The position numbers and the translations under genes were made by a program. This document shows positions 1-64,000 of a DNA stretch of 64,000 nt, piece after piece. The number at the start of each line of letters is the position of its first letter. Position 1 is the first letter of the stretch. Source of the stretch: Piscirickettsiaceae bacterium CG07_land_8_20_14_0_80_44_28 (lineage in GTDB: Bacteria; Pseudomonadota; Gammaproteobacteria; Thiomicrospirales; Thiomicrospiraceae); assembly GCA_002779995.1 (NCBI GenBank), contig PEWX01000092.1, positions 1-64,000 on the forward strand. The letters run 5' to 3'. The notes below the pieces were generated by a model, which was not told the origin of the DNA, ran no database searches, and worked only from the letters and a program-made list of their open reading frames with translations.

Positions 1-402
1 TAATGCTTGGGGCAGGAAATTGGGTGCGCCCATATTGACTCTGACCCAGCCTTGATCAGTCAGGCTTAATACGATAACACCCGAAGCGGTTTCGACTCGG
101 ATTTCGGTTTTATCGGTGAGGCCTTTATCGACCACAAAACGGGCAAAACACCGTGCGCCATTGCCACATTGCTGAACTTCAGAGCCATCCGCATTGAAAA
201 TTCGATACCGAAAATCCACCTCTGTCGCTGCTGCGTGTGGCTTTTCAACCAGCAGTAATTGATCAAAGCCGACTCCAAAATGGCGGTCGGCCCAAAAGCG
301 AATTTCATCAGCGGTTAAGGCTAGATCGGATGCGGTGCCGTCAACGACCATAAAGTCATTGCCAAGGCCTTGCATTTTGGAGAATTTTAAACGGTTTGTC
401 AT
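1..402 (-). CDS. dapF: Diaminopimelate epimerase, N-terminal part (runs off the window)
   Basis: Reverse-strand translation from ATG at 400-402 gives [22 protein letters not shown]...[20 protein letters not shown], the DapF N-terminus and CGNGxRC active-site motif. Confidence 0.93.
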
Positions 403-602
403 GTTGTTTTGCGTTGCCTGTATCATTCGGTGATTTAATTCCTTTATAATAAACCATCTTAGATTAAATGGGCACCTCGAAAACCCGGCTAGTGATGATT
501 TTAAACCCATAGTCCATCATCATTGACCCATAACTGTGTTTGTTTAACAAACGTAACGAGATGCTCAAATTCCCAACAAACCGGATAGGAAACCCACAAG
601 TT

Positions 603-1922
603 ATGATGACACCCAAGGAAATTGTGCACGCACTGGACACTTACATTATCGGCCAATCAGAAGCAAAAAAATCGGTGGCCATTGCGTTAAGAAATCGCTG
701 GCGTCGTGCGCAACTCTCTGAAGATTTACGTCAGGAAGTTACCCCAAAAAATATTTTAATGATTGGCCCAACCGGTGTGGGGAAAACTGAAATTGCTCGT
801 CGCCTCGCTAAATTGGCCAATGCGCCTTTTATTAAGGTGGAAGCCACTAAATATACCGAAGTGGGTTATGTGGGTCGCGAGGTGGACTCCATTATTAAGG
901 ATCTGGCAGAAAACGCCATTAAACTGCACCGAGATCAAGCGATAAAAGCCGTGCAACGCCAAGCAGAAGATTTGGCCGAAGAACGCATTTTGGATATTTT
1001 ATTACCCCCTGCTCGCGGACGGGATGATGATGCAGCAGAACAAATGACGGAAACCCGCCAAAAATTCCGTAAGCGCTTGCGTGAAGGTTCGATGGACGAT
1101 AAAGAAATTGAAGTCGATTTAAATGCCGCTCCCCCACATGTGGAAATCATGGGTGCACCGGGCATGGAAGAAATGACCAGCCAATTGCAGGAAATGTTTC
1201 AAGGCATGAGCCATACCAAAAAGAATAAGCGCAAACTGCCCATCAAAAACGCCATGAAACTGCTGACCGAGGAAGAGGCACAAAGATTAATCGACCAAGA
1301 AGACCTTAAAACCAAAGCCATTGAAAATGTCGAGCAGAACGGCATTGTCTTTATTGACGAGATTGACAAGGTGGCGAAACGCCAAGAAGGGTCCGGCGGC
1401 GATGTGTCGCGTGAAGGCGTGCAAAGAGATTTATTGCCACTGATTGAGGGTTCAACCGTTTCCACCAAATATGGCATGATTAAAACCGACCATATTTTGT
1501 TTATTGCCTCGGGTGCTTTTCATTTAGCAAAACCCTCCGATCTCATCCCGGAATTACAAGGGCGCTTGCCGATTCGCGTTGAATTAAAATCTTTGAAAGT
1601 CGAAGACTTTGTGCGCATCCTCACTGAACCCAAAGCTGCGTTAACCACCCAAGCCATCGCTTTGCTAAAAACCGAAGGCGTGTCGATTGAGTTTAGCGAT
1701 GAAGGCATTCAACGCTTAGCAGAAATTGCTTACCATGTAAATGAGAATACTGAAAACATTGGCGCACGTCGTTTGCATACGGTAATGGAACGCTTACTGG
1801 AAGAGGTTTCATTTAACGCCTCGGAAAATGCGGGTCAAATGGTTCGCGTGGATGTCGATTTTGTGAATGATCGCTTAGGTGACTTATCCCAAGATCAAGA
1901 TTTGTCACAATACATCCTATAA
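603..1922 (+). CDS. hslU: ATP-dependent protease ATPase subunit HslU
   Basis: [17 protein letters not shown]..., Walker [11 protein letters not shown]-terminal LSQYIL tail; ORF extends upstream to 540/561 but the family N-terminus matches 603/606. Confidence 0.95.
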
Positions 1923-1935
1923 TTGAGTGAATGCC

Positions 1936-2328
1936 ATGTCTCAGTCACCTATGCCAACCGAACTCAAACTTCAGCAGTCTGAACGCCAGCTGGTAGTGAC
2001 CTTCAATACCGGCGAAACCTTTATATTGCCTTGTGAATATTTACGGGTTTATTCACAATCCGCCGAGGTGACGGGACATACCCCGGATCAAGCGGTATTG
2101 CAAGTGGGTAAGCAATCGGTGAATGTTGACGCCATTACCCCAGTGGGCAATTATGCCGTCAAATTGCATTTTGATGATGGTCACGATTCGGGCATTTACA
2201 CTTGGGATTGGCTCTATACCCTCGGTAAACATCAAACCGAATATTGGCAAGACTATTTAAACCGCCTAGCCAAAGCGGGGCATCGCCACCCGGATATCCC
2301 GCCTACGCCGCTCAATGAAATTTTATAA
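1936..2328 (+). CDS. DUF971 family protein (gamma-butyrobetaine hydroxylase-like N-terminal domain)
   Basis: ELKLQQSERQLVVTFNTGETFILPCEYLRVYSQSAEV...VGNYAVKLHFDDGHDSGIYTWDWLY; typical position after hslU. Confidence 0.88.
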   Translation: MSQSPMPTELKLQQSERQLVVTFNTGETFILPCEYLRVYSQSAEVTGHTPDQAVLQVGKQSVNVDAITPVGNYAVKLHFDDGHDSGIYTWDWLYTLGKHQTEYWQDYLNRLAKAGHRHPDIPPTPLNEIL

Positions 2329-2340
2329 AGGAAATCGCTT

Positions 2341-3102
2341 ATGAATACCAATCCAGCCAAAAAGAAAACCATCGACTTTGGTTTTTCAGAAGTTCCGCTA
2401 GAGGAAAAGGTCAAAAAGGTCAAAGGCGTTTTTGATTCGGTGGCCGCAAAATATGATGTGATGAATGATGTGATGTCTTTTGGTATTCACCGTTTATGGA
2501 AACGTCATGCCATTGAATTAAGCGGCATTCGCCCGGGTAATAAAGTGCTGGATTTAGCCGGTGGCACAGGAGATTTAACCAAAGCATTTGCCAAGCGGGT
2601 GGGTAAAACCGGGCAGGTGGTGTTGGCCGATATCAATGAAAGCATGGTGCGAGTCGGTCGGGATCGCTTAATCAATGAAGGCGTGATGGGCAATGTCGAT
2701 TACACCATCACCAATGCCGAGGCACTGACCTATCCTGACAACACCTTTGACTTGGTAACCATCTCATTTGGCTTGCGTAATGTGACCAATAAAGATAAAG
2801 CCTTAGCCGAAATGGCACGGGTTTTAAAGCCCGGTGGACAGTTGATGGTATTAGAATTTTCTAAAGTGACTCAACCGCTATTGGCAAAAGCCTACGATTT
2901 TTATTCGTTTAATATTTTGCCGAAAATGGGAAAACTGATTGCCGATGATGAAGCCAGTTATCAATATTTAGCCGAATCCATTCGTATGCACCCTGATCAA
3001 GAAACCCTAAAACAAATGATGCTGGATGCCGGCTTTGACAAGGCTGACTATCTCAATATGTCTCAGGGGATCGTGGCATTACATCGTGGTTGGAAATATT
3101 AA
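2341..3102 (+). CDS. ubiE: Ubiquinone/menaquinone biosynthesis C-methyltransferase UbiE
   Basis: [32 protein letters not shown]...[11 protein letters not shown]. Confidence 0.97.
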
Positions 3103-3114
3103 TAAGGATCTGTT

Positions 3115-3798
3115 ATGAAAACGTCCGCTAATGCAGCTGAAAAATCACCAGGCCTGGCCAGAAATCTAGTGGCTAAAGGCATTGAAACCCTTCTGAACCA
3201 AGCGATTAAACTGGATGAGGATGCGGGTGAAGGCTTTGCCTGTTGTGATGAAAAAGTGATTCAACTGACCTTTACCGACTTTGAATTGACTTTTTTTATC
3301 ATTTACCAGTTACCTGAATCTCATGATGAAACAGCACAAGCGATGGCTGTTTCGCAAGGCCATTTTACCGTCCAAAGTCATTTGCAGGGAGAACCCGATG
3401 CGCATTTACAAATGACCGTGGCCGATTGTCTGCAAGGCTCAGACGCGGTTAAAACCTTTGGCGGCAAAGCCTTGGCTACCGATTTTCTGCAAGCCCTCAA
3501 AGGCTTGGAAATTGATTGGGAAGAACAACTCTCAAAACTGACGGGGGATTTAATTGCCTTTAAAGTCGGCTCCACTGTTCGACGTGGCCAAAAGCATTTG
3601 AATAGCGCGCAACAAAAAATAGCTGAAACCTTAAAGGAATATCTGCAATTTGAAGTTGAATTATTGCCGACCGCCTCACAAGTTAACCGTTTCAACCATC
3701 AGGTAACTGAAACCACCGATGCTGTCGAATCTTTGGCCAACAGAATCGAAGTTTTACAAGCCACGCATAATCCTGCCGATTCTTCTCCGAAACCTTAA
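3115..3798 (+). CDS. ubiJ: Ubiquinone biosynthesis accessory factor UbiJ (SCP2 domain)
   Basis: SCP2-like protein between ubiE and ubiB; conserved synteny. Confidence 0.85.
   Translation: MKTSANAAEKSPGLARNLVAKGIETLLNQAIKLDEDAGEGFACCDEKVIQLTFTDFELTFFIIYQLPESHDETAQAMAVSQGHFTVQSHLQGEPDAHLQMTVADCLQGSDAVKTFGGKALATDFLQALKGLEIDWEEQLSKLTGDLIAFKVGSTVRRGQKHLNSAQQKIAETLKEYLQFEVELLPTASQVNRFNHQVTETTDAVESLANRIEVLQATHNPADSSPKP
3148..3157. repeat. CCAGGCCTGG iterated palindrome, copy 1 (inside ubiJ)
   Basis: Exact 10-mer; reads CCA GGC CTG (PGL). Confidence 0.95.
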
Positions 3799-3811
3799 AT
3801 AGACCGACCTT

Positions 3812-5452
3812 ATGACATTTATTCGCCAACTGTTCCGCCAGCTGTTTCGTACCATTAAAATCAACCGGGTTTTAACCCACTATCAGATCGACAAATTGGT
3901 GTTAACCGACACCAAGTTTGCTTGGTTAATTACCCTTAATGTGCTTTTTCCCTGGAATTGGCGACGACAGTCTAAAGGCGGCCGTGGCGAACGCATTCGC
4001 TTGGCACTCGAAGAGCTGGGACCAATATTCATTAAATTAGGCCAGGCACTCTCAACCCGCAAAGATTTATTGCCTGACGACATCGCCATTGAATTGCGCA
4101 AGCTGCAAGACGATTGCCCGCCTTTTGATGAACAGCATTCTATTCAAATTATTGAACATGGTTTAAAGCGCAGTATTGAAGAAGCCTTTGCCGGCTTTAA
4201 CCCCAAACCCATGGCTTCAGCCTCGATTGCCCAGGTGCATGGCGCAACCCTTTATGATGGCAGTGAAGTGGTCGTTAAGGTCGTCCGTCCCAATATCAAA
4301 CCGATTATCGAGCAAGATGTGTCGATTATGAAATCCCTGGCAAAACTGCTAGAGTCGGCCATTAAAGAATCCAAACGCTTACACCCGACCGAAGTGGTGG
4401 AAGAGTTTGAAAAGACCATTCTCGATGAATTAGATATGATGCGCGAAGCCTCCAATGCCTCTCAACTGCGTCGTAATTTTGAAGGCTCTGACCTTTTGTA
4501 TGTGCCGGATGTTTATTGGTCACACACCAATGATAATGTCATGACCATGGAACGCATTGAAGGCATTCGTATTTCCGAGATTGATCAGTTGGAAAAGGCG
4601 GATATTGATTTGTCAGACTTATCGGCCAAAGGCGTTACCATCTTTTTTACACAAGTTTTCAAACATAACTTTTTTCATGCCGATATGCACCCGGGCAATA
4701 TTTTTGTGTTAGCCGATGGCCGCTATGCAGCGATTGACTTTGGGATTATGGGCACGCTTAATCCTGAAGACCAACGCTATCTCGCCGAAAACTTTTTGGC
4801 ATTTTTCAATCGCGATTATTTAAAAGTGGCCGAACTACACATTGAATCCGGCTGGGTGCCGGAAGACACCCGAGTCAATGAATTGGAATCGGCGATTCGC
4901 TCCGTCTGTGAACCGATTTGGGACAGACCCCTTAAAGAAATTTCGTTTGGATTGTTTTTGTTACGACTGTTTCAAACCGCGCGCCGTTTCGGCATGGAAG
5001 TGCAACCCCAACTGGTGCTCCTGCAAAAAACCCTGCTCAATATTGAAGGCTTGGGGCGCCAGCTTGATGATGAATTAGATCTTTGGGATACCGCCAAACC
5101 CTTTTTAGAAGGCTGGATGCAAGAAAGAGTGGGCTTAAAAAGTTTGCTAAAAAACACCAAGACCAATGCACCCTTCTGGATCGAACAAGCACCACTGTTA
5201 CCCGGGTTGGTATTCCAAAGTTTGGATAAACTGTCAAAAGCAGATTTTAACCAACAATCACACCAGATTGCAAAACTCGAAGCACAACTAAAACAACAAA
5301 ACCAAGCGCAGAAAAATCGTGTCTTAGCGCTGATCCTGGTCGCACCCGCCATTTTCCCACAGCTATTAAGTCAATTTGGCGTACCGGAATCCATAGCGCT
5401 ACAAGGTGCCTTGTTGCTGGCAGCCGGTTACTTTTTGCTCAAAAAACCTTAA
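3812..5452 (+). CDS. ubiB: Ubiquinone biosynthesis regulatory protein kinase UbiB
   Basis: KLGQALSTRKDLLPDDIA, ASASIAQVH, HADMHPGN, AIDFGIMG motifs; C-terminal TM segments. Confidence 0.95.
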   Translation: MTFIRQLFRQLFRTIKINRVLTHYQIDKLVLTDTKFAWLITLNVLFPWNWRRQSKGGRGERIRLALEELGPIFIKLGQALSTRKDLLPDDIAIELRKLQDDCPPFDEQHSIQIIEHGLKRSIEEAFAGFNPKPMASASIAQVHGATLYDGSEVVVKVVRPNIKPIIEQDVSIMKSLAKLLESAIKESKRLHPTEVVEEFEKTILDELDMMREASNASQLRRNFEGSDLLYVPDVYWSHTNDNVMTMERIEGIRISEIDQLEKADIDLSDLSAKGVTIFFTQVFKHNFFHADMHPGNIFVLADGRYAAIDFGIMGTLNPEDQRYLAENFLAFFNRDYLKVAELHIESGWVPEDTRVNELESAIRSVCEPIWDRPLKEISFGLFLLRLFQTARRFGMEVQPQLVLLQKTLLNIEGLGRQLDDELDLWDTAKPFLEGWMQERVGLKSLLKNTKTNAPFWIEQAPLLPGLVFQSLDKLSKADFNQQSHQIAKLEAQLKQQNQAQKNRVLALILVAPAIFPQLLSQFGVPESIALQGALLLAAGYFLLKKP

Positions 5453-5506
5453 ACTCGGCACATTACCCAAAGCATCAGCTGTGTTGACTTATCTGTAAGG
5501 ATTAAA

Positions 5507-6376
5507 ATGTCGTCTACACGCATCATATTACTAACATCCCTTGCCATGATTGCCTTTGCAGGCAATTCGCTTCTTTGCCGTGCCGCACTCATGCATACCG
5601 GCATAGATGCAGGGACTTTCACGGCAATCCGACTAATTTCCGGTGCGATGATACTTTGGCTAGTTATCCAATTTAGACAAGATGATCAGATCGGACGGGG
5701 TAACTGGATATCAGCATTTTCCTTGTTCACCTACGCTGCCGGCTTTTCCTTTGCCTATATCACCTTGCCCACAGCAACAGGCGCACTATTACTTTTTGGG
5801 GCTGTGCAAACGACAATGATCGGCTATGGAATTTGGACCGGGGAGCGCCTTCATAAATTACAATTGCTGGGCCTTTTAGTGGCCTTTAGCGGGATTGTTG
5901 GCCTATTACTACCAGGCCTGACAGCCCCCCCTCTATCCGGATCCATCTTGATGTTAGTCGCCGGGGTTGCATGGGGCATCTACTCCTTGCGAGGAAAAGG
6001 AATGGGCGATCCAACTAAAGTAACGGCCGGTAATTTTCTACGTGCTATCCCTTTCGTGGCTGTATTAAGTCTATTAACACTAAAGGATTTCTCCATGGAT
6101 ACGGCTGGATTTTGGTATGCGGTGTCCTCGGGCGCACTGGCTTCCGGATTAGGCTACGCCATTTGGTACGCCGCACTGCCTGAACTTAAAGCCACCAATG
6201 CGGCAACACTGCAACTCAGCGTACCTGTTATTGCCGCCGTGGGGGGTATCCTATTTCTCAGTGAGCCGATAACTTTAAGATTGGCGCTAGCGTCAGCAGC
6301 CATTCTTGGCGGCATCGCCCTAGTCATTTTAGTAAAACAAGAAACCATCAATGGTATCAATGGGGTGAAAAAATAG
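5507..6376 (+). CDS. EamA/DMT superfamily transporter
   Basis: About 10 hydrophobic helices; two EamA-like repeats. Confidence 0.85.
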   Translation: MSSTRIILLTSLAMIAFAGNSLLCRAALMHTGIDAGTFTAIRLISGAMILWLVIQFRQDDQIGRGNWISAFSLFTYAAGFSFAYITLPTATGALLLFGAVQTTMIGYGIWTGERLHKLQLLGLLVAFSGIVGLLLPGLTAPPLSGSILMLVAGVAWGIYSLRGKGMGDPTKVTAGNFLRAIPFVAVLSLLTLKDFSMDTAGFWYAVSSGALASGLGYAIWYAALPELKATNAATLQLSVPVIAAVGGILFLSEPITLRLALASAAILGGIALVILVKQETINGINGVKK

Positions 6377-6389
6377 TGTTATTCGGAGT

Positions 6390-7583
6390 TTATTTTTGAA
6401 CCGTAATCCTTGCGAATTTTCTTTTACCCACTTGATAAACCGCCGCATCGCAGGCGTCTACTAACGCTCGGCTGTCGGTGACTTTTTCTCCGTTACATTT
6501 CACGGCATTTTGTTTGACCATGCGATGCCCTTCTGAAGTAGACGCCACTAAATTGGCTTCTTTTAATAGGTTGGCTAATGGCATGACTTCGGTAAAGGTG
6601 AATTCGGGCATCTCATCGGGAATGGCATTTTTTGAGAAACGGGTTTCAAAATCTTGCAAGGCTGATTCTGCTGAAGCCTTATCGTGGAAGCGTTCAATCA
6701 GTTCTAGTGCCAATTTAATTTTGATATTACGCGGATTTTCACCGTCTGCCACTGCGGCTTGATAACCCGCAATGGTTTCCAAGGTTTCAAAACTGAGCAG
6801 TTCATAGTAGCGCCACATCAGTTCATCAGAAATGGACATGATTTTACCAAACATGTCATTGGGTGCATCTTGGATACCGATATAGTTGCCGAGCGATTTC
6901 GACATTTTCTGCACGCCGTCCAGCCCTTCTAAAATCGGCATGGTGAGCGTACATTGCGCGGGTTTGCCATAATGTTGTTGTAGGGTACGCCCCATCAATA
7001 AGTTGAACTTTTGATCAGTGCCGCCCAGCTCAATATCGGCTTCGAGTTCAACTGAATCATAGCCTTGTACCAGTGGATATAGAAATTCATGAATGGCAAT
7101 CGGGGTATTGGAGTGATAACGGTCACCAAAATCATTGCGTTCTAGCATGCGCGCTACGGTGGTGGTGCCTGCCAATTGAATCATATCGGCCGCAGTGAGT
7201 TTGGACATCCATTCTGAGTTAAACACCACTTGGGTTTTTTCAGGATCCAGTATTTTGAAAACCTGGGCTTTATAGGTTTCGGCATTTTTTAAGACGTCTT
7301 CTCGCGATAACGGCGGACGGGTGGTGCTTTTGCCGGTGGGGTCACCAATCATGGCGGTGAAGTCGCCAATGAGAAACAGCACTTGATGGCCTAAATCTTG
7401 AAATTGACGCAATTTATTAATCAATACGGTGTGTCCCAAGTGCAAATCCGGTGCAGTGGGATCAAAGCCCGCTTTCACTCTTAAGGGCTTGCCTTTTTCT
7501 AATTTGGCGATCAGCTCTTTTTCGACTAGGATTTCTTCAGCGCCACGCTGAATAACGGCTAATTGTTCTGCTAGTGTTTTCAT
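6390..7583 (-). CDS. tyrS: Tyrosine--tRNA ligase
   Basis: [20 protein letters not shown] motif, C-terminal S4-like domain. Confidence 0.96.
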
Positions 7584-7631
7584 GTATTTTTCTCGTTTTC
7601 TAAAGGGTGTCTGCGGGTTCTTAATTGAGGG

Positions 7632-8588
7632 TTATCCACACAGAACCGTATCGGTATTTAAAGTAAGTTTTCCGGTGATTTCTGCGACCGACTGATAGCC
7701 ATAGCGCTGCATATAGCGGGCAATGCCTTTGTTGATTTTTTTAACCAGCAAAGGGTCTTTGGCTAAGGCAGTGCCGACAGCCACCATGGACGCGCCTGCT
7801 AATAAAAATTCAATGGCATCGTCGGCACAACTGATGCCTCCCAAGCCGATAATAGGAATTTGATGCTGCTTGGCCACCTGATAGATTTGATGCACTTTCA
7901 GCAAGGCAACCGGCTTAATCGCAGGGCCAGATAAACCGCCCTGGTTATTGCCTAAAGTCGGTCTGGCAGTGTGAATATCAATTTGCATGCCCATAAGCGT
8001 GTTGACGGCGGACAGCATATCAGCACCGGCTTCAATCACCCGTCTTGCGCCTTCGGCAATATCGGTTTGATTAGGCGAAAGCTTCACGATCAAGGGTTTG
8101 GTGGTATTTTTACGACAGGCTTCGACCACTTGTGCGGCCATATCAGGATCATTGCCAAACGCCGCGCCGCCTTTTTTGACATTGGGGCACGAAATATTGA
8201 CTTCAATCGCGGGGAGGTCGGTCTGGTCAAACAAACGCACCACTTCGGCATATTCTTCTATGGTGGCGCCTGATACATTAATAATAAATTGTGATTGGCT
8301 TAAGTCACACTTTGGTAGATAATCTTTTATCACGGCATGAGCGCCGGGGTTTTGTAAGCCAATCGAATTGAGTAATCCGCTAGGCGTTTCCATCACTCTT
8401 TCGGGTTTGTTGCCCAATTTGGGTTCTAGGGTGGTGCCTTTTAAAAAAATAGCGCCGACGTCTCGATTGGAAAATCCTGAAACGGATTGATATTCAAAGC
8501 CATAACCGGCATTGCCTGAAGCCATGGCAACCGGATTCCGAAATGTTAAACTGCCGAGTTGAACCGATAAATCGACCAATTTTTTCAC
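7632..8588 (-). CDS. pyrD: Dihydroorotate dehydrogenase, class 1 (1B-like)
   Basis: NPVAMASGNAGYG...KGTTLEPKLGNKPERVMETPSGLLNSIGLQNPG, VNISCPNVKKGG; GTG start at 8586-8588. Confidence 0.88.
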   Translation of the reverse strand: MKKLVDLSVQLGSLTFRNPVAMASGNAGYGFEYQSVSGFSNRDVGAIFLKGTTLEPKLGNKPERVMETPSGLLNSIGLQNPGAHAVIKDYLPKCDLSQSQFIINVSGATIEEYAEVVRLFDQTDLPAIEVNISCPNVKKGGAAFGNDPDMAAQVVEACRKNTTKPLIVKLSPNQTDIAEGARRVIEAGADMLSAVNTLMGMQIDIHTARPTLGNNQGGLSGPAIKPVALLKVHQIYQVAKQHQIPIIGLGGISCADDAIEFLLAGASMVAVGTALAKDPLLVKKINKGIARYMQRYGYQSVAEITGKLTLNTDTVLCG

Positions 8589-8605
8589 CTTAAAAGTTAT
8601 TAACC

Positions 8606-9070
8606 ATGATTCATATCATCTTATACGAACCTGAAATTCCACAAAATACCGGCGCGCTGATTCGCCTCAGTGCTAATATGGGCGCACATTTGCACTTAAT
8701 TCAACCCTATGCGTTTGACCTGAGCGAAAAGAAGGTGCGTCGCGCGGGACTGGATTACGCTGAGTTGGCGAATTTGCATGAGCACGAAAGCTTAGATGCC
8801 TGTCTTGCCAAGATTCAACCCAATCGAGTCTTTGCGTTAACCACCAAAACAACCCGTTATTATACCGAACCGAATTTTGCCGATGGCGATGCTTTTTTAT
8901 TTGGCCCGGAAACTCGGGGTTTGCCCGCTTCGGTGATTGAAAGCTTGCCGGAGGCGCAGCGTTTAACCATTCCCATGAGGCCGAATGTCCGAAGTTTAAA
9001 CATGGCTAATGCGGTGTCGGTGGTGGCTTACGAAGCTTGGCGTCAATTGGAATTCAATATGACGCTTTAA
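8606..9070 (+). CDS. trmL: tRNA (cytidine(34)-2'-O)-methyltransferase TrmL
   Basis: MIHIILYEPEIPQNTGALIRL...FGPETRGLP...IPMRPNVRSLNMANAVSVVAYEAWRQ. Confidence 0.94.
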   Translation: MIHIILYEPEIPQNTGALIRLSANMGAHLHLIQPYAFDLSEKKVRRAGLDYAELANLHEHESLDACLAKIQPNRVFALTTKTTRYYTEPNFADGDAFLFGPETRGLPASVIESLPEAQRLTIPMRPNVRSLNMANAVSVVAYEAWRQLEFNMTL

Positions 9071-9091
9071 ACACGGCAAATACAGAACACC

Positions 9092-10120
9092 TTATTCTTG
9101 TTCTGCTCGCCCTTCTCGATCCATTAAGGCCTTGACCGCTGCTTTGGCAGAGCAAGCCCCTGTAACAATCCGATAAACCTGCTCCATAATCGGTAACTCT
9201 AACTGATGCTCTTCCGCCAGTTTTTTTACCGACTTAACGGCTTTAACCCCTTCTACGACTTGACCGATTTCCGCTATAATCGCATCCGGTTTCGCCTGAC
9301 CTTGCGCTAATGCCAAGCCAAATCGTCGATTGCGGGATAAATTATCGGTGCAGGTCAAGACCAAATCTCCCAGGCCTGACAACCCCATTAGGGTTTCGGG
9401 GTTCGCTCCCAAAGCCACGCCTAACCGCATCATTTCGGCCATGCCTCGGCTAATCAAAGCAGCACGGGCATTCGCGCCCAGTTTTAACCCATCCGATAGA
9501 CCTGTGGCAATCGCCATAATGTTTTTATAGGCACCGCCAATTTCCACGCCAATCATATCCGATTGGGTGTACATTCGGAAACGGTCATTGCGGAAGGTTT
9601 GCGCCCAAAATTCGGCTTCTTGCTCATTGTTAGACGCGCTGACCATCGCCGTAGGCAACCCTTTGGCTACTTCTGCAGCAAAGGTGGGTCCGGACAAAAC
9701 CGCCATGGGTTGTTGCTCGCCACACACCTGCCGGGCAATCTGATGCAACATCAAACTGCTTTTGGGTTCAAAGCCTTTGGTGGCCCAAGCTAAATGAATG
9801 GTTTGCTGATCAAAATAGGCTTTCATTTGGGTTAAAACTTGCCGAAACGCATCACTGGGCACCACCACTAATACCGCAGTGGCATCAGCTAAAGCGGCTG
9901 ACAAATCGCTGGTAATGGTTAATGCATCGGGAAATGAAATGCCATTCAAATAACGCTTATTTTCTCTGTCTGTATTCAAGCATGCGGCTTGTTGCGAGTG
10001 ATGTGCCCAAAGCACAACTTGCAAGCTTTTACGGGCAAGATGAATGGCCAGTGCCGTGCCCCAAGCACCGGCACCGACAACAACGATTTTTTGTGCGGTT
10101 TGCTGCCGAGTCATAGGCAT
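9092..10120 (-). CDS. gpsA: Glycerol-3-phosphate dehydrogenase [NAD(P)+]
   Basis: VVGAGAWGTALAIHLARK...LSGPTFAAEVAKGLPTA...EIGGAYKNIMAIATGL. Confidence 0.96.
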   Translation of the reverse strand: MPMTRQQTAQKIVVVGAGAWGTALAIHLARKSLQVVLWAHHSQQAACLNTDRENKRYLNGISFPDALTITSDLSAALADATAVLVVVPSDAFRQVLTQMKAYFDQQTIHLAWATKGFEPKSSLMLHQIARQVCGEQQPMAVLSGPTFAAEVAKGLPTAMVSASNNEQEAEFWAQTFRNDRFRMYTQSDMIGVEIGGAYKNIMAIATGLSDGLKLGANARAALISRGMAEMMRLGVALGANPETLMGLSGLGDLVLTCTDNLSRNRRFGLALAQGQAKPDAIIAEIGQVVEGVKAVKSVKKLAEEHQLELPIMEQVYRIVTGACSAKAAVKALMDREGRAEQE

Positions 10121-10154
10121 TGGTTAAGGTGATTCAAGTCGGTTAACACCCATG

Positions 10155-10613
10155 CTATTGCTTGGTCGCTTGTTGCGCTTGCAGTTGCTGAATATGCTCT
10201 GCATACATGGCTTCAAAATTGACCGGTTCCAGCAGTAACGGCGCAAAGCCCCCTTTGGCCACCAAGCTGGAAATAGCCTCTCTAGCAAATGGAAATAGCG
10301 CATTGGGTGCTTGTACACCGATTAAATAACTGGTTTCACCTTCGTCAAAACCGATAATGGTAAAAACCCCGGCTTGCTCGACTTCACATAAAAAAGCGGT
10401 TTTGTCTTCCATTTTGGTGGTTGCGGTGACTCTTAATACCACATGATAAACATGATCTTCCAAGGTACGGCTTTCAACATTTAAATCGATTTCCAACTGA
10501 GGTTGCACCTGTTGAGTAAAAATTTCAGGTGCATTTGGGGATTCAAATGACATATTACGCATGTAAATTTTTTGAATACTAAATTGTTTTTGTTGTTCTG
10601 TCGCTTCTGACAT
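10155..10613 (-). CDS. secB: Protein-export chaperone SecB
   Basis: FSIQKIYMRNMSFESPNAPEIF...PNALFPFAREAISSLVAKGGFAPLLLEPVNFEAMY. Confidence 0.97.
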   Translation of the reverse strand: MSEATEQQKQFSIQKIYMRNMSFESPNAPEIFTQQVQPQLEIDLNVESRTLEDHVYHVVLRVTATTKMEDKTAFLCEVEQAGVFTIIGFDEGETSYLIGVQAPNALFPFAREAISSLVAKGGFAPLLLEPVNFEAMYAEHIQQLQAQQATKQ

Positions 10614-10643
10614 TGTACAGTTCTCTTTAAATTAAAAATTCGG

Positions 10644-10907
10644 TTAATTGTCGGATGCAAGCAGTTGATCCAATTGCCCGGAGGCCTCCGCTGCGGAAAG
10701 ATCGTCAAACCCACCCACATGATGGCCACCAACAAAGACTTGCGGGACAGTATGACGACCTGTTTTCTCTTTTAGCAATTCCCAGTCACCACCAATGTCG
10801 ATGACTTCATACTGAACGCCTTTTCCGTCTAACAAACGACGCGCCCTATGACAAAAAGGGCAAGTTTGGGTCAGATAGATCAGGGTATCGGCTTGTGATT
10901 GATTCAT
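10644..10907 (-). CDS. grxC: Glutaredoxin 3
   Basis: CPFCHRARRLLDGKGVQYEVIDI...TVPQVFVGGHHVGGFDD. Confidence 0.93.
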   Translation of the reverse strand: MNQSQADTLIYLTQTCPFCHRARRLLDGKGVQYEVIDIGGDWELLKEKTGRHTVPQVFVGGHHVGGFDDLSAAEASGQLDQLLASDN

Positions 10908-11353
10908 TTTGCGCCCCTTTTTTGTTTCTTTTTCGAAACGACTTTGTTTAAGGGTAAGCCCGCATTACGCCAGGACATGACCCCCCCCGAAAGATTGTGT
11001 ACTTTGGTAAATCCGGCTTTGACCAACTGTTTAGCTACGGAAGCTGATCTGGCACCTGATTGGCAGTAAACCAGCACATTTTCTGCCTGATGCGACTTTA
11101 ACGATTCCAACTGACTGGACACTTCAGAGGGGGTTAGGTTAACGGCTTCTCCGATAAAGCCCGATTTGTATTCCGCATCGGTTCGAACATCCAATACCCA
11201 AGCGCCGTTATTATAAAGCCGTACGGCTTCTTCTGCACTTACCGTTTGAAACCCGGATAATTTGTCACCGAAATAACTCATTACCAACATGGCGATAATG
11301 ACGCCGAGCGCCACAAACAGTAAAATTTGCTCTTCCACAAATTCAATAAACAT
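10904..11353 (-). CDS. Membrane-anchored rhodanese-like protein
   Basis: N-terminal TM helix; VLDVRTDAEYKSGFI...VLVYCQSGARSASVAKQLVKAG. Confidence 0.9.
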   Translation of the reverse strand: MFIEFVEEQILLFVALGVIIAMLVMSYFGDKLSGFQTVSAEEAVRLYNNGAWVLDVRTDAEYKSGFIGEAVNLTPSEVSSQLESLKSHQAENVLVYCQSGARSASVAKQLVKAGFTKVHNLSGGVMSWRNAGLPLNKVVSKKKQKRGAK

Positions 11354-11502
11354 TCACATTTCCTTAGTCAGCATCATTCAAAATTCAAAGCTAATGATTT
11401 TAACAGTGAAACTGGTTACAATAAATGACAATTTATAAAAATTAACCGTTAACATGCAAATATCGGTTATTAACCGCCCATTATTTCTCAAAAGGAACCC
11501 AT

Positions 11503-13068
11503 ATGACAACAGATGTGCACCTTAACAACCGACCGACTGGATTGATCATTTTAGACGGCTGGGGCTACCGTGAAGCAACCCAACACAATGCCATTGCACA
11601 GGCACACACCCCTAACTGGGATCAACTGGTTAACACGCATCACCATACGTTAATTAATACCTCAGGCATGGCCGTGGGGTTACCTGATGGCCAAATGGGA
11701 AACTCTGAAGTCGGTCACATGAATTTAGGCGCAGGTCGCGTGGTTTATCAGGAACTTACTCGAATTCAAAAAGACATTGATGATGGTCGCTTTTTCCAAA
11801 ACAATGCGTTATTAAAAGCAATTGACTCTGCGATTGACCGTGATCGTAAAGTTCATATTCTAGGATTGCTGTCAGATGGTGGCGTCCATTCACACATTGA
11901 CCATATTAAGGCCAGTATTCAAATGGCGCACGAACGGGGTGCTAAAGTGTTGGTGCATGTCTTTACCGATGGTCGCGATACCGCACCTCAAAGCGCCATT
12001 CAGTACATTGAAGAATTGGAAAACTTTATGGCGGAATTGGGTGGCGGCACAATTGCATCGGTAACCGGACGCTATTATGCGCTTGACCGCGATAATCGTT
12101 GGGAAAGAGTCAAGCAGGCTTATGATGTGATTACTTGTGGCATTAGTGAACTGGAAGCCGCCTCAGCCAAAGAAGCCGTTGAACAGGCTTATGCACGCGG
12201 TGAGAATGATGAGTTTATCAAAGCCACAGCCATTCCTCGCGCGAATGGTAAGCGCCAAAGGGTTAGAGATGGGGATTCTATTATCTTTATGAATTTCCGT
12301 TCAGATCGCTCTCGACAGTTAACCAAAGCCTTTATTTTTGATGACTTTGCGGATTTTCATCGCTGTAAAACGCCTGTGCTATCGGCTTTTGTGACGCTGA
12401 CGGAATATAAAAAGAATTTTGAAAAATTTGGCGCACGGATCGCTTATCGTCCAACCAAGTTGCGAAACACCTTTGGTGAGTATGTTTCTAAAAAAGGATT
12501 GACCCAGTTACGCATTGCCGAAACGGAAAAATATGCCCATGTCACCTTTTTCTTTAATGGCGGAGTTGAAGAGCCAAATGCGAATGAACACCGCGTTTTA
12601 ATTAACTCCCCTCAGGTGGCAACGTATGATTTGCAACCGGAGATGAGCTTACCGGAATTAACCGAAAAACTGATCCATGCAATTCGTTCGGGTCAATATG
12701 ATACCTTTATTTGTAATATCGCCAACCCAGACATGGTTGGGCATACCGGTGACTTTGATGCCTGCATTAAAGCAGCGGAAGCGGTAGATAAAGCCTTGGG
12801 CGAAATCCTGACCGCTTTAAAAGACGTTAATGGCGAAGCGATTGTCACGGCTGACCACGGTAATATGGAAATGTTATTTAATGAAGAAACCGGCAAGCCA
12901 CTGACATCTCATACGACCTTCCCTGTGCCAATGGTCTATTTTGGTGACAAAGATTATCCTTTGAAAACCGATGGTGCTTTATGTGATGTCATCCCAACCT
13001 TACTCGATATGATGGGACTCGACAAACCGGAAGAAATGACTGGAACATCGCTAATAGATCGAAGCTAA
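11503..13068 (+). CDS. gpmI: 2,3-bisphosphoglycerate-independent phosphoglycerate mutase
   Basis: LIILDGWGYRE...GNSEVGHMNLGAGRVVYQ...ADHGNMEML. Confidence 0.97.
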   Translation: MTTDVHLNNRPTGLIILDGWGYREATQHNAIAQAHTPNWDQLVNTHHHTLINTSGMAVGLPDGQMGNSEVGHMNLGAGRVVYQELTRIQKDIDDGRFFQNNALLKAIDSAIDRDRKVHILGLLSDGGVHSHIDHIKASIQMAHERGAKVLVHVFTDGRDTAPQSAIQYIEELENFMAELGGGTIASVTGRYYALDRDNRWERVKQAYDVITCGISELEAASAKEAVEQAYARGENDEFIKATAIPRANGKRQRVRDGDSIIFMNFRSDRSRQLTKAFIFDDFADFHRCKTPVLSAFVTLTEYKKNFEKFGARIAYRPTKLRNTFGEYVSKKGLTQLRIAETEKYAHVTFFFNGGVEEPNANEHRVLINSPQVATYDLQPEMSLPELTEKLIHAIRSGQYDTFICNIANPDMVGHTGDFDACIKAAEAVDKALGEILTALKDVNGEAIVTADHGNMEMLFNEETGKPLTSHTTFPVPMVYFGDKDYPLKTDGALCDVIPTLLDMMGLDKPEEMTGTSLIDRS

Positions 13069-13098
13069 AGACGACCCAGTCGCAAAAATAGCTGTAAT

Positions 13099-13118
13099 AA
13101 TGGCCAGGCCTGGCCATT
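13099..13118. repeat. CCAGGCCTGG palindrome copy 2, extended to 20 bp, followed by T-run (3' of gpmI)
   Basis: AATGGCCAGGCCTGGCCATT then TTTT; core at 13104-13113. Confidence 0.95.
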
Positions 13119-13326
13119 TTTTATCCTCTAAACGCGACCCAAACCACTTTGCGGATCCGCCTGACAGCAAAGGCGATGGCTTGCTTTCACGTTTTGAAAA
13201 AAGTATAATTTCGCACCATTTTAATTTTTGCGCACTCAGATACCTAAAATCACCCTCAACAGTGCCTTTATAACCCCTTACAACAAAACGTTCGGTTATA
13301 AAAGTTTACAGACAGGAAACTGAATT

Positions 13327-19232
<5,906 letters not shown>

Positions 19233-19264
19233 AAACCCCTCGAAAGAAACCATTGCCCGCTACT

Positions 19265-19290
19265 AAAACCGTCTAAATGACGGTTTTTTT
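19265..19290 (+). terminator. Rho-independent terminator downstream of gltD
   Basis: AAAACCGTC-TAAAT-GACGGTTTTTTT hairpin with T-run. Confidence 0.85.
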
Positions 19291-19314
19291 AGATTCATTT
19301 TTGAGGAAATTTAA

Positions 19315-19324
19315 CCAGGCCTGG
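19315..19324. repeat. CCAGGCCTGG palindrome copy 3 (gltD/ccoS convergent gap, abuts the ccoS stop)
   Basis: Exact 10-mer in TTTAACCAGGCCTGGCTACTTTT. Confidence 0.95.
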
Positions 19325-19540
19325 CTACTTTTGGGTGGATTCTGTATTCGAATTAGGTTGTTTCGTTGATTTAGGCTCTGTCTTTTCAGCAAAATCCATT
19401 TCGTCATCATCCATAAATATACTGTTAGCGGCACCATCTAAATCATCAAATTGCCCCGACTTTGCCATCCAAATAAAAATCAGTACGACTAAAAAGCCGA
19501 TAATCAGTACGATGGGAATCAACCAATAAACCACATCCAT
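19325..19540 (-). CDS. ccoS: cbb3-type cytochrome oxidase assembly protein CcoS
   Basis: Short TM protein downstream of ccoI in the cco locus. Confidence 0.85.
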   Translation of the reverse strand: MDVVYWLIPIVLIIGFLVVLIFIWMAKSGQFDDLDGAANSIFMDDDEMDFAEKTEPKSTKQPNSNTESTQK

Positions 19541-19552
19541 TTATTTTTCTCC

Positions 19553-22048
19553 TTACTGGCTAACTTGGTGAATAATTTGTCGACGGCGTTCGATGGCTTT
19601 TGGACTAAAAAATGTTCGTATCCTGGCGGCATTACCAATCACAATCAAGCTACTTAACGGCATGGTAATCGCCGCGATCAAGGGTGTTAGCATAGCCGCC
19701 ATCGCTAAGGGAACCATTGTCAGGTTATAAAGAATTGAACTGGCAATATTTTGCTTAATGGTTTTCAGCGTGCGGTGCGATAATTCAACCGCGGTATCCA
19801 CGGATCTTAATTCATTGTTAATAAGAACCAAATCTGCACAATCCATTGACACATCGGTACCAGATCCGAGTGCAAAACTGACGTCAGCACGCGCCATGGC
19901 AGGTGCATCGTTAATGCCATCACCAATCATAGCCACTTTAACACCTGTTTTTTTCAAAGCATCAATCATGGCAAACTTTTGTTCGGGCAGCACTTCCGCC
20001 ATCACTTCCATCCCCCCCAGTCGTTGAGCAACCGTTTCTGCAACTTCTGTGCGATCTCCACTTAAAATAGAGACTTTTTTACCGCGCTGCTTAAGCCGGA
20101 ATATGGTTTCTGCCGCATCTTCACGGATTTCATCTTCTAAGAATAGAATCGCAACAATTTGCCGGTCTCTGGCGACCCATACACTGGTTTGACCCAGCCG
20201 CCCTTGCGCTACTTCTTGTTGTACCAAAGTTTCGGGTAAAGAAATGCCATAGCCTTTTAACCATTGTGAAGTACCAATCAAATAATGTGATTGACCCTGT
20301 TTAGCTTCTACCCCTTTGCCGGAATGTGCTTGAAATAATTTCGGCGCTTGATGAAGGTTTTTTAAATGTGGATATCGCATTTGCAAACCCGTCACAATGG
20401 CCTTTGCCACTGAGTGTTCTGACTGTTGTTCAATCTGTGAAATGGCTTCGATTAAGTCTTTATCCTCTTGTCCCTGAACAAAGTGCAGCCCCATCAATTG
20501 CATCTGCCCTTTCGTTAAAGTACCGGTTTTATCGAAAACAAAATGCTCTATTTCATTGAGTATTTCCAATACTGCGCCATTTTTAATCAGAATGCCATTT
20601 TGTGCGGATACACCGGTTGCCACAGCAGTTGCCATCGGTGTGGCCAGACCAAAAGCGCAGGGACAGGTGATAATCAACACTGCGGTGGCTGCAATCATTG
20701 CCGTTTCAAAATCCAGTTGTATCATCCAATAACTAAAGGTAAGCAATGATAAGGCAATCACGGTCGAAACGAACCAAGGCATAATCCGTTCGGCAGTACA
20801 TTGTATGGGAGCCTTGGAACCTTGTGCATCTTCTACCATATGGATAATACGCCCCAAAGCGGTATTTTGAAGGATACTTCTCACCTCAACAGAAAGCGCG
20901 CCGTCTAGATTTAAAGTCCCGGCGGAGACAGGACTCCCCGCCTGCTTATAAATTTCTCTGGACTCTCCACTGAGCATAGATTCATTGACATTCCCTGCCC
21001 CTTTAAGCAGAATGCCATCCACGGGGATTTGATCTCCTGGTTTTACCAAGACGGTTTGACCGGGCTGAAGTTTTCGAACAGGTACCACTTCAATGCCGTT
21101 AGCCGTTTGCAAGCGCGCCACTTTAGGCTGTAAATCCATCAGTCTGCGCGAAGAATCAATGGCCTTGTTTTTTGAAATGGTCTCAAGATAACGCCCAATC
21201 AAAAGCAAAAACATAAAATCAATCATGGTGTCGTAATAGGCATTTCCGGAATGGGTTGGCTCAACTGTAACCCAAATACTATAAAAGTAGGTCACCAAAA
21301 TCCCAAGCGAAATCGAAACGTCCATACCGACCGTTCTTGATTTTAAAGAAGTCAAGGCGCCTTGTAAAAACGGCTTTCCGGAATAGAGCAATGTCATCGT
21401 GGCAATAATAAATTCAATCCAATGAAAGTATTGCCTGAAATCCGCATCTTGATCTGCCCCGGTATAAAGGGCAACAGAAAACCACATGACATTCATCATG
21501 GCAAAACCGGCGAAACCAAGTCGATACAATAAGTCACGATTGGCTTTACGGAAGGCTTCATCACTGACTGAGGAATCATAAGGAACAGCATCATAACCGA
21601 CACGATTCAATGACTTAATGATGTCGGAAAGCTGGATTTGATCATTATCCCAACGGATTTTAATTTGCTTATTGGTAAAATTGACCTTTGCCATCTTAAC
21701 CCCATCAATCTTAGCTAGGGTATGTTCAATTAACCAAATGCAAGCGGCACAATGAATCGCCTCTGAAACCAGTGTAATTTCACGTAATGGCGTCAGATTT
21801 TCGACATATTGGGACTGAACTTCATCATAATCAAAAAATTCAATATCTTTAGTCGGTGGGGGGGGGGGAGATAATAATTCACCATCCGGTGTACGACGAT
21901 AAAAGCTTTGCATACCCGCTTCATATATCGCATCGCAGACACCTGCACAACCATGACAGCAAAAGGATTCAGGCGAGTTTTGAATGGTATAATGGACAAC
22001 TTCATCAGAAGGAATTGACTGTCCACAGTGAAAACAAGATTTGGTCAT
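19553..22048 (-). CDS. ccoI: Cu-transporting P1B-type ATPase CcoI/FixI
   Basis: N-terminal CFHCGQSIP and CCHGCAGVC; HMA-like CAAC; CPC (ITCPCAFGLATP); DKTGTLT; GDGINDAPAMARADV; cco context. Confidence 0.94.
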   Translation of the reverse strand: MTKSCFHCGQSIPSDEVVHYTIQNSPESFCCHGCAGVCDAIYEAGMQSFYRRTPDGELLSPPPPPTKDIEFFDYDEVQSQYVENLTPLREITLVSEAIHCAACIWLIEHTLAKIDGVKMAKVNFTNKQIKIRWDNDQIQLSDIIKSLNRVGYDAVPYDSSVSDEAFRKANRDLLYRLGFAGFAMMNVMWFSVALYTGADQDADFRQYFHWIEFIIATMTLLYSGKPFLQGALTSLKSRTVGMDVSISLGILVTYFYSIWVTVEPTHSGNAYYDTMIDFMFLLLIGRYLETISKNKAIDSSRRLMDLQPKVARLQTANGIEVVPVRKLQPGQTVLVKPGDQIPVDGILLKGAGNVNESMLSGESREIYKQAGSPVSAGTLNLDGALSVEVRSILQNTALGRIIHMVEDAQGSKAPIQCTAERIMPWFVSTVIALSLLTFSYWMIQLDFETAMIAATAVLIITCPCAFGLATPMATAVATGVSAQNGILIKNGAVLEILNEIEHFVFDKTGTLTKGQMQLMGLHFVQGQEDKDLIEAISQIEQQSEHSVAKAIVTGLQMRYPHLKNLHQAPKLFQAHSGKGVEAKQGQSHYLIGTSQWLKGYGISLPETLVQQEVAQGRLGQTSVWVARDRQIVAILFLEDEIREDAAETIFRLKQRGKKVSILSGDRTEVAETVAQRLGGMEVMAEVLPEQKFAMIDALKKTGVKVAMIGDGINDAPAMARADVSFALGSGTDVSMDCADLVLINNELRSVDTAVELSHRTLKTIKQNIASSILYNLTMVPLAMAAMLTPLIAAITMPLSSLIVIGNAARIRTFFSPKAIERRRQIIHQVSQ

Positions 22049-22056
22049 AAAAGGCC

Positions 22057-22596
22057 TTAGGAGGCCTCTTTAACCATAATAGACCGCCCAAGATTGTAGA
22101 CTTCTTCGCCTTTCGTAATTTCCATAACCAAGTCGTATTTACCTTTTATGGGGAAGTTTAATACGCCTTGATAAACCCCAACTTCACCGGTTGACTTCAA
22201 GGTTAATTCGCCGTCATATTTAATGTTTGAAGGGCGGTAATAGTAAAGCACTGCCGTATCCACATTAAAAAATCGTCCCTCTTTATCAAGCATTCTGAGT
22301 GTGACGAGCTGATCTTTTCCGACTTCAGGGATTGCCAAATCAATCTGCATTTCCCAGCCTAGGGTTTCCATATGTTTGCGTTTTTCCAGAATAGAGCTCA
22401 TATTTTTGCCCTTTTCATAGAAGTCCGGAATCGTTAAACCGGGTGCGGTCACAATCGCCATACTCACCATAAAAAAGTTGACACTTAATACGATAATCAT
22501 AATGGCAAACCAAAAGATCACAAATGGGTTTTTCCAGACCACACTCCAATCTTTCTCTTTCAAACCGGGTGATGTTTGTACAGTAGAATTTTCCAA
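22057..22596 (-). CDS. ccoH: FixH/CcoH family protein
   Basis: WKNPFVIFWFAIMIIVLSVNFFMVSMAIVTAPGLTIPDFYEKG; between ccoG and ccoI. Confidence 0.88.
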   Translation of the reverse strand: MENSTVQTSPGLKEKDWSVVWKNPFVIFWFAIMIIVLSVNFFMVSMAIVTAPGLTIPDFYEKGKNMSSILEKRKHMETLGWEMQIDLAIPEVGKDQLVTLRMLDKEGRFFNVDTAVLYYYRPSNIKYDGELTLKSTGEVGVYQGVLNFPIKGKYDLVMEITKGEEVYNLGRSIMVKEAS

Positions 22597-22608
22597 CGAT
22601 CTCTCTCC

Positions 22609-22630
22609 AAAAAAGGCTCAATAGAGCCTT
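22609..22630 (-). terminator. Probable terminator between ccoG and ccoH (minus strand)
   Basis: AAAAAAGGCTCAATAGAGCCTT: short stem; the A-run on + becomes a U-run in the minus-strand transcript. Confidence 0.6.
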
Positions 22631-22667
22631 ATATTATACCTGAAACATTTCGATAACCTGAACAGCC

Positions 22668-24134
22668 TTATCGAATCCTAGGGCCGATAAACATACTGCT
22701 ATAAGTTTCCTTGACTGCCGGGTTATGAATATCCTGCACATCAATTTTGACGGTTGTATTCTGCTTGGTCAATATTTTCTTAGGGATTCTAACCAAAAGT
22801 GTTGCTGTCCCCACATTACCGGGTTCAACGTGAATGACTTCATCAACAATAAATACTAACCCCTCTGGGCCACGGACTTTAATTTCAGCATCTAATTGCT
22901 TATCTGATTTGTTGACAATTTTTACAACATATTTATTTTGAATTGAACCATCGCTCATAGCCACAAATAAAGGCGCACGCTCATGAAGCACTTTAACATC
23001 AATCGGAGACATGGTTGAAATACCATATATAATTGCGGCCAAAGCAAATGCCATAATACTGGTATAGGTTATCACTCTGGGTCGTTTATAAAATGGCACA
23101 AATGGCTTACCGGCAAACTCAGCCAAAGAAGCATACCGTATCAAGCCTTTCGGTTTTTTGATTTTCTCCATAATCGAATCACATGCATCAATACAAAGCC
23201 CACAGGTAATACAACCAAACTGTTGCCCTTTACGAATATCAACCCCAGTCGGACAGACAGCAACACAAAGGTTACAATCAATACAATCTCCTAATTCGGA
23301 TGTTGCATCACCTTCTACAGCACGTTTTAGGCGACCTCTTGGTTCACCTCGATCATAATCATAAGTGGGGACAACTGATTCCGTATCAATCATTGCACCC
23401 TGAATACGGGCATAAGGACAAAAACCAATACAGGTTTGTTCGCGCAAGAAGCCCGCAAAAAAAACGGTCGCAGCTGCTAAGGATAAAATAATCGTGCTTT
23501 CTGTTGAAGTCCAGTCGAATGTAAATAATCGTGCCCACAAGTCAATTGCAGGATCAAAATAAGCGACAAACGTAAATCCCGTTAAGAACCCAATTAAACC
23601 CCATGCAATCCACTTTGGAAGTTTGATCCGAAACTTTTTAAAACTAATGGGTTCTTTATCGAGTTTAACGCGCTTGTTTGGCAAGCCTTCGACTTTCTCT
23701 TCAATCCAGGTAAAGACATCCATCCAGACAGTCTGAAAACAACCATAGCCACACCACATGCGACCCGCAATAGCAGTCGTTGCCGCAAGCAACAACGCAT
23801 AAAACAACAAAATCATTGCTAACACCCAAACATCTTGGGGTAAGACAGTAATCCCAAAAATATGAAACTGACGACCTTCTAGGTCAAACCAAATCGCTTG
23901 TCGGTTATCCCATTGAATATAAGGGCCAACAAAGAAAAACAACCAGACAGAAGCCGCCCACCATTTTAAAGTTCGGAAAGTCCCGGGCATTCTCTTGGCA
24001 TGAACCGTTCCTTCAGTATGAACATTAAGATATTCAACTCCAATATGTTGTAAATTCTTATTTGAAGTATCAAGATCATCAAGCATCGATTTAACAGGGC
24101 CAGTAGATGAATTGGACTTTTGGTCTTTGGACAT
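22668..24134 (-). CDS. ccoG: Cytochrome c oxidase accessory protein CcoG (ferredoxin-type)
   Basis: CIDCNLCVAVCPTGVDIRKGQQFGCITCGLCIDACD; N-terminus taken at MSKDQKS (ORF extends to 24194). Confidence 0.95.
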   Translation of the reverse strand: MSKDQKSNSSTGPVKSMLDDLDTSNKNLQHIGVEYLNVHTEGTVHAKRMPGTFRTLKWWAASVWLFFFVGPYIQWDNRQAIWFDLEGRQFHIFGITVLPQDVWVLAMILLFYALLLAATTAIAGRMWCGYGCFQTVWMDVFTWIEEKVEGLPNKRVKLDKEPISFKKFRIKLPKWIAWGLIGFLTGFTFVAYFDPAIDLWARLFTFDWTSTESTIILSLAAATVFFAGFLREQTCIGFCPYARIQGAMIDTESVVPTYDYDRGEPRGRLKRAVEGDATSELGDCIDCNLCVAVCPTGVDIRKGQQFGCITCGLCIDACDSIMEKIKKPKGLIRYASLAEFAGKPFVPFYKRPRVITYTSIMAFALAAIIYGISTMSPIDVKVLHERAPLFVAMSDGSIQNKYVVKIVNKSDKQLDAEIKVRGPEGLVFIVDEVIHVEPGNVGTATLLVRIPKKILTKQNTTVKIDVQDIHNPAVKETYSSMFIGPRIR

Positions 24135-24226
24135 AATAACTTCCTTATGGAAACGTAATAATCGAAGAATTCTAACCAATATAGCGGGGTTCAATCACAA
24201 ATTTTATTTATCAGGCGTTATAAACA

Positions 24227-24256
24227 AAAAACCCGGTCAGAAACCGGGTTTTTGGA
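24227..24256. terminator. Bidirectional terminator between the 43-aa ORF and ccoG
   Basis: AAAAAACCCGGTCAGAAACCGGGTTTTT hairpin with A/T runs on both sides (coordinates approximate). Confidence 0.85.
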
Positions 24257-24269
24257 TATGACTTAGCAA

Positions 24270-24401
24270 TTACTTGTCATCGCCTTCAAGTCCATTCATA
24301 CCTTTAAAGGCCTTTAAACCGAAGCCAATAATTGTTACTACAGCGAATACTACACATAATATAACGCCATAAAACACCCAATCATTATTTAATTCATTCA
24401 T
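24270..24401 (-). CDS. Small single-TM protein (43 aa), cbb3-associated, unknown function
   Basis: Not in the ORF track (<60 aa). Minus-strand ATG gives MNELNNDWVFYGVILCVVFAVVTIIGFGLKAFKGMNGLEGDDK*; upstream AAGGAGTT ribosome-binding site; lies between ccoP and a terminator. Confidence 0.75.
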   Translation of the reverse strand: MNELNNDWVFYGVILCVVFAVVTIIGFGLKAFKGMNGLEGDDK

Positions 24402-24467
24402 TTTGAACTCCTTAACTTAAAAATTTTGTTTCGACTGACCATATTCAAGCCAGCCTAACAATAAGTG

Positions 24468-25367
24468 TTATTGACCACCACCTAAAGAGTGAACATAAAC
24501 CGCTAAACGCTTAATGTTAACATCTGCATTCGGTAAACGATCTTTAAAAGATGGCATAATCGCAACACGAGTATTAGCCGTTGTTTCACCATTCTTCTTA
24601 ACGTTCACACCATTAGTAATGGTTTTGATAATTTCATCACGATCACCACTAAAACGCCAAATGCCGTCGGTTAAGTTTGCTGCTCCCGCAGGGGCTAATG
24701 GCTTACCGGCAGGACCATGGCAAGCCACACACATACCTTTAGCAAAAACACCTTTACCCGCTGCAACCGCTGCATCGTCAGCACGACCTTCACTCAAAGC
24801 AATGACATAATCTGTAACTTGACTAATTTCTTCATCAGAAAGATTACCCATCATTCCTCGCGCCGGCATATTACCTTGACGACCATTTGTAATGGTTGTT
24901 TTGATTTGAGATACCTTTCCGCCCCACAACCAATCATCATCAGCCAATACCGGGAAGTTAGGATTCCCCTGCCCCCCTGAACCATGGCAGGCCGCACAAT
25001 AATCACCAAATAATACTTTTGATGTCTTAACCGCATAAGTTTTAAGCTCATCATTCTGTAGAATTTCTTCAACAGATAGTGCTGCTAACTGCTCTTCCTG
25101 GCCAGAAAACTTCTTTTCCCGCCAATCTTTTAGAATATTATAGTCTTCATGATACTCTTCAATTGCAGTCCAACCCGCCACCCCTTTAGTATAAGAGTTA
25201 GGGAGTGGAATGGTTGGATAATACAATGTATAAAATACGATCATGATAAAACCAGCGTAAAAAGACAGCATCCACCAAAGTGGTGGTGGGTTATCTAATT
25301 CACGTAAGTCTTCATCCCAAATATGCCCAGTATTCCCTTCATCAGGCCAAGGATTGTTATGTGCCAT
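24468..25367 (-). CDS. ccoP: cbb3-type cytochrome c oxidase subunit III (dihaem)
   Basis: Two CxxCH motifs (CAACH, CVACH); N-terminal TM. Confidence 0.96.
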   Translation of the reverse strand: MAHNNPWPDEGNTGHIWDEDLRELDNPPPLWWMLSFYAGFIMIVFYTLYYPTIPLPNSYTKGVAGWTAIEEYHEDYNILKDWREKKFSGQEEQLAALSVEEILQNDELKTYAVKTSKVLFGDYCAACHGSGGQGNPNFPVLADDDWLWGGKVSQIKTTITNGRQGNMPARGMMGNLSDEEISQVTDYVIALSEGRADDAAVAAGKGVFAKGMCVACHGPAGKPLAPAGAANLTDGIWRFSGDRDEIIKTITNGVNVKKNGETTANTRVAIMPSFKDRLPNADVNIKRLAVYVHSLGGGQ

Positions 25368-25486
25368 AGGTTATTCTCCTCAGAATAAATTATCTTTCGT
25401 ATTCATTCAAATCGTTGTTAATGCTTTGACAGACTTGCACTAAAATCAAATCATTTTAAGCCGTTAATTTTCATCGAAATGAACAA

Positions 25487-25690
25487 TTATTCATCTTCAA
25501 GTATTTTGTATTTTTGATCTTCAAGCTGTTTTTTTTTGCTAGGCCACAGTGCCCAAACAAAAGCAACAAACATCCCCAAAAATACCGCTACCGTAATCGT
25601 CAGACCTAACCAGTCTGACGTGGTCATTGCTGACCAGTCAGTTGTAAAATAGTTTTGAATCTTACTCACGATAAACTTTACTGTCGTCAA
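25487..25690 (-). CDS. ccoQ: cbb3 oxidase subunit CcoQ
   Basis: Short TM protein between ccoO and ccoP; start uncertain (possible GTG at 25669 or ATG at 25627). Confidence 0.85.
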
Positions 25691-26486
25691 GCGTTACCAT
25701 GGTGCCTAACACTTGAAGATAAGCAATGACCGCATCCATTTCGGTATAACCCTCAATGGCTGCATCTGCATTTTCAATTTCTTCATCAGTGTATGGCACA
25801 CCTAATTTTCTCATCACAGTTAAGCGTTTATTCATATCTCGCTTAGTTCCAAAGAAACTTTTGGAAATAGCATTTTCCGCTAACCATGGATAAGCAGGCA
25901 TAACCGACTCAGGTACAACATTTTGTGGACGCATTAAATGCATTACGTGCCAAACATCCGAGTATTTACCCCCTACGCGCGCTAAATCAGGCCCGGTCCT
26001 TTTTGAGCCCCATTGCATTGGGTGATCATACATGGATTCTGTTGCCAGTGAGAAATGGCCATAACGCTCACGCTCATCACGGAAAGGACGAATCATTTGC
26101 GAGTGACAAATATAACAACCTTCACGAAGGAAAATATCACGACCCGCTAATTCAAGCGGGGTATAAGGACGAACCCCATCTCCCGCTTTCCAATCAGCGA
26201 CCCCCCAATTGCCATGTGAATCTTGCTTATAAAGCGCTTTATCAGAAACTAATTTGCCATTTGCATCTTGAGTAAAGGTGCGCTCCCAAACGAGTTCCGG
26301 AAATTTTTCATTCTTTACATTTCCATATTCATCGGTTTTTTCTGTGTAATCCATTGCTTCTTGAATATAAAACAGTGGCACAACTTCAACAATCCCACCA
26401 ATTGATACTAGCAGAGCCGCGAACATAAAAAAACCAAAGATGTTTTGTTCTATTCTATCTTCAAAATTTTTCGGTCTAGTTGCCAT
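25662..26486 (-). CDS. ccoO: cbb3-type cytochrome c oxidase subunit II
   Basis: [32 protein letters not shown] (CxxCH); start taken at MATRPKN. Confidence 0.96.
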
Positions 26487-26570
26487 GAATTTATTACTCC
26501 TCAAACTCATATTTTCTATTTTAGAGCGATTAAAAGGTTTAATCGCCCATGCGGTGACGGTATAACGGGG

Positions 26571-28001
26571 TTAAGCGTTTGCTGTTGCCGCTGATTCTTG
26601 TCTTGCGTTTGCTGTACGTATTGTCATCACAACGTTATACAACATAACCGCTGCACCAGAGAAGAATAAGAAACCACCAACGGCTCTCATTACATAATAT
26701 GGATGCATTGCGGCGACCGATTCAACAAATGAATATGCCAAAGTTCCATACTCATCATAGGCACGCCACATAAGACCTTGCATAATCCCGGATACCCACA
26801 TTGCAACGACGTAGAATACGGTCCCAATAGTTGCTAACCAGAAATGGAAATTAATTAGCTTCATTGAATACATCTCAGTATCCCAAAGCTTCATAACCAT
26901 ATGGTAAAGCGCACCGATAGAAACCATTGCAACCCAACCTAATGCACCTGAATGCACATGACCGACGGTCCAGTCAGTATAGTGCGACAAAGCATTAACG
27001 GTTTTCGCAGCCATCACCGGCCCTTCAAACGTAGACATCGCATAGAAAGCCAAAGAAATAATCAAGAAACGTAGGATGTAGTCTGTACGTAATCTATCCC
27101 AGGCGCCAGACAAGGTTAGCATCCCGTTTAACGCCCCCCCCCAAGAAGGGATAATCATCGCAAGAGAAATAACTGCACCAAGCGAACCTGTCCAATCCGG
27201 TAAAGCCGTATATTGAAGATGGTGAGCCCCAAGCCAAACATAACCGAATGACAATGCCCAGAAATGGATAACCGACAAACGATAAGAATAGATTGGACGC
27301 TGTGATTGCTTAGGAACGAAGTAATACATAATCCCCAAGAAACCGGCTGTCAGAAAGAAACCAACCGCATTATGCCCCCACCACCATTGAATCATGGCAT
27401 CTTGAACACCAGAAAACAATGAATATGAACGGAACAACGAAACCGGAAGCGCTAAACCATTTACCACATAAAGATATGTGATCATAATCATCATACTGAT
27501 GAAGAACCAGTTCGCAACATAAACGTTTGGATGGGTTTCTTTATCACGAGAAGCGATGGTCATCACAAAGTTCAGCGTATAGAGCGTCCAAACAAAAGCA
27601 ATGGCAATCGCTAGAGGCCACTCTTGCTCGTGATACTCCTTACCAGTCGTCATACCTAATGAAATAGTGACGACAGTGGCTAACAAACCAATTGTAAATA
27701 GAATCGCTGTCAACCAAGCCATTCCATTACTCCATAAGCGCACACCGTTTGTTCTTTGAACAATATAAAAGGCTGTCGCCATTAACGTCATACCACCAAA
27801 GGCAAAAATAACCGTATTGGTATGCATAACACGCAATCTTGCAAACGTAATCTCTGCAATATCTAAATTTAACGCTGGCCAAGCTAACTCTGATGCTGCG
27901 TAAGTCCCTAAAAAGGTCCCTAACACCAGAAATGTAACCGCACCAACAGTTAAGTACTTCACCACACCATTATCATATTGTGGTTTTACTGTAGTATCCA
28001 T
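26571..28001 (-). CDS. ccoN: cbb3-type cytochrome c oxidase subunit I
   Basis: WWWGHNAVGFFLTAGFLGIMYYFVPKQ...TVGHVHSGALGWVAMVSIGALY; start taken at MDTTVKP. Confidence 0.97.
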   Translation of the reverse strand: MDTTVKPQYDNGVVKYLTVGAVTFLVLGTFLGTYAASELAWPALNLDIAEITFARLRVMHTNTVIFAFGGMTLMATAFYIVQRTNGVRLWSNGMAWLTAILFTIGLLATVVTISLGMTTGKEYHEQEWPLAIAIAFVWTLYTLNFVMTIASRDKETHPNVYVANWFFISMMIMITYLYVVNGLALPVSLFRSYSLFSGVQDAMIQWWWGHNAVGFFLTAGFLGIMYYFVPKQSQRPIYSYRLSVIHFWALSFGYVWLGAHHLQYTALPDWTGSLGAVISLAMIIPSWGGALNGMLTLSGAWDRLRTDYILRFLIISLAFYAMSTFEGPVMAAKTVNALSHYTDWTVGHVHSGALGWVAMVSIGALYHMVMKLWDTEMYSMKLINFHFWLATIGTVFYVVAMWVSGIMQGLMWRAYDEYGTLAYSFVESVAAMHPYYVMRAVGGFLFFSGAAVMLYNVVMTIRTANARQESAATANA

Positions 28002-28136
28002 TAGCTGGAATCCCCCTCTTATTTTCAAATTAATCAACTCTTACTCTCAAATAACCACTTAAGATTAAAAGCCGGTACCTCATGGCGCATTATAAAAGGC
28101 TCTTACAACACCAACCAGCTTATCCCGCATTAAAAC

Positions 28137-28150
28137 TTAATTTAAATCAA
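28137..28150 (-). promoter_or_regulatory. Candidate FNR/ANR-like box upstream of ccoN
   Basis: Minus strand TTGAT-TTAA-ATTAA, one mismatch from TTGATnnnnATCAA, about 140 bp upstream of the ccoN start. Confidence 0.35.
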
Positions 28151-28371
28151 TAAATAATTCAAATTAGCTTTATGGTTACCCGTCAAGTAAGACGAATATC
28201 AAAGTAATCAGGGGAATTATCGCAAAAAACAACTTTGGTTTTGACTTTCCACTACAAATTTTTTTTATAGTCTCCATTAGGTATAACTAATCAGGACAAT
28301 TAATGGCAGATTTAACCCCCCCATTCAATTTTAAAAAACGATATAATAATTGCCTTTTTAAACAATTCCCC

Positions 28372-28977
28372 ATGTCAAAGAGAGCGATTATGCGTAAAGC
28401 CAGTGTCCAGCGAAATACACTTGAAACTCAAATCCAACTGACGGTTAATTTAGATGGCACCGGAACCAGCGAATTATCAACCGGCGTGCCCTTCCTGGAT
28501 CACATGCTTGATCAAATTGCTCGGCATGGCTTAATTGACTTGGTTATACATGCTCAGGGTGACAACCACATTGATGACCACCATACTGTAGAAGACATTG
28601 GCATTGCACTCGGCATGGCAATTAAAGAAGCCGTTGGTGATAAAAAAGGGATCAGCCGCTATGGACACGCTTATGTCCCTTTAGATGAAGCGCTTTCTCG
28701 AGTGGTTATTGACTTATCGGGGCGCCCCGGTTTAACGTTCAAGGCTGATTTTACGCGCGCAGCCATCGGTCGATTTGATACTGAGTTGGTGGCTGAGTTT
28801 TTCCGGGGCTTTGTCAATCATGCTCAGGTAACGCTTCACATTGACTGTCTCCGCGGGGAAAATGCTCACCACCAAACAGAAACCATTTTTAAAGCCTTTG
28901 GACGTGCAATTCGTATTGCATTAACACCCGACCCTAGAATGTTGGATCAACTGCCATCAACCAAAGGAGCGCTTTAG
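28372..28977 (+). CDS. hisB: Imidazoleglycerol-phosphate dehydratase
   Basis: [30 protein letters not shown]; start placed at [11 protein letters not shown] after a TATAAT-like box. Confidence 0.95.
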
Positions 28978-28980
28978 TTT

Positions 28981-29622
28981 ATGGCGGATCAAAAACTGAT
29001 CACTGTTGTTGATTATGGAATGGGAAACTTACGTTCAGTTGCCAAAGCGGCAGAACACGTTGCTGCACCCAACACGCGAATCTGTATTAGCCAAAAACTG
29101 CAAGATATTGAAGATGCAGATGCGGTTATTTTCCCCGGGCAAGGTGCAGCTAAGGCTTGCATGCAAGCCTTGCAAACCAGCGGCATTGATCATGCGATCT
29201 TAAAATCCGCAGCTGAGAAGCCATTCTTAGGCATCTGCATGGGACTTCAAGTGTTAATGACGGCTAGCGAAGAAAACCAGGGCGTGAATTGTCTTAATCT
29301 ATATAAAGGGCATGCTAAGGCTTTTGATTTAGCCGATTTCCCTAAGTTAAAAATCCCACACATGGGTTGGAATCAGATTCATCAAACTCAGGATCACCCG
29401 CTTTGGCATCAAATTCCCCAAGACAGTCGCTTTTATTTTGTTCACAGCTATTATGTCGCGCCAAACGATAGGTCGATTATTGCGGGCACCAGCAGACATG
29501 GTATCACTTTCACCTCTGCTATCGCTCATAACAACCTATTTGCGATTCAGGCACACCCTGAAAAAAGTTCGGCGGCAGGCTTACAGCTTTTTAAAAACTT
29601 TCTGCATTGGAACCCACAATAA
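28981..29622 (+). CDS. hisH: Imidazole glycerol phosphate synthase subunit HisH
   Basis: VVDYGMGNLRSV, PFLGICMGLQVLM. Confidence 0.95.
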   Translation: MADQKLITVVDYGMGNLRSVAKAAEHVAAPNTRICISQKLQDIEDADAVIFPGQGAAKACMQALQTSGIDHAILKSAAEKPFLGICMGLQVLMTASEENQGVNCLNLYKGHAKAFDLADFPKLKIPHMGWNQIHQTQDHPLWHQIPQDSRFYFVHSYYVAPNDRSIIAGTSRHGITFTSAIAHNNLFAIQAHPEKSSAAGLQLFKNFLHWNPQ

Positions 29623-29631
29623 AGGAACCCC

Positions 29632-30384
29632 ATGTTACTGATTCCTGCTATAGATTTAAAAGATGGAAACTGCGTTCGCTTACGTCAAGGACTCATGGAA
29701 GATGCCACCGTATTTTCCGGTGACATCGTTGCCATGGCAAAACGCTGGGTTGATGAAGGCGCAAGACGTCTGCATATGGTTGATCTAAACGGCGCTTTTG
29801 CAGGTAAACCCATCAATGCTCAAGCCGTCTACCAAGTGCGGGAAGCGTTTCCAGAGTTACCTATTCAAATTGGCGGTGGTATTCGTGACCTGGAAACCAT
29901 TGACGCCTATTTAAGTGCCGGTGTTAGCTATTGCATTATTGGCACCCAAGCCGTTCACCATCCCGAATTTGTCACCGAAGCCTGTAAAGCCTTTCCGGGG
30001 CATATTATCGTGGGGCTCGACGCCAAACAAGGCATGGTTGCCATTAATGGCTGGGCGGAAGTAACAAACTATCAAGTTGCTGAACTGGGAAAACAATTTG
30101 AAAATGATGGCGTTGAAGCCATTATTTATACGGATATTGGTCGCGACGGCATGATGCAAGGCGTCAATATCGAAGCGACCCAAGCATTGGCGAAAGCACT
30201 CAATATTCCCATTATTGCCTCGGGCGGGATTACCGACCTCGAAGACATTAAAGCCTTATCTAAGATTGAAGCGGATGGTGTCACTGCGGCCATTACCGGT
30301 AGAGCCATCTATGAAGGCACCCTCGATTTCAAAATGGGTCAAGCCCTTTCAGACCAACTTTCTCAACCATTAAAGGCGCAATAA
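29632..30384 (+). CDS. hisA: Phosphoribosylformimino-5-aminoimidazole carboxamide ribotide isomerase
   Basis: [27 protein letters not shown]. Confidence 0.96.
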
Positions 30385-31158
30385 ATGAGTTTAGCCAAAC
30401 GCATTATCCCTTGTTTAGATGTTGACAATGGCCGCGTCGTCAAAGGCGTCCAATTTGTTGATATTCGTGATGCCGGTGACCCGGTTGAAGTCGCCAAGCG
30501 TTATGATCAACAAGGTGCGGATGAAATTACTTTTTTAGATATCACCGCAACCGCCCATCAACGCGAAACCCTTGTTCATGTTGTTGAAGAAGTTGCCAAC
30601 CAAGTCTTTATCCCCTTAACCGTGGGAGGAGGGATTCGCTCACTTGACGATGTTCGAACCATGCTCAATGCGGGTGCGGATAAAGTGGCTATCAATTCTG
30701 CCGCTATTTTCAATCCCGGATTTGTCAAAGGCGCCTGTGATACTTTTGGTTCTCAATGTATCGTTATCGCTATTGATGCTAAAAAAGTTAATACAGCAGA
30801 CGGATCCGATAAATGGGAAATTTTCACGCATGGCGGCCGAAAAGAAACCGGTATCGACGCTATCGAGTGGGCAAAAAAAATGCAAGCGCTGGGTGCGGGC
30901 GAACTGCTGGTGACCAGCATGGATAAAGATGGTACAAAAAGTGGATTCGACCTGCCCTTAACCCGCGCAATCGCTGACAGCGTTTCGATTCCCGTCATTG
31001 CCTCCGGCGGGGTTGGTACACTGGAAGATCTTTGTGACGGCATTACTGAAGGCCACGCCGAAGCCGTGCTAGCCGCCAGTATTTTTCATTTTGGCGAACA
31101 CTCCGTTATCGAGGCCAAACAAACCATGCAACAACAAGGCATCGAGGTACGACTATGA
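30385..31158 (+). CDS. hisF: Imidazole glycerol phosphate synthase subunit HisF
   Basis: [22 protein letters not shown]. Confidence 0.97.
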
Positions 31159-31508
31159 GTGGCATTTTATCTCAACTTGACCAAGTTTTAGCGGATCGTA
31201 AAAGCCAATCTCCCCAGGAGTCTTACGTCGCGAGTCTTTATCACAAAGGTCTGGATCAAATTTTAAAAAAAATTGGTGAGGAAGCCACCGAAACGGTTAT
31301 GGCGGCAAAAGATGTTGCCGACCAAGAAGATAAACAAGCCCTAATCTATGAAGTGGCAGACTTGTGGTTCCACACTTTAATCTTATTATCACACCAAGAC
31401 TGTTCTAGCGACGATATACTGACAGAATTACAAAAACGCTTTGGCCTATCCGGCCATGAAGAAAAAGCGAGTCGTTCACAAAACGACTCATCCTCCTTGA
31501 CAAAATAA
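31155..31508 (+). CDS. hisE: Phosphoribosyl-ATP pyrophosphatase
   Basis: [31 protein letters not shown]; overlaps hisF by 4 bp. Confidence 0.93.
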
Positions 31509-31521
31509 CCGGGAAACAACC

Positions 31522-31842
31522 ATGACCACTGAAAAAAGCATCTTTAGCAAAATTATTGATCGAGAAATTCCGTCTGACATAGTGCATGAAGATGATAAAT
31601 GTATTGTGATTAACGACCTTTATCCCAAGGCCAAAACACACTTATTAATCATCCCCAAAAAACCCATCCGCTCACTGTTTGAGCTTGCGCCGGAAGATAA
31701 AGATCTAATGGGGCATATGATGCTATTGTTACCACAACTGGCACAAGCGCAAGGACTGAAAGGCTTTCAAACGAAAATTCATACCGGCGAATCCGGTGGC
31801 CAAGAAATTTTTCACCTGCACATTCATCTACTGGGTGACTAA
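31522..31842 (+). CDS. HIT family (HinT-like) protein
   Basis: IFSKIIDREIPSDIVHEDD...FHLHIHLLG histidine triad. Confidence 0.94.
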   Translation: MTTEKSIFSKIIDREIPSDIVHEDDKCIVINDLYPKAKTHLLIIPKKPIRSLFELAPEDKDLMGHMMLLLPQLAQAQGLKGFQTKIHTGESGGQEIFHLHIHLLGD

Positions 31843-32009
31843 AAAAATGAGGAAACAGGCCGGCTCGCCTCCCATGACACAAAAAACACTGAGCTTTTTA
31901 AGGGGTTTCACAGACAACACCAATCACTCAATTTATTTTAAATAAAACAAAAGTCTGATATTATTAGCGGTTACTTATTAAAACATACCCTTTCAACTTG
32001 GAGACAAAA

Positions 32010-32261
32010 ATGGGCATTAGCATTTGGCAATTATTAATCATCTTAGCAATCGTATTGGTTCTGTTTGGCGCTAAAAGACTGCGCAATGTCGGCTCTGATT
32101 TAGGCGGCGCCATTAAAGGGTTCAAGAAAGCGGTTTCAGAAGAAGATGACAAAAAAACTGACACCACAACACAAACTCTTGATCAAAAAGAAGGCGATGT
32201 CTTTGACGCTGAAGCTGAAACAAAATCAACGTCTAAATCAGAAACCAAAGATAAAGTTTAA
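32010..32261 (+). CDS. tatA: Sec-independent translocase TatA
   Basis: [41 protein letters not shown]. Confidence 0.95.
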
Positions 32262-32311
32262 TCTCCTTAAGCTTCCTTGTAACCTGAGTAACCTGAAAAG
32301 GCATTTGCGTC

Positions 32312-32812
32312 ATGTTCGATATTGGTTTTCTAGAGATTATCGTCATCTTAGTCATCACCTTAATGGTCATTGGCCCGGAACGCATGCCTGAAGTCGCCCG
32401 AAAAATGGGTCAATTCATCGGCAAAACCCGGCGATTCATTAATTCAGTTAAAGACAATTCTGAAATCAGTGAAACGGTTCGAGAACTTCAAGACTCGATG
32501 AACCTTGAAGAGGAAAAACACTCTCTCGAGAAAGTCACCGGGGGGTTACAAGAGGATATGAACCAAATTCAACAAGGATTTGAAATTGATCAAACCTTGT
32601 CAAGGCCTTTTGGCCAAGATGAAACCCAGATCAGTGACGGCTCACAATTCAATAAAGCACCGGCGCAGCCCAAACGACCAACGTCGGTATCGAATACTGA
32701 ACAAAACCAACAACCAGACCAAACTGAGACTGAAAAAACGCCAGACAGTGCTGACGATCCTATGAAATCACCGACTCAAACCCCCTCAGCTACGGAAAAA
32801 TCGCCTTCATGA
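32312..32812 (+). CDS. tatB: Sec-independent translocase TatB
   Basis: MFDIGFLEIIVILVITLMVIGPERMPEVARKMG. Confidence 0.94.
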   Translation: MFDIGFLEIIVILVITLMVIGPERMPEVARKMGQFIGKTRRFINSVKDNSEISETVRELQDSMNLEEEKHSLEKVTGGLQEDMNQIQQGFEIDQTLSRPFGQDETQISDGSQFNKAPAQPKRPTSVSNTEQNQQPDQTETEKTPDSADDPMKSPTQTPSATEKSPS

Positions 32813-33804
32813 AGCCGAGTGCACTGCCGCCCAATGATACTGAAATGACGCTCGTTCAACATCTGCTTGAACTGCGTAATACGGTCACCAAAACCATCTT
32901 GGCAATCCTGGTCATTTTTGTTGTCCTTTTCCCGTTCGCCAACGAAATCTACACTTATATTTCTGAACCCTTATCTCGCTTTTTGCCGGACGGCACCAGC
33001 ATGATTGCAACCGGGGTGGCTTCCCCTTTTTTAACACCGTTTAAGCTCAGTTTGGTGTTAGCGATTTACTTTGCGATGCCAATTATGTTTTATCAAGTAT
33101 GGCGTTTTATTGAACCCGCCCTTTACCAACATGAACGCAAACTGATAGGCCCCATGTTATTTTTCAGTTCCTTTCTGTTTTTTGCGGGTGGTGCCTTTGC
33201 CTATTATGTGGTTTTTCCATTGGTCTTTGGTTTTCTGTCCGGCACCGCACCCGAAGGGGTGACGATTGCCACCGACATCTCGCTTTATCTTGATTTTGTC
33301 ATTAAAATGTTCTTTGCTTTTGGCATCGCCTTTGAAGTCCCGATTGCCGTCATCTTACTCATTTTATCCGGCATGGTGTCCGCCGAAAAAATGTCTCACG
33401 CCCGCCCTTATGTGGTGGTGGGTGCCTTTGTCGTTGGCATGCTGCTGACACCGCCTGACATCATTTCACAAACCCTGCTGGCGATTCCCATGTGGTTACT
33501 TTATGAAGCCGGAACCCTAATCGGTGCCCGACTCATCAAACACCGCAAGCCAGAACAGGACACGGATGACGACACAGAACAAGACTTTGAATTTGATGAC
33601 CGCTATGCCGATCAACTGGATGATGACACCGACTGGGATAAAGCCTTTGATGAGATAGAAGACAGTTTTGATCGATTAGAAAAAGAACAACAACAGCGTC
33701 AAAAAAGCGATACCGATTCTGAACCGAATAACCAACCCAATTCAGATACAACGACGCCCAATGAAAAACCAACCGATTCTAACTCAACGCCTAAAACCCC
33801 ATAA
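32809..33804 (+). CDS. tatC: Sec-independent translocase TatC
   Basis: LVQHLLELRNTVTK...six TM segments; long acidic C-terminal tail. Confidence 0.95.
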   Translation: MKPSALPPNDTEMTLVQHLLELRNTVTKTILAILVIFVVLFPFANEIYTYISEPLSRFLPDGTSMIATGVASPFLTPFKLSLVLAIYFAMPIMFYQVWRFIEPALYQHERKLIGPMLFFSSFLFFAGGAFAYYVVFPLVFGFLSGTAPEGVTIATDISLYLDFVIKMFFAFGIAFEVPIAVILLILSGMVSAEKMSHARPYVVVGAFVVGMLLTPPDIISQTLLAIPMWLLYEAGTLIGARLIKHRKPEQDTDDDTEQDFEFDDRYADQLDDDTDWDKAFDEIEDSFDRLEKEQQQRQKSDTDSEPNNQPNSDTTTPNEKPTDSNSTPKTP

Positions 33805-35590
33805 AAAATGGCCAGGCCTGGCCATTTTTTGGGTGTTTGCAATCAGCTTTCATTCACCTTGCCAGGCCGTAAAACCGAACCCCATCTTCACCGAAAATGC
33901 CTTGGCCACCGCAACGTCACCTTACTTGGTGATGCATGCAAAGGACCCGGTGTTTTGGCAGCCCTGGCACCTTGGCGTCTTAGAAGAGGCACAACGTTTA
34001 CACAAACCCATTTTAATCTCGAGCGGATACTTTTCGTGTCATTGGTGTCACGTTATGCAGCGGGAAAACTATCAAGACAAAGCCGTCGCAAAGCTGCTTA
34101 ACCAACACTTTATTTCAGTCAAGATTGATCGTGAACTGCTCCCGGATACCGACCAGGCACTGATAGAATTTTCTCGCAAATCAGCTGGTCATGCAGGCTG
34201 GCCACAACATATCATTCTGACCCCTGAAGGACACCCTTTCTATGCATTTGTCTATCTACCCAAAGCAACCTTAGTCGCCCGCCTAGAGCGCGTGATAGAT
34301 TTATGGCAATCTAATCCCGAGCACATACGACAGCTTGCCAAAAAAGCCCTACCCACCCCTTCTGATAGCAACCCCAAGACGCTGATACTCGATGACGACC
34401 TGTTCATCCAAGCGTTTAATCAACAGTTACTTCAACAAATAGATGAATTGAGTGGTGGCTTAAAAACCAGTCATAAATTTCCAAAACCACACCTTCTCAT
34501 CACGCTGCTACAGCAAACCAATCCCCCCCAAGCCTTGCAGGCCTGGTTAAAATTGACGCTGGATCAAATGCAAAACCAAGGGCTTCATGATGCGGTTCAT
34601 GGTGGTTTTTTTCGCTATACCATTGACCCTGAATGGCAAAGCCCACATTTTGAAAAAATGCTTTATACCCAAGCCTTATTAGCCAAGGTCTACTTTGTCG
34701 CCGCCGATCAGTTTGCGAATCCTCAATATTTGCAAACTGCTCGACAGACGCTGGATTATGTTGAAACCCACTTATGGGATGCCAACGCACAATTATTTAT
34801 GAGCAGTCAATCCGCAATCGATTTTCAGCAACGTGAAGGCGGTGCTTATCTTTGGTCCCGCCAAGCGCTTAAAAAACGCCTCAATCCACAAGCCTTTCAA
34901 TATCTCGTGACCGCTTGGCAATTGCAACAACCCCCGCCATTTGAGCTTGGCTGGCTCCCCAAGCCCACGGCCAAACACTGGTCTGACATTCAAATAAAAC
35001 TTCGCCGCACACCCACTGACATTCCCACCGACGATAAAATGATTTTGGCTTGGAATGCCCTCATGCTCTCAAGCTATGCCGTGGCTTATAAACTGGACAC
35101 CGCCAACCGATCACAGTATGCCAATAAAGCAGAACAACTGGTAAAAAGCCTACAAAAGGCTTTCCAAAACCAATCACCGCCACGGGCATTCAATCGCCAA
35201 GGCCAAATAATGGGTTCTGCCACTTTAGAAGATTATGCTTTAACCCTTCAAGCACTCAAAGATTGGCAAAACACCCTGTCTCAATCGCCCCCTTTAGCCC
35301 CCCAATCCAAAGTCATTCAAACCCTTAAAATGCTTCAAGCCCAGCTTAAGGCGCAATCCGAGCAACGCTTTTTATCGGCTCAAGGCTGGCGATTGTCTCA
35401 AGCCCCCATTTTACCGGGGCAACATCATCATTGGGCAACCCCGGATAGTGACCTTCCCAGTGTCACTGCCCGTTTAGATTGCTCAAGACCCAATCATATC
35501 GCACACGCACAAACCGAATTACTCACCCATCCTTTAGACTATGCCAGCTATGCGGATACGCTAAAATGCCTTAAACAGGAAGCGCGCTGA
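33761..35590 (+). CDS. DUF255/thioredoxin-domain protein (YyaL/SSP411-like) with N-terminal signal peptide
   Basis: SPYLVMHAKDPVFWQPW; GYFSCHWCHVMQRENYQD; start overlaps the tatC end. Confidence 0.88.
   Translation: MKNQPILTQRLKPHKKWPGLAIFWVFAISFHSPCQAVKPNPIFTENALATATSPYLVMHAKDPVFWQPWHLGVLEEAQRLHKPILISSGYFSCHWCHVMQRENYQDKAVAKLLNQHFISVKIDRELLPDTDQALIEFSRKSAGHAGWPQHIILTPEGHPFYAFVYLPKATLVARLERVIDLWQSNPEHIRQLAKKALPTPSDSNPKTLILDDDLFIQAFNQQLLQQIDELSGGLKTSHKFPKPHLLITLLQQTNPPQALQAWLKLTLDQMQNQGLHDAVHGGFFRYTIDPEWQSPHFEKMLYTQALLAKVYFVAADQFANPQYLQTARQTLDYVETHLWDANAQLFMSSQSAIDFQQREGGAYLWSRQALKKRLNPQAFQYLVTAWQLQQPPPFELGWLPKPTAKHWSDIQIKLRRTPTDIPTDDKMILAWNALMLSSYAVAYKLDTANRSQYANKAEQLVKSLQKAFQNQSPPRAFNRQGQIMGSATLEDYALTLQALKDWQNTLSQSPPLAPQSKVIQTLKMLQAQLKAQSEQRFLSAQGWRLSQAPILPGQHHHWATPDSDLPSVTARLDCSRPNHIAHAQTELLTHPLDYASYADTLKCLKQEAR
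33803..33830. repeat. CCAGGCCTGG palindrome copy 4, perfect 28-bp palindrome (tatC 3' end / DUF255 signal peptide)
   Basis: AAAAAATGGCCAGGCCTGGCCATTTTTT; core at 33812-33821. Confidence 0.96.
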
Positions 35591-36276
35591 TGGCTTGGCT
35601 GGTGATCGGATTTTTGCTACTCTTTGTGCTCAGTTCTGTGCCCAATATTTGGACTCAGTCCATTTTAAAAAAATACCGTACCCCCCACCCCACCATTCCA
35701 GGAACGGGGTTGCAGTTCGCCGAACACCTCATCAAAAAATACCAACTGGAAGTACGCCTAGAAGAAACCAACCAAGGGGATCACTATGACCCGATTGCAA
35801 AGGTGGTTCGCATCTCGCAAGATAATGCGCACAGCAACTCCCTGACCGCCATCACCACGGTTGCTCATGAAATAGGCCATGCATTGCAACATCAACAAAA
35901 CTATACCCCACTTATCCAAAGAACGGTATTGGTCGAACGAGCGCAACGCATGCAGCAATTTAGCGGCATTGCTTTAATGCTGACGCCCATCCTTATCCCG
36001 CTATTGCATACCCCGGTTATTGGTCTGGTTACCTTTGGCGCCGGCTTTATTGCGATGGGCATTCCCGTTATTTTGCACCTATCCACTTTACCGGTTGAGT
36101 GGGATGCCAGCTACAATCGCGCACTGCCTTTATTAAAAGACGGCCAATACTTGTCTGCTGCCGACCTCAAAACGGCACGCAAAATTTTACGCGCCTGCGC
36201 ACTCACCTATGTAGCGGCTTCGTTATCCAGCCTCTTTAACTTATGGAAATGGTTGCGAGCAATTAAAGGTCGCTAG
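35590..36276 (+). CDS. Zinc metallopeptidase (YugP-like)
   Basis: VAHEIGHALQHQ (HExxH), TM segments. Confidence 0.9.
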   Translation: MAWLVIGFLLLFVLSSVPNIWTQSILKKYRTPHPTIPGTGLQFAEHLIKKYQLEVRLEETNQGDHYDPIAKVVRISQDNAHSNSLTAITTVAHEIGHALQHQQNYTPLIQRTVLVERAQRMQQFSGIALMLTPILIPLLHTPVIGLVTFGAGFIAMGIPVILHLSTLPVEWDASYNRALPLLKDGQYLSAADLKTARKILRACALTYVAASLSSLFNLWKWLRAIKGR

Positions 36277-36997
36277 CATGAGACCTGGCTCTAGCCAACG
36301 CCCAAGCTTGAATTTTGAGATGCGGGAATTGTGCTTTCAAGGTCAAAGCCACTTGATTGAGTGTTGCGCCCGTGGTCATCACATCATCCAAAATAGCCAC
36401 TTGACGGCAAGCGGCTAAGGTTTTTTTTGCCGCTGCATCCACTGCAAAAACACCTCGCACATTCTGCTGTCTTTGTTGTGCATCCAACAATGCCTGTGCC
36501 GCCGTTGCTTTGATGCGACGAACGGCAAATGGCAAAAGCTGAGGGTGCTCGTCACCGCTAACCAGTTGCCTTGCCAACTCCAATGCTTGATTGAATCCCC
36601 GTTCTAATAAGCGATCGGCGTGTAAGGGCACAGGGATAACCGCATCTACGCCCTGCATTGCCAAGTGCGGCTGCCACAATTGAGCCAACAATCTGCCCAA
36701 ATGTAGCTGCTGTTGGTACTTAAATGCCTGGATCAAATCCTGCATCACCGACGTATAATAAAACCCGGCTTGAGTCTGTTCAAACGCGGGGGGGCTTTGT
36801 AAGCAACGCCCACAAACGCCATCCACCGCCAAGGGTTCGGCGCACACAAAACAGCCTTTTTTATCGGCATCGGCTGGGCGCGATAGCTTGCGTAAATAGT
36901 CATCGGCCAAATCCCAATCTTGAGTCGCTTTACCACTTAAAACGCATCGCGGTGGGAACAGCCATTTTTCAAAGGATTCAAATTGCGTCATATTCAT
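36263..36997 (-). CDS. ComF family protein (phosphoribosyltransferase-like)
   Basis: C-x2-C pairs; VAILDDVMTTGATLNQ PRPP motif. Confidence 0.9.
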   Translation of the reverse strand: MNMTQFESFEKWLFPPRCVLSGKATQDWDLADDYLRKLSRPADADKKGCFVCAEPLAVDGVCGRCLQSPPAFEQTQAGFYYTSVMQDLIQAFKYQQQLHLGRLLAQLWQPHLAMQGVDAVIPVPLHADRLLERGFNQALELARQLVSGDEHPQLLPFAVRRIKATAAQALLDAQQRQQNVRGVFAVDAAAKKTLAACRQVAILDDVMTTGATLNQVALTLKAQFPHLKIQAWALARARSHASDL

Positions 36998-37045
36998 TGC
37001 CTCTCTAATTCGTTATAATAACGCATCCTTCAAACATAATGGAAA

Positions 37046-38071
37046 GTGACAACAATGACTTTGGGCGATATTCGCAATGACTGGCAACTTGAAGAAATTC
37101 AAGCGATTATGAATCAACCGTTTAACGACTTGCTTTTTCAAGCACAAACGGTACATCGTCGCTACTTCAACCCCAATGAAGTGCAAACCAGCACTTTGGT
37201 CAATATTAAATCCGGCGGTTGCGCGGAGGACTGCGCCTATTGCTCACAAAGTGCGCGCAATCAAACCGATGTTGAAAAAGAACATTTAATGGCAGTGCAA
37301 GAAGTGATCGAGCAAGCCTTAGTCGCAAAAGAAAAAGGCGCCACTCGTCTGTGCATGGGCGCTGCCTGGCGTAACCCCACCAAAAAAGACTTCCCAAAAG
37401 TGCTGGAAATGGTTCGGGTTGTCAAAGACCTTGGCCTAGAAACCTGCCTAACTTTAGGGATGCTAAATGATGAACAGGTCGCGCAGCTTAAAGAAGCGGG
37501 ACTCGATTATTACAATCACAACCTCGATACCTCCGAAGCCTTTTACCCCAAAATCATCACCACCCGCAGTTACCAAGATCGCCTCGACACCATCGACAAG
37601 GTTCAAAAAGCGGGCATTAATGTTTGTTCCGGCGGCATTATCGGCATGGGCGAAGAACATAAAGATCGCGCCGAACTCATTCGCACCTTTGGTACTATGC
37701 GCCATCATCCAAATTCTGTTCCAATCAACTTACTGGTTCCGGTTGAAGGCACGCCGTTAGCGCACATGAAAGGCAAAACCGATGTGTTTGAATTTATCCG
37801 CGTGATTGCAACCGCACGCATCGTCATGCCGCAGACCTATGTTCGTCTATCAGCGGGTCGCATGGAACTGAGCGATGAAGCGCAAGCAATGTGTTTTTTC
37901 GCGGGCGCCAATTCCATTTTTTATGGCGATAGACTACTCACCACCGACAACCCTGAAGCCGGCCATGACGAACAACTCTTTGCCAAGCTTGGCATTCAAA
38001 TGCAACGCAATATTAAAGCAGAAGTCGCTGCCCAAAAGCTGGCGCAACAAGCCACCGAACTCACTGCTTAG
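37046..38071 (+). CDS. bioB: Biotin synthase
   Basis: [24 protein letters not shown] radical-SAM motif; start may be ATG at 37055. Confidence 0.97.
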
Positions 38072-38076
38072 TTGAC

Positions 38077-39270
38077 ATGCCCATCGAATCCTTGCAATCG
38101 CGTTTTGCGCCACGTTTGGCGCAACGCCAAGCCGAATCCTTACTGCGCTCACGGCCGTTGGTCAATTCGCCACAAACCCCCTCTATGAATATTAATGGCT
38201 TAGAGATCATTAACTTTTCATCCAACGACTATTTAGGACTTGCCAATGCCGTTGAGATTCGCCAAACACTCTGTGAAAACGCTGATTTAAGTTATGGTTC
38301 CGGCGCGGCTCACCTAGTGACCGGCCACCACCTGCAACACCACCTGTTAGAAGATGAATTGGCTGACTGGTTAGGCACCGAACGAACCCTATTATTTTCC
38401 ACCGGTTATATGGCCAACTTGGCGGTACAACAGACCTTAATGCAAAAGGGTGACGTGATTTTAGGCGACAAACTCAATCATGCGTCTTTAATTGATGGTG
38501 CTTTACACGCTGAAGCTGATTTCAAACGTTATCCTCACAATGACATGGAGGTGCTGGAAAAACGATTACAACAAGCGCAGTCCAAAGGACAACAAGCACT
38601 GATTGTCACAGACAGCGTTTTCAGTATGGATGGCGATCTTTGCCCTCTTTCGGACATCCAAACGCTAGCCAAAAATTACCAGGCCTGGCTATTTGTTGAT
38701 GATGCGCATGGACTCGGGGTGCTTGGGAAACACGGGAAAGGCAGTTTTGAACACTTCGGTCTCACCCCGGATGACAATACCCTCATTATGGGCACCTTTG
38801 GTAAGGCATTCGGTACTTTTGGGGCTTTTGTTGCCGGCACCCACACCGCCATTGATGCCTTAATTCAATTTGCACGTCCCTATATTTACACCACCGCCAT
38901 GCCCCAATGGAATGCCTTGGCAACCCGAACCGCCTTAAAACTGATTCAACAAAGCAATACCCGCATAGAGACGCTTAAACAAAACATTGTTTATTTTAAA
39001 CAACAAGCACGGGCAATGGGGTTAAAACTCATGCCCTCCGACAGTGCCATTCAACCCATTTTGCTCGGCGACAGCGCCTTAGCCATTCAATGGTCAGAGG
39101 CGTTGAAACAACACGGATTTTGGGTCACGGCAATTCGCCCGCCAACGGTGCCGGCGAATACCGCACGATTACGCATTACGCTTTCTACGGCACATCCCCT
39201 CCAGCAAATTGACCAGCTTTGCCAAGCCCTTGCGCAATGCCAAGCTGAAATCCCACCACTAAAACGGTAA
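38077..39270 (+). CDS. bioF: 8-amino-7-oxononanoate synthase
   Basis: NFSSNDYLGLA, VDDAHGLGVLGKHGKGS, GTFGKAFGTFGAF. Confidence 0.96.
   Translation: MPIESLQSRFAPRLAQRQAESLLRSRPLVNSPQTPSMNINGLEIINFSSNDYLGLANAVEIRQTLCENADLSYGSGAAHLVTGHHLQHHLLEDELADWLGTERTLLFSTGYMANLAVQQTLMQKGDVILGDKLNHASLIDGALHAEADFKRYPHNDMEVLEKRLQQAQSKGQQALIVTDSVFSMDGDLCPLSDIQTLAKNYQAWLFVDDAHGLGVLGKHGKGSFEHFGLTPDDNTLIMGTFGKAFGTFGAFVAGTHTAIDALIQFARPYIYTTAMPQWNALATRTALKLIQQSNTRIETLKQNIVYFKQQARAMGLKLMPSDSAIQPILLGDSALAIQWSEALKQHGFWVTAIRPPTVPANTARLRITLSTAHPLQQIDQLCQALAQCQAEIPPLKR
38679..38688. repeat. CCAGGCCTGG palindrome copy 5 (inside bioF)
   Basis: AAAAATTACCAGGCCTGGCTATTTG; reads CAG GCC TGG (QAW). Confidence 0.95.
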
Positions 39271-39279
39271 AATACCGCC

Positions 39280-40092
39280 ATGACTGAACCGCTTTGCCAT
39301 ACCCAAACCCTCACCGCGCCGAATGCCGAGAGCCTAACCCTGATTCATGGTTGGGGAGCCGACAATCAAACTTGGCTTTCTTGGGCGCAGACCAGGTTAC
39401 ACCCACACTATCAACTACACTTAATTGAATTACCCGGATTTGGCCAAAGTCACCCAATAGCCCACTCCAAAAACGCAGAGGATCATACCATAAACGAGGC
39501 ATGGTTGACGGCATTGGCAGAAGCCTTACCCGAGCGGACACATTTACTCGGTTGGTCTTTAGGGGGGTTGCTGGCGCAACAATTAGCCGCACGTTATCCA
39601 CAAAAGATACTCAGTTTAATCTGTTTGGCGTCAACCCCCCGTTTCACCCAAAATGATGGCTGGCGCTGGGCGGTTAGCCCGCCGTTACTGGCCGACTTTA
39701 TCCAAGCTTTGGTGTACGAATCCGGCGCCGTCTTAAAAAAGTTTTGGCGATTACAATTGCAAGGCAGTGATAATGCACGCCCCTTAATGAAACAACTGAC
39801 CGCACAAATGCAAGATCGCCACTTGCCTTCGTATAGCGGACTGATGCAGGGGCTGCGTCTATTGAAATATATTGACAACCGTCCGCTATTAGCACAATTA
39901 ACTTTACCCACGCTTTGGTTATTAGGAGAAAAGGATCCGCTGATTCCGGCCGACATGATCACTGACCTAAAAACACTTCAACCATACAGTGATATTCAAA
40001 TCATAGCAGGTGCCAGTCATATGCCATTTTTCTCACATCCTCAGCAGACCGCTGAAGCCTTATTATCCTTTTTACAAAACCATTCCCGCTAA
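39280..40092 (+). CDS. bioH: Pimeloyl-ACP methyl ester carboxylesterase
   Basis: alpha/beta hydrolase; HGWGADNQTW, LLGWSLGGLLAQ. Confidence 0.92.
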   Translation: MTEPLCHTQTLTAPNAESLTLIHGWGADNQTWLSWAQTRLHPHYQLHLIELPGFGQSHPIAHSKNAEDHTINEAWLTALAEALPERTHLLGWSLGGLLAQQLAARYPQKILSLICLASTPRFTQNDGWRWAVSPPLLADFIQALVYESGAVLKKFWRLQLQGSDNARPLMKQLTAQMQDRHLPSYSGLMQGLRLLKYIDNRPLLAQLTLPTLWLLGEKDPLIPADMITDLKTLQPYSDIQIIAGASHMPFFSHPQQTAEALLSFLQNHSR

Positions 40093-40108
40093 AGGCAGCC
40101 TTTATTTT

Positions 40109-41035
40109 ATGCAAACATTCAGTCGAGCTCATATCAAACAGCATTTTGACCATGCCGCTATTCAGTATGAAGATGCCGCCGTGCTGCAAAAACGGGTGGC
40201 AAAAGATGTTGATAATCGCCTCGATCTGATCACTCTTAACCCAGAGGTGGTTTTGGATGTGGGCGCCGGCACGGGATTCTTAACCCGTCATTTAGAACGG
40301 CGATATCCCCAAGCAACGTGTATTGGCCTGGACTTATCTGAGCAAATGTTGTCACTTGCCAAAAACCGTTCTCTGCGATCCTCCCCCACTTGGATTCAAC
40401 GTTTGTTGGGTCAATCCTCTGCTCGAACAAGCTTTATCAATGGCGACGCCAACCAGCTTCCCCTCGCAGATCAAAGTGTTGATTTAATTGTGACCAATTT
40501 AATGTTGCAATGGTGTGATGATTTAGACTTGGTATTCAGTGAATTTCGTCGAGTCCTCAAGCCGGAAGGCCTTTTGATGATGACCACCTTTGGCCCGGAT
40601 ACACTCAAAGAATTACGCCAGGCCTGGGCAAAAGTGGATACGAATGACCATGTGAATACCTTTATCGATATGCACGATATTGGCGATGCCTTGATTCGCA
40701 ATGGCTTTGGACAGCCCGTACTCGATGTGGAACACTTTACGCTAACCTATGACAAGCCCATGGGGGTTTTAAAGGATTTAAAGGCCATCGGAGCGACCCG
40801 TGTTGGCACCACACAACCCAACCAACCTGCTAAGGGATTAACCGGTAAGCAGTGTTTTACCCAAATGCTGGATGCCTATGACGGGTTGCGTTCAGCAGGT
40901 CGAATCCCCGCCACCTATGAAGTGGTTCATGGTCATGCTTGGGCCTCGCCGGAAATCATCAAAGGCCCACACCGAAACCGCCAAGGGGTGGTCGAAATCC
41001 GCTTAGATGACATCCCGATTCAACAAAGTCGTTAA
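40109..41035 (+). CDS. bioC: Malonyl-ACP O-methyltransferase
   Basis: HFDHAAIQYEDAAVLQKRVA...VLDVGAGTGFLTRHLERRYP; start at MQTFSRA. Confidence 0.94.
   Translation: MQTFSRAHIKQHFDHAAIQYEDAAVLQKRVAKDVDNRLDLITLNPEVVLDVGAGTGFLTRHLERRYPQATCIGLDLSEQMLSLAKNRSLRSSPTWIQRLLGQSSARTSFINGDANQLPLADQSVDLIVTNLMLQWCDDLDLVFSEFRRVLKPEGLLMMTTFGPDTLKELRQAWAKVDTNDHVNTFIDMHDIGDALIRNGFGQPVLDVEHFTLTYDKPMGVLKDLKAIGATRVGTTQPNQPAKGLTGKQCFTQMLDAYDGLRSAGRIPATYEVVHGHAWASPEIIKGPHRNRQGVVEIRLDDIPIQQSR
40618..40627. repeat. CCAGGCCTGG palindrome copy 6 (inside bioC)
   Basis: Exact 10-mer; reads CAG GCC TGG (QAW). Confidence 0.95.
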
Positions 41036-41058
41036 TTGCGTTTAATTGAGCAGCCCCT

Positions 41059-42135
41059 TTATCTAACCAAATCTAATCCTAAAAATGCATTTAACCCTTG
41101 GGTCTCAATTAAATCCTGAATTTTTTGGGCGACACGTTGCAATGCCAAATCTGTTGCATTGACTTCTTTCGACAAGGCTTGACCCTTAAACATCCAGGAT
41201 TCGCCCCCCAATTGCTGCCCGCCACTCATCACTCGGTTATTTAGATTGACCCGTACAATTTTAAACCCATACGCCTCCGATTCACTGACTTGAGCTGTCA
41301 ACAATATCTGTGCATTTTGACCAGGCCTGGCCGTTTTTTGTGCCTTAAAGCCCGCTTGAGACAAGGCATTTTCAATAACCGCCACCCACTTCTGACTGGG
41401 TGCATCCGCTATGAGTTCAAACACCAGTGTGTGTTTAAGTTGCAGGGCCGTTTCGGAAAACTGCTGCAAATAACGGCGCGCGCCAACATCATCAAACCCT
41501 CGATCCAACGCGTTTAACACCTTTAACTGCTGTTGCAAGGCATCCACTTGCGGAAGGTGGCGACGATAAAAAAGATAATTCACCAGTTGATAGTCACCCG
41601 TTTGCGCGTGTTGCTGAGACTTCAACCGCGCTAACGCCTGCTCAAAAGAAGCTTGAATGTCAGCCAATAATTGCTTTCGGGATACGGCAATCAACGCCAC
41701 GGTTTTATCGTAGCTCAACCGTTGTATTTGCTTAACTTGATAATTTCGAATTTCGGTATTGGCAACACTGGCCTGAATCTGTTTTTCAGAAACCCTTTCC
41801 ACACTTTCAAAATCCTGCTGATGAACACTGAGTCGTGTTTCAAAGCTGGCGGCCACTTCAATACTGAGTTGTGATAATAAATCAACTAATGCACTTTGAA
41901 TCGCTGCGTCACGGGTTTGCCCTTCCCCAACGCCATACAGTTGCCGATCGTTCGGTTGATGCGGGTTTAAAAACCAATCCGGATAATTGACTGAAGCGGG
42001 GGCTAAAGGCTTTACGTCGGAACCGACACAGCCCATTAATAACCCCATGATAAAAAACCAAACCGAAGCTTTATACACGATACGAGACCTTTGCATGAGT
42101 GGAACGCGAAACAAAAATGTGGGAAACTTTTTCAT
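41059..42135 (-). CDS. LPP20-like lipoprotein
   Basis: Lipobox LLMGC; YPDWFLNPHQPNDRQLYGVGEGQTRDAAIQSALVDLLSQLS. Confidence 0.7.
   Translation of the reverse strand: MKKFPTFLFRVPLMQRSRIVYKASVWFFIMGLLMGCVGSDVKPLAPASVNYPDWFLNPHQPNDRQLYGVGEGQTRDAAIQSALVDLLSQLSIEVAASFETRLSVHQQDFESVERVSEKQIQASVANTEIRNYQVKQIQRLSYDKTVALIAVSRKQLLADIQASFEQALARLKSQQHAQTGDYQLVNYLFYRRHLPQVDALQQQLKVLNALDRGFDDVGARRYLQQFSETALQLKHTLVFELIADAPSQKWVAVIENALSQAGFKAQKTARPGQNAQILLTAQVSESEAYGFKIVRVNLNNRVMSGGQQLGGESWMFKGQALSKEVNATDLALQRVAQKIQDLIETQGLNAFLGLDLVR
41321..41330. repeat. CCAGGCCTGG palindrome copy 7 (inside LPP20-like gene)
   Basis: ATTTTGACCAGGCCTGGCCGTTTTTTG; reads AGG CCT GGT (RPG). Confidence 0.95.
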
Positions 42136-42255
42136 CTTGAGGCAAAAAACGCAGTCAATAGCCGGCTATTGGCCGGTTTTTCAACGAAAATGTGGCAAAT
42201 TTTAACCCTTTTTATTCGCGTGGACATCTCGTGCAAAGGCCTCTATACGCGATTC

Positions 42256-43263
42256 TCATTGTTTCAATTGCGACTGGGCTTGTTCATATTGTCGAATCAC
42301 TTTATCGATGCGAACCACCGCCTGGTTAATGGCCTCGATCGGCTTGGTTTGCAATTGATCCGCTAATTGATAGAGCCGTTTGGCACGAGCATATTCTCCT
42401 CGTGCTTCCTTTACCACGCCCAAATTATAAGCCGCTACATAAGATCTTTCTTGAGTGGCCGACAACAAACTGCTCAATAACCTGTCTGCTTTATCATAAC
42501 GTCCTGCCTCTATAAACGCTAAAGCAACCTCTAGGGTTTTTTGTTGCTGGGCATTATAGTCAATATCCGGATCCTCCAGTAACACCACTTCTAAGGTTCG
42601 ATATTGCGGCGTTAACATGGCTACAAATTGCCGAGCAACCTCATTTGCCAACCCATCTAACCCGGCTGAGATGGCCGGCAATCGTTGCATCTGATCGACA
42701 CAGCTGGTCCAGCTGCGATGCTTAGAAAAATTTTCTGCCACAATAATATCGCCCAAAGCAACGTCCGTCATTTTAACCGTGGTCGCCAAAGTGATATTCC
42801 GACGCGTACAACGCACCTGATAGGTCTGTAATTGCTGACATTTCTTATCCAAACAGCGGAAACGCTCTTCATAAAAGGTTTCATCCTGACCGGACGCGGC
42901 ACTGACCTCACCACTCACAAAGGCTTGCACGCCCAATAATTGACCGGCTTCCACTAAACGATCTTCCTTCAAAACACCACTATATTGTAAGCTTTGCTCT
43001 TTAATTAACCGATCCACTTCATTGCGACTGACCGTGGTAAAAAAGGCTTTCCCTTCGATTTGCTGTTTTGAAAGAACCGTTTCAATTTTAGAAGACAAAC
43101 CCACACTGTCTCCTTTGAAAGGGGACACCGCCAATTGTTTGGTTTGGGCTGCTCGCCCCACTTTCGCGGGTTCCAGCACTTTCAGTTTTATGCTTTTGGT
43201 GCAACTAGCCGTTAAGCCAACCGCAACCATCAGCAATATCCCACGCATCCATCGGTTTTTCAA
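42256..43263 (-). CDS. Lipoprotein, possibly CsgG/curli-assembly-like with TPR-like C-terminus
   Basis: Lipobox (LTASC); LAVSPFKGD...VSRNEVDRLIKEQSLQ...LLGVQAFVSGEV; helical repeats at C-terminus. Confidence 0.65.
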   Translation of the reverse strand: MKNRWMRGILLMVAVGLTASCTKSIKLKVLEPAKVGRAAQTKQLAVSPFKGDSVGLSSKIETVLSKQQIEGKAFFTTVSRNEVDRLIKEQSLQYSGVLKEDRLVEAGQLLGVQAFVSGEVSAASGQDETFYEERFRCLDKKCQQLQTYQVRCTRRNITLATTVKMTDVALGDIIVAENFSKHRSWTSCVDQMQRLPAISAGLDGLANEVARQFVAMLTPQYRTLEVVLLEDPDIDYNAQQQKTLEVALAFIEAGRYDKADRLLSSLLSATQERSYVAAYNLGVVKEARGEYARAKRLYQLADQLQTKPIEAINQAVVRIDKVIRQYEQAQSQLKQ

Positions 43264-43281
43264 GTCAGCTCCTCTTTGCCC

Positions 43282-46125
43282 TTAACTTTGTTGCTTTTTA
43301 CTGCGATGGGGCAAGGCCTGCACAGCGGATTTTTCAACTCGAAAAAAGCCAACCTGTTGACGCATTTGATGGGCTTCATCTTTCAAAGTGTCCGCAGAAG
43401 CAGCCGTTTCTTCAACCAAAGCGGCATTTTGTTGAGTCACTCTATCCAAGCCCTCAATTGCATGATTTATCTCCGCGACACTCTGTGCCTGACCGGAGCT
43501 GGCTTGCGCAATATCAGAAACCAATTGCTGCATTTTTAAAATCGCTTCCAATACCGATGAAAACTCTTTTTCAGATTTTTGCACCAAGTGCTCACTTTCT
43601 ACCACTTGCTGTCCGCTGGTTTCAATCAGTGAGCGAATTTCTTTAGCCGCTTCTGCCGATTTACCCGCTAGTGTACGAACTTCTCCGGCCACCACTGCAA
43701 ACCCACGACCTTGTTCACCGGCTCTTGCCGCTTCGACCGCTGCATTCAGTGCCAATAGATTGGTTTGGAACGCAATGGAATCGATCAGCCCGATGATATC
43801 GGCAATTTTTTGACTGGATTGCGACAAGGCCTGCATAGAAGAAATACTTTGTGCCATAACCTGAGCACCATTATCTGCTTGCATTTTCGCTGCATCCGCT
43901 AAGCTGGCGGCCTCTTTGGCACTGCGTGCATTTTTTTGTACCATCTGGGTAATGGACTCCATGGACTGAACAGTCGACTGCAAGGAAGCCGCTTGTTCTT
44001 GAATCCTGTCTGACAGGTCTAAATTGCCTTGGGCAATTTGTTCAGATGCGCCATTAACAGTATTCGCACTGGTCATCAGACCTAAAATGGCTTGACTCAC
44101 TTTATCTAAAGAACTGTTTAACGCCTTCTGCATCAGTGCCAATTGTCCGTCATAATGCCCCGTCATGCGCTCTGTCAAATCCCCATTCGACTGGGCGACA
44201 ATGACTGAAACCGTGTCATTAATCCCCGTTTCCAGCGCATTCAATGAATGATTAATATTTTCCTTCAGCCCTTGCAAATCGCCCATAAGCTCAGCCGTTA
44301 AGCGACTTGAAAAATCCCCTTCTGCAATCGATGTCATAGTGCGATTAATCCCTTGAACCGCTTCATCGGTAATGGACATGGCATTTTGTAAATCGCCCAT
44401 CATCGTCGCAAAGGCTCCCTTAAACTCCGCCGTAGAATCAAATTGATAATGTGCCGTTTTAAGGTGATGAATCACCTTCTCAATTTCAGAAATCACTTCT
44501 TGAATATTATCAACAGATTGATTGACATCGGTTTTTAATAGATTTAAATCGCCTTTGGCATCCTGCTCAATACGTTGTTCCAGATTCCCTTTTGATAAGG
44601 CAGAGATCATATCCGATACCCCAACCAACAATTGCTGTACCGAAGAAACATAATGGTTAAAGTTGCGAGCCATCTGACCAATTTCATCCTCTACCACCAC
44701 ATCCGCTCTAACCGATAAACTGCCTTCTTCAGAAGCCTTGGCGAGTTTTTGAGTTAACTGTTTCATCGGATTTAAAATCGAGCTACGCATCCGCCAGAAA
44801 ACTTGAATCAGCAGTAAAATAAAGCCGCCGGACATGGCGCCTTGTGCGACATAAATCATAAAGTAGGTGTCACTTAATAGCTTATCTAAGATCACCATGG
44901 GCTCAGCAATCAAATGCGCACCCAAGGTGCGATCTTTTTCTTTGATGGTATCAAAAACCAACAATCGATTGTCTACCACCGCATAACCGTCTTCAATCAA
45001 CTGCGCATGATTGACCTGAGCCAACAAGGACTGCACAGGAGAGTCTTCAAATCCCTTTACCACAGATATCCTTTGATCCGTAAATGACAGCGCAGCATAA
45101 AAATGATCGGAAACCTCTTCTGAAGCCGCAATCTGCGTTAGCGGTAGATTCATCACCACCACCCCCAAGATCTTATCACCATAAGGAACGGGCACTAACG
45201 CTTGAACAAACCCCCCGGTTTCCTGAAAGTGAACCCGGGTCATGGGTTCTGAAGGCATTTTAGGTGAATCAATCGCCACCCCGCTATTGGCAATTTTTTT
45301 CAATTGCGCATCAAAAATCGCCACCCCAATCCCTTTCAAATCGGCTCGGTCAACATATTGTTGGTAGTTGACTTCTAGAATTTGCCACAAAGCGGTCTCT
45401 TGTTTATCGTAAAGTCCATAGATAACCGCCGAATTCCCGGCGATCCCGACTGCATTGGTTAAGGCAATTTTTCCAAGCGCATCCACTTCAGATTGCAAAT
45501 TATCACTAAGCACCCCCTGACGTTCAACCACTGCGTCGGCATACAAATTATCGGCAACATTTTGCAAATAAAATTGCAAAATAATGCTCCACATGATGGA
45601 CATCACCACCAGCGGAATCATGGTTTTCCCCAAGATTGATTTTTGGGGCAAAGGGCTCCAATGGGCGATTTTTTGCGTCCACGGCTTCATGACAGCGCCG
45701 CCTTTAATCAGCAACTTGCCAGCCGCTATTAACTTATAGGCAGCCTCAGTGGCAGTTTTTTCAGCATCGGTAATGGGATTACGAATTGACTTATACCCGG
45801 TAACCTTGCCATTTTTAATGACCGGTGCCACATTGGCTTCCACCCAATAGTAATCCCCATTTTTACAACGGTTTTTAACCAATTGATGCCACGGCTCGCC
45901 TTTTTGCAAGGTTGCCCATAAATCAGCGAACACGATTTCAGGCACATCGGGATGACGAATAATATTATGCGGTTGGCCTTCCAGTTCGGCTTTAGAGTAG
46001 CCACAGATCTTAATAAAATCTTCATTTGCATAAATGATATTGCCCTGAAGATCCGTTTCCGAAACCAGTATATACCCTTCTGGCACCACTCTTTCAGTCT
46101 GGGTGATGGGTAAGTTGTTTCTCAT
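43282..46125 (-). CDS. PAS-domain methyl-accepting chemotaxis protein (Aer-like)
   Basis: N-terminal PAS ([35 protein letters not shown]), TM, repeated HAMP-like segments, signalling hairpin [47 protein letters not shown]. Confidence 0.94.
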
Positions 46126-46205
46126 AAATACCTTCCTCGATAATTTTTAATATAGTTATCTGTATTCGTTTTTCATATCCGTCGAACCGCTGTACAGTCG
46201 ACACA

Positions 46206-48287
46206 CTAAAACTTAAAAAGTTTTTTAACCTGGTCTCCAACTGCTTTTTCAGCTTCTTGCTTAGCTTTTTTCTCAGCGGCTTTTTTTTGTGCTTCAAGCT
46301 CGGCTTTGGCTTTTGCCTCTGCGTCTTTTCTGGCCTGATCCAACTTGGCTTTTTCAGCATCAATTTTTGCTTGTGCCTGCTGTTTTGCTTTCGTCACTTC
46401 GGCATCTAAACGTTGCTGCAAAGCTTTCTTGGCATTTGCCTGCCAATTGGAATTCAATATCTGGCCAATCCCTTTTTGTTGCAGCGCCAATTGAGAATCT
46501 TTGTCTAACCAGACCGACAGTTGCTTTTGAATCGGCTGAAGCTGTTTGGCCAGCTCGGCATCCAATTGCGCTTTTAAATCGGTTTTTAGCTTTGACAGTT
46601 CTTGCGTTAATAACTGATCAAAGGCACCCGAGAGGATTTTATCCAAATCTGAATTGGCACCGATTTTGGGCGCATACCAATCTCCGGTGACTTCCGTTGT
46701 TACTTTAAAGGCATCAATATCGCTGAATAAGGGTGCCAGGTAACGGTTCACGTCTTTTGATGGCGAATCCACAATTTGCATATCAACCTGTTGATAATCC
46801 AAATTCAACCAAGCATCTATTTGTTGTTGGGGTTTCAGCAAAATATGACCCTTCACATCGACGATTGCCTTTTGCATCGCCAGTGGTAAGTTACGATCCT
46901 TTAATATTTTCCAATCAGACACTTGGCGCTGTGGCCAATGCACTTTGACTTCGGTAAAAGGCGCCTGCGGATCAATTGCGTTCCCTTGACCGCTAAGGGT
47001 TAATGCGGGTTGATCATTGTCGGGTTTAACAACGACATTAAATAAAATCGGCATCTGCGTTTTAGGGTGATCCAGCGTCACTTGCGTGGCTTCGGCGGTT
47101 ATATGTCCCCATTTAACGTCGCCTTCAATGGCAATGCGTTTAATAATCCAATCCGGCTGAGGATCATATTCTTTAAAATGAATGTCCTGACCTTTGAACC
47201 GCTTGGCATCCTCAGCAACAGCATTAGATGCCTGCTGAGCCTTTTCAGCCTGCCAGATTTTGAATTTTTCGATCAAAGGTTCCGCCTTACGCGCCCATTT
47301 TATCCCCTCATTGATCCAAGTTTGTACTTGAGGACCAAATAATAAATAACTGATATTCGATAAACCCGAGGCATCCAATGAATAGGTGTCAAGCAAGCGT
47401 TGATAATCTTGTTGCGGCGCTTTTTTTAAATCATTGACTTGTCGTTGTAATCCCGGGAGATGATTCTTCAGGGTTTTTTGCGCGGCATTTAACGACTGCT
47501 GTTTACCCTCAAGTTCCTGTTTCAACGATTCGAATTGCGCTTTTTTCGCTTCAAACGCCTGCATAGAATCAATCTTGCCTTGCGTTAAAGTCTTAAACCG
47601 AGCTTGATAGTCATTAAGGTATTGCTGTGAAGGGATTTCAGCCTCCAATTTTAACCAGGCCTGGTTAATTTCGGCGAGTTTTTGCTCGATATCCTCAGCG
47701 ATCGTGACGGTTTTTAAGGATTCTCTTGACAGCATTTGTTGCGGTGTTGGCACCGTCATTTTTGGCAAGGGAATCGCCAGATCATTTTGTGTTTTTTTAT
47801 CCCCGGTGGGCACCGCTTTCACTTTGGGCGCAAGAGTCGGCGGCGGTTTCGGCAAAGCCCCGGACGTTTGGCGAGGTTGGTGCAGGGCTAGATGACTTAA
47901 CAGGACTTCTTCAATAACGGTTCGACCCACCACCCAATGATACAAGTTCACGGCGACTCTGATTCGATGAATTTGAATTAAGTTTTCCATCGGTTTTTTA
48001 GGATCGGTGACTTGGAGATCCCGCAAGCCAATTCCCAAGGGAAAGACCCCTAAGTCAATCGCCCCAATTTCAACTTTTGCGCCCCATATATTGGACACGC
48101 TTTTTTCTAATTGTGACTTTAATGCGAGGGTAATCCCCAAATAACCAATGAGCAAAAACAGCCCAACCCCGGCCACAACCAAGCTTAACCCTGACCATCG
48201 AATCCATCCTTTGGGTTTCGGCATCTTTGACTCTGACGGTTTAGCGTGATCCATTGCAGACGTTACTTGACGATTCCAGAAAGCCAT
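46206..48287 (-). CDS. TIGR03545-like large membrane protein with C-terminal Lys/Ala-rich coiled coil
   Basis: N-terminal TM then long AsmA-like/coiled-coil protein, paired with a TIGR03546-like gene. Confidence 0.65.
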   Translation of the reverse strand: MAFWNRQVTSAMDHAKPSESKMPKPKGWIRWSGLSLVVAGVGLFLLIGYLGITLALKSQLEKSVSNIWGAKVEIGAIDLGVFPLGIGLRDLQVTDPKKPMENLIQIHRIRVAVNLYHWVVGRTVIEEVLLSHLALHQPRQTSGALPKPPPTLAPKVKAVPTGDKKTQNDLAIPLPKMTVPTPQQMLSRESLKTVTIAEDIEQKLAEINQAWLKLEAEIPSQQYLNDYQARFKTLTQGKIDSMQAFEAKKAQFESLKQELEGKQQSLNAAQKTLKNHLPGLQRQVNDLKKAPQQDYQRLLDTYSLDASGLSNISYLLFGPQVQTWINEGIKWARKAEPLIEKFKIWQAEKAQQASNAVAEDAKRFKGQDIHFKEYDPQPDWIIKRIAIEGDVKWGHITAEATQVTLDHPKTQMPILFNVVVKPDNDQPALTLSGQGNAIDPQAPFTEVKVHWPQRQVSDWKILKDRNLPLAMQKAIVDVKGHILLKPQQQIDAWLNLDYQQVDMQIVDSPSKDVNRYLAPLFSDIDAFKVTTEVTGDWYAPKIGANSDLDKILSGAFDQLLTQELSKLKTDLKAQLDAELAKQLQPIQKQLSVWLDKDSQLALQQKGIGQILNSNWQANAKKALQQRLDAEVTKAKQQAQAKIDAEKAKLDQARKDAEAKAKAELEAQKKAAEKKAKQEAEKAVGDQVKKLFKF
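47655..47664. repeat. CCAGGCCTGG palindrome copy 8 (inside TIGR03545-like gene)
   Basis: AATTTTAACCAGGCCTGGTTAATTT; reads CAG GCC TGG (QAW). Confidence 0.95.
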
Positions 48288-48766
48288 TCAGCTTCTTTTG
48301 CTCCTTTGAGAATTTGAATGATTTTAAATTGATTGACCCATTTTAAAAATCGCTGACGGTAGCTTTTAACCAACACCCAAAAGATGACAAAAGCCGGCAC
48401 ACTGAGTCCATAAGCAACCAATACGCTGCCCATGACCAAGGTATTGTTAAAGTTTATCCAACGCCAAAAGGCTTGGTTATACCATTCGGTCAACAAAGGC
48501 TGTAAGGATTCCATTTGTAATATCCAAAGCCCGGCTTGGTGGAATAACGGATCTAACAAATAAGACAGCCCACTAAAGAATAGCGTGGCAACAATTAATG
48601 CTGAGAGGTTAATTCTTAATAACAAAACCAACATTAAGGTAAAGAGATTGTGAGCGAAAAACAAGGGTGTCAATCCCAAAATCATGCCCAATACAAATGA
48701 CAGTGCGATTTGACCCGGATGCTGATTGGCATTCAACGCTTTAAACAGTCTGACTAACAATGACAC
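48263..48766 (-). CDS. TIGR03546-like (DUF2062-type) membrane protein
   Basis: HPGQIALSFVLGMILGLTPLF...TM segments; overlaps the next gene by 25 bp. Confidence 0.7.
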   Translation of the reverse strand: MSLLVRLFKALNANQHPGQIALSFVLGMILGLTPLFFAHNLFTLMLVLLLRINLSALIVATLFFSGLSYLLDPLFHQAGLWILQMESLQPLLTEWYNQAFWRWINFNNTLVMGSVLVAYGLSVPAFVIFWVLVKSYRQRFLKWVNQFKIIQILKGAKEAEWLSGIVK

Positions 48767-48831
48767 TGATTTTCCCTTACTTTTTAAGAACCTCTCCCCG
48801 AGAGGAGCGATTTTAAGACCTAAGGAACGCC

Positions 48832-51186
48832 CTAAGTCATTTCCTGTGGATCGACATCAATTGACCATCTGACTTTTTTGGCAAGTGGATGCTGATACAA
48901 CCACCCTTCCACTTCAGCCAACCATTGATGCAGTTCACTTCTTTTACGTCCCTGTAATAAAAGTTGATACCGAAAGCGGCCTTGTCGCTTTAACATTGGT
49001 GCACTGACCGGTCCCAAAACCGCTAATCGACTCGATTCTGTCACACTCAATGCTCGCCTTTCGGCTGAAGATTCCGATGTCAAGGATCTGTTTTCGTTAT
49101 CAAATTCGGGCAACAGTATCGCCATTTTAGCAAAATTTAATGCCTGTTTTATTTCATTTAAAAACAACCAACCTAATTGTCCATCCAGGGCTTCCGCCCG
49201 CAACAATATTTGATACTGAAAAGGCGGCAAATCGGCCTGCTGCCTTTCGGCCAAAGCGTGTTGCGCAAAGGCCGGATAACCTGACTCAACTAACACTTTA
49301 AGCAACAGATGTTCAGGATGATGCGTTTGAATCACCACTTCACCGGCAGATAGACCTCGACCTGATCGCCCCGCGACTTGAATAACCAATTGTGCCATAC
49401 GTTCGGCAGCGCGAAAGTCACAACTGAACAAACCTTGATCGATATCAAGCATCGCCACCAATGTCACCTTGGGAAAGTGATGTCCTTTAGCCAACATTTG
49501 CGTTCCGATTAAGATATCCGCCTCGCCATGACTTGCTTGCTCAGTCAGCGCTTGCATCTGCCCTTTTAAACGCGTGGTATCCCGATCGATGCGTAAAAAA
49601 GACGCTTGCGGGAAATGTGTCTGCACCCAACGCTGTAATTGCTCGGTGCCAACCCCCAGATGTTCAAAGTCAGCAGAACCGCAATCAGGGCACCTTCTCG
49701 GTGCCGCCTGCTGAGCCCCACAATGATGACACCGCAACGCATTAATCTGTTGGTGATAGGTCATATTAGCATCACAACTGGAGCAAACGGCTTGCCAGCC
49801 ACACTGATGACACATTAACACCGGCGCATAACCGCGTCGGTTTAAAAATAATAGCACTTGATTCCCCTGAGCTAAATGTGCGCTGATTTTTTGTTGCAAC
49901 GCTTCGCTAACCCCTGCTTGAACCCTTTGACCACGAACATCCAGCAACTGAATCGTCGGCATTTGAGCCGTACCGGCACGCTCTAATAACCTCAAATGCT
50001 GATAACGCCCTGCCAAGGCATTATGCAAGGTTTCAATGGACGGGGTTGCCGACCCGAGCACCACCGGCACTTGATGCAAGTGCGCGCGTCTGACCAAACA
50101 ATCGCGCGCAGAATAACGAAACCCCTCTTGTTGCTTAAAAGATAAGTCATGTTCTTCATCTAAAATACACAGGCCTAAATCGGCAAAAGGGGTAAACAGT
50201 GCTGAACGCGTTCCCAATAAAACCGACACTTCATGGTGTTTGACCGCAGACCAGGCACAATGCCTTTCTTTATCATTTAACCCCGAATGCATCACCGCAA
50301 CCGGCGTCTGCAAAAAGGCTTCAAAACGGCGAACCGTTTGCGGTGTAAGTCCAATTTCCGGCACCAATACTAAGGCTTGCCGGCCTTTTGCGATCACCGC
50401 CTGAATAATCTCCAAATACACTTCAGTCTTGCCACTACCGGTCACCCCTTCCAATAAAAAAGCGCCAAAACCCCTGCTGGCCAAAACCGCATCCACCGCC
50501 GCTTGCTGTGGCGGATGCAAAATATGACCAGGCCTGGGTAATTTTTCGCGTGCCGAAAAGGCAGTTACACAAGGCATTTCGGTTTCAGATACCCAATTCT
50601 TTTCTTGCAACCGCTTTAACGGTAACCGCCAGTTTCCCGGAAAAAATTGCTTCAAAAAGTGCGCGCCCACCGGGGCCGTTTGCGCTTGCAAGAGCGCCCA
50701 AAGCTTTCGTTGTTGCGGGGCATTTGCTACCAGCTGTTTTTCCGCTAAAAGACCCGATGCGGACAATTGCCAAGCAGCAACCCCCTTTACTTTAAGGGGT
50801 TCTCCGCCACGTAGCCTTTTCGGCAATGCCGTCTGAACCACCTGGCCAATCGGCTCGTGATAATAATGACTCGCCCAACGTAGAAATTGCATGTCTTTAT
50901 CTGAAAAAACAGCGTCTGCATCGATAACGGCTTCCAGCGGTTTAATCTTTTCAACCGCCAAATCAGAGTGATCGGAGATATCCATCACCAACCCGACCAA
51001 CACCTTACGTCGAAAAGGCACCCACACTCGCCCCCCAACCACAGGCAGCTCTCCTGTCTCCAAGGTGTCGGGAATCACATAATCCAAAGGCGCCAAAAAC
51101 GGCCCCGGCACTGCAACCTTTACAAACCTCATCTGCGTTTTATTTAAACCTCTTTTGACAATATAGCGCACCTCAATCAACGTCAT
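48832..51186 (-). CDS. priA: Primosomal protein N' (PriA helicase)
   Basis: LLEGVTGSGKTEVYLE, DEEHD, zinc-binding CHQCGW/CSSC/CHHCG/CPDCG. Confidence 0.96.
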   Translation of the reverse strand: MTLIEVRYIVKRGLNKTQMRFVKVAVPGPFLAPLDYVIPDTLETGELPVVGGRVWVPFRRKVLVGLVMDISDHSDLAVEKIKPLEAVIDADAVFSDKDMQFLRWASHYYHEPIGQVVQTALPKRLRGGEPLKVKGVAAWQLSASGLLAEKQLVANAPQQRKLWALLQAQTAPVGAHFLKQFFPGNWRLPLKRLQEKNWVSETEMPCVTAFSAREKLPRPGHILHPPQQAAVDAVLASRGFGAFLLEGVTGSGKTEVYLEIIQAVIAKGRQALVLVPEIGLTPQTVRRFEAFLQTPVAVMHSGLNDKERHCAWSAVKHHEVSVLLGTRSALFTPFADLGLCILDEEHDLSFKQQEGFRYSARDCLVRRAHLHQVPVVLGSATPSIETLHNALAGRYQHLRLLERAGTAQMPTIQLLDVRGQRVQAGVSEALQQKISAHLAQGNQVLLFLNRRGYAPVLMCHQCGWQAVCSSCDANMTYHQQINALRCHHCGAQQAAPRRCPDCGSADFEHLGVGTEQLQRWVQTHFPQASFLRIDRDTTRLKGQMQALTEQASHGEADILIGTQMLAKGHHFPKVTLVAMLDIDQGLFSCDFRAAERMAQLVIQVAGRSGRGLSAGEVVIQTHHPEHLLLKVLVESGYPAFAQHALAERQQADLPPFQYQILLRAEALDGQLGWLFLNEIKQALNFAKMAILLPEFDNENRSLTSESSAERRALSVTESSRLAVLGPVSAPMLKRQGRFRYQLLLQGRKRSELHQWLAEVEGWLYQHPLAKKVRWSIDVDPQEMT
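50528..50537. repeat. CCAGGCCTGG palindrome copy 9 (inside priA)
   Basis: AAAATATGACCAGGCCTGGGTAATTTTT; reads AGG CCT GGT (RPG). Confidence 0.95.
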
Positions 51187-51385
51187 TGTATCGTGAAATC
51201 ATTTTCACCGCGTCTATTGCCCCCTTTTTAAGGCGACAAAAAATTTTCAAAAAAAGTGTCTACTCTTAATATTTTGTTAAGGTTTAAGCTTTAAACTACT
51301 CAGGCAAAGTCTGCCAATGGAGGCAAAATCTGCACTAGACAAATAATAACAACTTCACCACTTATAACCGATAGGAGATTTATCT

Positions 51386-51967
51386 ATGGACAAGACTAAG
51401 GAGGCTTTTTACCCGCTGGTTCACCGCCTGCTACATTGGGGGTTTGCCTTTGGCATGTTACTGATTTTATTAACGGTGCTGTTACGACTTGGCTGGATGG
51501 AAAAACATCACATGGCGCAAATACTGATGGATGCCCCTCAGCTCGCCAACGCGCAATTGAGTGAATCCGATGCCGTAAAAATTGCCAAGTCCATTCGCAA
51601 CGTCATGTTCGATTGGCATTTATATGCCGGCTACTTTTTAACCGTGTTATTAGTCCTTCGCTTTGCCCATATGAAAGCCAATGGCCTTTATTACAAAAGC
51701 CCTTTTGACCCCACCGCGACGGCCAAGGAAAAAATCAAAGCCATTGCTTATCTCGGGCTTTATGGCTTTGTTGCGTTATCGCTTATCAGCGGGTTATTGA
51801 TGGTCTATGGCCCTGCCGACTGGAAACACAGTATTGAAGAATTCCACCAATTGGCATTATGGTATTTAGTGCCGTTTTTAATCTTACACTTTGCTGCCAT
51901 TATCAAAGCAGAAGCCGGAGAAGAACCCGGAATCATTACCCGAATGATCGGTGGCCGCAAGCCATAA
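51386..51967 (+). CDS. Cytochrome b561-type membrane cytochrome
   Basis: 4 TM helices with conserved His (RLLHWGFAFG, WHLYAGYFLTVLL, HQLALWYLVPFLILHFAAI). Confidence 0.85.
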   Translation: MDKTKEAFYPLVHRLLHWGFAFGMLLILLTVLLRLGWMEKHHMAQILMDAPQLANAQLSESDAVKIAKSIRNVMFDWHLYAGYFLTVLLVLRFAHMKANGLYYKSPFDPTATAKEKIKAIAYLGLYGFVALSLISGLLMVYGPADWKHSIEEFHQLALWYLVPFLILHFAAIIKAEAGEEPGIITRMIGGRKP

Positions 51968-51980
51968 TCCCCCCGTCTTT

Positions 51981-52014
51981 ATCAAAAAATGGCCAGGCCT
52001 GGTCATTTTTTGAT
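51981..52014. repeat. CCAGGCCTGG palindrome copy 10, 34-bp near-perfect palindrome (3' of cytochrome b561)
   Basis: ATCAAAAAATGGCCAGGCCTGGTCATTTTTTGAT, one mismatched pair; core at 51993-52002. Confidence 0.96.
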
Positions 52015-52118
52015 TAAAATGACTCCTCAAATCGACCTGAAAATCGACTTTACCTTTTAGTCAGCGCACCCTTAATTGCGTCATTTATATCATTTTTGAA
52101 CTTTCAAAAGGAACGGCT

Positions 52119-53321
52119 ATGTCTTATTTAAAAAACTTTCCCAATGCCGAAGGGTATTTCGGAGATTTTGGTGGCGCTTTTTTACCGCCAGAGCTTGAAC
52201 CCCATTTCGCAGAAATCAATCAAGCTTACTTAACCTTAGGACGCTCTGCCGACTTTTTGAATGAACTCAACTATATTCGCAAACATTACCAAGGTCGCCC
52301 GACCCCTATTTACTATGCCCATAATCTCAGCCGAGATGTCGGCGCCCATATTTATTTAAAACGTGAAGACCTGAATCATTCCGGCGCACACAAACTTAAT
52401 CATTGTATGGCCGAAGCGCTATTGGCGAAACACATGGGCAAGACCAAATTAATTGCCGAAACCGGCGCCGGACAACACGGCGTGGCGCTGGCCACCGCAG
52501 CCGCCTATTTTGGGATGGCCTGTGAAATTCACATGGGCGAAATCGACATTGCCAAAGAAGCCCCGAACGTGACCCGCATGAAATTACTGGGGGCCACAGT
52601 CGTGCCGGTTTCATTTGGGGGTCGCAGCTTAAAAGAAGCGGTGGATTCGGCATTTCAATCTTATGTGCCACAAGCGGATACTGCTTTATTTGCCATTGGT
52701 TCAGTCGTTGGCCCGCATCCATTCCCAATGATGGTGCGTAATTTTCAATCGGTGGTTGGGCATGAAGCTCGCCAACAGTATTTAGAAATGGTGGGCGAAC
52801 TGCCGGATCAAGTCGGTGCCTGTGTTGGTGGCGGCTCCAATGCAATGGGGCTATTTTCTGGTTTTATCGAAGATCAAACCGTCACCTTAAACGGGGTTGA
52901 ACCGCTGGGCAAAGGCACCAAACCGGGCGAACATTCAGCCACCATGACTTACGGAAAACCCGGCATGATTCATGGATTTAAATGCTTACTGCTCTCTGAT
53001 GACGAAGGCAATCCGGCAGCGGTTCATTCAATCGCTTCTGGCTTGGATTATCCCGGTGTCGGGCCAGAACATTCTCACCTAAAAACCGCCGGAAAAGTGC
53101 AATATCATGGCGTTACTGACGCTGAAACCCTGGATGCTTTTTATAAACTATCACGCCGAGAAGGGATTATCCCTGCATTAGAAAGTGCCCATGCGGTGGC
53201 TTGGGCCATGAAGCACGGCCAGCAAAACCCGGGCACAACGATGCTCATTAACCTATCAGGACGCGGTGATAAAGACATTGACTATATCGCTGAAACCTTT
53301 GGCTTTGCAGAAGACCGCTAA
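52119..53321 (+). CDS. trpB: Tryptophan synthase beta chain (divergent, no adjacent trpA)
   Basis: [56 protein letters not shown]. Confidence 0.9.
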
Positions 53322-53332
53322 TCGCGCTGACC

Positions 53333-54133
53333 ATGCTCATTGCCATTACCGAGACTGCCCTGCCTGAACGCGCTCACGCTCTAGCCACAAAGTTAGGGCT
53401 GCCGCTGACTAAAGAACTGGACGCCCCGCCACTAATGCAACTGGGTTGGTGGCAAGACCCCAAACAGCCTTGCACAACCGATGGTTCTGCCGACTATAAG
53501 TTGGCCCTTTTCTCAAATATGTCAGGCCCGGTTTTTATTGACTTTATTCAAGGCAAAAAAAACCATCGTCGTCAATTCGGCGGCGGCAAGGGGCAACCCC
53601 TGGCACGCGCGGTACTCGCACAACAACAACCGCACATCATCGATGCCACCGCCGGCATGGGCGGAGATGGCTTTGTGTTTGCCGGCTTAGGCTGTCAAGT
53701 CACTTTAATAGAACGCTCACCGATTATTGCTGCCTTGCTCGCAGATGCCATTGAACGCACCCAACACCCCGACACCCCGAAAGACATTCGTGCCATTATG
53801 GAACGCATGACCCTAATCGAAGCAGATGCCGCAGACTATTTATCGCAAGGCGCCGTTCACTGCGACGTAGTTTACTGCGACCCTATGTATCCCGAAAAAA
53901 AGAAAACAGCTGCCGCCCCCAAAGAGATGCAGGCGCTACAACAATTGGTCGGCTCAGACCAAGACAGTCAGACCCTACTGGCCGCTGCCCTTCAAGTCGC
54001 ACAAAAACGGGTGGTGGTCAAACGCCCTAAAAAAGCCCAACCTTTAATCGGCCCAACGCCCAATGCGCAGATTTCAAGTCCCAATACCCGCTATGATCTT
54101 TACACGACCCTGTTAGCCTCCGTATCAAACTAA
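53333..54133 (+). CDS. rsmJ: 16S rRNA (guanine(1516)-N(2))-methyltransferase RsmJ-like
   Basis: IDATAGMGGDGFVFAGLGCQVTLIERSPIIAALLADA; VVYCDPMYP. Confidence 0.88.
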   Translation: MLIAITETALPERAHALATKLGLPLTKELDAPPLMQLGWWQDPKQPCTTDGSADYKLALFSNMSGPVFIDFIQGKKNHRRQFGGGKGQPLARAVLAQQQPHIIDATAGMGGDGFVFAGLGCQVTLIERSPIIAALLADAIERTQHPDTPKDIRAIMERMTLIEADAADYLSQGAVHCDVVYCDPMYPEKKKTAAAPKEMQALQQLVGSDQDSQTLLAAALQVAQKRVVVKRPKKAQPLIGPTPNAQISSPNTRYDLYTTLLASVSN

Positions 54134-54254
54134 CACAGGTGACATTTATAACGAACCCCAAAAAAATTTAGCGCTAAACTTAATGGGATAATTTCAAGCC
54201 AAATTCTGGCTATGATATGATTAGCAAACCCTTTAAAAAATATGGATAAATTTC

Positions 54255-55250
54255 ATGACACTATCTCGAAGACAATTTATCAGTCGTTCTTTTGGAACCT
54301 GCTTTTTGTCTGGTTTAGCAATGTTCGGATTAAGCGGTTGCAGCGAGCCAAATCTTGTTCGAATAGGTTCTCACCCCTGGCTAGGCTATGAGTTTCTGCA
54401 CCTAGGCCATCGTTTAGGTCAATTACCCAAACACATTCACTTTACCGAATATCGTTCCGCCAGTGAAATTCTATCGGCTCTGTCAAAAAAAGAAATTGAT
54501 GTTGCAACACTCAGTTTGGATGAGGTATTGATTGCTCGCGCCAGAGGCATCCCTATGACGGTCATTATGATTTTTGACATTTCTGCCGGTGCGGATATGG
54601 TGTTAGCGCCCCATCACACCAAAAAATTAACAGAACTGGCCGGGATGCGAATTGGCTATGAAGCAACGGCGCACGGGCAACTCATCTTGCATAAATTACT
54701 GGAAGCGGCGCATTTAACGCTTGATGACATTTCCGCCGTGGCGGTGGCGCCCTACCAACAATATGACGCCTGGAAAAGCGATCAGATTGATATCGCGATT
54801 TCTTATGAACCCTATGCGCATCCATTCTTAGCAGAAGGCTTTAAGGTGATTTTTGACAGCCGCCAACTGCCAAACATGAACTATGATGTGCTTGCGGTAA
54901 CAACCGACAAGCTATCAACACTGAGCAATTCCTTAACAGATTTAACCACAACCCACTTTAAGATGTTAAAATCGTTCCAATCTAATCCCAGTGACATGTT
55001 GTATGAAATGACCAATACCATCCACAACCGATTCCCGATTGACGTTATGAAAAGCGGACTCAGAGGCATCGCATTGCCCACTTTAGAAAGAAATCATGCC
55101 ATTTTATCCGACCGAGAGACCTTAAAAACCATTGTAAAAGGATTAATGCCCTATACCGGGGTTTCGGCAGATCAGCTTCCGCGTGACCTAGATCAACTGT
55201 TTACAAACCAATTTCTACCCAAAAATAGCCCCAATGCTGCATATTATTAA
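54255..55250 (+). CDS. ABC-type NitT/TauT-family substrate-binding lipoprotein, Tat-type signal
   Basis: SRRQFISRSFGTCFLSGLAMFGLSGC (twin-arginine plus lipobox), GSHPWLGYEFLHLGHRLGQL. Confidence 0.82.
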   Translation: MTLSRRQFISRSFGTCFLSGLAMFGLSGCSEPNLVRIGSHPWLGYEFLHLGHRLGQLPKHIHFTEYRSASEILSALSKKEIDVATLSLDEVLIARARGIPMTVIMIFDISAGADMVLAPHHTKKLTELAGMRIGYEATAHGQLILHKLLEAAHLTLDDISAVAVAPYQQYDAWKSDQIDIAISYEPYAHPFLAEGFKVIFDSRQLPNMNYDVLAVTTDKLSTLSNSLTDLTTTHFKMLKSFQSNPSDMLYEMTNTIHNRFPIDVMKSGLRGIALPTLERNHAILSDRETLKTIVKGLMPYTGVSADQLPRDLDQLFTNQFLPKNSPNAAYY

Positions 55251-58200
55251 CCCTCTTTTGATCATCCGACTCCGTTTTCTGATCCTCTTCAGTTTACTGT
55301 GCTTTGGCAATGCACAAGCGGATCATGCAAAAACCTCATTAAATCTGGCTGTTTTCGCACATTCCAATACTGAAACCACTTTAGCGCGTTATCAACCGCT
55401 AGCGGATTACTTGAGCGAAAATTTGCCAAATCACACGATTAAACTCTATGCAATGGGTGATTCCGCTCTCAGAACCGTTGTTCAGCATAACCAAATTGAT
55501 TTGGTTCTGGCCAACCCATCCCTCTATCAAATCATTCGCCATGAAAATGCCTTAAACAATGCAATTGCCACCATGCAAACCGCTTATCAAGGAAAAAGGT
55601 TAAATAGCTTTGGCGGGGTTATTTTCAGCTTGGCAACCAGAGAGGATATTCAAACCCTAAACGACTTGGCGAAACAAACCATTGCCATCCCCTCTTTTCG
55701 AAGCTCAGGTGCCTTTAGCATGCCGATGGCAGAAATTGCCAAACACACGGAACTGCGACAAACAGACTTAAACTTCCTCACGATTCACGATAATGAACGG
55801 GTGATTAAAGCGGTATTATCGAAAAAAGCAGATGTCGGCTTTGTCCGCACTGGTATCCTTGAACAATGGATTAAAGAAGGTAAATTGTCGGGTTCTGAAA
55901 TCAAAATCATTCACGCCCGCAACCTGTTTAACTATCCTTTTAAGCTATCAACAACACTTTATCCGGAATGGCCTTTTGTGGTACTCAGTCATATTGATGA
56001 AGCCACCACCAAGCAAGTTGCATTAGCGCTATACAATTTACCCGCGGATCATCCCGCCGCTATCGCTGCGCAGATCGCCGGGTTTATTCCACCGTTGGAC
56101 TATTTACCCTACGAAAAAATTTTACGCGACCTTCAGATTGAACCCTATCATATCCCCCCCCAATTCAGCCTGAAACAATTTTGGCAGCAATACACCGCCG
56201 ATATTCTTTTGATCGGCATCCTCATTATCATCTTGGCCATCAGCTTACTCAGAGCCCTTTACTTGCATCAACGCTTATCCAACTCCATGCAGCTTGTGCA
56301 ACGGCATGAAAAGGTACTGAGTGAAAAAGCCGCTTTAGACGAAATTTTACTGGCCTTGCCGCTGCAAGCGTCGAAACTGGATGAAGAAGCTTTTATTCAA
56401 AACGCGCTGGATGAAATTGAATCCCATATCACCAGTCAAATCGGTTTTGTTTACCTGGTCAATCATTCTTCGCAGACATTTGAACTCATTACCCATTCAA
56501 GCCAAACCCTTCGTAACCAACGACAACAAAATATCGTTTCGCACTACCGGTTTGCAGATGCCGGTATTGAAAAACAAGTGTTAGAGACCGAAAAACCGAT
56601 CATCATCAATCAGGTTTCGCAAACCCCTAATGAGATTGGCTTATTGAATAAAATGCATCAGTTAAACCGGCTCCTTATCGTACCGGTGATGGGCAAAGAT
56701 CGAGTGGAAATGCTGTTTGCGCTTGCCAATAAACCCTCAGATTATACCCAAGAAAATGTCCATGCACTTCAGCTACTGGCCAATGAAGTTTGGCGACTCA
56801 TTCAGCAACAGCATGCCAATCAAAAAATTATCAAACAACAACATCAATATGAACGCTTGGTGGATGAAATTGGTGAAAACTACTGTCTATACAGCTTAAA
56901 CGCGCAAGGTATCATCACCTATATCAGTGACAGCGCCGTGGGAATTTTTGAAATCCCGGTTGATCAAATATTAAACCAGCCCTGGCATTCGGTCATTCAA
57001 TGCTTGCCGGAAGACCAAGCTACTGTTGAAGCCAATATTCAAAATCTGCTTCAAAAGCGGCAGGTAAAAAACGAATTCAGCTTCCGTTTCAATTCGCCTT
57101 CAGCGAAACGTAAAACCCTGAAACTGATTCAACATGCCACCCTCGACAAAGCCGGTCGACTAATTTCGATTGATGGCCTGATTGAAAATATTACCGAACA
57201 AACTGAAACTGAAAATGAACTGCGCCAAGCTGCCAGCGTGTTTACCCATGCACAAGAAGCCATCTTAATTACCGATCCAAATGGTGTCATTCTGAATGTC
57301 AATCAAGCCTTTGAACAGATTACCGGCTACAAAAAAACCGAAGCGCTCGGCAATACGCCCAAACTGTTGAACTCCGGCAAACAAGACAAAAGTTTTTATG
57401 AAAAAATGTGGCGTCAACTGATTGAAGAGGGCAGGTGGTCTGGAGAAATTTGGAACAAACGAAAAGATGGTCGTATCTACCCGGAGAAACTGACCATTAG
57501 TGCTATCTATAATCAAGACGATACCATCAAAAATTATATTGCCCTCTTTTCGGATATTACCGTTGAAAAAGAACAGCGCAGCCAACTTGAGCTGATTGCA
57601 CACTACGATATGCTCACCGGACTACCCAATCGATTACTGTTTGCAGATCGCCTCAATCAAGCGATTGCCAGCGCCAAGCGGCATGATACCTCCATTGCCG
57701 TGCTGTTTATTGACCTGGATGGCTTTAAAGCCGTTAATGATCAGCACGGCCATCAGGCGGGTGATTACTTGCTGAAAACCATTGCTCAACGCTTTAGGAG
57801 TGCCATCCGTGACGAAGACAGCATCTCGCGCTATGGTGGAGATGAATTTGTGGCAGTGATTCTAAATGCCGACCAACTGAAAACCCTAACGCCCTTATTG
57901 CAGCGATTTTTAGATCACGCCAATCAACCGATTGTCTATAACGACATGACCTTTAGTGTCTCTGCCAGTATTGGTGTGACTTTTTTCCACCCCCATCAAG
58001 ACATGGATGCCGAGCAGGTGATTCGCCAAGCCGACCAAGCCATGTATCAAGCCAAAATGCGCGGCAAAAACCAAACCTATGTATTTGATGCGTCGCAAAC
58101 AGATCAAGCCGCCAGCGCTGAAATCATTGAACTTAAGCAAGCCCTTGCTGAAAATGAACTCAAACTATACTACCAGCCAAAAGTCAACTTAAAAACAGGT

Positions 58201-59250
58201 AAACTTTATGGATTGGAAGCGCTGATCCGTTGGCAACATCCACAAAAAGGACTGTTACAGCCAGCTGCATTTGTACACCTATTTCAAAACCCGTTCATTG
58301 CTTTTGATGCAGGATTTTGGGTCATTGAAGCGGCGTTAAAACAAATGCAAGCCTGGCATGAACAAGGCAAAGTACTCCCTGTCAGCGTTAATATTGATGG
58401 CATGTTATTGCTTGATCACCGTTTTTCCAACCATTTACAGAAATCATTAGCTAAATACCATCAAATTCCGCCCAGTTTATTAACTTTTGAGATATTAGAA
58501 ACCTCAGCCATTGAAGACATTGTGAGCACAACCAATGTTATGAAACGGTGTACGGCGATGGGGATTCAGTTCTCGATTGATGATTTTGGAACCGGCTATG
58601 CCTCGCTAACCTATCTCAAGACCCTGCCGGTTCATGAACTCAAAGCGGATTTGAGTTTTGTCAAAGACTTGCAAACCGATCCGCAAAGCCTGTCCATTAT
58701 GGAAAGTATTATTGGCATGGGTAAAGCCTTTAACCTGAATGTGGTTGCGGAAGGCGTAGAAACCGAATATGTTGCCAATCTGTTATTAAAGCTTGGCTAT
58801 GAATTAATACAAGGCTATGAAATCAGCCACCCCATGCCCGCTGATCAAGTATTTGAATGGTTACACCACTGGCACACTAAACCCCAATGGCAAAACATAA
58901 GACATGCCACTGAATATGAACGGGTTTTTATTACCGCAGCCATTGAACATCGCGCCTGGATTAATCAGATTGAATTTTACCTGACCAACCGCACCGATTG
59001 GCCACCTGAAATGGATGAAAAAAAATGTCGTTTTACACATTGGTTAGGCCACGATGAAGCCAAACAAAGGCTCACGAAATCTCAGCATCACCACATTCAA
59101 ACACTGCATTCACAAATTCACGCTATGGGACGACAGCTTATTACTCAAAAAACCGAAGGCAATTTGACCGCCGCGAGAGAGGGGCTTGAAAAACTCCATG
59201 CCCTAAAAGCTGAGTTGTTGGCCGCCATTGATTATGCAAACTTAAAATAG
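55234..59250 (+). CDS. PhnD-like periplasmic binding domain - TM - GAF - PAS - PAS - GGDEF - EAL - CZB protein
   Basis: 1338 aa; SBP-like N-terminus (LAVFAHSNTETTLARYQPLADYL), TM (ADILLIGILIIILAISLL), RDEDSISRYGGDEF (I-site plus GGDEF), EALIRW and DDFGTGYASL (EAL), C-terminal HRAW...CRFTHWLG...HHHIQTLHSQIH (CZB-like). Confidence 0.88.
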   Translation: MLHIINPLLIIRLRFLILFSLLCFGNAQADHAKTSLNLAVFAHSNTETTLARYQPLADYLSENLPNHTIKLYAMGDSALRTVVQHNQIDLVLANPSLYQIIRHENALNNAIATMQTAYQGKRLNSFGGVIFSLATREDIQTLNDLAKQTIAIPSFRSSGAFSMPMAEIAKHTELRQTDLNFLTIHDNERVIKAVLSKKADVGFVRTGILEQWIKEGKLSGSEIKIIHARNLFNYPFKLSTTLYPEWPFVVLSHIDEATTKQVALALYNLPADHPAAIAAQIAGFIPPLDYLPYEKILRDLQIEPYHIPPQFSLKQFWQQYTADILLIGILIIILAISLLRALYLHQRLSNSMQLVQRHEKVLSEKAALDEILLALPLQASKLDEEAFIQNALDEIESHITSQIGFVYLVNHSSQTFELITHSSQTLRNQRQQNIVSHYRFADAGIEKQVLETEKPIIINQVSQTPNEIGLLNKMHQLNRLLIVPVMGKDRVEMLFALANKPSDYTQENVHALQLLANEVWRLIQQQHANQKIIKQQHQYERLVDEIGENYCLYSLNAQGIITYISDSAVGIFEIPVDQILNQPWHSVIQCLPEDQATVEANIQNLLQKRQVKNEFSFRFNSPSAKRKTLKLIQHATLDKAGRLISIDGLIENITEQTETENELRQAASVFTHAQEAILITDPNGVILNVNQAFEQITGYKKTEALGNTPKLLNSGKQDKSFYEKMWRQLIEEGRWSGEIWNKRKDGRIYPEKLTISAIYNQDDTIKNYIALFSDITVEKEQRSQLELIAHYDMLTGLPNRLLFADRLNQAIASAKRHDTSIAVLFIDLDGFKAVNDQHGHQAGDYLLKTIAQRFRSAIRDEDSISRYGGDEFVAVILNADQLKTLTPLLQRFLDHANQPIVYNDMTFSVSASIGVTFFHPHQDMDAEQVIRQADQAMYQAKMRGKNQTYVFDASQTDQAASAEIIELKQALAENELKLYYQPKVNLKTGKLYGLEALIRWQHPQKGLLQPAAFVHLFQNPFIAFDAGFWVIEAALKQMQAWHEQGKVLPVSVNIDGMLLLDHRFSNHLQKSLAKYHQIPPSLLTFEILETSAIEDIVSTTNVMKRCTAMGIQFSIDDFGTGYASLTYLKTLPVHELKADLSFVKDLQTDPQSLSIMESIIGMGKAFNLNVVAEGVETEYVANLLLKLGYELIQGYEISHPMPADQVFEWLHHWHTKPQWQNIRHATEYERVFITAAIEHRAWINQIEFYLTNRTDWPPEMDEKKCRFTHWLGHDEAKQRLTKSQHHHIQTLHSQIHAMGRQLITQKTEGNLTAAREGLEKLHALKAELLAAIDYANLK

Positions 59251-59297
59251 CAACTTAGCCTCATCCCATGATTGTCATCGGCTTTGAACTCAGAACT

Positions 59298-59957
59298 TTA
59301 AGGGGCTAACCGCTGCTTCAACCAGCGATTTTCACCCGCTTTCCGGTCATAACAAATCCGATCATGTAACCGATTATCGCCCCCCTGCCAAAATTCAATT
59401 TGATGCGGCACCACCCGATAACCACCCCAGAAATCCGGAAACGGCACCTCACCGGACTGAAACTTTTGTTTCATTTTTTCAAACTGACTCAACAACACCT
59501 GTTTGGAGGAAACTACCTGACTTTGTTGGCTGACCCAAGCACCAATCTGACTGCCCTTGGGTCGGCTGGCAAAATACTTCATCGACTGTGCCAGTGAAAT
59601 CTTTTCCGCTTTCCCCAAGACTTTCACTTGGCGCTCTAACGCCAACCAGGGGAACAACAATGCCACCCTCGGATTTTGCATAATCTGTTTTGATTTTTCA
59701 CTTTGATAATTGGTAAAAAATACAAAGCCATCTGTATCAAATTGTTTTAATAATACTGTTCGTAAACTCGGCTGACCCTGTGCATCCACGGTCGATAAAC
59801 TCATCGCGTTCGGCTCAAGTAAATCCGCCTCTTGCGCCTGTTTAAACCAAATTTCAAATTGTTTAAAGGGGTTCTCTGCGGTATTGTCTTCATCCAAGCC
59901 GCCTTTTAAATAGCGTTGACGTAACTCGGCCAGATCTAAAAAGGTTGCTTCACTCAC
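59298..59957 (-). CDS. pdxH: Pyridoxamine 5'-phosphate oxidase
   Basis: [38 protein letters not shown]...[12 protein letters not shown]. Confidence 0.96.
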
Positions 59958-60435
59958 GCGGCTTCTCCTGTTTTTGCGAAGGGTTTTTTGATAAATATCG
60001 CTGTATAAAGCGATCTAACTGATTGGCAAACGCCTGACGATCCTGTTGATTTAATGGCGGCGGCCCACCGGTATTCACACCGCTGGAACGCACCGCATCC
60101 ATAAAGTTGCGCACGGTTAAACGTGCCTGAATATTGTCAAGGGTATAGAGCTCGCCCCTTGGGTTTAATGCCGTCGCGCCTTTGGCAATCGCTTCCGAGG
60201 CTAATGGAATATCTGCGGTAATCAACAAATCGCCCGAGACGATGCGTTTAACAATGGCATTATCGGCAACATCAAACCCTTGACCCACCTGTATAAAATC
60301 AATCCAGTGTTGTTGCGGCAGTCGCATGGCATGATTCGCCACCAAAGTCATCGGAATCCGAGTACGCTGCGCCGCTTTAAACAAAATCTCTTTAATCACG
60401 CAGGGACAAGCGTCTGCATCTACCCATATTTTCAT
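59950..60435 (-). CDS. DUF188/YaiI family protein
   Basis: [24 protein letters not shown]...[15 protein letters not shown]. Confidence 0.94.
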
Positions 60436-60470
60436 ACAATCAAAATCTCTTTAAAATGGCCTAAAAACGA

Positions 60471-60480
60471 CCAGGCCTGG
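60471..60480. repeat. CCAGGCCTGG palindrome copy 11 (between YaiI-like gene and recQ, 3' of recQ)
   Basis: TAAAAACGACCAGGCCTGGTGAATATT. Confidence 0.95.
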
Positions 60481-60506
60481 TGAATATTGCTGTCTTTTAA
60501 GGCTAT

Positions 60507-62354
60507 TTAAGCCTTGTCGAGCTGTTTTAAATAGTGTAAAAATTCAAACCCATAACGCGCCAGCTTTTGTTCACCAACACCGTTAATGGCCAATAATGCG
60601 CTCTCCGTTTGAGGGCGTTTCTGAACCATCTCTATCAAGACGGCATCCCCAAAAACTTGATAGGCAGGTCTTTCTTCACTGTCTGCAATCTCTTTTCGTA
60701 ATTGTCTCAAGCCTTCAAAATCTTGCAACTCACCGGCAGATAAATTCGCTTTATCCTGCTTGCGTGACCCTCGATTTGAAGATGCCAATTGATGTCGCGG
60801 TGCGGCTAATTGTAAGCGCTTTTGCCCTTTTAAAATTTCCCCGGCATTGGGCATGAGCTTCAAGACCGAATAATTTTGAATGTCTTGCTGCAAATAGCCT
60901 AAATGGATGAGTTGTCGAAAAATGGATGTCCATTGCGCTGCTGACAAATCTTTACCGATGCCATAGGTACTGAGTTGCTGATGGTTCAATTGACGAATGC
61001 GCTCATGCTCCAGACCGCGTAATACATCAATCACATAGCGCATGCCAAAAGATTCCTGTAATCGATAAACACACGATAACGCCTTTTGCGCTTCGGTCGT
61101 TCCATCAAAAAACCTTGGCGGATTCAAACACACATCACAGTTACCACATTGCTGATGGGCTTCTTCGCCAAAATAATGCAACAACACCTGGCGCCGACAG
61201 GTCACCGCCTCGGCAAATTGCACCATCGCATCCAGCTTATGCGCTTCAATGCGCTTTTGTGCTTCATTCGGGTTTTGATTGACAAAATAACGGGCAGTGA
61301 CGATATCCTGAGCGCCATACAGTAACAACGCCTCTGACGGTAAGCCATCTCGACCTGCCCGGCCGGTTTCTTGATAATAGCCTTCAATATTTTTTGGCAA
61401 ATCATAATGCACCACAAACCGCACATTCGGTTTATCAATGCCCATGCCAAATGCCACCGTTGCCACCACAATCGTCACTTCATCCCGCATAAACTGTTGA
61501 TGAACGCTTTGGCGTATCTCTGTCGGCAACCCGGCATGATAAGCTTTGCTTCGAAAACCGGCTTCTTGTAATTTTAAAGCAACCTCCTCCACCCGCTTAC
61601 GACTTAAACAGTAAACAATGCCACTTTGCTGCTTGTCCGACTGACTGTTTAAAAAGGCTAACAATTGTTTCATCGGCTGGTTTTTTTCCGACACCGTATA
61701 GCGAATATTGGCTCGATCAAAACCGCCAATATGGATCTTCGCATGCTGCAAATGCAATCGTTGCATAATATCTTGCCGAGTGACTTCATCAGCGGTTGCC
61801 GTTAAAGCCAAAAAGGGCACCTGTGGAAATCGCTCACGCAAAGCACCAATTTGACTGTATTCGGGACGGAAATTATGCCCCCACTGCGATACACAATGGG
61901 CTTCATCTACCGCAAATAAAGAGATGGGCATTTGTTGGAGCTGCTTAAAAAAGCTTTCGTTTAACAGCCGCTCCGGCGACACATACAATAAATCCAGTTG
62001 CCCGGTGTGCAATTGCATTAATACCTGATTTGCAGCATCCGCATCCAGAGTGGAATTATAATAAGCGGCACGCACACCATAAGCTTTGAGCGCACTGACC
62101 TGATCTTGCATAAGCGCAATCAGTGGCGACACCACAATCGCTGTCCCGGGCAAAATTAATGCCGGGATTTGATAACAGAGCGACTTACCGCCCCCGGTTG
62201 GCATCAGCACAAAACAATCCTGACCCGACAATAAATCGTCAATCACCGCTTGCTGGTGGGCGCGAAATGTTTGAAAGCCAAATACCGTTCGCAAAACGGC
62301 CAAGGGCGTTTCCGGGGGGGTCGGTTGGTTTGTTAACGCCTCATTATCCATCAA
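60507..62354 (-). CDS. recQ: ATP-dependent DNA helicase RecQ
   Basis: LMPTGGGKSLCYQIPA, DEAHC, zinc-binding cysteines, C-terminal HRDC domain. Confidence 0.96.
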   Translation of the reverse strand: MMDNEALTNQPTPPETPLAVLRTVFGFQTFRAHQQAVIDDLLSGQDCFVLMPTGGGKSLCYQIPALILPGTAIVVSPLIALMQDQVSALKAYGVRAAYYNSTLDADAANQVLMQLHTGQLDLLYVSPERLLNESFFKQLQQMPISLFAVDEAHCVSQWGHNFRPEYSQIGALRERFPQVPFLALTATADEVTRQDIMQRLHLQHAKIHIGGFDRANIRYTVSEKNQPMKQLLAFLNSQSDKQQSGIVYCLSRKRVEEVALKLQEAGFRSKAYHAGLPTEIRQSVHQQFMRDEVTIVVATVAFGMGIDKPNVRFVVHYDLPKNIEGYYQETGRAGRDGLPSEALLLYGAQDIVTARYFVNQNPNEAQKRIEAHKLDAMVQFAEAVTCRRQVLLHYFGEEAHQQCGNCDVCLNPPRFFDGTTEAQKALSCVYRLQESFGMRYVIDVLRGLEHERIRQLNHQQLSTYGIGKDLSAAQWTSIFRQLIHLGYLQQDIQNYSVLKLMPNAGEILKGQKRLQLAAPRHQLASSNRGSRKQDKANLSAGELQDFEGLRQLRKEIADSEERPAYQVFGDAVLIEMVQKRPQTESALLAINGVGEQKLARYGFEFLHYLKQLDKA

Positions 62355-62422
62355 TTATTCTGTCCCTGAAATAGTGGCGCTAACATAATCGATTCGACTG
62401 AAAATAACAAGTGGCGCCTCAA

Positions 62423-63061
62423 TTAGCGACTTTTGCGCTGACAAAGATGCACGCTTTCTGTTATTTGAACGCCTTTGCGTTGTAAGGTTTCCGATGCGAT
62501 TTTTTGTAAATCAAAATGCTCCGAAAACAATTGCACCACTTCATGATCCGACACCGAAAATGGAGGTCCACTCATCGCGGTTTGATCGTAATCCATCACC
62601 ACCAATAATCCGCTTACACCGTCAGCGCAAACCTCGGCTAGATGTGCCGCATAGCGTTGGCGCATATCCGCTGGTAAGGCCACTAAAGCGGCTCTATCGT
62701 AAAACGCGCTGACCTCAGAACAGTCGTGAGCCGACAGTTTAAAGAAGTCCCCACAAAATAAGCGCATTTCGGCCGTTTGATGCCCCTCAAACACAGCATG
62801 TTCTAGCGGTTCTGCGCTAAGATGATGTTCTGCAACAAAAGCATCCAATGCCTTTCGGCTTAATTCCACGCCTAATACCGAATGCCCCTGTTGCACTAAC
62901 CAAGTCATGTCGACGCTTTTACCACACAAAGGCACCAGCACGGTTTCATTGCCTTTCAGCTTCAACGCGGACCAATAACGGGTTAAAAAATGATTGGGCT
63001 GAGGTTGATCAAACCCCTGTTGCGGTTGTTGCCACATTTGATGCCAAAATTCTGCGTCCAT
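62423..63061 (-). CDS. tpm: Thiopurine S-methyltransferase
   Basis: MDAEFWHQMWQQPQQGFDQPQPNHFL...VLVPLCGKSVDMTWLVQQGHSVLGVELS. Confidence 0.94.
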   Translation of the reverse strand: MDAEFWHQMWQQPQQGFDQPQPNHFLTRYWSALKLKGNETVLVPLCGKSVDMTWLVQQGHSVLGVELSRKALDAFVAEHHLSAEPLEHAVFEGHQTAEMRLFCGDFFKLSAHDCSEVSAFYDRAALVALPADMRQRYAAHLAEVCADGVSGLLVVMDYDQTAMSGPPFSVSDHEVVQLFSEHFDLQKIASETLQRKGVQITESVHLCQRKSR

Positions 63062-63130
63062 CTTTTTCCTTTGTTATCATAAGGGCACTCAAAACCCTCT
63101 CCGCTGATATTCTACATTGGACAAGCGCTC

Positions 63131-63655
63131 ATGACAGAACCACAACACAAAATTCCCCTGTTAAAACGCAATTGGGTTCAAAACCTGCTCACACTTTTGC
63201 TGGTTTTGGTCATTTATCTTGCCATCCGCCCTTTTATGCAAGGAGAGGTGATTGAAGGCAAAGCACCGGAACTGAATACCACCAGCATTACCGGTCAACC
63301 CATTCAGTTAGCCCACTACCAAGGGCAACCGGTATTGATTCACTTTTGGGCAACCTGGTGTCCGATTTGTGACTTCGCCAAAGACGGCATTGAACAGGTC
63401 GCCAAAGACTATGCGGTGATTAATATTGCCACCCAATCGGATGACGATACGGCACTAATAGCCTATGCCAAATCCAATCAGATGAATGCCGATATTATCG
63501 TTAACGACCAGGAAGGGCAACTGATGAAGCGCTTTGGTGCACGCGCGGTTCCCGCCAGTTTTTTGGTTGACAAAGACGGCAATATTGCCTTTGTTGAAGT
63601 GGGGTATAGCACCAGCATTGGCCTCAAATTACGGCTATGGTGGTTGAGCCATTAA
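63131..63655 (+). CDS. Membrane-anchored thioredoxin-like protein disulfide oxidoreductase
   Basis: N-terminal TM; FWATWCPICDF (CxxC); AVPASFLVDKDG. Confidence 0.88.
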   Translation: MTEPQHKIPLLKRNWVQNLLTLLLVLVIYLAIRPFMQGEVIEGKAPELNTTSITGQPIQLAHYQGQPVLIHFWATWCPICDFAKDGIEQVAKDYAVINIATQSDDDTALIAYAKSNQMNADIIVNDQEGQLMKRFGARAVPASFLVDKDGNIAFVEVGYSTSIGLKLRLWWLSH

Positions 63656-63671
63656 GAGTTAAGTATTGACG

Positions 63672-64000
63672 ATGGCCAGACACCCGCACGGAAAAATCAT
63701 TCACAGTGTTCGAGATCAATTTGGGCTGATTCAAGTGGTTGAAACAGCAGACACGCGCAGTCTTTACTTTAATAGCTTAGTTGAACAAAGCCGTGCTTAT
63801 CTCTACGCCCCCTGCACCCTGGCCTTTGAATATCAAGCCAGCTTACTGGAAGCGATTTTAGATTTTTCAAACAAAGCACCCGTTGAACGCGTACTGATGC
63901 TCGGGCTTGGTGGCGGCTGTTTAGCAACGCAATTACACCTGTTAATGCCCAATTGCCTTCAGATTTTGGTTGAACAACGGGCAGCCGTGATTGAAATTGC
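63672..64000 (+). CDS. Spermidine synthase-like protein, N-terminal part (runs off the window)
   Basis: MARHPHGKIIHSVRDQFGLIQVVETADTRSLYFNS...VERVLMLGLGGGCLATQL. Confidence 0.75.
   Translation, partial: MARHPHGKIIHSVRDQFGLIQVVETADTRSLYFNSLVEQSRAYLYAPCTLAFEYQASLLEAILDFSNKAPVERVLMLGLGGGCLATQLHLLMPNCLQILVEQRAAVIEI

Follow-up and report, generated by a model that had tools for sequence, protein, structure and literature searches.

Substrate-binding proteins (SBPs) are usual partners of ABC importers, and a gene for a binding lipoprotein (SBP1) that overlaps a receptor gene with an SBP domain of its own (SBP2) raises the question of whether SBP1 feeds the cell or informs it. The pair lies in the window, by which we mean the whole 64,000-nucleotide stretch analyzed, on contig C65 of a 2.28-Mb genome (G000). 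The two ORFs and the 17-bp overlap described in the original prediction were recovered from the sequence, and the features of the locus are collected in Table 1.

Table 1. Features of the SBP1-receptor locus. Nucleotide positions are those of the window and residue numbers (aa) those of each protein.
Feature	Positions	Strand	Basis
SBP1 gene, 331 aa, NMT1/TauA-SsuA-fold binding lipoprotein	54255..55250	+	ORF list, Pfam, predicted fold
Twin-arginine pair, SRRQF, aa 5-6	54267..54272	+	Sequence; RR in 18 of 23 relatives (alignment A1)
Lipobox cysteine Cys29, motif LSGC	54339..54341	+	Sequence; invariant in alignment A1
SBP1 NMT1 core, aa 65-184	54447..54806	+	Pfam
Overlap of SBP1 and receptor genes, 17 bp	55234..55250	+	ORF coordinates; 4-bp overlap usual in relatives
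Receptor gene, 1338 aa, SBP2-TM-GAF-PAS-PAS-GGDEF-EAL-CZB	55234..59250	+	ORF list, Pfam
SBP2 domain, PhnD/TtrS type, aa 39-288	55348..56097	+	Pfam, TtrS model NF040750, predicted fold
Transmembrane (TM) helix, aa 324-342	56203..56259	+	Hydropathy; helix 321-344 in structure model
GAF domain, aa 382-524	56377..56805	+	Pfam
Second PAS domain, aa 671-775	57244..57558	+	Pfam; weaker PAS before it
GGDEF domain, aa 789-947; I-site RDED 859-862, GGDEF 868-872	57598..58074	+	Pfam, motif search
EAL domain, aa 966-1200, motif residues of active phosphodiesterases (PDEs)	58129..58833	+	Pfam, motif search
CZB domain, aa 1239-1303, H1239/C1265/H1292/H1296	58948..59142	+	Pfam, motif search

SBP1 matches the Pfam families NMT1 (2.6e-11) and NMT1_2 (2.4e-9), both above the gathering cut-off, and belongs to the NMT1/TauA-SsuA superfamily according to its PF09084 score (44.3 bits, cut-off 20.5) and its type II SBP fold. 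The AlphaFold model, built from relatives (pLDDT 89, pTM 0.83), has TauA as best PDB match, with a TM-score of 0.79 on the target. All named domains of the receptor score above their gathering cut-offs: Phosphonate-bd (1.8e-31), GAF_2, PAS in two stretches, GGDEF, EAL and CZB. The CZB domain reaches 34.1 bits against a cut-off of 29.4 and shows the three-His/one-Cys pattern, and H-C-HxxxH is kept in 12 of 13 CZB relatives. Hydropathy shows a single strong internal transmembrane segment. The SBP2 model, also built from relatives with AlphaFold (pLDDT 92, pTM 0.78), has its closest matches among binders of phosphite/phosphonate (PtxB, PhnD) and of arsenic (ArrX, AioX), with TM-scores of about 0.8 for PtxB, PhnD and ArrX. 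In profile searches, SBP2 resembles the N-terminal domain of TtrS (NF040750, 2.3e-17 in the window and 7.4e-43 in the relative L046); the receptor stays below the cut-off for the full-length TtrS kinase (62.7 against 750 bits), its output being GGDEF-EAL. Upstream of GGDEF, R859DED-SISRY-GGDEF places RxxD five residues ahead of the motif, a signature that predicts a product-inhibited diguanylate cyclase (DGC). The EAL domain contains EALIR and DDFGTGY and the whole set EAL, VN, E, DD, K, E and Q, so that PDE activity is likewise predicted, with residue roles as in RocR-type PDEs.

Domain searches and structure prediction thus upheld what had been proposed for both proteins: a NitT/TauT-like SBP with twin-arginine and lipobox signals (Pfam NMT1, TauA-fold model, SRRQF, LSGC), and a second ORF combining SBP, TM, GAF, PAS, GGDEF, EAL and CZB with intact motifs (Pfam above gathering, hydropathy, motif search). 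The neighboring genes encode a cytochrome b561, a PALP (TrpB-like) enzyme, an RsmJ-like methyltransferase, PdxH and a DUF188 protein; as originally noted, neither an ABC permease nor an ATPase gene adjoins the pair. The nearest matches of the window are found in Hydrogenovibrio (Gammaproteobacteria), a genus of chemolithoautotrophs, and the closest SBP1, of Hydrogenovibrio sp. SC-1, is 72% identical.

To follow the pair in relatives, 84,980 GTDB species genomes were scanned with SBP1 alone as query, and the best 80 loci were kept. The scan was seeded with a six-member alignment subset and two peptide patterns from Hydrogenovibrio-clade sequences. Partners were mapped by six-frame domain mapping (longest-ORF calling loses SBP1 in GC-rich loci) and loci were classed by domain position (classing by ORF start misses GC-rich partners). 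An SBP2-bearing receptor adjoins SBP1 in 72 of these best 80 loci: in 70, the gene directly downstream, on the same strand, starts with SBP2, and in two an SBP2 kinase lies directly upstream. Three more have another sensor after SBP1, and five show SBP1 without an adjoining receptor. Where the two genes are paired, the usual spacing is a 4-bp overlap. Within the family, SBP1 homologues occur in 33 of 63 genomes, and 26 of 40 have an SBP2 match directly behind them by coordinates. Nearly all of the closest 30 are paired (G042 and G021 by a separate analysis); the remainder are mostly distant, and most of them face another type of GGDEF-EAL or kinase receptor. Since most relatives retain the pair, it is not a chance arrangement. 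The co-occurrence of the genes was therefore confirmed, but the combination of two SBPs, originally thought unusual, is not: the window pair exemplifies a cassette of wide distribution, found in Gamma- and Betaproteobacteria, Hydrogenophilales and Desulfobulbales, and in one Myxococcota-labelled MAG.

The cytoplasmic part of this cassette varies. Assigned from phmmer matches to single queries, the outputs of the 72 SBP2-paired loci are DGC in 35, DGC-PDE in 16, histidine kinase in 17 (including the two upstream cases) and unclassed in four. CZB is present in nine of the 16 DGC-PDE loci, the only nine among the best 80, and is an add-on, not the core of the cassette. On a maximum likelihood tree of SBP1, obtained by a quick search and with many weak forks, output class changes 20 times among SBP2-paired rows, and c-di-GMP and kinase outputs interchange nine times, at least six of these being forced by well-supported branches. 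The exchange is also visible within the host genome, where a second pair on contig C71 has the receptor SBP2-TM-HisKA-HATPase-REC, a hybrid kinase in place of GGDEF-EAL. Across 42 non-redundant loci, SBP1 distances correlate with those of SBP2 (Spearman 0.65, partial 0.56 given GGDEF) and with those of GGDEF (0.43, partial 0.15 given SBP2), bearing in mind that co-inheritance of neighboring genes by itself raises tree agreement, and that adjacency and co-divergence are not proof of contact. SBP1 and SBP2 co-diverge more tightly with each other than either of them does with GGDEF. Tree switches and correlations together indicate that SBP1 and SBP2 move as a unit whereas the cytoplasmic part is swapped. 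As the pair is inherited jointly while its output changes, SBP1 and the neighboring sensor probably make up a detector of nutrient type, one that informs rather than feeds the cell.

Regarding the ligands, Glu106 and Asp205 of TauA hold the amine of taurine (PMC6906117), and in a profile alignment read by hand they align with Asp114 and Asp211 of SBP1. The pocket residues of SBP1 are invariant in alignment A1; none of the 36 SBP2-paired rows departs from Asp114, Asp211 or the DE of an LDE motif, and the two aspartates are also present in ABC-linked binders. The aligned conserved acids suggest an amine-bearing ligand for SBP1. The PDB sequence search returned only TauA/SsuA/nitrate-type and PtxB/PhnD/ArrX relatives, so homology gave no ligand. 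NCBIfam gave the nearest ABC-linked relatives sub-threshold or general SsuA-family names, with no substrate, and the gene neighborhoods gave no ligand hint, flanking genes differing between taxa. Because the relatives of SBP2 bind oxyanions, an oxyanion would be the obvious candidate to consider first for this domain, which may bind a ligand of its own.

We consider it likely that the two gene products form a single bipartite receptor, in which SBP1, a dedicated ligand-binding co-receptor, sets the c-di-GMP balance by docking on SBP2. Domain make-up, folds, intact motifs, gene coupling, pair conservation, output swapping and separation from ABC-linked relatives were computed; docking, ligand classes, direction of the effect and the role of CZB we infer as follows. 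SBP1 would be exported by the Tat pathway, anchored by lipid, and bind a small ligand in the periplasm, which probably has an amino group. Depending on ligand, SBP1 would then dock on the membrane protein translated with it, at the TtrS-type SBP2 domain, as a co-receptor and not as part of a transporter. The combined state of SBP1 and SBP2 would be relayed across the single TM helix and by GAF and PAS to GGDEF-EAL, shifting the balance between c-di-GMP synthesis and breakdown, and the C-terminal CZB could add a cytoplasmic zinc/oxidant input; in the CZB-containing DgcZ, zinc inhibits and hypochlorite relieves (PMC8846402). One point against this model is the Ser at lipobox position +2 of SBP1: under the E. 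coli Lol rule it would send the lipoprotein to the outer membrane, a location that fits poorly with the very short linker.

That SBP1 instead serves an ABC importer encoded elsewhere, its place beside the receptor being incidental, is very unlikely. Its NMT1 family would fit such a role, and so would public annotation, which labels such an SBP 'ABC transporter substrate-binding protein' even directly ahead of an EAL gene, as well as three Methylomicrobium-type loci with an ABC ATPase gene upstream of a lone SBP1; however, no permease stands beside SBP1 in the best 80 GTDB loci. A phylum search of 398 genomes (63 with an SBP1-profile match at 1e-40 or better) showed neither permease nor ATPase beside SBP1 in 41 loci above 175 bits, most of them viewed with 1.5-kb flanks. 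Permease and ATPase genes appear only with far relatives, directly behind six of the eight phylum loci examined at 174 bits or less, and with one homologue from the family search, L071; as the latter scores 213 bits, the SBP1 score is not a strict boundary between signalling and ABC-linked proteins. A tree of 67 representatives places the seven ABC-linked ones on one side of a branch with 100% support, and the other 60, signalling-linked, on the other side. The lipobox Cys follows the same division: 34 of 36 SBP2-paired and 21 of 24 other-sensor-paired proteins have it, against none of the seven ABC-linked ones. Furthermore, SBP1 falls below the NCBIfam cut-offs of importer SBP families (TIGR01728, 61.3 against 163.5; TIGR01729, 35.7 against 304). 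The first SBP is thus not consistently ABC-linked in relatives; close ones adjoin signalling receptors, and the original proposal of signalling rather than import is supported. The cassette suggests that many annotated ABC transporter SBPs are receptors.

Within signalling, SBP2 could sense alone, with SBP1 as a helper that captures or buffers ligand or restrains the receptor and does not report ligand to it. SBP2 receptors without an adjoining SBP1 account for 75 of 101 matches in the family, and in two Hydrogenovibrio genomes (L184, L185) a DGC gene occupies the expected place of SBP1, so SBP2 can work without SBP1 and the dependence runs one way; a strict need of SBP2 for SBP1 is ruled out. 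TtrS, too, is thought to sense tetrathionate with the Phosphonate-bd domain that it carries itself, and no additional SBP is reported for it (PMC11293645). Nevertheless, we regard sensing by SBP2 alone as unlikely: the SBP1 pocket is invariant, and SBP1 homologues outside the SBP2 group adjoin receptors without SBP2 (HAMP-PAS-HK, HAMP-GGDEF-EAL), which argues for a signalling role of SBP1 independent of SBP2. These other partners mostly have a membrane-spanning N-terminus without a Pfam name, HAMP or PAS, and then a kinase or GGDEF-EAL. An SBP1 that has lost ligand binding and persists as a structural subunit of the receptor would agree with the variation of some non-SBP2-paired relatives at pocket positions, but hardly with the invariance of Asp114, Asp211 and the DE of LDE in the SBP2-paired rows, and we give this very little credence.

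The bipartite receptor has counterparts among known systems. In NspS-MbaA (Vibrio cholerae, Sinorhizobium meliloti), likened here by description, a periplasmic SBP is coupled to a GGDEF-EAL receptor and not to import, and its bound state sets the DGC or PDE mode of that membrane protein (PMC8967002). The window shows the same layout, an SBP gene coupled to a GGDEF-EAL receptor without a transporter, and SBP1 could in principle set the DGC/PDE balance in the same way; here, however, the SBP is a TauA-fold lipoprotein, the receptor senses with a second, PhnD/TtrS-type SBP, and GAF, PAS and CZB are added. The XAC2383-XAC2382 pair of Xanthomonas citri also combines an SBP and a DGC gene, and the SBP2 model matches the XAC2383 structure (5ub3), of PhnD-like fold. 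A J Biol Chem study of 2018 reportedly describes that pair as a bipartite receptor-diguanylate cyclase with the PhnD-like SBP as the free partner; if so, that fold is fused into the receptor here and the free partner is TauA-like. AioX/ArrX-type SBPs, which signal with sensor kinases rather than transport, share the PhnD-like fold of SBP2, but theirs is a free protein with no TauA-like partner. The kinases TtrS (tetrathionate) and ThsS (thiosulfate) are related through the TtrS model, the PF12974 domain being the N-terminal sensor of TtrS (PMC11293645); TtrS as described has no second SBP, and its output is a kinase, whereas here outputs are mostly c-di-GMP enzymes. Two SBP-like domains also feed one c-di-GMP enzyme in CdgH (PMC5431781). 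The tandem periplasmic SBP domains of this V. cholerae DGC lie in one chain and are both of PBPb type, in contrast to one separate lipoprotein and two different families here. From the transport proteins TauA and SsuA, whose fold and profile it shares, SBP1 differs as a lipoprotein with an LDE motif, without permease or ATPase, below the family cut-offs and on a branch apart from ABC-linked relatives.

SBP-stimulated receptors are therefore already known, and novelty is judged against the open-access literature, in which no paper was found on NMT1 with a DGC, or on NMT1 with a histidine kinase and phosphonate binding. The broader reading, to which we give an even chance, is that a TauA-fold lipoprotein clade left transport and became a general signalling co-receptor, its largest branch joining a TtrS-type SBP as a two-ligand front end on DGCs, DGC-PDEs and kinases; one integrated nutrient signal would then be read out as c-di-GMP or phosphorylation. 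The cassette lends itself to testing: it has two SBPs and a paralogue in the same genome in which a kinase replaces the c-di-GMP output, and its dozens of hosts include many in culture (Marinobacter, Hydrogenovibrio, Dechloromonas, Oceanimonas). If docking is confirmed, a shared front end on different outputs would allow signal entry to be separated from readout.

Several loci show further arrangements. The C71 pair (L053:5585-9054) lies in a cluster of more hybrid kinases with REC and GGDEF parts, and contig C116 of G000 (L073:2341-5226) contains a third NMT1-like SBP, a distant one, whose gene directly precedes that of a TM-GGDEF-EAL protein lacking SBP2. The receptors at L184:2940-9279 and L185 are SBP2-GAF-PAS-GGDEF-EAL-CZB proteins with a membrane DGC gene directly upstream. 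At L090:4261-6957 and L116:4759-6957, both Methylomicrobium-type, a lone SBP1 follows an ABC ATPase gene, with no permease or receptor adjoining. The alphaproteobacterial Niveispirillum plasmid NZ_CP025614.1 (L253:5890-9291) carries an SBP annotated as belonging to an ABC transporter, with an EAL-domain gene immediately after it. L153, on a contig titled Flavobacteriaceae, has an SBP1 nested in Marinobacter and is probably a binning error, and L049:7264-8574 (= L121) shows an in-frame SBP1-GGDEF fusion, apparently by internal deletion relative to L041, that may be a MAG assembly chimera. A single SBP1 precedes two SBP2-GGDEF-EAL receptors in tandem at L062:7504-13910, and L198, L199, L200 and L201 are large clusters in which SBP2 receptors (kinase, GGDEF-EAL) alternate with hybrid kinases and REC-GGDEF proteins.
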